Source: Zopfochytrium polystomum (taxonomy: Eukaryota > Chytridiomycota > Chytridiomycetes > Chytridiales > Chytridiaceae). From it: a stretch of 64,000 nucleotides of DNA. The notes below the pieces were generated by a model, which ran no database searches, was not told the origin of the DNA, and saw only the letters and a program-made list of their open reading frames with translations. The stretch covers positions 434,001 through 498,000 of the forward strand of contig JAIVFJ010000003.1 of the NCBI GenBank assembly GCA_025765615.1, written 5' to 3'. Made by a program: the position numbers and the translations under genes. This document shows, piece after piece, positions 1-64,000 of the stretch (positions are counted from its first letter, which is position 1; each line of letters opens with the position of its first letter).

Positions 1-821
1 ACAAAATTCCTTCCAAACAGAGTCTCTCTTCTCTTTGGGGGTGTTTGGGGAATCCAAATTGAGCAAGCCGTTGCAAGCATGAATATTGTTATTACTGCCT
101 CTTGCACCGACCGCATGGAAAGAAAAGCAGTCAAAGAAGAAGAAAGAAAGCCGAATTGGGTCGGTGCAGTCGCGGAAACTGGAAAGCAGCTGCATGACAA
201 AGAGGAACTGAAAAAAAGTTTTCCGCGTGTGCCAAACATTTGAGTTCCGCTTTCTTTCTTTTTTTTTTTTTTCCTTTTTTTTTCTCTCTTTTTTTCGTTT
301 GTTTCATGTCTCTTGTCTCCTCCTCCTTTGCAAAACGTCCGTCTGTCCCCGCCTCTATCCTGCGTTCGCCGCAGAAAATTCTCGCGGATGCGAGTGATTG
401 ATTGATCGGTTGAGGAACGGGCAAATTTCGCTCCCGCCCTTGCTTGGCACCCACCAGACACAAACAACCAACCCCTCGTTCTGTTCTGTTCTGGGAATGG
501 GACCATTGAATCCCTTCGATTGAACCACCGCGTGCAGTTGACAGTCAGTACTTGGCTCTCCGTAGACTCCCCCCCCTCCCCCCCTTCTTGGACTGCACAC
601 ACTTGATTTTTTACCTATTCATACGGCGCCCTGCCGGTATTTAATATTTATTGAATGTAACCCTTACTGCCACGTCTTTGGCTTGCCGTCGGCTCCTGCT
701 TTGGTGGATCATTGAAGCCAAGCCTGGCCTTCAATACATCGTACTTGTCAAATAAGCCATCCTTGTCAATGGCTGCAAAGAAGTCAGTCCAACACACACA
801 CACCCCCCAACCCTCCAGAAG
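1..821. other. Intergenic, no supported gene
   Basis: No frame here carries a recognisable domain or a convincing exon chain. The stretch holds pyrimidine-rich runs (a long T tract near 250-295 and C runs near 570-585) typical of upstream or UTR sequence. The last part should contain the promoter and 5' leader of the SET/NAP gene starting at 822. Open frames on the minus strand are low in complexity and look spurious. Confidence 0.6.
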
Positions 822-2246
822 ATGCCGCCGCAACCCAAAAAGCAGAAGGTCGATGCCAACACGGAGAGCGAAAGTGAGTTGGTTGCTGCTGAATCGTATT
901 CTCCCCGCGCTTTGGGTTACGGCAGAAGAGGAACGCGTCGACAGAAGTTTGGTTGGACAGGGTTCCCGCAGCGCGCGCAGCCAGCACGCCCCACGACTAA
1001 AATTGGAAGCTGGTCATCCTCCGTTGAAGTAACAATCCTTACTTCCCGCCGTTGTCCATCCCAACTTTCCCACTCCCCGGCTTCGTCCCCCAGACGCGAA
1101 TGGTAGCTCCTTTGACATCTCTGAGGATGCCCGCTCCAAGCTTGACGGCGTGCTCAGCAAGATGAAGGTGAGTTCTTAATAGACACCATAAGAAATTGCT
1201 GCTCTCGCTCGTTCTCCTTGAGCGTGCGCTCGCCTGAACAAGAAATTTTGTGCATATTTAGGAAATAAGCGAGCAGGAGCAGGAGGAGATCGACCAGATC
1301 AACAAAAAGTACAACAAACATAGGCAGTCCGTGTACACGGAGCGGAACGCGTTGATTAAATCGATCAAAGGGTTCTGGTGAGGGCACGTCCACAACCATC
1401 CACGGCGGCTAGGTGTAAAACGTTGACAATATCCCTTTCCTGCTTGCCCGTCCCAGGCGCGAGGCCTTCCTCAACCATCCTTACTTTTCGGAAAGCATAA
1501 ACGAAAAGGAGAGCGAAGTCGTGCAGTACATTAGGGAATTGATCGTGGAAGAGCCCGCCGACAGCGAAACCGTCTTTACAATCGTCTTTGAGTCGAACCC
1601 GTTCTTCTCCGCGCCCCTCAGAATTAAGAAAACGTGAGCATTTTCAAATTGTTATACTTTGTCTCTCGGTTTTGTGACCGCCCCCCTGTGGTTAAGCGTC
1701 AAGCTTGACGAAGAAGGTAACACCGTTGCCGACAAGATTGCCATCAAGTGGAATTCGGGAAAGGTGCCGTTGTCATGGCTGTCCTTCTTCATTCATGGCT
1801 AGTGTTTCTGACAAAATCCCTTTTTGGACTGCACCAGAACCCGACCGAAGAAAAAAAGCCAGAAAAGGAGGGAGGAAAGAGAAAGAGGAAGGACGATGAT
1901 GAAGACGACGAAGACGCGGACGATGACGAAAATCGACCACCGAGCTTCTTCAAGTGGTTGGCCTGGGGTGGAGACGCCGACGAGGATGGCAATGGCCAGC
2001 TGTATGAGTCAATGGTGAGAGACTGTGTGGATTGGAACGATTGTGTAAACTCTGATGTTATGGGCGTTCTCACCTTTTTTTCTCAATATTTTGGTCTGCC
2101 TTTCTCTCCGCCTCCAGTCGAACATGATCGCCGACGAGCTTTACGTCAGGGGCATCGAATTGGCTTTGGGTCTTGACGACGTCGACGAGGATGATGAGGA
2201 GGGCGACGACGACGAAGACGGAGAGGAGGAACAGGACGACGAGTGA
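822..2246 (+). CDS. SET/TAF-Ibeta-like histone chaperone (NAP family)
   Basis: Nucleosome-assembly-family protein, expected to bind histones in the nucleus. The exon chain is 822-873, 1094-1167, from 1262 with a donor near 1379, then further exons to the stop at 2244-2246; all are joined by GT-AG introns in phase. The product has a lysine-rich N-terminus, a long alpha-helical dimerisation segment (from EISEQEQEEIDQINKKY), the NAP core with FWREAFLNHP and FESNPFFS, a KR/D-rich insertion, FFKWLAWG, and a very acidic D/E tail (residues after LGLDDVDEDD). Helix, earmuff core and acidic tail in this order are typical of SET rather than long NAP1 proteins. The start ATG at 822 begins MPPQPKKQKVDAN, a basic start fitting a nuclear protein. 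Identification is from remembered family motifs. Confidence 0.85.
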
Positions 2247-2512
2247 TTCTTGCCCTCGTCTCTCACCCTTCATTCTGTGGCTAAAGCACATCGTCTTCTT
2301 TCTTTTTCTTAATGTTTGCTTACAACTCTTCATTATCGGGAAACCTGTTTCATTGAGTCTTGTTCCAATGCTGATTACAGTTAAAAGGTTACCCACGAAT
2401 GAAGAGCAGCTGATGAAATGAACCATGAGAGGAACAGAGACACAACATTTTCTCTCAGCGACAATACTTGTGATGGTGAACAAAAGCCACTCCGCGTGCA
2501 TTATAACCAAAA

Positions 2513-3530
2513 CTAGAAGAAATCAAGCCTCCCATCAATGTAGTCTTCAAGGACGTGGTGGCTAGAGGCGCCCGCACCAGCCTTGATCGTTGTCGCAAAG
2601 CGCAGGTTCGCGGGCGAGTCCATAGAAACGGGCGCCACGTTCGTCAAAGCGGTGCGACCGGCCACGTCCGCCCACGCGCGGCAGCGGGGCGGGCCGCGCA
2701 CCAGTGCGCGGTGCAACCCCCGAAAGTACTCGCCGCGCGCGGCGCCCTCCGACTCGTGGAACACCCGAAAGACGGGATGCCCTGCCGCTCCGTCCACCAC
2801 GCATGGCACGCACGGCCGCCCACGTCGCAGACGACCACGTCGAGAGTGGGCCAGTGAGGTCAAAACCGCCAGCACGCGAGCGGACGGGAATGCCGGCCTC
2901 AGCGGCGGTCGCGCTGACCGAGCGGCGCGCTGACAGGCGGCTCGGCGATCGCGGCCGCGAGGCCTCGTCCTCCGCCTCGATGCAGACCAGAGCGGCGGCG
3001 GCGGCGCGGAGACGCTCGGCTGCGGCGACGGTGTGCGGGTCGGAGTCCCCGCACGCTTCGCGTCTGGCGAGGAGCTTTGCCGCCTTGTGTGCGGCGCGGA
3101 ACTGCAGGCGGCGCAGGCGGCACAGTGCGGCCTGAGCTTCGGCGGGACTCGTGCCGGCTGCAGCCGCGAGGGGCGCGGGGATTTGTGAGACGTAGGGAAA
3201 CAGGGTCCCAGCGGTTGCGCGGGAGGCAAGGAAGCGTTCCGTCTCCGTTCGGAAGGGGAAGGGTGGTGGGCCGTGGGCGGTGTTGTGTCGGTGAATGGGA
3301 GCAATGAAGGAGTAGGGGAACAGCAAATCTTGCAAGCGGTCGTGAGCATCCCCGCATCCGCCCGGATCGCCGGTCGTGGTGTGGCCACCGGGAGCGTCGA
3401 CAGAGGGTGTTTGCCGCCTACACGTGTAGGACGGCCGAGTTCTGCATTCCCGTGCTTGTTGTTGTTGTCTATTGGAGCGACGTGAGGAGTAGTGGGATGG
3501 GGAGAGGTATCTGGTCTGTTCCGGCGCCAT
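2513..3530 (-). CDS. Unrecognised GC-rich protein, exon structure unresolved
   Basis: A long open region reads on the minus strand from an ATG at 3530 (MAPEQTRYLSPSHYSS) to a TAG at 2513-2515. Two different frames look coding. The upstream frame holds an alanine/arginine-rich helical segment (LFPYVSQIPAPLAAAAG, then AALCRLRRLQFRAAHKAAKL). The downstream frame carries VFRVFHESEGAARGEYFRGLH and ends SHHVLEDYIDGRLDFF. They must be joined by an intron or frame change between about 2830 and 2960 that I could not place. I do not recognise the family. The GC-rich plus-strand open frames over the same interval are probably shadows. Confidence 0.4.
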
Positions 3531-3804
3531 GGTGTTTGCCGCTCCCTGCCGTAACGAGGCCAAGCCACTTACTTCCCAGCAAGCAGCAGCAGCAAGTAGT
3601 ATTTTTTCAAGGCACCATCCATATTTCTTTTTTATCTTATTTACTCAAAGTAATAAAATTTTTCTTGTTCTGGAGACCCCACCCACCCACGCACACGCAG
3701 GAGATACATCGATGCTTGATGATTTGTCACTGACCCATCAATCACATTCATTGATTGGTCGCAAAATTTTTCTCGTTCGGCCCAACCCCGTTGACGTGTC
3801 TCGC

Positions 3805-3810
<6 letters not shown>

Positions 3811-3841
<31 letters not shown>

Positions 3842-3848
3842 TCTCTCC
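3811..3848. repeat. CT dinucleotide tract upstream of bZIP
   Basis: A run of CT repeats lies about 50 bp before the bZIP start codon at 3899. Similar CT/GA tracts precede the chitinase and GH3 genes. It is open in the bZIP frame as an LS repeat, but the first protein-like methionine follows it. Confidence 0.85.
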
Positions 3849-3898
3849 CAGGAACCCCTGATTTCGGCAACCCAAAGAGATCGGATCGTCGAAAGAGA

Positions 3899-5630
3899 AT
3901 GAGCTCCTCCCAACACCACCAGCAGCAGCAGCAGCAGCAGCACCAGCAGCAGCAGCAGCATAGCCGACGCCAGGATGACATGTGGGCCTTTGACTGGCTT
4001 GAGGGCTTTGGATCGTCTTCCGCTGTTGGGTCGTCGTCCTCCTCTTCGTCCTCCTCGTCGGCCGGCTCCTCCTATTCCTCTGCCGCGGTTGGCCCCATGG
4101 CATCTTCGTCTTCCTCCTCCTCTTCGTCGGCATCGGCATTATCGGACCATCCCTTGAACTCCTCCATGGCCTCGTCGGCTTTCTCCTCCGGACAGACCGA
4201 AACAGATGTCTGGCTCAACCATCCATCGATCTTCCAATTCGATCACGATGATCCGGCGGTGTCGTTGTTGCAGCAACAGGGTGTATTTGACGACGAGGAG
4301 AAGATGGCCGATCTGCAGTCCCAAGCCAACTCCATTCAGGCAGTTCTTCTCAACGAGCACTCTGGAAATATACACAACCACTCACAGCAGCAACCCTCAC
4401 CGTCTCCCTTGCAACAGCAGCAGCAGCAGCACCAACAGCAGCAGTATCGTCAGCAGCCACAAGCGGGCGGTCCCGAGGGCCAGTACCTTCTGCAGCAGAT
4501 TCAAAGCCACCAGCAACTTCTCAGCAACCAGCAACAGACAATGGCGCATTCCCAACCCGATTCAGTGCAGATGCTCTCTCAGCAAACTGCTCTCGCAGCA
4601 GCTGCGTTGATTGCGTCTGCTCTCACGGCTGCTCCAGGGGGTGCTTTACAGCCGCTACTATCTACCCTACTCCCAAGTGTTGCAGGAGTCGCAGCCGCCG
4701 CAGCAGCCGGAGTTCACCCCGTGCAGCAAACGGACCGGAGTCTGTCTCAAGCATTTTCACCAGCTACACAAAATTTGCCAGTTTCCAAGCCGCACCCAGT
4801 CCCGACAACGAGTGTGCCAAATGGAACTTCTCACTCGACCCTCGCCCCCATACTTCCTGCTCCAGCCGGGCGTTCCCGAACCTCTAAAACAAGTGGCAAT
4901 TCTTTGGCCGACACGGCGGCTGCCACTGCCGCTGCAAATGCGGCCTCAGCCGCAGCTGTTGCAGCGGCGGCGGCGGCGGGGGCGGACAGCGATGGAGGAC
5001 TTGTGGATCGAGACGACGACGACAAGCGAAAGCGCAACACAGCCGCATCGGCTCGCTTCCGCGCAAAGAAAAAGATGAGAGAGCAGGCTTTGGAGAGGAG
5101 CGCGCAGGAAATGGCATCGAGATTGGAAATCTACGAACGGAAATTGCGAGGTATGCGTCTTTGGAAGGCGACAAAGAATAGGGCGGGCGCGATAAAGCTG
5201 CCCACCTTGACCAATTGTGCAGTAACGCTTCATCGTTTGCTCGATGGTCACAGACTACGAGATGGAGATTCGCTGGCTCCGACAGCTTCTCGCCGATCGT
5301 TCCGGAGACAAGCGTGTGCGCGAAATTTATGAGGAGGTAGGCGTTTGACTCCCCTAATGCAGTTAGCTGTCGGTAGTAACAATTCTTCCCTCCGTCCCGT
5401 CATATTTTGTGCAGAACAATATTCCGTTCACTGGAACACTTCTGACAAACAGTGAATCCTCCACACTTCTTGCTCACTCGGCCGTCGCACCAGCACGAAC
5501 GCAAACAATTGCAGTGGAGCAATCGCGCCCTCCGAGTGCGCCACCGCCACTGCGGCCGCTCGCGCCAGCAGCGGTCCCAGTAAGCGCTGGTTCCGACGTG
5601 CAGGATGCGAAGAGGCGGAAAATGAGCTGA
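3899..5630 (+). CDS. bZIP transcription factor, fungal cys-3/GCN4 type
   Basis: DNA-binding regulator. Three exons: 3899-5150, 5254-5336 and 5415-5630, with GT-AG introns of 103 and 78 nt that keep frame. The N-terminal ~330 residues are low in complexity: polyQ/H after MSSSQHH, polyserine, more polyQ, then alanine runs. The basic region reads KRKRNTAASARFRAKKKMRE (N..AA.RFR.KKK), the signature of fungal bZIPs such as cys-3/MetR/Zip1. The leucine zipper crosses intron 1 (LEIYERKLR, then DYEMEIRWLRQLLADRS), so the first intron sits inside the zipper. The C-terminus is P/A-rich and ends DAKRRKMS. The frame stays open upstream through a CT tract, but the ATG at 3899 begins the protein-like sequence. 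The target pathway cannot be read from sequence; sulfur or amino-acid control is only a family guess. Confidence 0.9.
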
Positions 5631-6067
5631 TTATGGTGTTCTCAGTGTATATTCATTCCGCGGTTCAATCCTTCATTGTCCCCTCCCCTGGCCAGCAATT
5701 TTTGTTTCGTATTGTACCGCCCTAAAGAAAGGGCAATTGCCTCAATTCCTTTAATTTGTTCACTGTTCTCTCGTGCACATCCCCCCCCCCTCCATTTTGG
5801 TACCTGGTTGTCCTTTTGTTCTGCCTTGACGCGCCTATGATGGTGCGCGCCACGAGCGGCATGTCACAAGATTTGTCTTTCAGTTTGGCCTGCCTGCCTG
5901 CCTGTCTGTCTGTCTGTCCGCCTGTCTTCGGCCCAGCATCCACCGCCAAGATCCCTCGTGCCGCCCACATCCAACAGGGTGTTTGCAAAAGTCGGCATCG
6001 TGCGGCACCATAACTGCCCAGCCGAATTGAGGCAAAGGGGACGCGACAGAACCCCTCGAGAAAACCA

Positions 6068-9000
6068 ATGCTTGCCGCAGCAGCAGGCGCCGCCGTCGCC
6101 GCCGTCGCCGCCTTCTCGGCCGCGGTCTCCGCCGCCGCTGCTGCTGCTTCCAACGCTGCGTCCGCCCCAGCCGCCGACCACGACCACGACCACAGCCACG
6201 GCCACGGGAGTGACCTGGCACCTCGCATAACGAGCTACTCGTTCGTCCACGGCGTCTCGCTCGCCGCCCCTCATCGCGTCGTCATTCCCTCCTCCGCCTC
6301 CTCGCTCAGCCGCAACCCGTTTCCCCTCTCCGGCGGCCACTCCGCGGATGCCATGCCTCCTTGGACTTTCCCGTCTTCCCTCTCCGCCTCCCTGGACCTG
6401 GACCCGTCTGTCCGTCTCATCTCCTTCAAGGTGAATACGCAACCTTCAGATGTTGGGAACCGCAAATCGTCATTCTATCCTATTGTCGTTGTTGCTGAAA
6501 AGCATCTCTTGCGTTCAGGCCCTGAACCAGACTTTCGAGATCGTGTTGCGAGAGAAAACGGACTTGATCGTCCCCAACGGACTTAGGATCGAAATCGATG
6601 GCGAACCAGCTTCCCACGAGCTAACACGGTCGCTCTATGGTCGTTCGTACGAAGGAACGCTCCTCTCTCCAGGAGACGGCTGGGCCCGCCTGTTGTTTCA
6701 CTCAAGTCCGTTCCAATCCGGATCTTGGCAGCTTGATCAGGCGGAGGTTCGGAACATATTGCGGAACAATTTTGCATTTGGATGATAGACTGATAAACCC
6801 CAGGATCTAACTTTTGAAGGAGTGATCTCTCTCCAAGACACTATTTATCACATCCAAACGACCGACAACTATGCACGCTCTGGGCGGTTTGGGGTAGGAA
6901 GCATCTTTCTGCTCTGGTCTTGCAGCGAAAATCCAACTCATCTGTTCTACAGTTCGATACAGAGCTCGCATCGCCACTTTCTCGCCCTGCTTCAGCGCAA
7001 AGTTCCACCATGATTATTTATGCTGACAATGATGAAACCTTCATGCGGCTGGCGGAGCCGCCTTCTGCTGAGGCCGATACCTGTCCGTCTGGTGCATCAT
7101 CCTGTGGTTCTGGTCGACGGAGATCTCGGAGAGCAACTGCAACACCGGTCGGACGAAACTGTGGGTTCGACATATCAACGGGTCACAATGCGATTATGGC
7201 GAGCCGGATCGATCGAAGCGACTTGCGGAACTCCAACAGCCTCAGACGTCGGGACGCAGGCTGCACCGGAACGAAACAGTACTTGTTTATGGGGGCCGCT
7301 GCAGATTGTGCCTACGTCTCAAACTATGGCGGATCAGAGGGAGCCTTGAAGAAAATTCTTGCCGACTTTTCCACTGCCAGTGCCACATACGAGTCTAGTT
7401 TTAACGTTGGACTTGCCCTCATTAAAGTACAAATTCAGACGAGCTGCTCGAGCTCCTCGGACACTTTGATGAGTTGGAATCAAGCTTGCGCTGCAAACTA
7501 TACCATCAACAACAGACTCAGGTTTGGATTTGTCTTTTCGACAGACTCGAAATAAAAAAGGGCTGACTCGCTCTGTGCCGTTGACAGTGACTTTTCGCGA
7601 TGGCGTGGTAATAAAGCCGACAGCTCCACCGATAATGCAGGTCTTTGGCATCTTTTGACTGGATGTACATCCACGGTTTCGGGAACTGCTGTTGGCATCG
7701 CCTGGCTTCAAACGACGTGCATGACATCGGCGTCGTCCCAGTCCACGTCAGGTTGGACTCTTTATATGTTTGTATTGAAATGCTAGTTAGTAACGTGCCG
7801 AATGCGCAACGTTCAAAAACCAGGCTCAACTGAGTATGTGTCTGGTACCGGTGTGAGCTCTATCGTCCCAACGGAATGGAAGGTGGTTGCGCATGAAATT
7901 GGCCACAACTTTGGAGCAATTCACGACTGCACGGCCGACACTTGCGCCTCCAAGTCAACGTCCTGCTGTGCTTGCAGCCCTTGCGACTGCAACGGCCAGT
8001 ATTTGATGCATCCAACCGACAATGCCGCGACGGGAAATTTCAGCACCTGCAGCATCCACGATGTGAGTTGGAGAACTCCAAGTTGCGACAGCGCAAATTG
8101 TCTGACTTGCAACCCCTCAGATTTGTCAAAGCTTGTCATCTTCAGACCGAAATTCATGCTTGAAACCACCTGGCGCTTTGAAGACTATCACGGACAATAT
8201 CTGTGGAAACGGAGTGAAAGAGGTGAGCTCGCACCAGAGAATGCCAAACTCTTTTTTTTTCCTTAGCAGTTCGTTCCCGTGTTTGTGTAGGGTACCGAGG
8301 AATGCGATTGTGGAGATTCAACGTCGTGTGCCTCGGACCCTTGCTGCGATGGCACAACGTGTAAGCTCAAGAATGGAGCAGTCTGTGACGACAACAATGA
8401 CGACTGCTGCTCCAGCTGTCAACTCAAGGTGGGTTCGCTCATTCCGGTATTGATAACCTCGATTTCCTGAACTGCTGAACATGCGCAAATTTTGCAGAAC
8501 CAGGGCGTGATCTGCCGGCAGTCTTTGGGGAGCTGCGACTATGCGGAGACATGCACGGGAAAGAATGCGACCTGCCCGGACGACGTCCACCACCCGGATG
8601 GGGAGGCGTGCGGGGCGGCGGGGATGGGTCTCACGTGCGCTTCAGGCATGTGCACCTCCCGCACGCAGCAGTGCACCGGCACGTCGTCAGGCTACAACAC
8701 CACCGGTGTCTGCGCGGGCCGCGACGCCGACTGCCAGCTACTGTGCTCGGACACGCGCGGCAACTGCCTGCAGCTCGCGGGCAACTTTATCGACGGCACC
8801 TCGTGCGGGTACGCGGGGCAGTGCCGCGGCGGCAGCTGCGTCGAAGGCAGTTGGATTGGCTCGTTCATCGACTGGTTCAAGTCCAACCCGCAGACCAGCA
8901 TCCCCATCGTCGTCGGGGTCGGCGTGCTGCTGATCCTCATTCTCCTGTCGTGCATCCAGTGCTGCAAGAACAGGTACGGCCGCGAGGCCCGCCTGCGCAA

Positions 9001-9379
9001 GCGGCCTGACCACCTGCCCGTCATCGGGAGCATGGGGCCCGTCATGGTCGCCGTTGGGCCGTCCGCTTCACCCGGCACTGCGGCCGCAGCAGCAGGTTCG
9101 CGGTCGGGCAGCCGCACAGGCGGCAGCCGGGGCGGCGGCGCCAGCAGCGGCGGCGGCGGCGGCGGCGGGAGCGAGCGCCGGAGCCGCAGCGGCGGCAGCC
9201 GCACGGGCGGGGGCAGCCGGCGGTCGTCGCGATCGAACCCGTCGCGGTCGCCGTACGTCGAGGTGTCGTCGATTCAGCAGCCGCAGGCGTCCGTGAACCG
9301 GCCGGCGTCGCCGGCAGTTGTAGATCGCTCGAAATGGGTAGACGCCTCGAAATACAACGGGCCAAATTACAGTGAATGA
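6068..9379 (+). CDS. ADAM-type membrane metalloprotease-disintegrin
   Basis: Type I membrane zinc protease, expected to shed or process cell-surface proteins. Nine exons join in phase: 6068-6430, 6519-6746, 6804-6893, 6926-7521, 7588-7751, 7824-8062, 8121-8222, 8291-8428 and 8498-9379. Order: alanine-rich signal-like N-terminus, prodomain, a basic GRRRSRR stretch that could be a furin-like cleavage site, reprolysin domain with GLWHLLTGCTS and the zinc motif HEIGHNFGAIHD, a disintegrin domain from CGNGVKEGTEECDCG, a cysteine-rich region, one transmembrane helix (IPIVVGVGVLLILILLSCI), then a Gly/Ser/Arg-rich cytosolic tail. All three zinc histidines and the catalytic glutamate are present. Apparent stops are removed by short introns, for example 8063-8120. 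Fungal ADAMs (ADM-A/ADM-B) are known; this has their layout. Confidence 0.92.
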
Positions 9380-9462
9380 AGGAGATAGGGAGGTTCGGAA
9401 CGGGGTTTCGGCGAGTTTATTGTGGGTGGGACTGGAATAGTGGGATTATATGTATTGACTTG

Positions 9463-9494
<32 letters not shown>

Positions 9495-10474
9495 CCCCTC
9501 ACTCTCACGATTGCCTGCCGCCCACCTTCCTTTCTCCCTCTATTTCGCCTTGCTACTTTTCTTCCGAGAATTTTTTATGCGTTACAGTATGCACCATCGA
9601 AAAGAGGATCTCCATGTTACTGTCTACAGTTTCTGGTCTTTCTGCCCTCGCGCAGCTGCTGTCACTCTGTCAGCAACGGTATTCTGCGGTGACCTGAAAG
9701 TCCCTCGCCGCCGTAGTGATTGGCGCGCCCTGGAGTCTCGTTGGAGCATTGTCGGGCCACAAACGCTGCCGTCGCTTTGCAGCCGGGACACTCCGTGTGG
9801 CGGTATACTCTGCGAACAGCACGTCGTGGCCAACCCGGCTGTGTTGTGTGCCGCCGGGCCAACCGGTTCGGATTTGCTCGACTGTAGATGACGAAAGTTT
9901 GCGGTGAGCAGCAAACATGCTTGCGCGTCGTTGGATCATTTTGCCACGGTAAGCCTTGCTCACAAAAGCTAGTTAATTCTATTTTGTGGTGGCTGGCTTG
10001 GTTTTGCTTGGTCTTTTTTTTTTTTGTTTTTTTTTTGTTCTTTTTTTTTGTTTTTTTTGTCTTGTTTGTCAAAAGAATGAAAAACTTTCTGTTTCAGCGG
10101 AAGACAAGAATGTGTCGGACACCTCCGTCTCGCCACAAATCCGCCCAAAAATCAAAAAAAAAAAAAAAAAAAAAAAAGAAGCAAACACACAAATAAAAAT
10201 TCCGACGAAATTTTTGAAACCCGGCACCGTCCCTCATTTGGGGGGGTTTTTTTTCGCACTCTGCATTAGGAGTGGATAAACAACGTGTAAAGTGAATGAA
10301 ACGAGAAGAGAAAGGGACAATTAAAGAGGGCTCGACCGAGGCAGAAAACAGGCGGCGGGAACGGGTGGTGGTGGCGACTGATTGTTTGGAACGGGCCTGG
10401 CTGAACTCGGAGGTGGGAGCGCGTGACAGCAGACGGCGCGCGCAAATGCGGCGTTGTCTCGAGCGCATCTGAGC
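9380..10474. other. Intergenic with homopolymer runs
   Basis: Between the ADAM stop and the chitinase promoter there is no supported gene. It contains a T run of about 30 near 9465-9495, T-rich blocks at 10013-10055, and an A run of about 24 near 10155-10178. Open frames at 9624-9914 on both strands have no recognisable content. Confidence 0.65.
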
Positions 10475-10612
<138 letters not shown>

Positions 10613-10676
10613 TGAGAGTGAGAGATGAAGAAGGTGCAGCCACAACAAGCAACCCTCCGTCTCGCAACCAAAATCG

Positions 10677-10683
10677 TATAAAA
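10677..10683 (+). promoter_or_regulatory. TATA box of chitinase gene
   Basis: TATAAAA lies 47 bp before the chitinase ATG at 10730, between the GA tract and the start. Spacing allows a very short 5' leader. Confidence 0.65.
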
Positions 10684-10729
10684 CTCGGTAACTTCGATCG
10701 CACACTCACCGCCGCCCTCTTCAGTCATC

Positions 10730-12603
10730 ATGCAAACGCGATTGCGCTTCCACAAGCCGGCTGCGGCTTGCACCTTCGTGCTCGTCGCCGTCGTGGCCGC
10801 CCTCGCTCAACACGTTCGTGGTCAGTCGAGTACTACCCGTTGTGGCACCGACTGGTCCAACGCAAATTCCTTTTGCAACCCCCCGTGCAAGAGCAACGGC
10901 GATTGTCCCGACGGAATGTATGGTTGCGCCAATTTTTTTTTTTTTTTTTTTTTTCCCCGCAGCTGCCTAATCGTTGAGTACTGAGCTGACAGGCGATGCG
11001 CGTATTATTGAAATCCAGGTCTTGCTTCGCAGATCTCGCAGCATCTTGCACGACGCCTACCACCTCAGCACCTTCAGCCCTGCCAACTCCGGCCACGCCA
11101 TTCGCTTACCGGCCCTTTAAAACGGCGGGGGTCATCGGATACTGGCCAAACTGGGCTCCTTACTCTCGTCCTCAGAACGCCATCGACAAGCTCAACTTAG
11201 ACGGCGTTTCGATCGTCGTGTACTCTTTCTGTAAGTTTAATTTTTTTTTTTTGAAAATGGCAGTATTTGACGTTTCTGGTTTGAAAAACAATGATAAATA
11301 ATCAAAAAAAAAAAAAGTAAACTTGCTCGCGGACGGCTCCATAAAGAGCTCGGACTCTTTTCAGGACAGTACTTACATTCCAACTATGAACAAGCAAGTC
11401 CGCGACAAGTACCCAAACCTGTTGACATCTATCGCTGTGGGGGGATGGTCTCTTTCCAGATACTTCAGTATCGTTGCCGCGAACGAGACCCTCACGAGGA
11501 CCTTTGCCAAGAACATCCACGCATACATGGATTCGAATGGATTCGATGGCTTGGATATTGACTACGAGTACCCCGGGTAAATTTGAAGCCTCTTTGTCCG
11601 CAAACCTCTCTTGTGCGATTTCTCAACGTTCCATTATCTCTATCCTTCCAGTGGCGGAGCTCCTTGCAATGCCGTAAATCCCAACGACGTGACGAACATG
11701 GTGCGGTTTTTCAAGATTCTTCGGGAGGAGCTGGGTCCGGACCGACTCATCTCCTTTGCCATATCCGTGACGACTGACCGTTACGTCAGTGGCGGCGTGA
11801 ATTACCTTTCGGAGTACGCAAAGTACCTGTCCTACATTGGCCTAATGTCCTACGACATGTACACAACTTCGTTGACCGCCCCTTACTCTGACGTGCACTC
11901 GGCGCTGTTCCTTCCTGGCCCGTCGGACCCTCAGCGTCCCGCCGCAAATACGCCTCTAGCGTCGACCGCCATGGGCGTCGAATCGATGCTCTCCGCGGGC
12001 GTAACCCCATCACAAATCGTCATCGGCGTCCCGTTCTACGGCCACTCCTGGTCCGTTGTCGCCCAAGGCGACTCCAACGGCGTCTTCCAGGCCTGCGCCA
12101 AGCCCGGCCAGAACCCCGCCAACGCCACCGCGTGTCCCGTCCGCCCCGGCGACTACCTCGACGCCGTTCCCACCTGCGACTTTTGCGACCCGACCTCCTG
12201 CTCCCACACGGGCGTGTGGTTCTACTTCAACATGCGCGCCAACGCGGGCACGCAGCGCAACGCGCCGCTCGCGGCAAAGCCGCTGGAGGCCGGGAACGGC
12301 TGGACCAGGGAGTTTGTCCGGTGGGCGCAGTCGCCGACGCTCTACAACCCGGCGTTCTTGCCGACGGACTCGACCGGCAAAAACGTGACCGCGGAGCCGT
12401 ACCCGGCGTACATCTCGTACGACGACCAGCAGTCGATCTATGTAAAGTCTTTGTGGGCCAAGCTGCACGGTCTTGCCGGCGTGATGGTATGGGAGCTGTC
12501 GCAGGACTACCAAGAGGAGCTGCTTTCGGCAATGAAGGCGGGTTGGACCGGCTCGGCACCGCCCGGAGATGTGCCGAATCTCGAAGACTGGTTTGATTAT
12601 TAG
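10730..12603 (+). CDS. Secreted GH18 chitinase with CBM52-like module
   Basis: Hydrolyses chitin outside the cell or in the wall. Four exons: 10730-10917, 11019-11230, 11318-11576 and 11652-12603. Residues ~1-30 form a signal peptide ([18 protein letters not shown]). A small cysteine-rich module follows ([16 protein letters not shown] ... [15 protein letters not shown]), resembling CBM52 of fungal wall enzymes; it is complete only after splicing out a poly-T intron. The GH18 barrel has [23 protein letters not shown] and the catalytic [11 protein letters not shown] (D.xD.xD.xE intact). The end has [10 protein letters not shown], the last-strand tryptophan motif. Intron 2 (11231-11317) has poly-A directly before its AG acceptor. 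A TATA box and a long GA tract precede the gene. Cell-wall remodelling or prey/host chitin degradation are both possible roles. Confidence 0.93.
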
Positions 12604-13735
12604 TTTTGTTGGGAGGGGACAGAAGTTATTCTTATGGTCTTTGGGTAACAAAAAAAATGAAGCAAGAATCTGCCACTATGAACAAATGAGTGCCAGTAAT
12701 CAGAGTTTTCTGATGGGATCTGTTTATCATGGGCCATTCGGATTAGCTGAAAGTGAAGAGAAAAGCCTTTATGTACCGCCAGTATGTACCGGCTGAAGTC
12801 CATTAGAGCACGACTATCAGGGTGTCGGAACTGCTATGGCAGCAAAGGCGACGGCCAGAGCAAGGATACGGAAAAGAACGTCCTGGGCAAAAGTCTGACC
12901 AATCGACAGCAAAATCGTGTTGAGTGCGCAGGGAAGCGTGCGTTAGTGACAGCGGCGCTCAAGGCAAGTGAGCCGTAGAAATTATCACGAAGTGAAACAC
13001 GCACAATCTTTACCTTCCATCTCACTGCGCGACGAGAATTTCGGAGATCGTAGCTCCTATTTTACCCTCGAGTGCTTGGAGGAGAAATGATCTGCCCTTG
13101 CTGGAGTAAAGGCTGGGATTAGAAGACGTTCTGTCTTAAGCGGCAGCGTCGGACCACACACACAGTCGGAATGCTTCATAAACGTCTCCCCGGACCGTCT
13201 TGGAGTCCGGTGTGCAAATGTATCGGGCGATGCGGCAAAAGTCTCTTCCAACGAGCAAGGGCCTGGCGGCGACGACGGGCGCTGTCCAAAGCTTTCGTTG
13301 GTCCACAGAGTGCCTTCGCAGTATTAGATTTCTTGTGTTTTCTCGAAGCAGAATCAATCATGAGCCTGTCCCCTAACGACGGGCGCGGAACTGACCAATG
13401 GAAGTGGAACTCCCAGCATGGCAATTTCGTCAAGCGGCTGACATTACGAACAGCTGCTGAAACTTCACGCCTGGGTCGCTGCACAGCAAGGAAAGGCGTA
13501 ATCTCGGTTGCCATCTTTGACCCATCGATGCCAGTGATCCATGCGAATGAGACAGCGTAATTCGTTGGCATGTTATTGGGCTTGCGTTCTTTGCTTTCAA
13601 GCTGGAGGTTAACTCTCCCTCGGCAACGTTCCCCCGGTTACGCAGATGCGGCGACTCCACCAGAAACAGACGAACTAACAAAATTTTATTAGGCCAGTTT
13701 CCAAGATCGCAGAGATTTCAAAAACATCGTTGTGC
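12604..13735. other. Intergenic, no confident gene
   Basis: Between the chitinase and WASP stops. Open frames of up to 131 codons exist on both strands near 13170-13570, but neither shows a domain, a clear exon chain or better codon character than the other. The 3' UTRs of both convergent genes must lie here. A small unrecognised gene cannot be excluded. Confidence 0.5.
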
Positions 13736-15919
13736 TTAGTTCTCCCAGTCGCTATCCTCCTCCTCTTCGTCGTCTGGAAAAGAAATCTAGTCAGCCTCTC
13801 GCTACTGGGAAAGCAGAAACCTAGAGGTAACAGGCGCGAAACACGAAATGGGGAACTCTCGCAGTCGATTAAAAAGCAATACTCACCACTATCCAAGTCT
13901 CTGCGCATACTTGCAAGCTGCATGCGCAGCTTCTCTGCAAGGTCCGTTTCGGCTGCGGCGGGTGCGGCGCTACTGCTACCGCCTCCGCGGCTCGCCGTAG
14001 GACCACGCGACGGCCCCGGCTCCTGGGCGGGCTCAGTCTTCCGCAAGGCACCGATACCGGCATTTCGGATCGAGGCCAGCAGATCCGCACGGCCGTCGCC
14101 ATTCGATGGAGCTGGCGGCTGTACAGAGCGCGGAGGAGGAGGCGGAGCGTTGCCGGCCGTCGGTGGAGGGGGAGGAGGGGGCGGGGCCCCACCCATTGGA
14201 GGTGGGGGCGGCGGAGGAGGAGGAGCGCCGCCGACGGGAGGTGCAGGGGGAGGAGGCGGCGGGGTGAGCGCCGAACCAGTCGAGGACGAAGCCGTGGAGG
14301 ACGGGCGAGAATTGTATGAAGGAACCGCCGGCACAGCGCGTGGAGCAGGGTCACTTCGCGCTGGAACGTCAGGACGAGCAGGAGGAGGCGGGCGAGGCGG
14401 GGCAGGTGGGGGTAGGGGCTCGCTGCGCACAGGGGCAGGCGGAGGCTGGAAGCGCACCGGCGCGGTAGGAGGCGGCTCGTACCTAGCGGGAGGCTCGTAC
14501 CTTGCGGGGGGGTCGTAGCGGGCGGGAGGCTCATTGCGAGGAGGCGCCGGCGGCGGCGCGGGGGTAGCCCGCGAGGGTGGAGGAGGTGCTGGACGCCGCG
14601 ATGGCGGAGGAGGCGGAGGAGGCCGTCGCACTGTTCGTGCAAGCGATTGTCAGTTTAAAGCTAACGCAGAAATAACTCACCACCAGAACTGGCAGGTGGC
14701 GGGGGAGGGCCAGAGGTGGGCTTCGCGGGGGAGGGAGCCTGTGATTCTTCCTTGGCTGCCGCTGCGGCCGCTGCGTGCTCCTTCATAAACCTGGAGACAA
14801 ACTTCGCGGTCCTCTTATCCTGTAATTGTTCCTGCAAGGGGTATTGGTTACAACGACATAGTGCAGATGAAATATACCTCGGTGATTCCAGCCTTCTCAA
14901 AAATGACTTTCCACTCCATCGGAATATTTGCAGCAGTAAAGCCCTTGGTAGGATCGAAACCAACATGGCTCACATGCCTGCCAACGTGAGGGGAGGAAAT
15001 GGTTTAATCGAGGACTGTAACTGGTATGGTCTACTTACTTGAAGTCGGATGGAAGGCCTATCATCGATTTGTCGATTTTGCCACTTTTCTTGGACTTGCT
15101 CTTTTTCGAGAATAGACCTCCACCCTCTTTCTTCGACTTTTTCTTTTCCTTGGATGTGTCGGACGGGGACGATTCTTTGACGGTGGAGGCTGCCGAGACG
15201 GTCGAATCCGCGGTCGAAATAATCGAAGAGCGAGTCGAAACTGTCGAAACATTTGAAGCAAGCGACGGCGGAGCCCGTACAGGCGGCTTGGAGGACAGAA
15301 CTACCTTCTCTGGGGCTGGCGTCGACTGGACCAGGCTTTTCTTCCTTGTGACCTTGTCGGCGAACTCCGCAGCGTCGCCCTCGTCGGCGAAGGAAAGTCC
15401 TGCCATGGCGCGGTCACCCTTTGGCCCAGTGCGTTGTTACAAGAGATGGCAAAGAAAAGATCGATGTGCACGTTTGTCGCTCACCTGAGATGGAAAAGAG
15501 TGGAAAAAGGGCCTGTCTTGATAGTACTTGAAGGCAGCACCATGCTCTGAGGTCCACACAATTCGGCGATCCTTTCCATGGTGCTGTTAGTTGGCAACGA
15601 GAACTCTGATTCTAGCTCATCATACATACCCTGAGGTCGATTATGTGGAATACGAACGATCCGCTGCGATCGCGAGCCAGCACCACCGCGCCCATTTTAT
15701 CCTGGTATTTCCATTCGGCAGGTCGTTCGGAGGCGATGTACAGCCTGGCAACGGTCGCAGCCAGAATCTGGGTGGGTGGCGGAGGTTTGAGAGAGAGCTG
15801 AAACCACCCACACAGGCGGAGGCAGCTTTCTAGAACCATATCCTTCCACTAACCTCCTCGCCGGCTCCGCGGGCGACGGAATTGACGGTCGACATTTCCG
15901 AGTCATTGAGCGCTTTCAT
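13736..15919 (-). CDS. LAS17: WASP/Las17-family actin nucleation promoter
   Basis: Activates the Arp2/3 complex at sites of endocytosis and actin assembly. Exon 1 is 15919-15854 (MKALNDSEMSTVNS); exon 2 starts at 15767. The WH1 domain is spread over exons 1-4 (ILAATVARLYIASERPAEWK, GSFVFHIIDLR, RRIVWTSEHGAAFKYYQDR, AGLSFADEGDAAEFAD). A basic region and a CRIB-like GBD follow (MIGLPSDFKHVSHVGFD). A large proline-rich exon contains short repeats of PPARYEPP. The C-terminus has a WH2 motif (RADLLASIRNAGIGALRK), a connector helix (ETDLAEKLRMQLASMRRDL) and an acidic tail ending DSDWEN with the key tryptophan. WH1, GBD, polyproline, WH2 and CA are all present, so this is a full WASP; yeast Las17 lacks the GBD. 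It shares a divergent promoter with the gene at 16127. Confidence 0.93.
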
Positions 15920-16090
15920 TTTGCTGTTCGCAAGTAATACTCTTCGTACTAATCGTCGCTTCAAGGATCGTTGCTGCTGCAGCGACGGAGCTGGCAGAGA
16001 GGCAGGAAGGCTTTCAGTTGGTGGACCCCAACTCTCTGCTTTTTTTCCACAAATCGATTTCTTGGCTGCATGCCTTGTGCCTTTCCGTTC

Positions 16091-16106
16091 CACGTGGGCC
16101 CACGTG
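16091..16106. promoter_or_regulatory. Perfect palindrome of two E-boxes
   Basis: CACGTGGGCCCACGTG is a perfect 16-bp palindrome formed by two CACGTG E-boxes around GGCC. It lies between the divergent WASP (start 15919) and coiled-coil gene (start 16127), 21 bp from the latter. CACGTG is bound by bHLH factors such as Cbf1/Pho4 types; use here is inference. Confidence 0.7.
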
Positions 16107-16126
16107 ACTAGAGCCGTTATTCATTG

Positions 16127-18349
16127 ATGAACGTGCTGGAGAGTGTTGCGCCCCTTGTCGGTGGTCCGACCTCGGACGGGCCAACCGCGACGCATGCCTG
16201 CATCCTCGACGCCCATACCCTCAACGCCAGGGCCATGCGCAATAGGCATGCAGCAGAGGTCGATGCGCTGCAGTTGCTCTTCCACAAGGCGTATTCCTCC
16301 TCCACCACAGCCTCGCGGAACTCGTCGCGTTCAACTTCCCTGCTATCGCTTGCGGTATTTTCGCTAATCCCCAGCTGGGCTTCTTCTCACCATTTATCGA
16401 CCTGTTATCTATCGATCTGCACTGTGAACAAAACGATGGTGCACCGCAGGTCCCCGAGGACGATGACCCTCCCGTGTCCCTTCCGTCTATGCCTCCGCCG
16501 CTCACGATGGATCTACCTGCAACTACCTTCTTCATCGTTCCCACAACCCATAAGCCCTCGAAGCGCCGTGTAAGCGATGTCTGCATGACCGACGATCTGC
16601 GAGCGATTCTCAAGCGGCACAAAGTGGATCCAATCAATTTTCGACTTGCAACAGCTACGAAGTTGGGGAACGAGTGCTCCGACGCCTCGCGCAGATCGCG
16701 GCCTGGGGAACATGACGACGACCTCAGCTCTCTCAACGCTGAAGAGCTACGCTCGCTCTGGCGGCAGACCGGTTAAGAATGTTTTGCGCGACACCGGGGG
16801 CCTCTTGAACCTTCGTGCTTATGAGGAAAAACCAAATCGGTTGGTTGACGACGTGGTCGAACGTGTTGAACCAATGCTCAGAGCTCCGCCGAAAGAGCGG
16901 GCCAGGCTTTTGGAGGAAGCTTCACTCTCGACAGGTTACGAGGAATTGACGATGGGCCAGTTCCATGTTAGTATCCTGTTAAGTACAGTGGTTAGGGTTC
17001 CTGTCTTGAAAATGCCAAACGATCCCTCTCTCAGCAAGCCTATGATCGCTGCTTCGACATACTGCGCCGTCTTCAGGACAGCGAAGAGTCATTGCTGAAG
17101 GAACGCCATGCAAAGGAAATTTCGGACTTTGAACATGGACCAGAACGAGCGTGGAGCCACATTTGCTGGGAGGGAACTTTCAACGAAGCCCTGAGAAGTG
17201 GAGTCGTTGGGCGACTTTCACACGTAACGATGTACACAGAGCATATGTTTCAAATTCCGCTGTGAGTTTTGCCGAGAAGAGCGTTCCTTTGAATGTTACT
17301 AACCTGGAGAGTCGTTCAGCGGCGAAGCGATTCAAACAAAAGGATTGTCGCCCGATTGGGATCGAATGCTTCCACAGCTGAACAGGGAAAGGTGCCGTTT
17401 TGGACTTCTGGCTGTGTCGAAGTCGGAACCAAAAGACTCCTTTGACAACATGCACCGCCTGCTTCGGTTAGTTCCACCCGTCGCGTTTCAATTGTTGTGC
17501 GAATGAACTAAAAACTGCTGCAGACAGGCACATGATTCCAACAAGGTACGAGCCAAGACACACTCGCTCACGTAGCGAGTCGATCTAACATTGCCTTAAA
17601 CAGTTTGTGTGGCTGGAGCGTGTGACATTGGAAGCTGGCCTCCTCAGTATTTACTTGATTCCAATGTCGAAAGTCATTGTTCCAAAGGCGCAAACAGCTC
17701 GCAACCCATCGTTGCGGGAGGCGGTTGGACGACCGGGCCATACTTTCCTGGTCGCCATGATCCTTGCAGGGGATTCTGGGGATCCTGTCGCGGCTCTAGG
17801 GCCCCCGCGGAACGCCAAACCTATTCGAAATCAATCCGCAGCTGTGGGTTTCCTGGGACGCAACCTTCGAGTACGTACCGAAGAAAGTTGCCGACGAAAA
17901 AGTGAAAGTAAGCTGCGTCGACCGGGCCATCTCGTTTACTTGAATAATGAACCAATCCTATCACCAACAAATTACAGGCCGAATACACGAAACTGTTTGA
18001 AGATGTGAAGATCGTTGAAGCGCAGCGAAACGAATTGGAGAAACTTCTTGGCGTTGTGCACGCACTAAGAAATGATGCAACACACGCAGCAGCAGGGCTG
18101 GATTCCCAGGAGATGGTGGCAACAGTGGAGAAGGATTTGAGGGAGCAGAATGCGAAGCTTGGGGCCCTCAAAAGACAGATTCAGCAGCTGGAGCAAGAGT
18201 ATCCTTCGAGTCTCAAGATTGCGACAGAACCTCTATTAGAGCAAGGGCAGCAGTCCCAGCCGCAACAGTTTCTGGCTCCGCCATTTCCCCAACAGCCCCC
18301 TAGACCACCTCAGCGGGATCCCCGTCTCAGACTGACCGGAAGTATGTAA
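16127..18349 (+). CDS. Unrecognised multi-exon protein with C-terminal coiled coil
   Basis: I do not recognise the family. The chain seems to start at ATG 16127 (MNVLESVAPLVGG). Visible pieces are a P-rich segment (LPSMPPPLTMDLPATT), a helical part (MTDDLRAILKRHKVDPINFR, LSSLNAEELRSLWRQ), helices near 16860-16970 (EPMLRAPPKERARLLEEAS), FDILRRLQDSEESLLKERHA near 17060, GLSPDWDRMLPQLNRERCRFGLL near 17360, and a likely C-terminal exon set beginning LFEINPQLWVSWDATFEYV. The last exon (from about 17980) is a clear coiled coil with heptads (RNELEKLLGVVHALRNDA, EKDLREQNAKLGALKRQI), a PQ-rich tail and the end RLRLTGSM. At least six introns are needed and several boundaries are unresolved. Its stop is 18 bp from the SEC6 stop on the other strand. 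Confidence 0.55.
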
Positions 18350-18367
18350 TAAATTATGTTTGGCAAC

Positions 18368-20806
18368 TCATTTCGCCAGTTTTGCAAAGAGAGTCGCGGG
18401 CCACTCTTTCCCCTGATTCTTTTCCTTTTCTTCTGCTACTTTGGTTCGACATTGTTCCATCACTTCCCTCACCAGAGTCCTGTCTAAATCATCACGGCGC
18501 TGAAGCAAATCCTCCACAAATGTCATGGGGACGTCAGGGTATGCTTTCCACAGCTTGTAAAAGTCCAAAAATACAAGGCGGGGGTTGCTCTCGATGACGC
18601 CAATCACCCTTTCGATCACTTCAAAGGCAGACTTTACGCGCTTGGCCCCCTTGAAGCGAGAAAAGAGTTCGACGACTGCGTCCAGATCCGACTTCATCCG
18701 CTCCACTGTCGTTGAGCCCTCAGCGGAGGAGCCGGCCACGCGAAACTTTGCACCCTTGTTCCGAAAAGTTTCCAAATACAGCACGAGGAGCCGATCCTGC
18801 AACTCGGAGACGAACTTGCTGAACAGGTACTCCTGCATGTGTTCCTGAAAGTCTGTGAGGTAGTCGTCCAGTGTGCCGACAACGTACTTTACGAGCGGCG
18901 GGAGGCTGGAACTGCTGCCATTATGCTCGTACCACTCGTTGCAGTGAAACTTTAAAAGCACTGGAACGACGTCTCGCAGGATAATGTCGATCATAAGCGC
19001 GTAGCAGCGGCGCGAAAGTTTCATGAAGCCGTCGAGCGCAACACCCTTGATGCGCGAGATCGCGAGCGGCTTGTACGGGTTCTCTGCCCCCGGCGGGCCG
19101 GCGGCGGCGACCAGCGCCGCGTCCCCAGCCGCGGTTTCACCCGTCGTCGACATCAGCGACTCGACTCGGCCGACCATGACCTCTGCAAACTCCGTTCCTC
19201 GCATCGCATCGTTCGCAAGGGCGATAATGTACTCTGGCAGCCCTTCTGCCGGCGCATCGCCGTGCTTTGTCGGTCCTTCAAAGAACCGCTGAACCTCCGT
19301 TTCGAGTGTTTTGGTCCAAGCCTTTTGGTATTCCTCAAGTGCAGTGCAGCATTCAATAATGACGTCGTACATGAGGGCGCCGCGGCTTGAGCCACTCACG
19401 ACGTCCAACTGCTGATTGAACATTTGAAAGACAATAACGGAGCCGCTGAGAAGGTACATTTGAGTGCCGTCCTGTGTCAGGTGGTCCATTGCGCTCCACA
19501 AAGTCTCGGGTTTCGGTGTTCAGCAGGTTGTTGAGCCACTCGCCCAGCTTTTGTCGAACTAGCTTGATGTACTCCAAAATGAGTTCTTCTTCGCGGTCGT
19601 CGAGCAGTCGTGGTTCCAAAAGCTCCTCACCAACGCCCAATCGCCCGTTCATGTTGGTATAATAATCACGGACCCACTTCAGAAGGGCCAAAATGGAGCC
19701 TGCTTCGACGACATTGGACGTAATAATTTTGTTAACCATATCGTAGATGCTTCGATGATATTCCAGCACAAAGAACAGGAAAATGTTGTACTTTTTTGGG
19801 AACCTTGGCTCGAGCGAGTCATGCACTAGTGTTAGGTCATCAATAATGGTTTCAGCCGATACCAGTAACTGAGTGAGGTCAGACTTTTCGGTCTCGTACA
19901 AGGTCCTAATTTGGGTGGATATCGACTCTCGTATCGTGTCCAGAAACTTTATTCTGTACGATTTTATCTGGCGGGTAGACATTGAGAGTATATCGGGAGG
20001 AGGTGCAGTATTTGACGGCGACACCGCCATCGGCGTGGCGGCCTCCGCAAGGGAAGCCTGATCATCCAGTCGCTCCTCCGCTTCGATAATCTTGGCAATC
20101 CTGATAATCGTCGTGAATCGATTGTTTTTGACCAGTTCGATAGTCCGTTCAACGAGCTTCCACAGGTGCGTCTCGAATGCTTCGACTAACGCGTCCAAAG
20201 GTCGAAAGTAAGATTGCAATGAGACCAAAAGGTCCGCACTGGCTCCGCTTGATCTCGCCATCGTTGTGCATTTGAACGTTTCCAGCTGCTGAAGTTGATA
20301 GTGAATGTACAAAAGGTTCTCTGAGCTGCCGTCACCTCGGCGAGCGTCCTCCTGAAGCAGACCCTGCAGCCTCTCGACCTGCGAATTGAGCTTTTGAAAC
20401 TGCAGCACCATTTCTTTCGTTGCGAGAAAGTTTTGGTGGGTTCTCGATATCTTTTTCGTTCAAGAAAGGGTCAATGGGTGGGAACTAACGCAAACAACTC
20501 AAAAACCTTTTTGATCTGCTCGTAGTTTTTGATCTGCCCGCTTGGGTTGTCCCAGAGCGCTTGGATTCCGGTCAAGTTCTTTCTGACCTGGGCCGTGGCA
20601 GCCTTGACGTGATCAAGATTGTTTAGGCCGCTCTGGGCGTCTTCCAGTTGGAGCTCGACGGCAGTTCTCAGCTGAGCGTCGATCGACGCACGCTCGGCAG
20701 CCATCTTCTTGCGCAGCGCGCCCAGCTTCACGAGGTCGTCCGGGTGGCGCAACAGTTCCTGCACGCGCACGATGGCGGCTTCGATGGCCTCGGACTCGAG
20801 CTCCAT
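18368..20806 (-). CDS. SEC6: Exocyst complex subunit Sec6 (EXOC3), with a frame break
   Basis: Subunit of the exocyst, which tethers secretory vesicles to the plasma membrane. It starts at ATG 20806 (MELESEAIEAAIVRVQELL). A 47-nt intron (20489-20443) joins KKVFELFA to THQNFLATKEMVLQF. The N-terminal half is helical; the middle carries ILEYIKLVRQKLGEWLNNLL, typical of Sec6, then SGSVIVFQMFNQQLDVVSG, and the C-terminal half has KLSRRCYALMIDIILRDVVP and LDDYLTDFQEHMQEYLFSKF. Length and motif order match the full family. At about 19475 the reading frame must move by +1 between NGPPD and QDGTQMYLL. Either one base is extra in the sequence, or a 28-nt GT-AG intron (19499-19472) removes the clash. 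The rest is frame-clean. Confidence 0.88.
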
Positions 20807-21070
20807 CTGACGATGCGGGCAAAGTGGTGAACGAGTTGGGAGTATTAGTGGCGGATCGTGTGTCCGATCTGTTACGGTGCCGCCAAACAGAGGGGTGGTG
20901 CGGGCGCAGCGCCGCCGCTAAAATTAATATTAATTTTGGGAACCGACGAGGATAAAAAAAAAAAATAAAAAAAAAAAAAAAGTTGGGGGGTGAGTGTGCC
21001 TCTGAGTTGTTGTGCCTTCTGGGGCGACCGACCAAACCAACCCCAACCAACCAACCAACCCCACTCGAGG

Positions 21071-23014
21071 ATGACGACGCTGTGGCAACGTGCACGATCG
21101 GGCGCACCCACCGCGTTTGCCGCCGCCACCGCCGCCGCCAGCACGCCCCCTTCACGTCTCTACGCACCGCCGGCCGCACTGCGTCCCGTGCTCCTCTATG
21201 CTGCGCAAACGCGGGCCTCCTGCTGCTCTTCTCCTTTCTCCGCCGCCATCGCCACCACCAAGGCGTCTGCTCCCTCGTCAATGCTGACCAGTCATGGCGC
21301 AATCGGAGCCTCGCGCGTCGCCCACCTACCACCAGCGCCGCGTTCGCATCGACGCTTTTCGACGACCTCCCACATTTCCGCGCAAGACCTGTACGAATCG
21401 TTGTCGACCGGCGACAGGCTCTCTTTGGCAAAAGCCATTACCCTTGGTAAATTTTCGCGTGTTTGTTCATTGCTGCCCACGGAACCACCCACGCACTTAC
21501 TGCGAGCCGCCACTCTTTCGCTGACTCGTGGCTTTGGCGGCCATAGTCGAATCGACCAGGCACGATCACAAGGTCGAGGCGAAAACCCTTCTTGAGTTGT
21601 TGCTGCAAGATTCACGGCGGCCGAAGACTACGAGGAGGATTGTCCACGGCGAGAAGTTTAACACAACATTTCGAATCGGGCTCTCAGGTGATACGTCGTC
21701 CCGTTCTGATCACCGGGTCCGAACTAATGCGCCCAATGCTCTGCAACTGCAGGCGCTCCTGGTGTTGGGAAATCAAGCTTCATAGAAACATTTGGCATGT
21801 ATCTTATATCTTTGGGACACAGAGTTGCTGTTTTGGTGAGTTGAGCCGAGTCGACGTGGTTGTGTGTTATGTCATATTGCCGGCAAACGGTCATTAATGC
21901 TCACACAATACAGGCGGTTGACCCTTCATCTTCAATGACTGGTGGTTCTATTTTGGGTGAGGTCAGACCGATTATCACTCCATGTTTTCTGATCATGTTT
22001 AGGTGACAAAACGCGTATGACCGAGCTCTCGCGACACGACGACGCATTCATTCGACCTTCTCCGAGCAGCTGCACTTTAGGTAGGTGACGCTAAACCAGT
22101 GAAATATCTGGCTCACGGTATTGAAGGCGGCGTTGCTAGAAACACAAATGAGGCAATTTTATTATGCGAAGGTACTTCGTCAATTCGGCCTATTGTCAGA
22201 TAGCAGAATTGATAAACTATTTCAATTAGCGGGCGGATTTGATATTATCTTGGTTGAGACCGTTGGGGTCGGCCAATCTGAAACCATGTAAGGGGAAATC
22301 CGTAGACTGCTGAACGGAAGCTGATGCGAAAGCAAATCTGGAACGTAGGGTTGCGGACATGGTTGACATGTTTGTGCTCCTTGTTGCGCCAGGAGCCGGT
22401 GATGAACTACAGGTTTAATCCAATTTCTCAACTACCTGCCGTTTTCGCTCTTTCATCTAACCGACTGTTTCGCTTTCAAGGGAATGAAAAAAGGGATTGT
22501 CGAGCTATCAGACCTTATCTTGGTTAACAAGAGCGACGGTCAGCTGGAGATTCCAGCACGAATGGCGCAGGTGATTGTGTAACGATTTGCCGCAAATGAG
22601 GGCGATGCTAACGGACAACCACACCCACACACCCGCGCTAATAAACAAAAGATGGAATACATAAGCGCGCTGAAATTCGTACAGAGCCGGACACCGAACT
22701 GGAAGGCGGACGTGCTTCGGGTGTCGTCGGCAGAGAAAAACGGCATCGACGATGCGTGGAAAAATATGAAACAGTATTACTCTCAGCTCATCTCCAGCAA
22801 CAACCTCTACCAACGGCGAGGGCTACAGCAGCGCCGCTGGATGTGGAAGATTATTGAGCAAGAGATTATGCTTCGGCTTCAGTCAGACTCCAAAGTGAAG
22901 ACCCTCGTGCAATCGCTCGAGAACGAAGTAACCGAAGGCGTTGTTACATCAGGTCACGCTGCAGAAGTGATCTTGGACGCTTTTTTGAGGCAAGATGTTC
23001 TGAAAGGTCAATAA
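21071..23014 (+). CDS. MMAA: Mitochondrial methylmalonyl-CoA mutase GTPase chaperone MMAA/MeaB
   Basis: G3E-type GTPase that loads and protects the adenosylcobalamin cofactor of methylmalonyl-CoA mutase in mitochondria. About ten exons, all joined in phase by GT-AG introns. An Arg/Ala/Ser-rich leader ([19 protein letters not shown]) with no acidic residues fits a mitochondrial transit peptide. The core has [19 protein letters not shown] (Walker A), [65 protein letters not shown] (Walker B), [20 protein letters not shown] and [16 protein letters not shown] (NKxD base recognition). The C-terminal dimerisation helices include [14 protein letters not shown]. Key residues are intact. It implies a B12-dependent propionate pathway. 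It is divergent from SEC6 (265 bp between starts) and its stop is 19 bp from the TFIIIC stop. Confidence 0.94.
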
Positions 23015-23033
23015 AACCAAGTTCTGGGACTGG

Positions 23034-26000
23034 TCATTTAGGGCAGGGAGTTTGTTGTTTCTTGACTGGAGGCAAATATTTGGTGGCGGCGGTCGCGATG
23101 ACAATTCCTGACAACAATGACAATTCACTGCCTCCTAAGGTTCTAAACCAAAGTCCATTGCCACAATAATTACAAAATTTAAAACTCCGCAGCAATCCCA
23201 TCATGATCCGTTGGTCATTTTCGGTCTCCTCCTCATTCAGAGCTTCCGCTGTGAGTGATTTACGATTGCATCCCCTGCAAGATTCCGTCGCCGGCGTTGC
23301 TGCACTCAAGAGGGTCTTCGCGCAACGCTCTTTCACGACGACGTTGGTAATAAGCAGTGAGCAAATCATCTTCATAACAACATACCCCAAGAATGGCCCT
23401 TCGCGCATTTCGCCTTCCAAGGTGATTTGAAAATTATCGGGCTTTTGCAGGCAAGACACTCCTCCCGAGGGGGAAACGCAAGGCTGGATAGTGCAACCCC
23501 TTCATTCTCCGCCTCTTGCAGAACAGAGTTGTAGTCTTGGGCAACGCTGTGGCAGGTCGGGGATGCATTGATACTTTGGATTCCGGAAAATAAGTCCTTC
23601 AAGACGGGAACGGCGTCGTTCATGTCAGAAATGAGACAGTAGTCGGCCAGCAATGTCACGAGCAATAAATCTGAGTCTGGTAGACGTGGTTCAAGTCAGA
23701 GTATGTGAACCATGATTATCTGAAAGAAAATTCAACTACCCGCAAATTCATCGGAACCAAGCACGATCTTTCGGGTCGCCTCGACGACCAACCGCACATA
23801 GATCATCAATAGATGCCTTGAAATGGCAACAATGGCAGCCGTAGCCTTTGCCCGTATCATCTTATCTTTCAAGAAAGGCTAAAAAGAACACTTAGTTTTC
23901 ATTTGAAGTCCAGTCTATTTGAATCTTACCAGACATCTATCATACAAGAAATTAGTTATCCTCAGGCAGTTAAGCTTTCCGCTGCAGGCAAGGAGCATCG
24001 GTGCATGGAGAAGCTCGGTCCTTCGAACCATGTTGGAAAGCCAGAGCAGGAAAACGGTCTTACCCGAGCTGAGCGTTCTGAATGGTTGTCAAAGCGTCGG
24101 TGATGGGAAAGTCAAGAGTCTGGTCAAGGTCGACAAGGGAGTTGAGCAGCAGCGGAAAGAGGGTCGCGTTTCTGTCGGTCTTTCGGACAATTTCGTTGCA
24201 ACAGTAATAGCAGATATCCCAAAGCAGGAAGCCAGTCGACTTCTGCAAGACTGCATAAGGGTTAGCCTGTTTCTTCCCACTTTGATTGAAATGCTCACGG
24301 ATGTGGGAATCACTGATGTAATTCGTAAGCTGCTGTTGGAGGGATTTCTCTGTTTCTTCGTCGTCCTCAGTATATATTCTCTGGAGAAGAATGAACGAAA
24401 TGTCGACCGCTGGTGTTCGGTATTCCAGGTCCGTACATTCAACTCTGAGGGTATTGCTTAGTAAGAAGGAGATGCCGGGGGTACATACGTGTATATGATA
24501 GCATCAAATAGATCATTGCAGGAACGATCCGCTCCGTAAAATCGAAGGAATTTTCCTCCCACAAGGCCGCCACCTCTACCCAGGGGTCTGTCAGCATCAT
24601 TTTCCTCACCGTCCTCCTCCCCGGCGTCATTTGAATCTTGAAGCTCGGTGGAAAACTCAAGCACTTCTCGTGCTATCCTCAACGAGTTATCTTCAATGAC
24701 TTCTAAAGCACCGTTGACATGCGCAACTGTCAGGGCTGACCCTTCTGGAGTGTAAATACGGAGCTCTTCTCCCAGCGCACTCCAAACAAGACCTAAATGG
24801 AGATGAGCAGTAAGCTTTACCGTTTAGATATCATGGTGAGAGTACATACTGCTGGCAGGCATTTTGACTGGCAAGTTTACCGTAGAGAGCTCCTCTTTGC
24901 TCGGTTCGGCAGAAAGGTCCGACGGTGGAACCCACACCACAATGGTGCTTCCCTTCGACAAAGCAAGCCTGGGGTATTCGTTCTTACGCGTGTAAGCTGA
25001 CAAAATGACTTGGGGAAGAATTACCTCTGGAACGCAGAATCTCATTGTTGAAATTGGCCGGCGGTCGATTCCGGACAAATTGCGAAAGACGGTTATGTCG
25101 TCGAGAGCGGTGGCTCTCATTGAAATTTTGTGGACAAATGATTCGCCGCTGGAATAACAAGATGCAAGAAAACATGCTGTACATGATTGGTTGCTGCGGT
25201 CGAAAAGGCTACGGTACTTACAAGACAGTTCACCCTCCTGAAACCATGGAGATATCGACAATAAATTCACCCAAGCCTCTGATGGCTGAATCGACGTCAA
25301 AAACTCAGTAGAGTGAGATGATCTCGTGAATCTTTTTGAAGCCTTAAGTGATATGGCATTGACCAGAAGGGTTACACTAACGTCCACACGAAGATCGTCC
25401 CATCTTTGGATCCTGTTACCAGAAGGCAGGCTGATTCATTAACTGTGTCTCCATAAAAGAGCATTTCGGACCACGCCAGTGCTAAAGAAGAGTCAGCGTT
25501 GGTGGATTAGCGTGCTGCGTACAGAGGGTTTCGATCCGATTTGTTCTTGCCCATTTCGACTTTGGCTTGGCCCTGTCTCGTTCGCAGATGCTCAGTAACT
25601 GTTCGGAAACGTCGCAAATCTAAAACTTCGTCAGGAACAACAATCGCTGTAGCAAACGTACCATGTGCCAGACTGATTTTGCGGGGTTCCCAGCCGCCTC
25701 GAATATTCCAACGTGATGGCTGGTTGTAGCGGCCGCGATCACCGGCCTTTTAACGACACCATAAGCTCAGAGGTGTCAACGTAACTTTAAACAACGCACC
25801 CAAACGAGCGAGAGCAACCGACGGGTGACCAGCACATGCAGCGAAATTGCTCGTCGGCTGCGTCGGCTGACCGGACCTCCCAGTCTAATTCCAACAGTTG
25901 TAGAAAAAGGTGAAATTACACTGAACAGCTACTTACCGTCGTCCAACGGAGCAGAGACTACGTAAGACGTGGACTTTTGCTTTTTCTTCGTCAATAGGTC

Positions 26001-26263
26001 AACCGTTACCAGAGTCCTGTCCATTTCGACCTTCGACGTTCGCGTCTTGGTGCACCATTTTGGGGACTGGGATAACCTGTCAGAAAGATTCGAGGGGAGG
26101 GGGGGCGGCGAGGAATGACGCATGCTCAAACTAAAGCACTTACTAGTATGACGATGGCCTTTGCGGTGAGCGCGGCAATCTGGTTGTCGGGCGACCAGTG
26201 AAGGGCTGAGATGTGGGTTGGCGCAGACTGGAGCTTTGTGACGGCCGCCACAATGCCCTCCAT
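23034..26263 (-). CDS. TFIIIC WD40/zinc-finger subunit (TFIIIC90-like)
   Basis: Likely subunit of RNA polymerase III factor TFIIIC, acting at tRNA and other class III promoters. It starts at ATG 26263 (MEGIVAAVTKLQSAPTHISA) and has many short exons. N-terminal WD40-like pieces: ISALHWSPDNQIAALTAKAI, FRCMCWSPVGCSRS, PVIAAATTSHHVGIFEAAGN, LALAWSEMLFYGDT and LLVTGSKDGTIFVWTL. Around 24950-25110 comes HKISMRATALDDITVFRN and STIVVWVPPSD. The C-terminal zinc-binding part, after splicing, reads EECLACKSPIIF, KCAKGHSW|RCAKTLL, ESCRGC and FCNYCGNGLWF, matching the C..C / C..GH.W.RC / C..C spacing of the zf-TFIIIC family. A 32-nt intron (25657-25626) seems needed between KSVWHMV and LDLRRFR. The start codon is only 35 bp from the divergent cyclin L start. 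Confidence 0.78.
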
Positions 26264-26298
26264 GTCAAAAAGCTTGTCGGAGTCCCGTTGCACAAGCA

Positions 26299-27404
26299 AT
26301 GTCCTTGTCGCTCAAGAATGCAGTTGTCCCTCCCTCAGTCCTGGCCGCTGGAGCAACGCCCTCGAGACGCGACGGCATCACAGTAGGTCGGGCAGCCCAC
26401 CTATCGTTGTTGAAACGTGCGCCGACGACATAACCTGTGCCACTCCCGACGCATACTTAATCACAGGGCGGGAGCATTTGCTACGAGTCGAGGGCGCCAG
26501 ATTAATAGCAGAGGTCGGCATTTTACTGCGATTGTGGGTGCCCGGACTTGAACCCTGCCGCAACGCTAATGCTTCTCCGCAGACCACAAACATCGATTGG
26601 GACAGCGCAGATTCTTTTCCAAAGATTCTACTACGTTGCATCATTCCGCGATCACCAACCAAATGTCTGTCGTTCGGACGCTTCTCGCTCAGCTAATTAT
26701 AACTCATGTGGGATCGTAGGACATGGTGTTAGGGTCCATCTTCCTCGCTTCCAAAGCCGAGGAGACGCCACGGAAAATGAAGGACATCATAAATGTCTTC
26801 TTTTTCCTAACCGAAGGACACGACAAGGATGTTGGAGCTGAGGTTCCTTCAAACGTGAGACAAATCAGCTCATTGATGACCTCATGCTGACGGTGAATCG
26901 TTCTGGAGCGCCTGTATGCGCTCAAGGAAGCAATGATCGCAGCGGAGCTGCAGATTCTGGTCAAACTCGGATTCAACGTGCAAGTTCAACATCCTCACGG
27001 CTTTATGATAAACTATTTGCAAAGCTTGGACCTGTCCGATGACAAAGATTTCGCGCAGTTAGCGTGGAATTACTTGAATGATAGGTGCTTTTTTTCGATC
27101 TGGTTATTAGAAGCACTCACATGATCTTTGCATTCCAGCATGTGGACAGAAATCGTCGCAATATACCAGCCTCACGTTATTGCATGCGGCGCCATTCTGC
27201 TGGCATCACGCGTTCGAAAAATTCGTCTGCCCTCGCAACCTCCGTGGTGGGAGCTTTTCGATGCGAGAATGGAAGATAATGAGCAATTTTTGCCGGCTCT
27301 GTATGTGTCGTCCGTACTTACCGAGTTTCTATTCCGCTCCTGCACATTTAGAGATTGTTTGCGAGCATTTAATCGCGTTGTACCAATTGATGAGTACTGT
27401 TTGA
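26299..27404 (+). CDS. Cyclin L-type transcription/splicing cyclin
   Basis: Partner of a CDK11-type kinase acting in transcription and splicing. The ATG at 26299 begins MSLSLKNAVVPPSV, followed by TPSRRDGIT; the frame is joined by short GT-AG introns. The cyclin box has LLRVEGARLIAEVGILLRLP, QTSIGTAQILFQRFYYVASF, DMVLGSIFLASKAEETPRKM, MIAAELQILVKLGFNVQVQH, PHGFMINYLQSLDL, FAQLAWNYLND and QPHVIACGAILLASRV. The HPH and AWNYLND segments favour cyclin L over cyclin K/T. The 3' end is uncertain. One frame gives EIVCEHLIALYQLMSTV then TGA at 27402-27404, which fits the family helix but needs an intron of unclear donor. The other frame stays open to about 27687 and runs into the BET gene. Families often carry an RS tail, absent in the short model. 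Confidence 0.8.
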
Positions 27405-27490
27405 ATGTCTATAATGGCAAATGGGTGGCATGCACCAATTGTTCGGACACTAAATTTTTGAAATTCGTTCTCCGACAAAATCTGGAACCC

Positions 27491-29822
27491 ATGAGCAACG
27501 AGTGGATTGGGCCAGAGCCAACCACGGCATCGGCAGATACCACGGCCGGCTCAAACTGCCTCCCCGATCCACTTCAGTTCAAGCATAGCCTCCCCGACAC
27601 TGGTGAGCAGCCAAACGACCGTGAGCCTCCAGTTGCCAGAAAGCGTCTCCACGGTCGCGAGACCAGCCCAGAGAACACCACTGACAAGTAATGTCACGAG
27701 TGTGTTGGGTCTATTCACCAACTGATCTTTGCGGGTCATAGTTGCAGTGATAACCTTCGTAAGCGGATCAAGGTTCTCAAAGACGACCATGACACTTCGC
27801 TGAAACGCGAACCCTCTGCGTGTGCGTGCGAAGGCGGAATCAGGATGGAACCTGCCAACCTTCCATCGGCCGAACCGTTAATCGGTTTGGTGAATGCTCC
27901 CACACAACCGGAAGGGAAGACTGTCGCTTTAAACGCGGATGCCACGATTCGCTGTGAAGCACCAGAAATCCAAATCTGCGAAACTCCGTTCAATGCAAAA
28001 GCGGTAAATAACACGTGTTTACCATTGCATTCCCGACCATGACTCCTCACTTTTTGCCTCAAACAAAGGTGGCATGCTCGACGGAAACTCAAGAAACGGC
28101 GCTGGATTCGGTGCAACTGAGTTTTTGCGACAAAGTGCTCAAGAATGCCAAACGCTTGAAGGATGCGCCTCCGTTCCTTCACCCAGTTGACCCAGTTCTG
28201 CTTGGAATTCCGAACTACGTGGATGTAATCAAATGTCCCATGGATCTTTCGACGATTCAAAGGAGACTTTCGACCTGCTTTTACAAAAGGCAAACCGAGT
28301 TTATGAATGACCTCAGCTTGATGTTTTCAAATTGTTACCTATTTAATGGACGCGACTCTTTGATCGGACATATGGCGCAAAAGTTAGAGCACTACTTTCA
28401 AAATCAGATGAAGGGCCTTCCAACAAGAGTAAGTAGTGCACGATGGGTCAAGAGTCAAGCTAAAGTAGAAAGCAACAGACTGAAGGCTATCCAAGCCTCA
28501 GCAGAAAGGTTTGTCAACTCCGGGTCTCACTTGAATTCTTAGACTGAACGAACTTGTCCGCAGAAGCTCAGTGCAATACATGCAACGCCTGATTCTAAAC
28601 CACGAATCCGTGGTGCAGCTATCGCCTCTCCGAAGAAGGCAGCAACGCCGAAACGAATTAGAAAGCCTCCGCCAGTTAGCGAAAGGGCCGTCTTTAGATT
28701 CGCAACAACACTTCTCCGCGAGTTAAAAACAAAGCACTATTCCATCAGTTACCCTTTTCTTGCACCGGTCGATCCAATACGGCTGGGCATCCCGTACGTA
28801 CCCACTTGTGATAAAAAACCCAATGGACTTTGGAATGATGTTGCGAAAATTGGATTCGGGGCAGTATGCAACGCCAGCAGACTTTGAGGCCGATGCACGA
28901 TTGGTTTTTACCAACTGCTACACGTTCAATGCTCCCGAATCTGAAGTGTACAACCTTTGCCGACGGGTTGAAGCTATCTTCAACCAAAAATGGAGCAGGC
29001 GGCCAGTACCTACGACCGAACCAAAGAGTGTCAGAACAACCAGATTAAAGCCACTTCGTCCACAAGCGCAGCCGAGGGAAGTGCCAATGGTAGCCGCTGC
29101 CTCGGAACCCCCGCCGCAATCCGTGGCGACCGTGGCGTCTTCCCCTGAAATCACCTCTGAGAGTGCATCGTCCACTGATTCCGAAAGCCGATGATGACAG
29201 CGACAGCGACAACGACATCGGTAAGCAGAAACCTCGAGTTGTTCAGCTACGTAATTGATGTGAGACAAAGATTTCAACGAAATCCTTTCCATAATGAGTA
29301 TGAAGCGCAAATTTAGTCGGCTACTTCGGCAACAAGAAAGCAGAGGAGAAGGGGCTCGGTCGTTCTTCATCGGGTGCAAAGCTCGCACGTGAGAAGCAAA
29401 AAGGCATCTAAGTCAAAGGCGAAGTCAAAGCACAACATACCAAATTTTTTGGGTTCTCCGACACCACGGTCGAAGACAGACAAGAAGCCCTCGCGCAGAA
29501 CACGGCCAAGCGAGGAGTCGATGGTTTCGTCCGGTGCCATTCGCGAGTTGACACACGCAGAGAAACAAGAGCTGAGCAAAGGCATCGGCGAACTGGATTC
29601 TGATAAGCTGGAAGTGGTTTATCACATAATTCGGGCTAGCTTGCCCAGCCTCGATGTGGTAAGAACCAGTCTCGACAGTTTTCTTGCGTCTAACCTTTGG
29701 AAAACAGCAAGCGGTTGGTGCGGATGAAATCGAGGTGGACTATAGATACTCTCGACCGTGCAACAGCGTTCAGGCTTTACACATTCGTCCAAAGTGTGAC
29801 GGGCTCCCAGCAACTGTCCTAG
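27491..29822 (+). CDS. BET double-bromodomain/ET protein with several +1 frame breaks
   Basis: Reader of acetylated histones (Bdf1/BRD family). Proposed start ATG 27491 (MSNEWIGPEPTTASAD); exons include about 27491-27687, 27742-28003, 28069-28428 and from 28564. Bromodomain 1: FLHPVDPVLLGIPNYVDVIK, then PMDLSTIQRRL. Bromodomain 2: SYPFLAPVDPIRLGIP, then YPLVIKNPMDFGMMLRKLDS and LVFTNCYTFNAPESEVYN. The C-terminal ET domain: LTHAEKQELSKGIGELDSDK, LEVVYHIIRASLPSLDV, then EIEVD and IDTLDRATAFRLYTFVQS. The frame changes by exactly +1 inside bromodomain 2 (28798) and inside the ET domain (29741). Two further +1 shifts are likely in the linker (about 29189 and 29400). No GT-AG intron explains the first two. 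The gene may be a pseudogene, carry assembly errors or be recoded. It may also be joined to cyclin L upstream. Confidence 0.8.
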
Positions 29823-30077
29823 TCTTCTTCCAGTTCATCAGAGAGTGGAAAATTGCAGGAAAATAGTAACAGCACTTTGATACTATGAATGAAAAAATTG
29901 CTAATCCATGCATATGGCGATTTCGCATTAAATCTCAGAAATACCGAATGCGATTAGTGGAGGCTTTTTAGTTGCGTAGGAACTATACTATACTACTGAA
30001 GGAAAGTAATGGAATAAAGGAGGAATTAGTCGTGTGGTTGGGGAGATCTTGGTTGTGAAAAATATTGTCCGTTGAGA

Positions 30078-31327
30078 ATGGGGCCAAAGAAGCCTGGGAG
30101 CGCAAAGAAGAAAAATGCAAATGGAAAAGCAGGCGCCGCAGGTAGTCGCTTGCGAAGGCTCCTTGCTGAGACTCATTGATTTCAAGGTTCATCTGCGGCA
30201 GAGCAGGAGGCCGTGGAAAAACTAGCAAAGTCTGGAGTAGAGATCGACATTCTCCAACGAGAGCTCGGTTTGTGGCTGGCACTTCGGTGCCGCCGAGGAT
30301 CTCCTAACCCCAACAAAACCCATTCCAAGATCATTCCAATAGCCTCGCTGAGCGACTTAAATTTAGAAACTATGACCAAAAGTCGGTGATTAGAGCAGCT
30401 CAATGAAAAGCTTGTGTTAAAGTCAATGGATCGAATCGACGTCACATCTGGTAATTCATTTGGAACACCGAGCCCTTACCTGAGGAACTGCAAAACCAGA
30501 CATGACTCGGCAGTACAAAACCATGCAAGCAGAAATGACAGTGCGCATTCAGAGCCTTGAGGCGCAGGTGGCGGAATTAAAAACTAAGTTATGTATGTAT
30601 TATTGACAGTGGATCCTATTCATTCCATCCTATTCATCCCATCCTATTCATTCCAATCTAATGATTCGGGGAATCAAGCAATGACACAGAAAGCGGCACA
30701 GGATGCCGCATTGGAGTACCAGAAAGTTATTGAGCAAAAAGATGAAATCATTGAAGAACAGAACATCAAGATGGGTTACATGTCTTCGGAGTTCGAGAAC
30801 ATGCTCAACGTGCGCGACACTTTTGTGAAACTTTCGCTGACTACGAACATATCTTTGTGTCCAATTATTGCTTGCAGGAAACGTTGTCCAAAATGTCACG
30901 CAAGCTGGACGCCGTGTCGCAGCGGTGGAAAGAGAACGATACAATGCATCTTTCGGAAAGCAACTCCCGTCGCCTTGCAGATTTTCACTTGAGCCGGCTG
31001 ACGTCCAGAGGAGATCAGCATCACCAACAGCACCAGCAGCAACAACCACCGCAACACCAAATGCAGCAGCCCGTGTCGCAGCAGCAGCAGCAACAGCAAC
31101 ATCAGCAGAGGCCAGCAGTCCCGACCAGGACCACACGCGTCTCAAAGTGGAGGCGGCGGCCGCTGAAACATGTGCGGAGAGGAGGAGAGAGAGAAGAGAA
31201 GGGAGAGGAGTGCGTCTGTGTGTGCGTGCGTGCGTGCGTGCGTGTGTCCGCAATGTGTGTTACGCGCTCTCCTGTTTCAGGGCGTTCATGTCTAGTGAGG
31301 TCCGTGTTTTTGTCGGATGGGTTTTGA
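30078..31327 (+). CDS. DRC12: Dynein regulatory complex subunit 12 (CCDC153-like)
   Basis: Small coiled-coil protein of the nexin-dynein regulatory complex in motile flagella. It starts at ATG 30078 (MGPKKPGSAKKKNANGKAG, the lysine-rich start seen in this family). Exons: 30078-30141, 30187-30267, 30394-30450, 30500-30592, 30679 onward, and one from about 30891. After splicing it reads EIDILQRELEQLNEKLVLKS, DMTRQYKTMQAEMTVRIQSL, AALEYQKVIEQKDEIIEEQN, MGYMSSEFENMLN and ETLSKMSRKLDAVSQRWKEN: near-continuous heptads. The conserved part ends around LADFHLSRLTSR. The frame then stays open through a CAG/CAA polyQ stretch and a GTGC microsatellite to 31327, so the real C-terminus may be earlier or spliced. 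An apparent in-frame TGA at 30387 falls in an intron. Confidence 0.8.
30614..30655. repeat. Short tandem repeat inside a DRC12 intron
   Basis: Three imperfect copies of a ~14-bp unit (CCTATTCATTCCAT-like) lie within the intron between 30592 and 30679. Confidence 0.75.
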
Positions 31328-31430
31328 GCAAGAACTTGTCGCCACCAGTCATCGTCCAACAGGCTGAGCCGAGTTGGAAACGTTGTTGGCACACATACCC
31401 TATCACCCCGATTCTCCTCACTACTTTTGC

Positions 31431-34400
31431 ATGAGCAGCAGCAGCACAGGAGGTCTCGGGAGCAGCACGAGCAGGGCCTCAGGCAGCGGCATTGTGTCCG
31501 CTGTGCCCCCCTCGCCCTATCACCCGCTCGGATTGAACAAGCCACGCCTAAAGTCAACCCTCATCGCACCGCCACGACCCGTCGATCTTCCCAGCCTTAA
31601 ATCGAAAGAGTCCTCTGGCCTCCCAATCGCTTTTAGGTGCTCTCGTCGCGCCTGTCCAACTCGTCCCTCTCTAAGAACCCCCTCAGCTCCTCTTCCTCGT
31701 CGGCTTCTTTGAATGCATCTCCTTCGTCTTCATCACCGTCTTCTGGGGCGACAAACTCCGACCCGACGGCGCCGGCGCCTTCTCCGTGGAGTCGTGTCGC
31801 CAAGCCATCTGCCACAGATAGTGCTGTGGCTTGGACGCCTGCGACCGCACCGGAATCAACAAAATCCGCTCATGCTCGCCCGCCAGGCCGACCTTGGGCC
31901 TCCACAGCAAGCTCTTTGCATTCTCGCAACTCGGTTGCCCTGCAGGAAGAGTTTCCCACCGCGGCAGAAGCCTTTCTGAAGGACAAGGCAAAACAACTTC
32001 AACATCATCATCACCCAGGTACAGTGGCGCTAAAGCACATCAAACGCACCCTGACGTCTTCTCAAAAGCCCCAGCTACTCCTGTCAGTGAACCATCTGCA
32101 ATACCGAATGGCCCCACGTCCACACCAAGCTCGAGGTTTGTACAAAGTCGCACATTCCATCAGTCTTATTCCTTTGGCTAGTGTCGCAGCGTTTTTCGAC
32201 ATGAACATAAGCTCTGCTTGGCTCGACGATGAAGAGATGGACTATTCTCACCTGCCAGTGTTCGAAGATGGAGTGGGTGTCGTTCCCATTGCTCCTGAGG
32301 CCGAACAAGATCCGACTTCCCAGTCGGAAGAAGCAGTACCACTAGCCCTATCCGTCGATTCGACGAGGGATCGGAGAGACACAAGATCAAGGCCTCGTTC
32401 GCCTGAACGAAGCAGAGATGATTCAACTAAGCTCAAAGATCGTGCAAGTCCAAGAGAAGTTGATGTCCCGCCAGAGGACGGCCGGCCATTACCGAAGGAC
32501 GATCCGAATGTTAGTCGAAGTGACGACCTCTTTGAAACCAACGGTAGAGGAGCATTGACCGATTCGCATGAAACTCGACAAGGCCAAAATCATACCGAAC
32601 GCAGCGACTTTGGCGAACGCGATGATCGTCATTCGAACTGGCGCTCGTCTGGCGCTGCTCCAAACTCCTACGATGAGCCTAAATTCGTGCTTGGTGGCCA
32701 CTTTGATGCTTCCGCTAGGGATATGTATAATAATGCGGAGAGACGCGACAGATCTCATAATAAGTTTGACGACTTTCGTGGAAGAGCTCAATATGATAGC
32801 CGTGTGGGAAGCGATAGGGGATTCCGACAGGAACGGGACCTTTCTTTCAGTGAACGAGACTATGGGCGGAGACACATGCATGACCTGGATCGAGGCAACG
32901 ATCGTGGACACGATAGGGCCTTCGATAGGGAAAGGGATCACGCTTTCCGGGTACGTGGTTATGACGATCGCGATAAAGAGCGGGGTTACGGTTTTAGCAG
33001 AGACCGTGATCGGGACGACCTCTTGCGGGATATGAGTGCCAATTGGCGGGAGCGGCGGGTGGTTGAACGGCCGTACGACATAGATTCTCGTACAAACGAA
33101 AAGGACAAACGAAATGGCAGTCGCCCAGCTTCGTATCATGGCAGCTACAAAAGCAGCGATGGGTTTGATTCCCTAGACCGGCGACGAGACTCAGGGCGAC
33201 CGCCTTCAGAAGGACTACGCAGACGGGATTCTTTTCGGTCCGACTTCAGTGGCTTCGACAGCACCTGGTCCAATCGGAGTGTGAGCTCTTCCCGCGAAGC
33301 TGATCTTCCCGGTGCTTCTTTGCAGTCTGACGTCTTGCCCGAGCGGAAACCACCCTCAAATGATGATGCAAAGGATGTTATCCCGACTCCAGCAGCTCAG
33401 GCAGATCCCGAGGCAGGAGGTATTTCCAACCCACTATCGTCTAGTAGTGACCCAGCAAATCACCGCCTTGAAGATGTCGAGTCAGGAGCCCAAACACTGA
33501 TTGTAACCGACGTTGGGGTGCACGCTGAGAAGAAGGTAGACTCGTTGAGGTCCAACGACTCGGCTACTACTGGGGCTTCGCCGAAAAGCAGTTCTGTAGA
33601 GCCTTCGACAAGACCAACGGACAAGCATTCCAGCACGAGCCCGCAGATGTCGTCAAGACCGTCAAAAGATGCCTTGAGCTGGAGACGGAAGGATCCGCTG
33701 CCACCTGTTTCGGAGTCAACCCTTCCGAACTCGGAGATCTCCAGCCAACACGGACCTCGGCAAGTGCCGATATCGATTCTGCAAAAGAAACCAGCTCTCG
33801 TAGCCTCTTCAGTATCTTCTCAATCTACTGAAATATCCCTTTCCCCCACAAATCGTTTGGATTTGCGTCAGGAATCCGCTTCCGAAGAGGCCGATGCTCA
33901 ATCGAATGCACGGCCTCATGCGGCTGGATTGAAGCTTTTGGAGAAGAACCCAACCCAAATTTCAAAGAAGCATTCAACCTCGTCGCTGAGCCATTCGGAT
34001 CGACCCCGTCCTGCTTCAAAACTGCGTGATGAAGATTTTCTCGCGGTCATGTCCCAAATCAGAACTATGATTGGTGAAGCGAACGAGGATGGCCGGGTAT
34101 CAACCGCGACCTCCCCGCAGTCTTCAACCGCATCAACGCCAATACCCGCACGCCGACGAGACGAGTCCCCAACTGGTGTTGTTCCGTCTAGCGTTCTGTC
34201 AGCCGAAGAGAAGCGAGGTGTTAAAGCGAAAGGTTTTCCACAGCGCGCTACGAAAGCTGAGCGGATAGGCAATTGGCGTGAGAAATCAGCGTTGGGAAGC
34301 AGCAGCCCTGAAAATGGACAAGGAGGCGAGACAGCGCTGAACCAGTCAACGGCTGCAGCCACGACGGTTGAGAAAGGCGATCCCGTCGAGCACACTCACG

Positions 34401-34761
34401 CAGTAGGGCAATCGGGTCACAATACGAGGGTCGTAACGGGAATTCTGAAGCCGGAACGAAGTCCTTCAAACGTCGCTCCAGACACGCCGATTGTTCACAC
34501 AGTGAGTACCAACGTCCACTGCTGCTTAGGCCGACCTAACGCTGTTTTTGGTAACTTTCTTAGAACCAAGGGACTCCGCCGCCGAATGCCCCACCTCAAG
34601 ATCAGGAGGTTTACACTTTCCCATTCCCTCCAAATGCGTGGCAGTTCCAACTCGACCCTAACGCTCGCCCTTCGCCACCGCCGCACCAGCCGCAATCGAA
34701 CCATTATTCTTTGCCACCTATGCTCGTTGTGCACCCTGCCCTTTACACAATAAAGCACTGA
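31431..34761 (+). CDS. Large disordered R/D/S-rich protein, BAT2/PRRC2-like N-terminus
   Basis: The proposed start ATG 31431 opens MSSSSTGGLGSS, followed by GLNKPRLKSTLIAPPRPVDL and PSLKSKES, which resembles the BAT2/PRRC2 N-terminal motif (PRPVNLPSL). A second frame entered near 31637 is serine-rich, then carries PWSRVAKPSATDSAVAW, SVALQEEFPTAAEAFL and SSAWLDDEEMDYSHLPVFED, again like BAT2/PRRC2. The middle (about 32340-33200) is dense in RD/RG/DR pairs (RDYGRRHMHDLDRGNDRG), an RNA-binding-like low-complexity region. The last intron (34502-34564) leads to NQGTPPPNAPPQDQ, QNHYSLPPML-like P/Q-rich sequence and the stop TGA at 34759-34761. The splice linking the first two frames near 31590-31637 is not settled. 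PRRC2 proteins act in stress-granule and translation biology; for this gene that is inference. Confidence 0.6.
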
Positions 34762-34890
34762 GAGTGAATAAAGCAGATTGAAATCATGCTCGAAATTTCA
34801 AGCCCACAAACGCCGACTTTATTTCGAGGGATGGTCATTCATCTCATGACACACCATGGACAAACATATCCAACAACGAATCCTTGCTCC

Positions 34891-35464
34891 TTACTCCTGG
34901 GGGCGGGGACCACCACGGCCAACACCTCCACGCTAACAAAGAAAAAGGTTACCAGGGACGCCGGGAAAGCGCATGCACTTACGAATTCAGGGCGGAAGTC
35001 ACCTCCGGCACCTTCCTTCTTCTCGCCGGCGTCGCGGCGGCGGTAGCCCTCGCCATCGCCCCGTGGCCTGTAGCTGTCGCGCGGGGGGCGGTCACCTTCC
35101 GGGCGCGGGCGCAGACCAGTCTTGGTAGTCTTGATGTGGGTGCGGGGGACGATCTCAACAGGGAGGTGCAGGTACTTGCGGAGGTACTCGATGCCCTTGT
35201 CGGTCAGCGAGTAGTAGTAGAACTGCCACGAGAACTGAGTCTTGACCAGCTCGCGGGACTCCAACGACTGCATCGCCTTGATGACCTGCAAGTTGGGGAC
35301 ATTGATGTCGCGGTGCCTGGGAAGGTTGAAGTCCTTCTTGGCGACGAGAACACCCTCCTGGAAGAGGTACCTGATCGGCAAGATCTCAGAGATCTGTGAC
35401 CAATGCTCAAGATACAAAACACTTACTGGTAGATCTTCTTCCGGTTCTCGGTGGGGATGAGCAT
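34891..35464 (-). CDS. RPS10: 40S ribosomal protein eS10
   Basis: Small-subunit ribosomal protein. ATG at 35464 begins [13 protein letters not shown]; an intron follows, then [60 protein letters not shown] and [14 protein letters not shown], the winged-helix S10_plectin domain. The R/D/G-rich tail ([19 protein letters not shown]) is interrupted by a second intron; the last exon codes RGG-type residues ending RPQE with TAA at 34891-34893. Length and the intron straight after the 13th codon are normal for a ribosomal protein gene. It is convergent with the BAT2-like gene (129 bp between stops). Confidence 0.96.
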
Positions 35465-35891
35465 GGCTGTTGAGAATCGTTCGGAAAAAGTCTAGGAAAT
35501 TGGGAATTGACAGTGATCAGCCATCGGGTCGTGAAGAAGTGATGTGGTTAGGTGGCATCCCGTTCCATCCCATCCGATCGTCCAACTCTTGCACGACCGG
35601 CCAACAGCCTGCGGTTGCGTGCAATCAGCGCCAGGGCGATCGCACTGCTGATGCGTCCGTATGAGTGTCATGCACGTCGAGGACGGGGCTCGATGCGCAG
35701 CGGCTGGGTAGTGGGTGATGGGTTGGGGTTGGCACACTCACATTTTTCTCTGTTTCCGGTCAAGGTGCCACACTGGGGACATGTCATCATGGGGGGTGCC
35801 TCCACATGAAAGGTAAAGGATGTTGTCCCCAACAAGCTTAACTGAGTTCGTGGCCGCAACGCGTTTGTTGTCGTCTACAGCGTACCATAAG

Positions 35892-36967
35892 CTAAACTTA
35901 ATAATGATAGTGCCCCCCTCTCTGAGGGATTGCCCTTTGTACTCTCTGAGGATTCTCTGCCGCCTCTGCAACAATTGGGTCCAGACGGCCCAGAGGAGGA
36001 TTACATTGAGTTTCAGACGCAGGAAAACATAGACATCAACGATGAAGATGAACCGTGGAGTGGCGATGACGAGAGGCAAGATCGACATACGCAACACATT
36101 TCGGCTCCTTCCGGCGAGTTGGACAACCAAAGCTGCGCACTGGCAATAGCGAGGACGGAAGATAGGGATGACGCCGTGTCCAACTTCTCTGAGGTGTCGG
36201 AATTTTCGGGCGACGAAGTGCAGGACCCCGACAAAGGATCTACCTTCGCATGTGACAATCCACCCGGGAGCCTGTCGATGGACTCTTCAGAAAAGCCGCC
36301 AATATGGGGAAGCGAGGAATTTGCACCAGTGGAGCAAAGGCGGACGCCGTCGGGGCCGCCAGCACAGTTCTTGTCGACGCCCTCAAACGGTTCTCTGTCG
36401 CCGTCGCAGCAAATACCAACACAAGCGCAGTCACCGCCACTAGCAAACCAGCAACCGACCGAGCCAAGTCCCCAGTTAGTCCGGACGCAACGGACCGAAC
36501 CGTCTGCTGCTACCAACGCACAACCACCAAGTCGACCAGTCAATATACCCAACTTTTCTTCTCAGGACGAACGGGATCGCATCTGGCGAAACCCTTCCAC
36601 GCAGTCGTTCCACAGGAGGATAGTAGTGACAGGACCAACCCCCTATACTCCACACTACCTCCGCCGTCATTGCGTTTGGAGCAGGACAAGTGTCGTCAGC
36701 CTGTACGGGCTCTGCTTTGTGTGCCTGGAGCCCGAACACGCCTCTCCCCAGCAATGCCTTGCAATGATGACCGTTCCCCAGCTCGAGGAGGCTCGAACAA
36801 GTTTGCTGATGGCGTTGGCGGGACGTGGCGCTGCTGCTTTGGGTGCGGCTGACGAAGAGGCTGGACTGAAGCGGGTTTTGACAGACAGAGAGCGTGCAAT
36901 CCTGAGAGGCCGCATTCGTTGCGTTGAGAGCGCGTTGTGGAGAAGGGCTCAAAGCAACAGAAAGTAA
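35892..36967 (+). CDS. Unrecognised acidic/Ser-rich protein with C-terminal helices
   Basis: One long exon is open from about 35892 to TAA at 36965-36967. No in-frame ATG opens it, so an upstream exon is expected. A candidate is the ATG at 35780 (MSSWGVPPHE), but its phase does not join cleanly. The first 230 residues are acidic, S/P/Q-rich and probably disordered (YIEFQTQENIDINDEDEPW, SNFSEVSEFSGDEVQD). The C-terminal ~110 residues look folded: RHCVWSRTSVVSLYGLCFVC, MTVPQLEEARTSLLMALAGR, LTDRERAILRGRIRCVESAL and WRRAQSNRK. I do not recognise the family. The C-terminal part could be a small helical protein-binding domain. Confidence 0.6.
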
Positions 36968-37590
36968 ATATTAATATTAAGTGGTGGCGCGTCTCTGTGC
37001 CTCTCAAGGCTCACAGTTGCTGAACAACTCCAACTTAAGAGAAGAACAAAAAAGGATAACGCTGTACATGAAGCATGGATTGCCACATATTCTGTGCTGT
37101 ATTGCACAGACTGTCAATCGAATCACCAAAGGTTTAGTCCAAAGTGGCCACTTTCGTCGAGAACAGTTGAAAGATCGATCAATTTGGTGAAGAGAGCATT
37201 CGTCGTCGTGAACGAGTGAAGCGAGGAATAGCCGCGTACGAAGGAGCTCCCACAAGCGCAGCTCCACGGACACCGGTCAACACCATGTTGAGAGTGCTAA
37301 AACGTTCCTATTAAAAATGTCCGCAATATTTTAGAGATGCCTTTCTTCCTGTTTACTCATTGAACAACAGCGATCGCGAAGAGCAATTGCGACTGGCAAG
37401 CAAAACGTTTGAATGGACGGAAAAGTAAGGCTGGGCCGCTGCGTGCAGCTCTGGTTGGGGCGGAACCAAGGGCGGCTTCTGCGCCGTCGCTTCAGCGTAA
37501 GTCAGTCGGCAAATATTTTGCGCAACCACTGTGGGCGATGGCTGGTCACATAGCAACCAGTTTGCATCAGAAACAGATCCATAGCTACCA
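36968..37590. other. Stretch with weak coding hints only
   Basis: After the stop at 36967 there is no recognised gene. A basic segment on the plus strand near 37192-37311 (RRRERVKRGIAAYEGAPTSA, ending MLRVLKRSY and TAA) could be a last exon of a small protein, but I found no upstream partner. The base composition changes to AT-richer, repeat-bearing sequence from about 37330. Confidence 0.45.
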
Positions 37591-37801
37591 TTTATAGAAA
37601 ATGGTAGCTCTGGGACCAGACATTTTCCAAAGGAAGTGGGGATGGAAACCAGAGGCAAGAAAAACGGTGGTGGGAGCTCCTGTTTTTCAAGAATGGGACC
37701 TGGGGCAACCAGCTTTTGCCAAAGGTGTTGGGGATTGAAACAAGAGACCAGGAAAAATGGCGGTGGGAGCTCCCATTTTCCAAGAATGGGAGCTGGCAGC
37801 A
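37591..37801. repeat. Two tandem ~93-bp units with hairpin ends
   Basis: Units run 37616-37708 and 37709-37801, preceded by a partial unit from 37591. Each holds CCA..TTTT.CCAAAGG, a GGGGAT block, a GAAAAA(C/T)GG block and GGGAGCTCC. Each ends in a local inverted repeat, for example AGCTCCCATT pairing with AATGGGAGCT around a short loop. The units are imperfect copies, so the duplication is not recent. Confidence 0.75.
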
Positions 37802-37880
37802 CCCACCTCAAGATGATCAGAGGGTGGATATTGAAGAAGGAGACAATCAAATTTATTCTTTGCTCTGAGGGAAAGATGCT

Positions 37881-38454
37881 TCATTCACTATGAACAAAAA
37901 CATTTCTTGGCTTTTCCACCACTACCCAAGATCTGCCACCACCAATTTTGACTTGTCCAATCGCACCCTTCACAAGCCTCATGTTGATGGCAACCTTTTC
38001 TACACCTTCTGACATCACTGGCAAGTGAAGTTTAGTCACAAGTTCTGACTGCAAATGAACTATTGCAACCACCACAGTGTCCATGTCTTCTGAATTCTCA
38101 TCAAAGTCCCTCTGTCAGCTGTTTGTCATGATAGAGAGAGGCTGTCTGTAGCGTGTGAATGGCTTCATTTCAGGTGCAGCACTTTTGCAATGGGATTGAT
38201 GGTCGAGGGCTCACCACTGAAAACATTGCACAAATGTTTAACTTATTCTGTTGAACAGGGACCTCCAGATAGGTGAAGGAACATTCTTCCACGTGTGGGA
38301 ATGTTTGTGACTGAACAGACATCTTGAACGATTGGTAGAATCTTAAATATTTGTCAGGAACAGGGCAGGACAGGGCAAGGCAGACAAGGAACTGAGAGGA
38401 GTGATGATTGTATTGAAAAACAACAATTCTTGAGGGATGGGACAGGTTCTCCAT
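37881..38454 (-). other. Possible gene driven by the heat-shock-type promoter
   Basis: Two minus-strand open pieces look more protein-like than their surroundings: 38454-38170 (begins MENLSHPSRIVVFQYNHHSS; later SFKMSVQSQTFPHVEECSF) and 38084-37881 (begins MDTVVVAIVHLQSELVTKLH; later GGGRSWVVVEKPRNVFVHSE). They could be exons of one short gene read leftwards from the TATA box at 38461-38467 and the heat-shock elements at 38593-38652. The first ATG is very close to the TATA box, so the true start is probably further downstream. I recognise no family; it is not an alpha-crystallin-type small heat-shock protein as far as I can see. Confidence 0.35.
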
Positions 38455-38460
38455 TCCCCC

Positions 38461-38467
38461 TTTTATA
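38461..38467 (-). promoter_or_regulatory. TATA box reading leftwards
   Basis: Read on the minus strand the sequence is GGTATAAAAGGGGG, a strong TATA box. It lies 126-192 bp downstream, in the minus direction, of a dense heat-shock-element array, the usual order of a heat-inducible promoter. Confidence 0.6.
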
Positions 38468-38592
38468 CCTTTTGAAAGTCTTCCTTGTCAAGACTCAAGA
38501 AAAGTTCCAGAAAGAACAATTAATAATACAATTATACCTATGATACCTATGATACCAATGACAACAACAAACAAGTCAGAACGACAAAGAAG

Positions 38593-38652
38593 GTTCCAGA
38601 AGGTTCCACAAAGTTCCAGGAAGGAATGTTCAAGAAGGTTCCAGAAGTTTCC
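38593..38652. promoter_or_regulatory. Heat-shock element array (HSF binding sites)
   Basis: Twelve consecutive 5-bp blocks alternate as nTTCn and nGAAn: GTTCC AGAAG GTTCC ACAAA GTTCC AGGAA GGAAT GTTCA AGAAG GTTCC AGAAG TTTCC. The last five blocks are a perfect 25-bp element and the first three are also perfect. A further partial element (GTTCC AGAAA GAAC) is near 38505. HSF trimers bind such inverted pentamer arrays. This is far denser than chance and matches strong heat-shock promoters. Confidence 0.8.
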
Positions 38653-39080
38653 AGGGGGCGATTCATAACAATATTGACTCAACAGGTCTTTGATAATCCG
38701 GGGAGAACATCACTCAAACTTCCAGAGAATAGGCACTCCAAGCAGCTAATTGGAAGTGGTTTTCCCAAAGAGGAATATGAAGACCACCTGCACATATTGG
38801 AAGTTCTTCTGAAAGATACACGAAATAGATTCTTGGGAACACATGGAATTGATAACCAAATACTCCAAGTATTAAGTGGAACAGAAACCTGGTGTTAACA
38901 GTTTTCCTCCTCCTCTGCTCAAGCAGATAATAAAGGAGAGGTTTTTACCCTGTGCCGGTCACGCTTGCCTAGCAACTATTACAGTGTGCATATCATCATT
39001 ATGTGTCAATTATTCATAACAGAGTGAAGGACCAGCACAAACACACATCTCCACATCATTCACTCCTTCCACTCACTCAC
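38653..39080. other. Accessory sequence, one short plus-strand open frame
   Basis: A plus-strand open frame reaches 38898 (RHSKQLIGSGFPKEEYEDHL, ILEVLLKDTRNRFLGTHGID), with a protein-like composition but no recognised family. The rest (38900-39080) is non-coding and A/C/T-rich with short CACT repeats near 39060-39085. Confidence 0.4.
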
Positions 39081-39630
39081 TCAGAGTAAACTGTTTACAC
39101 GCTCAGGTTCTATTGATGGGACCTTTGCTGCTGTTTTGGTCATTGAGGTGATTGCCAAAGCATCATCCCCATCCAACTGATCCTTCTTTGTTTCTACTGC
39201 TTCTGCCGTTTTTTCCAAATCCTCCCTGACTGAAGCCAATGCTGTACCTTTGCAGTTGTCAAATCGATCATTGTACCACTCTCTAAGGTTATCAAAGTGC
39301 TCGACCCATTTGAGCCTTTTGGTGGGTGGTTTGCTGGGTTGATTTGGGATTTGATTTCCTGAAACTGACTCTGAAGTGCCATCTTTATTGGCAACAAGCT
39401 GACTGCTTGGTTGTTTTGGGACTTGTTTGCCTCCTGTCAATCAGAGGGTTGCTGTGCTGATTTGGAACTGCTGCTGCTGGTGTGGTTTGTGGCGCTCCAG
39501 AGACTTTTGTTGCAGCAGTCTGCTGACAATACACAGGTGGCGGAATCTTGATTGTCTCTGCCACTTTCCAAGCAGCTTCTGCTGCTGCAGCAGCAGCTCT
39601 TTTAGGCTGAGCCTCAGCAGTTGCGTCCAA
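39081..39630 (-). pseudogene. Decayed or frame-broken Gln/Ala/Pro-rich coding fragment
   Basis: Two minus-strand frames follow each other. The upstream frame (39630-39385) is alanine-rich then PPPVYCQQTAATKVSG. The downstream frame (39440-39081) has repeated QPSK/NQPS, then KRLKWVEHFDNLREWYNDRF and SVREDLEKTAEAVETKKDQL, a helical segment with clear coding character, ending in TAA. A frame change or intron near 39400-39440 is needed. Context (repeats, no intact neighbours) suggests an old mobile-element or lineage-specific gene. No family recognised. Confidence 0.4.
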
Positions 39631-39659
39631 TAAAGCAGTTGGGGTTGAGTGTCCAGAGT

Positions 39660-41020
39660 TCAGTGAACTAGAAGCACCACCAGTTGAGCTGCCAGTGGAA
39701 CTGGTGTTTGAGAATGTGCATTTGCCATGGATGAGCCAGCAAGTGCAGAATCAGCAGATGGGGCAACAGTGCTATCATCTGCCTTCTTAGAATCAAGGGA
39801 GTTAGAATCAGTCTTGGTGGACCAGCAGAGTCTTCCAACAACCACATTAGCATCTTTAAGTTTCTTTAACTTTCACCCAGCAAAGGTGCAGCAGCAGCAC
39901 GTGCCGAATTGTCATCAGTCTCTTCCATATTTGAAATAAGATGGAGAAGGGACCAATTGTTTCCTCCTTTAGAAAGTATTCTGATCAGATGGTCATCTTT
40001 CAACTTTGCCCCAAAAGATGTCAGATTAGCAGAAAGTTCTTCCATTGGTTTCTGCCCTCCAGGCTGGAGTATTTAAAAGGACATCATCCACATCCTGGCG
40101 CAGTGTTCTCTGCAGCAGCCAGTCAGACATAGATTTTACACATGCACTATTTTTGATTTGAGAAGCAAGAATCCACACTTTGCTGCCTTGAAAGCTGATT
40201 GCCTGTATTTCCAACAGAATGTATGTCCTTTGCTCTCCAAATAGAGTTTCGATCCACTGGTTTCCATAAATTCTTCTGTCCACACCACAGCTATAATTTT
40301 GTTTGTGTTAAATGTTTCATAAATGACAGGCAATAGTAGTCTGTTTGGCAATCAATGAGATGCAATAAGTCTTCAGAAATGTGCAATTCCAGCACAAGAT
40401 CCAGCTGATGCAGAGCTGCACTTGTAAACTTGAGGAATGTTCCAGTATGGTACTGAGTTTCCTCCACAGCAGTGAGCTGAGGGAGCTGACTGTTCGCTCC
40501 TACCTTCATGCTTTGCTCCCCCATAAAATTGGAGCACCTCCTAAATGGCAAGCGACGCAACAATGAAATATCGATTATTGGATGAATCAAACAATTTCAG
40601 CTTCCAAAGTGAACTTGCACAAACTCACCTGGTTTTTCCTTTCTTGTGCGCCAAAGCTTGGTCCCAAAGAACAGGATACGCTCTATCAAACAAATCTCAG
40701 CTTGTCGGATTAATGGGTGAGCTCTGTCATGGAGACCAGTGCCAATGTAACTTGCAAGTTGAGCTGCAACAAAACAGCAATTTTGCCACCTTTTGTGTGG
40801 TCTGACATGCATGTGAGTTTGTTTCCAAGGAGATTGGGTACTTTACATTCAGTGCAACTCTTGTGGTCGCATTGATCGGTGGCCGGCAGACGCCCTCCAG
40901 CAGGGCGATCGGCGATGCGCTGTTGGATGGCTTTTGGAGAGATCTGTAGTGTGGTAGTGTCCATTGTGCTCCCTGCGGCCTGAGTGCTGAAATTTGATGG
41001 TGGCAGTGCAATCGCAGCAA
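39660..41020. other. AT-richer accessory stretch with broken coding pieces
   Basis: Minus-strand fragments with some protein character occur in several frames: around 40136-40351 (IIAVVWTEEFMETSGSKLYL), 40597-40812 (RQAEICLIERILFFGTKLWR) and 40710-40964 (ISPKAIQQRIADRPAGGRLP, CDHKSCTECKVPNLL). None forms an intact gene and stops separate them. It looks like the remains of one or more minus-strand genes or elements. Confidence 0.4.
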
Positions 41021-41024
41021 TGGC

Positions 41025-41026
41025 GA

Positions 41027-41096
<70 letters not shown>

Positions 41097-41135
41097 AGTC
41101 TCTCTCTGAATCTCTCTCAGCCTCTCTCTCTCTCA
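41025..41135. repeat. CT microsatellite
   Basis: Mostly TCTCTC repeats with occasional CAG/TGA interruptions. Unlike the other CT/GA tracts in the window it is not directly upstream of a recognisable start codon. Confidence 0.95.
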
Positions 41136-41221
41136 GCGCCCTCTGTCTGTTTCCTTATGTTAAGCCCAAGGGTCGTGCAGGTTGCGAACGCCAAAGCCGC
41201 TTCAACAGTTCCCAATCAGAC

Positions 41222-41256
41222 ACACGCGCTCACACACACGCACACACACACACACA
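41222..41256. repeat. CA microsatellite
   Basis: Short run of CACA repeats with CG/CT interruptions, about 90 bp after the CT tract. Confidence 0.9.
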
Positions 41257-41353
41257 AAAAGAGCCACTTATATTTTCTCACAGTCACTTCATTTCAAAGA
41301 AAAGAAGCCATTGCTCAACATGCCCCAGGCAAAACTTTCCTTCCAAACCTTAA

Positions 41354-41976
41354 TTGCAGAGTGCAAGTGCAAAGGGGAAGCGTCTGCAGTCCAAGTCTGA
41401 GATTTTTGCTGGCACAAGCGCAATTTCTGAAAATCTCCCTGTGTGGCACAAAGTACGAGAATCTGGCACAATGAATCTTCTGACCTTCTGCAAGTCAAAA
41501 ACTACAGCTGTTGACCCCAAAGGTCCACATTCTTCTGAAAACAATAATAAAAGGAAATGATTCAGAGGTTTGCAATGACTTTTTCTTTTCAAACCACTTA
41601 TATCGCCCCCAGTCATTTGTTTCTGCCAAGCCAGGTAGTTGATCAGCTGGCAAAGTATCAACCAAAGATACAAAAGTGGACAAAACTCTGACAACTACTT
41701 GTGTGAGTTGATAAACTCCCATTCGTAAACTTTTGTGAACCTAATTTGCAAACAACGATTGCTCTTGCAAAGCCAAAGGCAAGAACATGCACTCCAAGTG
41801 CCAAAAGTAGTAGACAGAACTTCTGCTTTGTGAGTTGTTTGTACATCTTTTTTTGGTCTAGTAACACAACAGTGGAATGATTTAAACGGAACTGCCAGAC
41901 AGTGACTTTCTATTTGTTGATTGATGAACTCAGTTGGCCCGAACTGCTTTCCATCTATGGAATGGGGGCGAAACAA
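41354..41976 (-). pseudogene. Decayed minus-strand coding remnant
   Basis: Three neighbouring minus-strand frames look coding: 41976-41695 (IDGKQFGPTEFINQQIESHC, VPFKSFHCCVTRPKKDVQTT), 41722-41495 (LVDTLPADQLPGLAETNDWG) and 41694-41354 (CGPLGSTAVVFDLQKVRRFI, VPDSRTLCHTGRFSEIALVP). They do not join into one clean frame. Composition suggests a former gene or element; no family is recognised. Confidence 0.35.
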
Positions 41977-42273
41977 CAGCTCAGTTGCTTAGGCAGGTGG
42001 TATGTCCGTGCTGACGTTTCTTGTCTCACAAAGTGGTATGTTGTTCAGGCCCTCAGTCTTCAAATTGAGCTGAGGAAGTTAACCCAAAGCAATTGGTGTC
42101 TTCTTCAAACACATGACAAAGCAAAAGTCCAAGTCTGCTCATGCAAGCAGGGTTAGAAGAGCTGCGGTTCAAATGGATCTAATCTCTGTAGTTGGTGAAA
42201 CCTGCAGAGCCAGTGCCAAAGCGGACACTGGTTTTGCAAGATAATCAGTATCTTCAATCAATTAGGAAGGGAA

Positions 42274-42507
42274 ATGGAAGAGGGCCTTGATGATGACAGA
42301 ATCCTGCAGTCTCAGCTCCAGCTGGATGAATCTCCGACTGTTGACAAGGATATCGATGTTGATGAAGATTCTGAGGCAAATAACTGGTGCATGCGCTCAT
42401 GGCAAGCTAATGCAGTGATGCAGCCAGAATGTTCATGGTCAAAGGGTGTGGTTGGTGAAGAAACTGAAACAGTGAGTGTTGCTAAATGCACAGATGATGG
42501 ATACTGA
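42274..42507 (+). other. Short acidic open frame
   Basis: A 77-codon plus-strand frame starting at an ATG encodes MEEGLDDDRILQSQLQLDES, a D/E-rich middle and SWSKGVVGEETETVSVAK, ending in TGA. It could be the N-terminal exon of the zinc-cluster remnant that follows at 42811. Confidence 0.35.
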
Positions 42508-42810
42508 ATATTCAGCTTCACAGAAACCAGGTTAGAAGCCAAAAGTAAAGACAAGGCTTCAAGAAGAGACATCCGAATCTGACTCTAATAGTCTTCTGGG
42601 CCCTGAAGAAGTGTGTTGATTTCATTTGTCACCCATTGTGCCTAACACCTCTTCAAGACATCAACTGAGTTTCCAGCAGGCATTGCTCCTCTCTCATGCC
42701 AACTGATGTCTATACCTCCGAGGGGCTGTACAGACTGACTGCACCCATGATAAGCCCAAAGGAGTTGGTAAAAAAACACTTGAAGAGCTTCGAGCTATAG
42801 TTGGCTTGAA

Positions 42811-43040
42811 AAGTAAGTGCGGGAAACTGTATTTTGATGCTCTTTGCGTAAATTGCTTTAGCAGTGGTTCTGTTGTGAAAACCCCTTCATGAGTTTGCAC
42901 AGTGTGTGATGTTTGCAAGGCGGTTCTTAAGCACCTTGATTGCAGTGAAACATTCAACCATCAGGAAAATGAAAGGGCCAATGCAGCCGTTTCAGAGGTA
43001 CAACTGCAAACTGCCAACTGGAAACAAATGTCACTTTAAT
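42811..43040 (+). pseudogene. Zinc-cluster remnant interrupted by TGA
   Basis: One frame reads KSKCGKLYFDALCVNCFSSG, SVVKTPS, TGA, then VCTVCDVCKAVLKHLDCSET and NHQENERANAAVSEVQLQTA before further stops. The closely spaced C..C..C cysteines followed by a basic/helical segment resemble DNA-binding modules of repetitive-element genes. The internal TGA and later stops argue for a decayed copy. The first codons overlap a possible donor (GTAAGTGC at about 42813), so an intron is also possible. Confidence 0.4.
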
Positions 43041-43544
43041 AACGCACAATGTTATAGTTGGCCAAGAAACACCCTTACTTCAATACTCATCAGTTCAGCT
43101 CCAACTGGCTGTTGATAGAAATGGTTCATAAACGCCGCTGTATTGAAAGAGCAATGAGAAGCATGCCACGATGGAGGTCCAGAAACTGGGAGTAGGTTTG
43201 GCAGTGATGTGATTGACACTTGGCGGAATTTATCCAGATTTTTCTTTGTCAGGGTTTGTTGTTCTTCGGCAGTGTTGGAAACAGCAGTACACGCACAGTT
43301 TCATCTGAATAATTTTTAACATTTCCTTTGTTTCCCTGATTGGAAGCTGGATAAAGGAAAAAAAAAAATTCAGCAGTGCCAGCCAGAAGACCCAGAACAA
43401 GAGCAACACTGAAGGAGGTGGATAGTAGACTGTGGTCCAGTAGGGGGATGTACAAACTCTATTTCCAACAATTCTGAGCCCTGGCTAAAGCAGTGGTAGA
43501 ACCATCCTGGGCCTTATTGTAAATGTCGCAGATTTAGCCATGAA

Positions 43545-43800
43545 GTCAACCCAGAAAAATGGAGCTACAGAGCCCATTGCTTGGCATCCCCAGCTACAAT
43601 TTTACGTGAAAATGGGAGCCAGTGCAACAAGAAAAATGGGATTTCAAGCGTCCAAATCAATGAAAAATGGTATCCCTGAATCCCAAAAAATCGCTGAAAA
43701 TGGCCCAGTCCTGGCTGCCATCACTGCCGAAAAATGGTGCTTTTCACTGTTCACTGTTTGTAAGAGGTGGGAGGAGCACAGAGCCCAGAAAAATGCCTAA
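43545..43800. repeat. Periodic GAAAAATGG motif, ~30-bp spacing
   Basis: GAAAAATGG or a one-base variant recurs at about 43555, 43603, 43631, 43664, 43695, 43730 and 43789, often 29-35 bp apart. The same block sits in the 93-bp units at 37591-37801. The frame through it stays open (MKSTQKNGATEPIAWHPQLQ ...), which repeats often allow. Confidence 0.55.
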
Positions 43801-43848
43801 ATGGCCAGCAGCGCCCTTGATGGAGTAACTGAGAGTATGAGGCTGGTT

Positions 43849-44145
43849 GCTGACTGCTTCGCAGCCAGCGGGCTGATGGCAGCTATGCTACTTGCTGCGG
43901 CCGCTGGCAGCACTCATATATGATGGCGCCTCCGAACATTCTACTACCAGCGCTAAACACACCCGTTTCCAGAGCTGCGTTGAATCGTTTGGAACCTGCA
44001 CTGAAATAACTGCCATGCCAACTGTGAGGCATCCGGCGAAATACCGCTGCTGGGCATAATTGAGGATATTAGCTGGTTGCTGGCTGCACACAGCCAGCGT
44101 GTTCCTAGCCCCGATGCTGCTTGCTGAGGTCATTGGCTGCATCCA
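43849..44145. repeat. Imperfect direct duplication of ~75 bp
   Basis: Copy 1 (about 43849-43920) and copy 2 (about 44070-44145) both read CTGGTTGCTG.CTGC...CAGCCAGC, then a GATG..GCTGCTTGCTG-like block. Each begins with a short stem (GCTGG...CCAGC). Copies are diverged. Confidence 0.55.
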
Positions 44146-44227
44146 CAGCGTAGCGTTCCAGACCAAGCTTATTTAGGCCAAAGGCTATTGTTGGGGAAGC
44201 AAGGTGTAACGAATGAAAGGATGCCCC

Positions 44228-44312
44228 GACTGAGCGTCGAACCCAGTACTAAACCCTCCGTGGGCATTTGAACACTGGGTGTTCCTCGTGCCAAGGTACG
44301 TCGCTAAAAGAC
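44228..44312 (-). repeat. tRNA-like (SINE-like) repeat, copy A
   Basis: About 85 bp shared with copy B at 48201-48287. On the minus strand both contain CCACGGAGGGTT followed by ACTGGGTTCGACGC (A) or ACTGGGTTCAACGC (B). The copy A segment ACTGGGTTCGACGCTCAGT can fold into a 6-bp stem with a TTCGACG loop, like a tRNA T-arm and pol III B box. No full cloverleaf was found. Confidence 0.5.
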
Positions 44313-44726
44313 AGCAGTAAACAGGAATATCTACATATAAGTGCATTTTGCTGACGCCTCGTCCACCACCAACTCCAAGGATGGCCCTGGACCGCCAGTG
44401 GCGGCACCAAGATCTGTTCGGGGGATAGGAAGTACCTGGAAGCGGCGTATCGTTCGACAGTGGGAAGAGTTGGTTCCACTGAAGGCGGCTAACGGCAACT
44501 GGGCTTGGGGCTGCTGGGAGGGTGGGTGGAGAACTCAAGCTCGACCCTCAACGGAGGAAGGAAGCGGCGGCATCAATTGCTAACGGTATAGACCCAAAAA
44601 CTGCCCATCTGCCCTACAAATGAATGAATAGTAGAATCCTTGAGCACATTTGAAACCACCCCCTCCCAATTAGAGGAACATACATTATTCTATTGCGAGA
44701 GCAGCAACAAACCTTGCCATGCTCGC

Positions 44727-47700
44727 TCACTTTCTCCTTTTGTAGCGCGACTTACTCTTAAACGCCTTCGATGACTTTTTCGCACCCTTTCGAACACCTC
44801 CGCCTCTCGCACCAAACCCATCCCTAGAAGCGGAGGCGCTCTCACCACTGCCGCCGCTGTTCGCCCGCGAGCTTTTTTGCTTTTGAGCTCTTTTGCTGCC
44901 GCCCATCTCCTTGCCGAATCGCCCGCCGTCACCGCCGACCTTTTTCCCCGTGGGCAGTTGCGTGATTTTACCTGCCCTCGCCTGCTTCTTTGCAGATCGA
45001 GCAGCGACTGCCTGGGCTTTTATATCGGATGCATCATCTTCAGACATCTTTCGTCTCTTCTTGCGGCGCGAGAGGCCAGCGTACTTGTCGAACTTCGCGG
45101 GTTCCACCTAAACGAATGCCTTCAGCAGGCTGGAGGAACGGAAGAGCAATGGGATATACTCACCTTGAGTCCAAGGTCCAGACCAAAGTCTGCCTTGTGC
45201 TTCGCTGTTCCCAGATCTGTACAGTTGCTGCTGATTAGCTTGTGACAACAGCCTAGAGGTAAAAGGTTTACCCTTCGCGGCTTTCTTTTCAGCTTCCGAC
45301 TGAAACCAAACACGAGCTGGCCGGCTCTTGATTTCTTCGGCATACTTTAGCATGTTTTCCATCTTCGATACTTTCATCTCTGCATTTCGTATCTGCTTAT
45401 CGGCTTGCTCTTCAGCAAAAATATCCTTTATCGCCTCTTGAAACCCAGAGAGCTTGTTCTCCAATTTGCTGACAACCGAAGACGGGATCACGCGGCTCTT
45501 TACGTCGCCGTGAGATCCTTTGAGCGCAAGCTTCAGTATTTTGCGATCGCTCTCACCAACGAGAGAAACAGCCCTTCCAGCCTTTTCTCCACGGGCCGTC
45601 CGTCCGACACGGTGCACGTACTGGGCGTACGATCTCGGCATATCGTAGTTAATGACAGTCTTGACACCCGCTATGTCAAGACCACGCGATGCAAGGTCCG
45701 TGGCGAGAAGGAAATTGACAACACCGTCGCGGAATTTTTCGAGCGCTTCGAGTCGCTTGAAAAAGGTCATAAATATTTCGTTCGTCACAGCATAAAGGAT
45801 AAACGAAGCAGCTTACTTGCAACTGTGTCAAGTCACCATGCAATTCTGCTGCAGAGAGGCCGAAAAGTCCAAAAACTACTTTCATATGGTGTGCTGCGGC
45901 TTTGCTCCTGAAAAAAATGATAGTCTGACTCTTGTACGTCCTCTGGCAAAGCGCAACGAGAATCGCGGGACGAACTTCTTCGCGCTTTTCTCGAACCCGA
46001 ACAAATTCTTGGACAAGTCGATCAGTCAAGGTGCTTGATTTGTCTACGAAAAGACGCACTGGCCGATTGAGGGAGAGCTTCACTAAATCGTCAACGTTAT
46101 CTGTCATCGTCGCAGAAAAAAGCAATGTTTGTCGGGTCCGCGGAGTTGATTTTATAATCTCGTTCAGTTCGTCTGCAAATCCATCTTCCAGAATACTGTC
46201 CGAACGTTAAATCTTTTACAATGAATTGTTCTAATTTACCGGTCCGCTTCGTCAATAATGAGGATTTCAATATTGTCCAATGTAAACGACATTGAGTTGT
46301 GAATGTGATCGATCAGCCGACCAGGCGTTGCGATGACAATGTCCGGTCTTTTTTTTAGTTCCGCTTCCTGAAGCTTAGTTGAAAGACCGCCAACACAGAG
46401 ACACAACTGGATATCGGTATACTTCGCGAGGTTGGTTGCAACTGAATGACATTGAACACCAAGTTCGCGAGTTGGAACCAAGACAAGAACGCGAGTGGCT
46501 GGAACTGCTTTGGGTCGATGCAGCAATCGTTCTAATACTGGAATGATGAATGCACCGGTCTTTCCAGAACCGGTTACTGCAGCACCGCATATGTCCAGGC
46601 CTTGAAGGGCAAGAGGTATGCTGCGAGCTTGAATCGATGTCGGTTTGACGAAACCCATGTCGGCAACGGCCTTCAAAATCGGGCGCGCCAATCGCATGTC
46701 TGTGAACGACTGAGGTCCTGAAAGCTGTTCCGGTTCCGGCGCTGGGGCGAAGAACTCTGCCTTTTTCTAAAACGGGGCAACAACGCAGGTTTCACCATCA
46801 CATCCAAGAATTGGAATGGCACTCCTACCTTGTCGTGAACGACATCATCGGGATCGTCGTCCTCCTCATCGCTCTTGTTCGCTATGTTATCCTCCACGTC
46901 ACTCAGCTCGCCACCATCTGCCTCCTCGACATCGCTATCGCCACTCTCAGCGGTATATCCATCGGCATCAGCTTCTTCGTCGGCATAATCGCCATTGCTT
47001 TCAACTGCGGCCAACTCCTCCACATCACCAATCGCCGACAGTTCCTCAACCTCGCTCGATTCGTCCAGGTCCAAGTCCTCGCTGTTGGTTTCCCCCTCAA
47101 TATCTTCAACATCAGATTCATCACTATGCCACGGCCGCTTAAGCGATGTTGAGTCCAATTGTTGCTCAACCATCTCCTTCCGCTTTCTTGCGATCTTGTC
47201 GTCGATTGATGAGGATTCCGGTAGACCCGTCCCCAACTGTGCAGCCTGGGCGGCTCTAAGGGATGCTTTTGCTTTGGTGAAATCCCAGGGGTGATTCGTT
47301 CCAATGGACGCTAGATCACCGCCATCCGTTTCAAAACTGAAAGCAGGGTTCAATTCCCGCGCAGGAGGAACAGCCATCGGCTTTGAAGGGTGGGCCCGCT
47401 TTCGGCTTGAGGGCGCGTTGTCCTCGTCGCTGTCATCCTCTTGGATAACCGAAACGACGTCACCGTCTTCGATCGTCAAAATCTTGAGAGGGTCAAATGG
47501 TTCCAGCCTGCCAGGATGAGAATGTAAGAGGTCAAGATTGCGGCACCGAAGTCCATAAGAATTTTGACGCTCTCCGTATTGCCTTCCGCGGCCGTCAACA
47601 TCCGCACTCCAGCGCATCGTTGACGCGCAACGAAGATCGACAAGAAGCTCCAACGACGACGGCCCTGCGCAGCAGGAAATGGGTGTGGGGAACTAACGAC

Positions 47701-47859
47701 GCTTACTCACCCTGCTCCGCCGTCACTGTTCGGTTTAAGACGCTTGCCTGCCCTGACGGTTGCCGTCTTCGTGACAGCTCTACTGCTGCCGTTCTCACTG
47801 CCTTGGCTGGCCCTGGCCGCAGCCGCCACCATCGGAGTGCCTCTCGCCTTCCTTGCCAT
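44727..47859 (-). CDS. DRS1: DEAD-box RNA helicase DRS1/DDX27
   Basis: Nucleolar helicase for 60S ribosome assembly. Exon 1 is 47859-47711 ([15 protein letters not shown], ending SDGGAG); exon 2 starts [18 protein letters not shown] and carries a long acidic region. An intron after DDVVHDK (46830-46769 region) leads to [17 protein letters not shown]. Helicase motifs: Q motif [14 protein letters not shown], motif [29 protein letters not shown] in [36 protein letters not shown] and [10 protein letters not shown]. The C-terminus has [24 protein letters not shown] and a basic tail ending KSRYKRRK. The order and the acidic N-terminus match DRS1/DDX27. All joints are in frame. The stop is TGA at 44727-44729. 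Confidence 0.95.
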
Positions 47860-48873
47860 GACGACAAACCCAAAGAAAAGAAGAAAGAAAGCTGACAGGA
47901 CAGTGACAAGGAAAAACGATCTTGGCGAAACCAGAAGCACTGGAGAACCAAAGCCTCCCCTCAACACATATTTACAACCGCCAAACCCCATTCAGCACCC
48001 ACTATCGGTCGACTCGATCGAGTAGTCCTCCTCTCAATTTTCATTCGTATCTCAATCAGGCTCTGCCGATCTCCCGACAGACAGCACCGGCAGCATAGAT
48101 TCTGGCAGCACAGGACGAAGGCTTACGACACTTGCGACACAGTTGTTGGAACGACTTTTCGGCAAGTGCTAACAGTGTTGATACAGTCTGGCAGAGCATG
48201 GTGTGTGTGCGTTGAACCCAGTTCTGAACCCTCCGTGGATCTTTCAACATTGCAAAGGTGTTTCCCGTGCCGAGTAGTCGAAAACACAAAAAATAGTATG
48301 TTTGCTTTTGGGGTTGGGGACGATAGATTGAAGCATGAGACCCCTCTCGCAGTGCGAGGGCGTTAGCTGGCGCCACAGCCTTTTATAGCTGACGTGCGGG
48401 TCATGTCTGGAATGGCGGGTTGGTGGCTCGCTGGGGCAGATTGTCGGAGATTGAGCAATTCAACTCCGATTAAGCAAGAATTTCGAGTGCCAAAAACCCA
48501 ACCGCGTTGGAAGCGGTCACGGTCGGCCGATTCCAGGAGGAAACAAATCGATCTGTTTATGTGGGTCACATTCTTCAAACGTCAGACAAAGCAAGCTTCG
48601 GAAAGAGGGAGTGTGTGGAATAATGGCGGTGTTTCTGGTTTCTTATTTCGTTGGTGTGGTTCTGTTTCAGTGGTACACGAATTTACAATCAATGAGGGGT
48701 TTGTGGGTACATGTGTTAATACTACACGGGCGGCAGAGGGAAAAATTACAGGAGTAGGCTGGAGGCATTCTGCTGATGAGGGACGATGGGGGAAGGCAAA
48801 AAACAAATTCACAAAGAACAAGGAAGAAACTGAAGTGGCAGGCGGGCATCTAGGCAGTAGAGCGAACAACGAT
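47860..48873. other. Intergenic, contains SINE-like copy B
   Basis: Between the DRS1 start and the GH3 stop. It holds the 5' region of DRS1, the repeat at 48201-48287, and the 3' UTR of the GH3 gene. A long plus-strand open frame from 48394 crosses into the GH3 gene and is its antisense shadow. No separate gene is supported. Confidence 0.6.
48201..48287 (-). repeat. tRNA-like (SINE-like) repeat, copy B
   Basis: Homologue of copy A at 44228-44312, with roughly three quarters identical positions by eye, including the shared plus-strand core GAACCCAG.TCT.AACCCTCCGTGG (here broken by mismatches) and TGTTTCCCGTGCC against TGTTCCTCGTGCC. Same orientation as copy A. Confidence 0.5.
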
Positions 48874-51800
48874 TTACAGGTTAAACGTGCCAGTCAACCT
48901 AATATCGGCGGACGAGGCCCCGACGGACACTGTGAAAGTGCCAGAGGGAACAACCCATCCATTCGAAGTCTCGCTGAACATCGAAACGTCATCCTTCGTG
49001 AGCGAAAAAGTAACGGTCGACTGCTGCCCCTGTCCCAAATAGACCCTCTCAAAGTTGCGCAGCTCCTTGGCGCACCCCTGCGGCTGGCACGTGGACGTCG
49101 GCAGCCGAAGGTACAGCTGCACGACTTCGTTGCCCGCGACGGAGCCGGTATTGGTCACGTCGACGGCGACCGTGAACGCTGGGGAGGAGGCGGTGCCGGT
49201 CGACGTGATGCGGAGGTTGGCGTAGCTGAAGGTCGTGTAGGAGAGGCCGTGGCCGAAGGCGAAGAGGGGGGTGCGGCGGGTGGCCTCGAACCAGCGGTAG
49301 TCGACGAGGATGCCTTCGTTGTACACGATGGTCGGGCGGTCTTGGTAGACGACGTCTGCAGCGTAGTCGCCGCGGGACGCGCCGACGGTGAAGGGGAGCC
49401 GTCCGGAGGGGTTGACGTCCCCAAACAGCACGTCTGTGATGGCGTTGCCAGTTTCTTGACCAGGCATCAGCGCGTAAATGACTGCGACGACGTTGGGGTT
49501 GTTGAGCCAGGGCATGTTCACCGGCCCGGGGCTGTGGATGACGACAACGGTCTTCTTGACCGCGGAGACGGCATTTACGAGGGCGTTTCCGTTGTGCCAG
49601 AGATCGAGGTCGTTGCGGTCACCCTTGTTGTTTTCGACGGTGATGTACTCTTCGCCAGAGTCAGCAAAGACGAATACAACGGCAATGTCCGCGCTGGATG
49701 CGGCGTTGGCTCCTGCCGTGGCATCGTTGGTGGTAGACGTAACGACAGCGATACCCAAAGAGTTAGCTTTTGCTGTTATCGCGGAATCCGGCTTTGAGGG
49801 TTTCAATTAGTCAGAGCGTTTCAGCCAAGTTAAACAACTCACAGCAGCGATATAGGGGAAATTGGTGGTGCCAGAGCCCCAGCCCTGGGCGACGGTTCCG
49901 TCAATGCAACCGTGATCGGCGCAGCCGTTCAGGGCACTCGGTCCTTTTGCGTCTTCGCCGATGATGGCGATCTTTGCGTACTTTGCGCGCGAGAGCGGGA
50001 GAGCAGATCCAGAGTTTTTGACGAGCACAGACGAAGCGGTGCCGACCTGACGGATGTGCGTGGCGTGGTCGGATTGAACGGACACCTTCTTGCTGTTTGC
50101 TGGAACGAACGAGTCGAAGTTCACTGCAGGGTACGTTCCGTCGTTCTTGTTTGAAACAGGAATCAGAACGGCAAGATGGACAAAAAAAGCCTGGCCTTTC
50201 GATACCTGTCCCATCTTGATCCAAGTGGCAAGCACCCTCGTTGCCATATCGGTCACCCTTGAGGCTTGAACCGCCCCAGAATTGACCGCGTTGGCGAGGT
50301 TGGGACCCCAAATCTGCGGGTCCGTCTTGGTAAATCCGGTGCCGCCGGGCATCATCATGTCGGAGCCGGCATTCGCGGCATTGTTGCCAGTGGAGACAGC
50401 AACCCAGTCTGTCATGACAAAGCCTTGAAAACCGAGGTTGTTTTTAAGGAGCGACAGGAAGGGACCGCTTTCGCAGGCGTTTGTTCCGTTGACAGAGTTG
50501 TAGCTGCACATCACCGCGCCGACACCTGCATCGACGCAAGCCTGTGAATTAAACGATGGACTATGAGAAACGGGTTTTCCATAGAAAAGTAACTTGATTA
50601 CCTTGAAAGGCTTCATGTAGACCTCGTTCAGCGCACGCTTTCCAACCACAGAGTTGGCCGTTTCGCGACTGTATTCTTGGTCGTTGAGAATCCACTGCCG
50701 ACCAACGTCGAAAGATAGTCAATCAGTCCAAGCATGACTCAAAGAGAGCGGACCTCACATGTTTGGCGGTGGCAATCACACCGACGGACTGCATTCCCTT
50801 CACTTGCTGGCTCGCGGTGTACGCGGACAGAACCGGATCAGCACCGCCCGATTCCCATGCACGACCACCCTCTGGGGCCCTCATCATGTTCATGGCTGGA
50901 CCCAAAGCAACAGAAACGCCTTTGCCGCGGAACTCGCGGCCCATGTATCTAGATTGAGTTGGTGGGTTAGAACGTGGCTTCTGTAAATGTATGTATTCAC
51001 TTACAGTCCCTGGTTGTACATGAGCGTCTGCATTGACAAGAAAGGCTTAAGTAATGGTGATAGAATCGATTGAAAATTGCAGGTTCCTTACTTTGTCAAA
51101 GGTGGCGGCGAGGTTTCTGTTTGAAACAAGCAAATGAGATTGGCTTGGATCATATTCATCAACTGCGGAAAACAAAATTGTCTCGATACTTACACGGCAG
51201 TGGGAAAAGCGGACACGTCACTGGCATATCGTACGCCAGTGGGGGAGTCCTGAAGACAGAGGCCTTGGAAGCCGACGTGAACCATCGAATCGATGTTTCC
51301 GACGCAAGGACCGTTCTGCCAGCCGGTCCCGCTGACGATGGAGATCTTTTGTTCCAGGCTGAGCGTGGAAACGAGGGATTGGGCCTGACTGACGGCGGCG
51401 GACCACGAAATTCCGGGGTTGGAAGCTTTCAAGCGGTTCAAAAAGTTGGAACGGGTGTGGAAGGATTCAGGTATTGGTAAGACAGCACCGCTGGGGGTTT
51501 GTTGAAAGTACGGCCAGGAATCATACCAACGATGCCGCAGGTGGTTCCGGACGCGGTTACGGCAGTGGCTCCTGCTGATGCACCCTTCATGAAGCAGGTG
51601 CCACCGTTGTAGGGGCTCCACGTAAACTTGACGCAGCCCTCCTGGTTCAAGCACAAGCCGCCGCACTGCTCGCCCGTGCTCGGCGCGTTCGCAATGTCTC
51701 CAGCAGTCCAATCGCACCCGCTAGCGTACGACACCCTGCCTTCGTTCCCGGCCGCCCACGCGAACCTAGCGTTTCCGGACGAGATGACTTCGCCGCAGAC

Positions 51801-52172
51801 GGCTCCCGCGTTGGACACCAGCGGCAGCGAATCGCCGGTCTTCATCCAGCAGGTGCCGCCGTTGAAAGACGTCCAGGTGAAGTGGGAGCATCCGGCGCGG
51901 GCGAGGCAGAGTGTTGCACAGTTTTCACCGGTGGAAGCGGCGCTTGCAATGTCGCCGCCGGTCCAGTCGCAGTCGTTGGCCCACGTGGCTTTGCTGTTGG
52001 AGCCGGAGTTCCAGTCGACGTAGCGGCGGGAGAGGCGGAGGCTAGCCGACGGAGGTGGGGTTGGGGCAGCGAGCGTCGGCGTTGAGGCGGAGGTGACGAA
52101 GAGGACAGCGGCGCCACCGGCGACAGCAAAGAGGCCAGGGACCGACGATCGGGGTCGCCGTGTATGAGGCAT
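48874..52172 (-). CDS. Secreted GH3 beta-glucosidase with two N-terminal PAN-like modules
   Basis: Removes glucose from beta-glucans or cellobiose outside the cell. ATG at 52172; residues ~12-38 form a signal peptide (SSVPGLFAVAGGAAVLFVTS). Two similar cysteine modules follow, each with CDWT.GDIA.A.STGE.C..LC....GC..FTW....GGTC.MK, a PAN/apple-like pattern. The GH3 catalytic part has LSLEQKISIVSGTGWQNGPC, LQDSPTGVRYASDVSAFPTA, KGVSVALGPAMNMMRAPEGG, VIATAKH, VMCSYNSVNGTNACESGPFL and the nucleophile motif GFVMTDWVAVS. The second domain and the fibronectin-III-like C-terminus (FGHGLSYTTFSYANLRI, LRNFERVYLGQGQQSTVTFS) are complete, ending LTGTFNL at 48874. Several short introns interrupt the middle (about 50550-51190). 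A TATA box and a GA tract lie upstream. Confidence 0.93.
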
Positions 52173-52251
52173 CGAGAGAATGTTTCAGTGGGGCGAGGAA
52201 AGAAAGAACAGAGCGATAGAGGGACAAGGTCCGCTGCATGTTGGGCGCGCG

Positions 52252-52261
52252 CTTATTTATA
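52252..52261 (-). promoter_or_regulatory. TATA box of GH3 gene
   Basis: On the minus strand the sequence is TATAAATAAG, 80 bp before the GH3 ATG at 52172 and just downstream of the GA/CT tract. Confidence 0.65.
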
Positions 52262-52327
52262 CGACAATCCGGGCACACCTGGGTAGAGTCGGAGTCGGTT
52301 GTGTGTGTGTGTGTGTGAGTGTGTGTA

Positions 52328-52329
<2 letters not shown>

Positions 52330-52368
<39 letters not shown>

Positions 52369-52392
52369 GACAGAGAGAGAGAGAGAGAGAAC
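52330..52392. repeat. GA microsatellite upstream of GH3
   Basis: GAGAGA repeats with a few interruptions, next to a GT tract (about 52299-52325). On the GH3 coding strand this is a CT tract about 160-220 bp before the start codon. Confidence 0.95.
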
Positions 52393-52912
52393 GTGTGAGC
52401 GAGTGTCACGGGGCACAAAAAACCGCGTGTCTGATCTTTTTGTCGCTTGTTTGTGTGTGTTTGCGAGACCGACCGTCACCGTCGGAGACCGACCTGTCTT
52501 CATATGCGCGCCCCGGAGCTTTTCCTATTTCGGTGGTGGGGAGCTTGGCCCTCCGTCTGGCTCGCCCCTCATTCAACAACACAGTATTGGAGTAACATCC
52601 CTGGCATCCCTTCTCGTGACACAAGCTTGCGGCCAGTGCCCAGCTCTCGGAGCCGATGAGGTAATGTCAAGAAGGCAAAGGAGAAGGAGTCACAACTGCT
52701 ACCTCGTTCCATCACTTCAAAAACTGCAGACTCGTATGCAAACGAACCGGACATGGCTCAAGTGAAACAGGACGAAGAAGGACAACCTGAGAATCAAGGG
52801 TCCTTCAATTTGAGCGAAACAATACCGCGAACGGGGCCGGGAGGTCGAATGATTGCAATCCAATGAAACATTCAAGAAAAAAGTTTTCGGGGTATCATTT
52901 GCATTTGCTGAC

Positions 52913-53759
52913 ATGGCAGCAACGAGGGCCCGAACGTTCAACCTGTTTCTCTTTCGGCATATTATCACTGGCAAGGTCCTGGTGAGCCCGCGTTTCGATC
53001 TCAAGGTAACGAATACTCGCTTGCATCAATCTCTGCTCTACCGCGCGCGGGGGCGACTGGGACAGATGGCGGCTGGCGGCTGACCTTAATTTTTATTTCC
53101 AAAAACAACAGGACAACCTCTTGAACCAGATCGGCGAGCACCGAAACTCGGTCAAGATCCGACATGATCACTGGGTCCCCTTCTCGGTGGTAACGGGCCT
53201 CCCGTCCCCCGAGATCCAGGACGCTCTCACCCGCCACCTCCTCCCTCGCGTCTACGCGCGCCCCGTCGCCGGCCAGACGTTCCCGCTCCCTCCAAAGCAT
53301 CCGCAACCGCATCACCCCAACGTCACCCGAACAAACTTTAAACTCCTGCGCGGCGTGCCGGACCGCGCGGACTTTTGGAAAGGGTGGGAGGTTCCGGAGG
53401 ACGTGCAGTTGAAGACTTTGGCCCTGTGTCGCGGACTGCTGCACGTGGCGGGCGAGGACGGGCGGGCAAAGAAGGAAGACATGGTGGCTTTGAATTGCAC
53501 GGTGTGGTGGGAGCGGGACGAGTACCGACGGTTGATCGAAGGCAGGAGGGTGCGTATCCAGGACAAAAACGATCCCTTCTTGTTCAAGACGGAGACGCTG
53601 TACTGGCCACCTGGTGTGGAACACCGAATGCTTGAGCTGAAGCGAGGACGGAGTCCAGTCGGTATCTCCCTCGGAATCAATATGCAGATAAGAAACGCGT
53701 TCGGACGTGGGCGACGCGCTGGTAACACGGAGAAGCTCTCTCCAATTTATGGAAAATAA
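52913..53759 (+). CDS. MHR1: Mitochondrial ribosomal protein mL67 / MHR1 family
   Basis: Fungal-specific mitochondrial large-subunit protein; the yeast homologue Mhr1 was also linked to mtDNA recombination. Two exons, 52913-53004 and 53112-53759. It begins MAATRARTFNLFLFRHIITG, then KVLVSPRFDLKDNLLNQIGE and KIRHDHWVPFSVVTGLP, the conserved N-terminal pattern of this family (F.FRH..TG.V..SP, then a lysine-led W.P). The middle has NFKLLRGVPDRADFWKGWEV, and VWWERDEYRRLIEGRRVRIQ lies near residue 170. The basic C-terminus ends LSPIYGK. Its presence supports a fungal host. It is divergent from GH3 and convergent with TRAPPC10 (243 bp between stops). Confidence 0.82.
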
Positions 53760-54002
53760 ATGATAATCCGATGAGACGCGTAGCTTTCGCATATGTATTA
53801 AGCGTTTAGAGGGATAAACAATTTCCCTGACATCGCGGGAAGAATCAAGAGTTGTTCCGCGGAACTGTCGACACGTTGGGTTGAAGACCGAGAACCGTTG
53901 GAGTAAGCAATGTGAACATCTGGAAGAAGCAGCTGGCCCGGATGCACAGGAACGAGTGTCAAGTCGAAGGAGATCTCTTGCTCTCGCTGGAGAGAAACTC
54001 AA

Positions 54003-57000
54003 TTAGTCCTGTGCACCTTTGGCACGACCACAAACCTTCAAGGAAAACTCGTGGCGCTTGTACCCAGCTATCATCCACAAATTTGCGTCAGCGAGGACAC
54101 TGTACCGAAGAGCAACCTCGTTTTCGTCGGATTTCCAGAATAATTGCCGCACGGTTAGGCGACAGGCTATGGGCTCGCCAATTGTTGCCGACTTCGCTTC
54201 CGGCACAGTCGCGATCTCCGCAGAAAGTAGGATCTGAAAACAGTGAGGCACCGAACCTTTGCACCGAACAAAAGCATCTACCTTCACGAACGGGATCTCA
54301 AAATTAAAAACAATTTGCCGCCCTAGTGCGTTGGTCGAACGTGAAATTTGGGTTGCGTTCATGTGCTGGAAAGACTTCAAAAACGACTCAAACAGTTTAA
54401 GCACTCCGTTTCGGTCTTCATCTGATTCAAAAGCCAAAGCCGCAATCAGCGACTCGCGAAGGGATTCTCTGTAGGTCGTGAACACAGCATCCGGCAAAGC
54501 AAACTCGAGGTCGCCACCGAGAATGAAGTGAGATGCGTTCAGCTTATCGAGGATTTCGTCTTGGAACACGCGCAACGCAAATCCGCGAAACCGACTGAGT
54601 CCAGAGGCTTCAAGCATCTCAATGAGTTTGGATTCCGCGTAAAACCCAATTTCTTTTTTTGACATAGTTCAGTCATGCCGAGTGAGCAAAACACTATCAG
54701 CACTTCTTGCCGGTTACCTTCATTTACGTCGCAGTAATCCAGGACAAATTTGGCGGAAGTAAAGCCTTCTGTTTTTTTGTCGCTGGTATCTGTCAATTGG
54801 AACAAGAACGCTGCCTCCTGCCGATGCAGTAATGTCTTGAAGAAAAACAGTGAGAATTCGGGCTTCGTCCAAGGAAAAGCTACCATGTCTGTCTCAGGCG
54901 TGAAGTCGACCACCTCGACACCGTCCGGAACGAGTAGGTCCCCTTGTAGTAGACGAATAGGCCTTTGCTCCAAACCTACGCACTGAACTTGCACTAATGG
55001 TCTGAAAGAAAAACTTAAGCCCTGCCAGCCACTGCCAGGACGTAGAAAGGCTCACCCGGTAGGACTGAACAGTATAGTATGTTGTATCTTCATTGGTATC
55101 GCTAACTTGAGTCTCTCTGCTGAAGAAAACACTCTCCTGCCCAAGCCGCTTCCGTCGTTGTACCAAGCAACGATTTTCAACTGCGCGAAGTATTGAGCAA
55201 TCAGCAGATAAAGCACGATCTTATGGTACCGTGTGGTCGAAATGAACATTAAGCGGATCAACAAGAATGGGCGCTGAAAAAATGAGCGCCTCATTCGCCT
55301 CGCACGTCGGCAGTTGAATGATTCCATCGACTACATCTAGTGTCCCTTCACGATTTGTCTGGGCCTTTCCCTCCTTATCGGTTCCGATAAACTGGCACTG
55401 TAATGTCTTCGGGAGGTCAACAGTGAGGGTTGTTATTGGTGTGATGGTCAGGAATCCAGACTCGATTCTTGTATGTCGAGTCCGCACTGTCACTGTAAAG
55501 CTGTTCATTATGTCACCAGCCAAAACTTTGACAGGAACTCGTCAGTGCAAAAATTGCATCGTATTGCTTACCTTGCTTGGGAATTCCAACCTTAACGGTC
55601 AAAGAAGATGGATTTCTACTAATCTTGAAAACATGTCGACGGCGCCCAGTTTTGGGAAGTTCGTAACTTAAGGAAACCTTCCCAATGCAGACAGCCGCAT
55701 GTCCTGGATGGTACGTTCCTGGAGCGACCATGTCCTGAACGATTGTGAGATTGAGTCTTTGGTGCAACATTAACCCACCGCACTCCTCAGTAAAACGGAG
55801 CTTTTTCCGGACGGAATAGTAACGTCAGAGGTAGCGCATACAATCTCGCCCTCGTCTGTACCAAGTAATGTGCAGATAATTGAGTTTGCTGGGATAGGCT
55901 TTTCAGATGGGTTAGTCTTCAAGGAAAACTGCGTTGGAGACAAACCTCGCTTAGAAAGTTGTAAACTTCCACTTCGACCTCGACGGTGTCATCGTCGCTA
56001 ACTCGATTTATCATCTTTACAACAGCAAGCTTCAAGATGCTCATCTGACCCACGGCGACGGCTAACACTCGTTAGAGCGATTTAATTGAAAATGTTTCCC
56101 TTACGCTCTTCAAGCTTGTGCGAGCTGGCGGCAACCTCAGACATGTAAAGGCGAATCATGTCCGCCGAAAGAGAGCCCCAGTTTGAGAGAAGCCGAAGAC
56201 AGATTGTTACATATGTGATTATCGTGTTAGAAAGTATAGGCAATGACGCTCAACTTATCTTGAAAACCTTCCAGTTTTCTTGAGACACAGTGCAAGTTTT
56301 TCTAAAATGGAGGTTTCGCTCGAAAACCAGTTGTTGCCTGAAAATGGCGCCCCGAAATCGTCCCAGATCTTTGCTGCTTCCTCATAACGCTCCCTTTGGC
56401 TGAAATGCAAAGTTGTTAAGTTTTTCGATCAGACCAGGCGAAGTGCTCACAAATGAAGGAGAGCGATGTCGCCACGTAAAAGGGCTACTGTTCGCTGCCG
56501 ATTGCAAGCGTCAAAGGCTTTTATGCACCGCATAGTAATACGCTTCGAAATCGTTAGGAGCTGCACTCAAAGACCATGCAAGCCTACAGTGTAAAGCTCA
56601 TCAAAAGCCTCTTTTGATTTGAGGCCGTCGCGAATATCGGTGTTGGTGAGCTCAGAAAGTGCCCGACTTCCCTCTAAGGCTTCATCGGACTCGTCGCTCC
56701 CCGGCGGAGCCATCGCGTTTGGGCCAGGAAGTGCCATGGTCAAGGTTGAATGAATTGTTGTGGGAAACAATTTCGAAGCAACCCCAAGAATGTCCAACTG
56801 CAGAGTCGATAAAAGCAAATTTGAGTGAGTTCGGTACTGACACCGAATTTTTTTTTTTTGGACCTGAACTCTGGCGTAATGAAGCAGCTCTGCTTTCGCA
56901 TTCTCGTAAGCAATGATAAGATTTTCGGAATGTGCCGAGACTGCAATGAGCTCATCGCAATGTTTAATAACGTTCAGGCAGCCGGAGTAAATCCATGATT

Positions 57001-58341
57001 CGGCAAAGTAAGGAATCAACGAGACCTTTACGGCAGTGGAAACGTCAGCTTGGCAAAATCATCAGCACACGTCACCTTGTAATCCTGAATTGTCCGCGCG
57101 AATGATGAAATGAACTGCTTCGCCCGGTGACAAATTTCGTGTGGGCCATTGACAAGCCGAAACAAAATTTGAACCTGTCGGGCGAACAGGTATATCTGGA
57201 AGTCAAAAATGGTAATCGTGTTTTGCAATATCATGTCTCGGTAGGGCTTCAGGCTCATATCAAGAATGTCATTGCTGTCATCTCCAGATGCAGTGCCACC
57301 GAATGTTTGGAACCACGGAGCGCCTTGTTCTAACACTATTGAGCTGCACGAAAAGAAACATCGAATAGGAGAAGCATACCTCGGAGGTTCTGGAAGAATG
57401 CCGCTTCAAGCTCATCGTACTGAAGTAAGGCCTCATCATGCATGTTCATCATCTCAAAAGTCGCAGCAAAGCCGTCCTGAGATTTCTTTTAGTATTGTGC
57501 CGATTCAAAATCACTGGGTTTACCTTCAGAATGAAGTATTGGCAGTAGTTCCAACCAGGTTTCAGTCTCTGTGAGTCCAGTCTTCTCGTATCTTCTTCAT
57601 ACTGGGCGACCTGGCGGCTAAAGCTGGAAAGAATCGATTCCTTGAGGCGTTGAAAGAACTCCGCCCACGCTTCAGGATCTTTCGAGCTGTGTAATCTGAC
57701 ATAAACGAGCCTTCTCCTTCATCAGTATTTGGAATTTCTCGTTTCAACTCACCTTTCCATCTTTGGCGAAAAGTCCGATTTGATCTTATCAAAGACAGTA
57801 CCGCCTCCCAAGAACCCTCGATTTTGAGCTTTCCGTGGGTCGTTCGGTGTAGCGTACACAATGAACCACTCCTGATTTTTTTTGTTTCCGACAACATTCA
57901 GCCATTCCTGAATCTGCCGCTTAACAGTGCTCCTGTACATTTCGTGGTCCTGCAGGGACTCAGCGACTGTAGTGACAAAAGTAACTCCAACGATTGTTTC
58001 ACAGACCTCGCAGTTTATTAAACAAAGATGGACAAAGAATGGTGTGGACGCGCCGATCATAGCTCTGGGAAACATGTCGGGCCGAAACAGACGCATTTCC
58101 ACGTCCAGCGATTCGATGATCCTGTTTCCTTGCTGCGCCCTAGTGTTTGACCAGATGAGGTTGCGAAGCGGAAAGCGTGCCGAAACATCCTCGGCGATCT
58201 GCGGCCAAATCTCGTACTCGTCCCAATCTGGAAGCGTACCAACAACATCTGTGAAAACAAACGTCCGGCCTTTCAGAGGAAGCGGCACTCACACGTAACG
58301 ATGACGCGACCGGCTCCAGCGGCAACGCGTGAGGCCGCCAT
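54003..58341 (-). CDS. TRS130: TRAPP II subunit TRAPPC10/Trs130
   Basis: Large subunit of the TRAPP II complex, which activates Rab/Ypt GTPases in Golgi and endosomal traffic. It starts at ATG 58341 (MAASRVAAGAGRVIVTY), with a short intron before VVGTLPDWDEYEIWPQIAED. Conserved N-terminal features: FPLRNLIWSNTRAQQGNRII, ESLDVEMRLF, then YRSTVKRQIQEWLNVVGNKK and EWFIVYATPNDPRKAQNRGF followed by VFDKIKSDFS. The remainder is split into many small exons; the C-terminal part from ATG-like MSKKEIGFYAESKLIEMLEA (54665) is one long exon with beta-rich sequence (SATIGEPIACRLTVRQLFWK) ending GRAKGAQD. Size and the N-terminal motif match TRAPPC10; the exact exon set between 54700 and 57560 is not fully worked out. 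Its start is 134 bp from the divergent PAC2 gene. Confidence 0.83.
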
Positions 58342-58475
58342 CGCGGAAAGTACCGCGCCGGGAGGAACCGCTGCTTCTTAACGGACTCTCCGAGACCGGA
58401 GGTTGATCTCGTCAGGTCTTTGGGTTTCGTTGGGTGGCGCTGGCAAAAGCGATTTCTGCAAAGCCTCCTATCCAA

Positions 58476-59465
58476 ATGCAGTTTGTGCCCGTCACAGGAT
58501 ATGGCGCCGCGCGTCTGGCTGGCTCGACTCTGGTCTTGGTGAGTGCCAAGGGGCCGGTTGCGCGTCGAGAATGCGGACGTTGTTCTCACTCGTAATCAGC
58601 CTGCCCCGAAGAATGCCGAGTTCCTCGGTCAAATGGCTGTCGATCTGGTTCTGGCCAACCGCGATTTCAAGCGTGTTGGGTTCATTCTCTCGAAATGGGT
58701 TGTCCCTCTCGCCGGCCACGATGCACACTCATTAGCGCCAAACGGACAGCTCAACACAAGCTTTGAGGTTTATTTTCACGACGGGCCAAATCCGACAACA
58801 ATCATACAGTTCCGATCGACGGTCGCGCCGGTATTTTCTGAACTTTTGTTTGTGTCGTTGTCAGGGTAACCTTGACAAATCCCAGAAACGTGGGACAGAC
58901 TTTGCGGCTGACCTTCTCCAATGGATATCGGCGAGTTCGTTCAAACGAGTGATCCTTCTCGCTGGTGCCGATGCTGGACGGCGGTTCGACGCGCAGCTGT
59001 TGATGGAGGCTCCAGTTCAGTACCACGCCTCGCAATGTGAAACGGATGCACTGCCCAGTTTTGCAATCCCGTTGGAGGAGTTCGAGAACTTCACTGCAGA
59101 TGGAGAAGTTCTATCCAAACTTCCTCCCGGAGTCGGTTTGGCGCACGTAATAAATGTAGGACTGCAAGAATTGGGGATTCCAACTTTGGTTTTGGTTTCG
59201 TTCGTAGCGGAAGGAGGTGAATTTTGTTTTCATTTTCTCGTGCTTCGGACGCTCATAATGTTTCCTCTTTCAAGACAACGCTCACCGTGCAACTGCACTT
59301 GCAACTGTTGTTGACAGTCTCTTCAATCCCGGCGGAGGTTTGTTCCAAGAGGCGCATCGCTATGCTCACTTTTGTCCAGTCAACTCAGGGGATTCGTGGA
59401 AATTTCCTCTGTCCTGGCGGGACATCCTTCCAGGACGTTCAACTATCGTTTCTCTGTTCCAGTGA
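58476..59465 (+). CDS. ADD66: Proteasome assembly chaperone 2 (PAC2/PSMG2)
   Basis: Chaperone that works with PAC1 in assembling the 20S proteasome alpha ring. ATG 58476 begins MQFVPVTGYGAARLAGSTLV, like the FVP...A..L.G.TL start of PSMG2. After an intron: FLGQMAVDLVLANRDFKRVG, FILSKWVVPLAGHDA, a second intron near 58760-58865, then FAADLLQWISASSFKRVILL, AGADAGRRFDAQLL, GVGLAHVINVGLQELGIPTL, VLVSFVAEGGDNAHRATALA and FPLSWRDILPGRSTIVSLFQ with TGA at 59463-59465. The order GQ.A.DL...VGY/F, SG..RVI.L, F..EGDN.. matches the family. The stop is 30 bp from the RSPH10B stop. Confidence 0.85.
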
Positions 59466-59495
59466 AGAATATAATACTTAGTACGTTGAGTTAAA

Positions 59496-62382
59496 TTACT
59501 GCCTGTCCACTGTATTATTTTGCTTTGAAACTGCAGCTTTTAAAAATATCTCGAAGAATGCGGTGATGTGACCCTGAATGCGTTCCTCTTGGGAAACCTT
59601 CGTTGGGTTCCCGCCCTCGGTCGTGAGTACCTGCGGCTCGCAGTGTGATGTCTCCTCCGCGTGCGATTTTGGATCACAAATCTCCTTGGCGTCACTTGGA
59701 GCGCTTTGTTCACCCTTCGCCTGTGGAGGGCTCCCCGCAGCACCAATCGTCGATGCCTCCGAGACTGTTGGTTCCTGGATATCGTGCACGCTCCTAACTT
59801 CTCTCAAGCTGGTTTCCTTCACATCTTTGCCCTCCTTCTCCGCCTTCACGGCTTTTACCTTTAACTACCCATCTTTAGACCTCAAAATAAAGGCCAAGAG
59901 ACTTCAGAAATCTTACATGATCAAACGCATCACTGTGCTTAGCGACTGAACGCCGGCGACCTGCATCTCTATTCTTGTCCTTGTCCGCATCGCCAGCAGG
60001 CTTGGAATCCCGCAACGTCTCAGCAAGAGAACCCTTCGCTGCCTCGTCCTCTTTCTCCTCGATAAAATGCGTCGTGGAACCATTGGCAGGGTTACCTAGC
60101 CCTGATGCGGGTACGACTGATGTGTCTGCAGGGTTTTCGTCGGGCAACTGAATGCCAGACTGCTCTATGGCCCTTCTTTCCTTTGAAAGTTCCTCATCCA
60201 CCTTTCCTGTTGCTATAACTGTGGCACATCGAAGTAGGATGTGAAACAACTCCAACGGCACGATCTACATTTTGATTAAGCAACGGTCAAAACTTCCCGT
60301 GAAAGTCAGGAAGTACCTCCACATTCAAATTGCAATCCACAGAGTCAAAGACTGCTGGGAGCAGAGCAGCGACTTGTGACAGAAACTCGGTTGGTGAAAT
60401 AAGTCCTATTTCTTGTCCGACTAAGCCGAAATCCTGCCATTTATATTAGCTAACAAATCCACGAAGCGACTACGTACCGAAAGGTGAAACAAAAGCTCGC
60501 GGATTGTGATGGTTTTGTCATTTTTGGATTCGGGAAGCGATGTTTTCCGTGACCTTGCGAGCAATGTGTACACGTCGAAAACTTTTTTTGAGAAAAGCCC
60601 CTCAAAGTCCTGCTCGTTTTAGTTTACATCGAATAGCTTAACCAAAAAGCCAACCATGGCTGATGGGTCGCCGGACGATTCGAAGTCTTGTGGCTCCGGC
60701 TGACGATTAGGAATCACATCGTGTGTTAAAAATGCCGAAAAGCACGCAACCAAGCCACGCTCATGCAGAGAAAGGTTTTGCTGATTCCGATACACAATGT
60801 GTGAGATTCGAAGGACGGCTTCCACAAACTCGAAAAAAATGAACTGTGCGGTCTCGTCATGTGGATTCTGATCTCCGTAAATCAACATTAGCATCAATTG
60901 GAGACCAACAGACTGCGACGCACGTCATAGACTGAACGATTTCGAGACGGGTCTCTGAAGGCTACTGCTTGCGCCCGGTCTGTTTCGACTGCGAACTTTG
61001 TTACGCCAAATGATTCGTTTTCGATCGGGCTTACCGAGGTGAACTCCTTTTTTGGCAAGTTTGCAGTCAATGAGAAACTTCCAGAGCTGGACCCGTGCAA
61101 TCGAGTTCGCCCCTCCTGAATTTGATCGACCCACTTTACAGTAGCCGGTGTAAAGATCTCGCAGAAGGCTTATATGCCGGAGAACAGCGCTATTCAGTAG
61201 TTTCACGTCTTCGTCAAATCCGGCCTCCTCAACCAGTTGTGCCAAAGCAAACCTGACTAAACGTGAACGGGCAATCTGTGTTTGCAGAGAACACTCAGCC
61301 GCAAAACAATAAAAAAGTGTTCCTACCATTTTGATGCTTCGGCCACTCGTCCACTGGCCGGTCATTCTTGAAAAATCCTATGTATGACCGACCGTTTTCG
61401 GAGATGAAGTGCCCCGCTCCGTGCTGGAGTGCGTCATTAAAAAGCGCCCTTCGAGTAACAGGTACCTTTAAGTTGTCCTTCCACTCGCCGCTGTAAGCAG
61501 CACCACTTGCATAGTAAAACGTGCCTTTCCCACTGCGCTTTCCGTTTTCCCAATCTCCTTCGTACCGATTTTCGAGTGGAAACTGGTCGAGTTTGGACAT
61601 TTGTCGAGTCCAAATATAGGTACCTTTCCCATGAGGAAGGCCGTGCTAGTGAGTCGCAATGTGGGTTAAAGCTTTCGGCATAATGAACCGTGCTGTTCGT
61701 CTCACCATCCACTCCCCTTGGTACGTCTCGCCACAGTCGTTCCAGTCCATCCGACCGACACCATGTTTTACGTTTTTCAACCATTCTCCGTCGTAAACGT
61801 TCCCGTTAGGATAGTACATCACTCCGTGACCTTCTTTGAGACCTTCAGTCCACTGCCCCTCGTATTTTGAGCCGTTCGCGTACAGTATGATGCCCTAACG
61901 AGGTTGCGGTTAGCCTGAACCTGACAGCGATAGATCCTACCCGGCCGTGCTGTTTCCCCTCCTTCCACTCTCCTGTATACACTGCACCGTTGAAGGCGCA
62001 GCTAAACTCGCCCATCCCATGCCTTAATCCATCCTCGACCTCGCCAACATACGTGCACCCGTTCTTCCTGTGGACGAAAGTAGGAGTCATTACTCAGCAA
62101 GGTAGAAACTGAAATCTACAGGAGGAAATTCATTCGAAGTCCTCACCACACGTATTCTCCCCTTCCAGAGATCTTGTTTCGAACGAAATCGCCCTGGAAG
62201 CGCACTCCGTCCCGCCAGCTGAAGGTTCCCTCTCCATGCATAAAGCCGCGCAAAAACTCTCCCTCGTACGAGTGTCCAGACTTGAATACTGCGCTCCCGT
62301 GTCCTTCGTACTTTCCATCGTCCGCCGTGTCACCGAGATAGTCGGCTACTACCAATGTCGCCAGGGTTGTTGGATCGATCAT
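59496..62382 (-). CDS. RSPH10B: Radial spoke head 10-like MORN-repeat protein (RSPH10B)
   Basis: Flagellar radial-spoke protein. I chose ATG 62382 (MIDPTTLATLVVADYLGDT); the open frame goes further upstream without an ATG. At least eight MORN repeats follow in short exons: KYEGHGSAVFKSGHSYEGEF, RGFMHGEGTFSWRDGVRFQG, CTYVGEVEDGLRHGMGEF, VYTGEWKEGKQHGRG, KYEGQWTEGLKEGHGVMYYP, VYDGEWLKNVKHGVGRMDW, ETYQGEWM, NRYEGDWENGKRSGKGTFYY and SGAAYSGEWKDNLK. The FYYASGA.Y.GEWK block and the later helical half (FVEAVLRISHIVYRNQQNLS) fit RSPH10B. The C-terminus (59496-60260) is acidic and S/E/K-rich, probably disordered, ending TVDRQ. Together with DRC12 it indicates a motile 9+2 flagellum. Confidence 0.85.
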
Positions 62383-62511
62383 GATCGGCTGCGATGGTTT
62401 CCTCCAAGCAGAATTGTCTGAAAATAGATCGGCCTTGTCAACTAGCCGCCACCATCCGGACAGCACGTTGTCCAAAAATGCAGACCAGATGGCACGGCAC
62501 CGCCGCTGAAC

Positions 62512-64000
62512 TTGGACGAGCTGTTCGGCGCCGATGACTTTGAAGACAACTACGATGTTCCTGAGGTAAGTGAGGGAGGATTGCCGCTTTCAGCTCTTGG
62601 GTTAGCCGAGCTTTCAGCTCTTGGCTCACCCGACCACCCTCGGAGCAACGCATGGGTATGCCCGAATCTGATGAACAACTGTCCACCGAAAGCTTCCGCC
62701 TCCGTTGGACCTGGAGGCGATAGGAGGTGCCCGGTCGCCACCGAGACAGCAGCGAGGCGGACGCAACCGGCGGCATCCCGAGATATATCGAATGGCTCCC
62801 CGACTGCCGTCAATAGACCATCGGAAGGCGAAGCGACACCCACCGCAGCATTGGGCGAGGGCGGGGACGCCTCGGGATCGGAGCCCAAGAAGGCAAAGGC
62901 GCCGAGGAAAATCCGAACGTACGAAAAGTATGACGAAAACATGTGAGTGTCGTGAGCAGGAGCCCCCAACTTTTTTTTCTTTTTTTTCTTTTTTTCCCCC
63001 CCGCGATGGTGTTAACCTCCTTGTTTTATTCTCGCCTCCTCCGCCTTTGATTTCATCGGGCCAATCTTTTTGAAGGCTGGCATCCTCCAAGGGTCTCCAC
63101 CGACTACTGGGCATGGCCAAAAAGCTTAAGCTTCGGAAACCGCACAAAGAAAACACCCGGCACAACCTTACTAAAATTCTCGAAGTGTATCAAATATGGG
63201 GCCACACGCTCTACCCCTCGGCCAGATTTGAAGAGTTTGTCACAATGACGGAAAAGCTTTGCCACAAGAATAGGATGAAGGTTCGGGGGGGTGGGGATTT
63301 GGAAACAGGTTTGCTTACTGTTTGATTCCGAAAGCAGATCGCGCACAAAGCTTTGCTGGAAGAAGAGCGAAGGCGGGTGAGGGGAGAATATCGCGACGGA
63401 CCAACACCGCCTCCCGAGGATGCTTTTGTAAGTTTGGAGCGACCGAATATCGTTGACCTCGAATGACTGAAAACAGCAGGAAACAAAAGTCGCGGCCGCG
63501 CCGGGCGCAAGCGGCAACGATGGGAGAATCGACTCCGCCACCAGCCGTGGCCGTTTACCGGACAACGCCAAGGACGATGCTTATGACGACGAGGCGCTTC
63601 GGCGGAGCGCTCTGGCGCGCTTGGCGGCCCTGCGAGAGGAGGAAATGGCAGAGTCTATTGCCGCTGCCGTTGCCGCGACGGCGGATGGCGTTCCTGCGGC
63701 GGCCGAGCCCCCTGCCGTCGCGGCGAGGGCTGGAAGCGACGAATTTGGCAGGTTACGAGAGGCACCCCTGCCCCAGCGGGATATTGCGCCGGTAAGAAGT
63801 TGGAGTGAAAAGGGAAAGCAGCCTATCAGGGACATTGAGAGGTGGAGAGGGGAGCCTGCCGTACAAGAAACTTATCTGGTTGGAGTGCGCGTTGAAGGTA
63901 ATGAGTACCAGGAACCGGATGTTCCAAATCGAGACCAAGAGGTTGGTCGCGTTCGTATCAATGCTCATCCAATTCTGAAAATGCAATTCAGAACCTCTCG
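62512..64000 (+). CDS. CSM3: Tipin/Csm3/Swi3 replication-fork protection protein (3' end outside window)
   Basis: Partner of Timeless/Tof1 that stabilises stalled replication forks. The first visible frame reads LDELFGADDFEDNYDVPEVS, the acidic start typical of the family, but no in-frame ATG precedes it; a CTG at 62506 or an upstream exon may supply the start. A spacer (P/A/S-rich) ends RKIRTYEKYDEN. An intron 62942-63075 joins it to MLASSKGLHRLLGMAKKLKL, then the Swi3 domain HNLTKILEVYQIWGHTLYPS, ARFEEFVTMTEKLCHKNRMK, IAHKALLEEERRRV. Later exons (from about 63477) are A/D/E-rich with ALRRSALARLAALREEEMAE. The frame is still open at 64000 (INAHPILKMQFRTS). Domain order and spacing fit Tipin. 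Confidence 0.82.

Follow-up and report, generated by a model that had tools for sequence, protein, structure and literature searches.

Five +1 frame steps in a duplicated BET bromodomain gene of Zopfochytrium polystomum may be one-base insertion errors of the assembly

The assembled sequence of a BET bromodomain gene in the chytrid fungus Zopfochytrium polystomum is best read with five +1 frame steps, at each of which one base must be skipped for the conserved protein to continue. The steps are genuinely present in the sequence as assembled. The gene lies in the window that we analyzed, a 64,000-nt stretch of contig C3 (JAIVFJ010000003.1, positions 434,001 to 498,000; assembly GCA_025765615.1), and all coordinates below refer to this window unless a contig is named. 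Breaks of the same type occur in two neighboring genes, DRC12 and Sec6, and an intact paralogue of the BET gene resides on contig C2. The reading that we prefer, with a probability of about 0.57, is that the +1 steps are errors, single bases inserted over a local patch of a fast-evolving BET duplicate.

BET family bromodomain proteins include BRD2, BRD3, BRD4, and yeast Bdf1. With this family the window gene shares two bromodomains followed by an ET domain, in that order (Pfam Bromodomain at C3:462126-462383 and C3:462796-462963, and Pfam BET at C3:463548-463655, the second ET half being found by alignment), and its exons are arranged as in the intact C2 gene, DFJ73DRAFT_806491. On the plus strand, alignment to the C2 paralogue identified a homologue of C2 exon 2 at 27748-28003. 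This is followed by a frame-clean exon containing bromodomain 1 (28069-28428; Pfam match, with no step by alignment or codon usage); a 30-nt exon equal in size to its C2 counterpart (28479-28508); an exon encoding bromodomain 2 and an acidic linker (28564-29220; alignment, with the Pfam match to bromodomain 2 from 28796 on); exon E, which encodes a basic linker and the first half of the ET domain (29271-29658; positions 2-37 of the Pfam BET profile at 29548-29655); and an exon, placed by alignment, that encodes the second ET half and ends in TAG (29708-29822). The introns retain their GT..AG ends, with no splice site lost, and the alignment of the gene to C2 contained no in-frame stop before the TAG at 29820.

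What separates the window gene from the BET family is its frame. After splicing it does not form a single continuous frame: as assembled, with its five +1 steps, the coding sequence consists of six frame blocks, and the database record has only bromodomain 1 whole. This 290-amino acid record, whose annotated start is the ATG at 27845, is identical to the spliced open frame 27845-28884, which is closed by a stop at 28885. The annotation of the window gene simply ends after the first step. At the other end of the gene, the last cyclin L-like open stretch (27125-27748) runs stop-free into a donor site whose phase matches that of intron 1 in the C2 BET gene. The BET gene may begin upstream of the annotated ATG, or it may overlap the cyclin L-like gene at 27125-27748.

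We located the steps by frameshift-aware alignment of the window exons to the 734-amino acid C2 protein, also reading all three frames, and by an alignment-free scan of codon usage. The alignment placed steps at 28792-28795, 29189, 29330-29333, 29370, and 29738-29741. The codon-usage scan recovered four of the five, at 28798, 29178, 29306, and 29396, and found none in the bromodomain 1 exon. All five are +1 steps on the plus strand. Step 1 (28792-28799) falls within bromodomain 2 and step 2 (29178-29191) within the acidic linker; each was seen by both methods. Step 3 (29306-29333) and step 4 (29370-29403) are also seen by both, although codon usage and alignment differ by ~25 nt in placing them. 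Step 5 (29738-29742) falls within the ET domain, where the codon-usage scan missed it and its position, 29741, is taken from the C2 alignment. Two more steps that the alignment introduced after the ET domain, at 29802 and 29821, were dropped, as they lie in the low-complexity tail around the TAG.

A sequence-only reading of the window had proposed between two and four +1 steps in this gene. All four hold, those in bromodomain 2 and the ET domain being fixed by the C2 alignment and the linker pair by alignment together with codon usage. The count was too low, however: a fifth step, which that reading missed, must be added at 29306-29333, since the frame class of exon E (29271-29658) changes from 1 to 2 and later to 0. 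The skipped base in bromodomain 2 had been set at 28798; there is a step there, but the exact base is not fixed, and the C2 residues PTYPLIIK favor an earlier position. That every step is +1 and none is -1 remains the best reading throughout, although on open frames alone a single -1 could replace steps 3 and 4; codon usage and the K/E-rich character of the linker favor two +1 steps. Five +1 steps are the best count for the gene. The AC or GC that had been noted before three of the sites is absent at the third BET step and in DRC12.

The codon-usage scan is not independent proof of the steps. The C2 gene is among the 32 sequences (40 kb) on which it was trained, and for this reason the lack of steps in three C2 exons cannot serve as a fair control. 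At the lower of two penalties, the scan made a false excursion at 28985-29076 in the BET gene, and in an RS-rich open frame at 31900-34700 it made many false switches at the lower penalty and two at the higher. Only at the lower penalty did it detect the DRC12 step, and it missed the ET step at both.

The C2 paralogue contains no frame step, and its protein is 100% identical to Zopfochytrium polystomum DFJ73DRAFT_806491. A second intact BET gene, combined with silence of the window copy, had been named in advance as the sign of a pseudogene; the intact gene exists. C3 and C2 share a collinear block that comprises ADAM, BET, and one conserved gene near 35 kb, while cyclin L and DRC12 were matched only on C3 in our searches. 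An old duplicated block that lost genes on one side would show this layout, and the window BET gene is an ancient duplicate, probably an ohnologue of the intact C2 gene. Between the two copies pN is 0.30 and pS is 0.88, figures that include nine aligned codons of one ET row read in the wrong frame, with stops in the translation. Since synonymous change is saturated, the duplication is old.

In a tree of 18 sequences (the two BET copies and 16 chosen among 120 listed homologues), both Zopfochytrium genes split from the other 16 with a bootstrap of 100, and the window branch is ~5-fold longer than the C2 branch (0.405 versus 0.084). The window copy keeps 75 of 87 readable conserved positions and departs at 12, whereas the C2 copy departs at 4 of 89 (Fisher p 0.038). 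When conserved sites before and after the first step are compared, those after it do not fare clearly worse (Fisher p 0.28, approximate counts). Among the 12 matches listed, none apart from the window copy's own record looked like an orthologue of the window copy rather than of C2. An intact twin and a faster window branch, as a duplicated pseudogene would have, are both seen, but the disablements are those of the assembled sequence and may be absent from the DNA of the organism.

The neighboring genes had been described as frame-clean. This is correct for ADAM, DRS1, and GH3 where they were matched: the matched stretches of ADAM, GH18, GH3, and the DRS1 helicase were free of zero-gap breaks. 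In this check, the GH3 N-terminal domain lacked a match over its first 104 positions and Helicase_C over its first 49. A frame change in DRS1 was rejected as a break, as it is an ordinary intron. The description does not extend to two genes that had not been listed, DRC12 (broken at ~30390) and Sec6 (broken at ~19475). Outside the cluster there is 1 break in ~8.1 kb checked, a sum that counts Pfam-matched stretches and possibly includes in-frame introns, versus 5 in the 0.92 kb of BET from the first step, which is above chance. In that comparison the DRC12 length covers just the exon with the break, which makes the p-value for DRC12 too low.

DRC12 (CCDC153-like; 30076-31000, plus strand), which was matched only here in the assembly search, begins ~250 bases past the BET gene. 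The spacing in relatives, the codon scan, and the stop position place a +1 step at 30385-30392, possibly as far as the TGA at 30404, and ~0.65 kb beyond the last BET step. The exon at ~30317-30450 is in one frame up to RLKFRNYDQKSVI and then continues as conserved sequence in the next frame, and the 20-residue spacing at the step, counted by eye, is the same as in P0002 and P0003. The public DRC12 model, DFJ73DRAFT_808007 (P0142), bridges the frame break by omitting 25 nt at 30316-30450 (counted by hand) and loses eight residues that are retained by six of seven aligned relatives.

Sec6, an exocyst gene on the minus strand (18300-20500), has a +1 step near 19472-19484, and the two halves of its Pfam match abut with zero gap, in different frames, at 19473-19477. 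This gene is also present on a second contig, C485. Two pieces of C485 match the window, one at 18396-20483 (98.7%) and the other at 25977-26940; the contig ends there, ~0.8 kb short of the BET exon at 27748. In the first piece, C485 and C3 differ at 15 places in 2.1 kb, mostly by indels and in both directions. Near the Sec6 step, the noisy C485 is without two C3 bases (19472 and 19461) within 12 nt; losing one C3 base would fit the Sec6 frame, while losing both breaks C485 in the opposite direction. By Pfam match, C485 is broken at the Sec6 step and at up to four other junctions. The disagreement between C3 and C485 exactly at the Sec6 break favors an error in C3, short of proof. We looked in the assembly for another contig that covers the BET or DRC12 steps and found none.

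Elsewhere in the genome, we examined 39 chaperonin exon junctions, counting twin contigs separately. Introns of 43-100 nt fit 36 of these, two junctions, on C101 and C9, are ambiguous and have a long unmatched profile stretch, and one is a clear break. The break is on a small contig, C711, and its twin on the large contig C58 is clean; C711 has three bases missing in 1751 relative to C58 and is otherwise identical. No clear break was seen on large contigs among the chaperonin junctions, which represent one family. Three contig pairs that we compared as an error yardstick had many indels in open frames; as these open frames may not be gene frames, the counts are not used. On contig C5, 127 kb separates two chaperonin genes whose match scores are almost the same (C5:202982-204760 and C5:329907-331685), the result of either recent duplication or misassembly.

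Could the mismatched stretches be spliced out? A GT-AG intron in bromodomain 2 had been excluded, and in effect this stands, although a frame-fitting stretch of 67 nt (28798-28864), the shortest GT..AG candidate, can be drawn there; it would remove YPLVIKNPMDFGMMLRKLDSGQ, and with it 22 conserved residues. Each of the seven steps can be bridged by some GT..AG stretch of 20-120 nt that fits the frame, and six of them by one of normal size (at least 43 nt); the public DRC12 model already leaves 25 nt out. Even so, unrecognized introns are a very improbable explanation. Splicing would delete conserved residues, both in bromodomain 2 at step 1 and in DRC12, and the affected stretches are conserved as coding sequence. 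At DRC12, moreover, the only candidates that fit are 25 and 37 nt long, below the intron sizes implied in the chaperonin genes.

An account with slightly less to recommend it still is that the extra bases are genomic and that full-length BET, DRC12, and Sec6 proteins are made by passing over them, through frequent +1 ribosomal frameshifting or through mRNA editing, and not always at stops. That seven steps in three genes are all best read as +1, and that protein conservation continues past the steps despite the old duplication, would fit such skipping. In the pre-step frame, the next stop lies 29, 1, 19, 2, and 41 codons on for BET steps 1 to 5, 4 codons on for the DRC12 step, and ~50 for the Sec6 step. 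BET steps 2, 3, and 4 and the DRC12 step, which lie in loosely constrained stretches, can therefore be placed at the next stop codon, as in Euplotes. The bromodomain 2, ET, and Sec6 steps are not at a stop codon, because the next stop is 29, 41, and ~50 codons on, past conserved sequence. No motif shared by the seven steps was seen by eye, the C2 twin is step-free, and the sole clear break among the chaperonin junctions is on a small contig with a clean twin. Moreover, five steps in one mRNA would each demand very high efficiency.

The +1 breaks in DRC12 and Sec6 shift the balance toward insertion errors; a decaying duplicate comes next, and recoding or editing trails by a wide margin. Of the explanations listed in the sequence-only reading, insertion error and a dying gene thus lead, and the argument from clean neighbors fails on these two genes. 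The main rival, less probable than assembly error, is that the window copy is a genuine and recently disabled duplicate: after an old duplication of the segment or of the genome, the C2 gene would have retained the function while the window copy accumulates indels, and the DRC12 and Sec6 breaks would be separate errors. Decay would account for the densest cluster lying in a gene with an intact twin in a collinear ADAM-BET-conserved gene block, and it agrees with the longer branch and the greater number of departed conserved positions, with a database model that stops at 290 amino acids, and with the absence of zero-gap breaks from the matched parts of ADAM, GH18, GH3, and DRS1. It does not sit easily with five of five disabling changes that are best read as +1, unaccompanied by an in-frame stop before 29820 or a lost splice site, or with conserved sites that, by approximate counts, are not clearly worse after the first step. 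It also leaves the DRC12 and Sec6 breaks unexplained.

For insertion errors, in turn, the breaks ignore gene boundaries, as DRC12 and Sec6 are also broken. Assembly quality is uneven: contigs disagree by small indels that break genes, both in C485 versus C3 and in C711 versus C58, where the chaperonin is broken. Moreover, the BET blocks are conserved as protein, and most of the residues conserved in relatives are retained in them. From this we infer that the BET steps have an assembly cause. The extra bases would have been put in by the assembly in a poorly corrected patch of consensus at ~28.8-30.4 kb, from BET into DRC12, and in the organism a single frame would run through the window BET gene, as in its C2 twin. 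Most errors in raw PacBio reads are insertions. Several observations weigh against such errors. All seven steps are best read as +1, for which the even chance is 0.008 (two of the BET steps could be one -1), and neither error nor decay explains well why this is so. In addition, the cluster is densest in the one broken gene for which an intact duplicate was found, and C485, itself frame-broken at Sec6, differs from C3 in both directions.

Known systems offer two comparisons. In PMC12007338, indel errors are recounted as fragmenting genes in long-read assemblies, including one PacBio-only assembly. The single-base indels that break conserved genes are common to those assemblies and to ours; the error sets described there include deletions as well as insertions, whereas the Zopfochytrium steps are all best read as +1, and the comparison would apply if this genome too is a long-read assembly. 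Literature searched for Zopfochytrium and WB228 contained no description of how the genome was sequenced; Illumina RNA-seq of strain WB228 is described in PMC7482067. Euplotes ciliates are reported to have abundant +1 frameshifting in nuclear genes (PMC10235951; PMC4759687). Many +1 steps in ordinary nuclear genes are a feature shared with the Zopfochytrium assembly, but the Euplotes shift is specified by stop codons internal to the mRNA (PMC10235951), while three of the seven Zopfochytrium steps, those in bromodomain 2, ET, and Sec6, cannot be at a stop.

As the same type of break occurs in neighboring genes, assembly error or an ordinary dying duplicate, rather than a novel mode of reading genes, is the most likely cause. 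Should the steps prove to be errors, the public bromodomain record of 290 amino acids and the DRC12 model, with its 25 nt omitted, would probably both be wrong, and counts of gene loss for Zopfochytrium could be inflated. If they reflected true recoding, a fungus would be reading its nuclear genes through several +1 steps each, a very surprising outcome.

Fast-evolving second BET copies may recur, as a second copy in another chytrid, Physocladia obscura (P0018), is also on a long branch, 0.478 versus 0.025 for its twin P0004. Within the duplicated block, the gene at 34965-35375 had no Pfam match in three frames. Its protein is 91% identical (137 amino acids) to that of its counterpart at C2:92648-93097, and the pair is far more conserved between the blocks than BET or ADAM.
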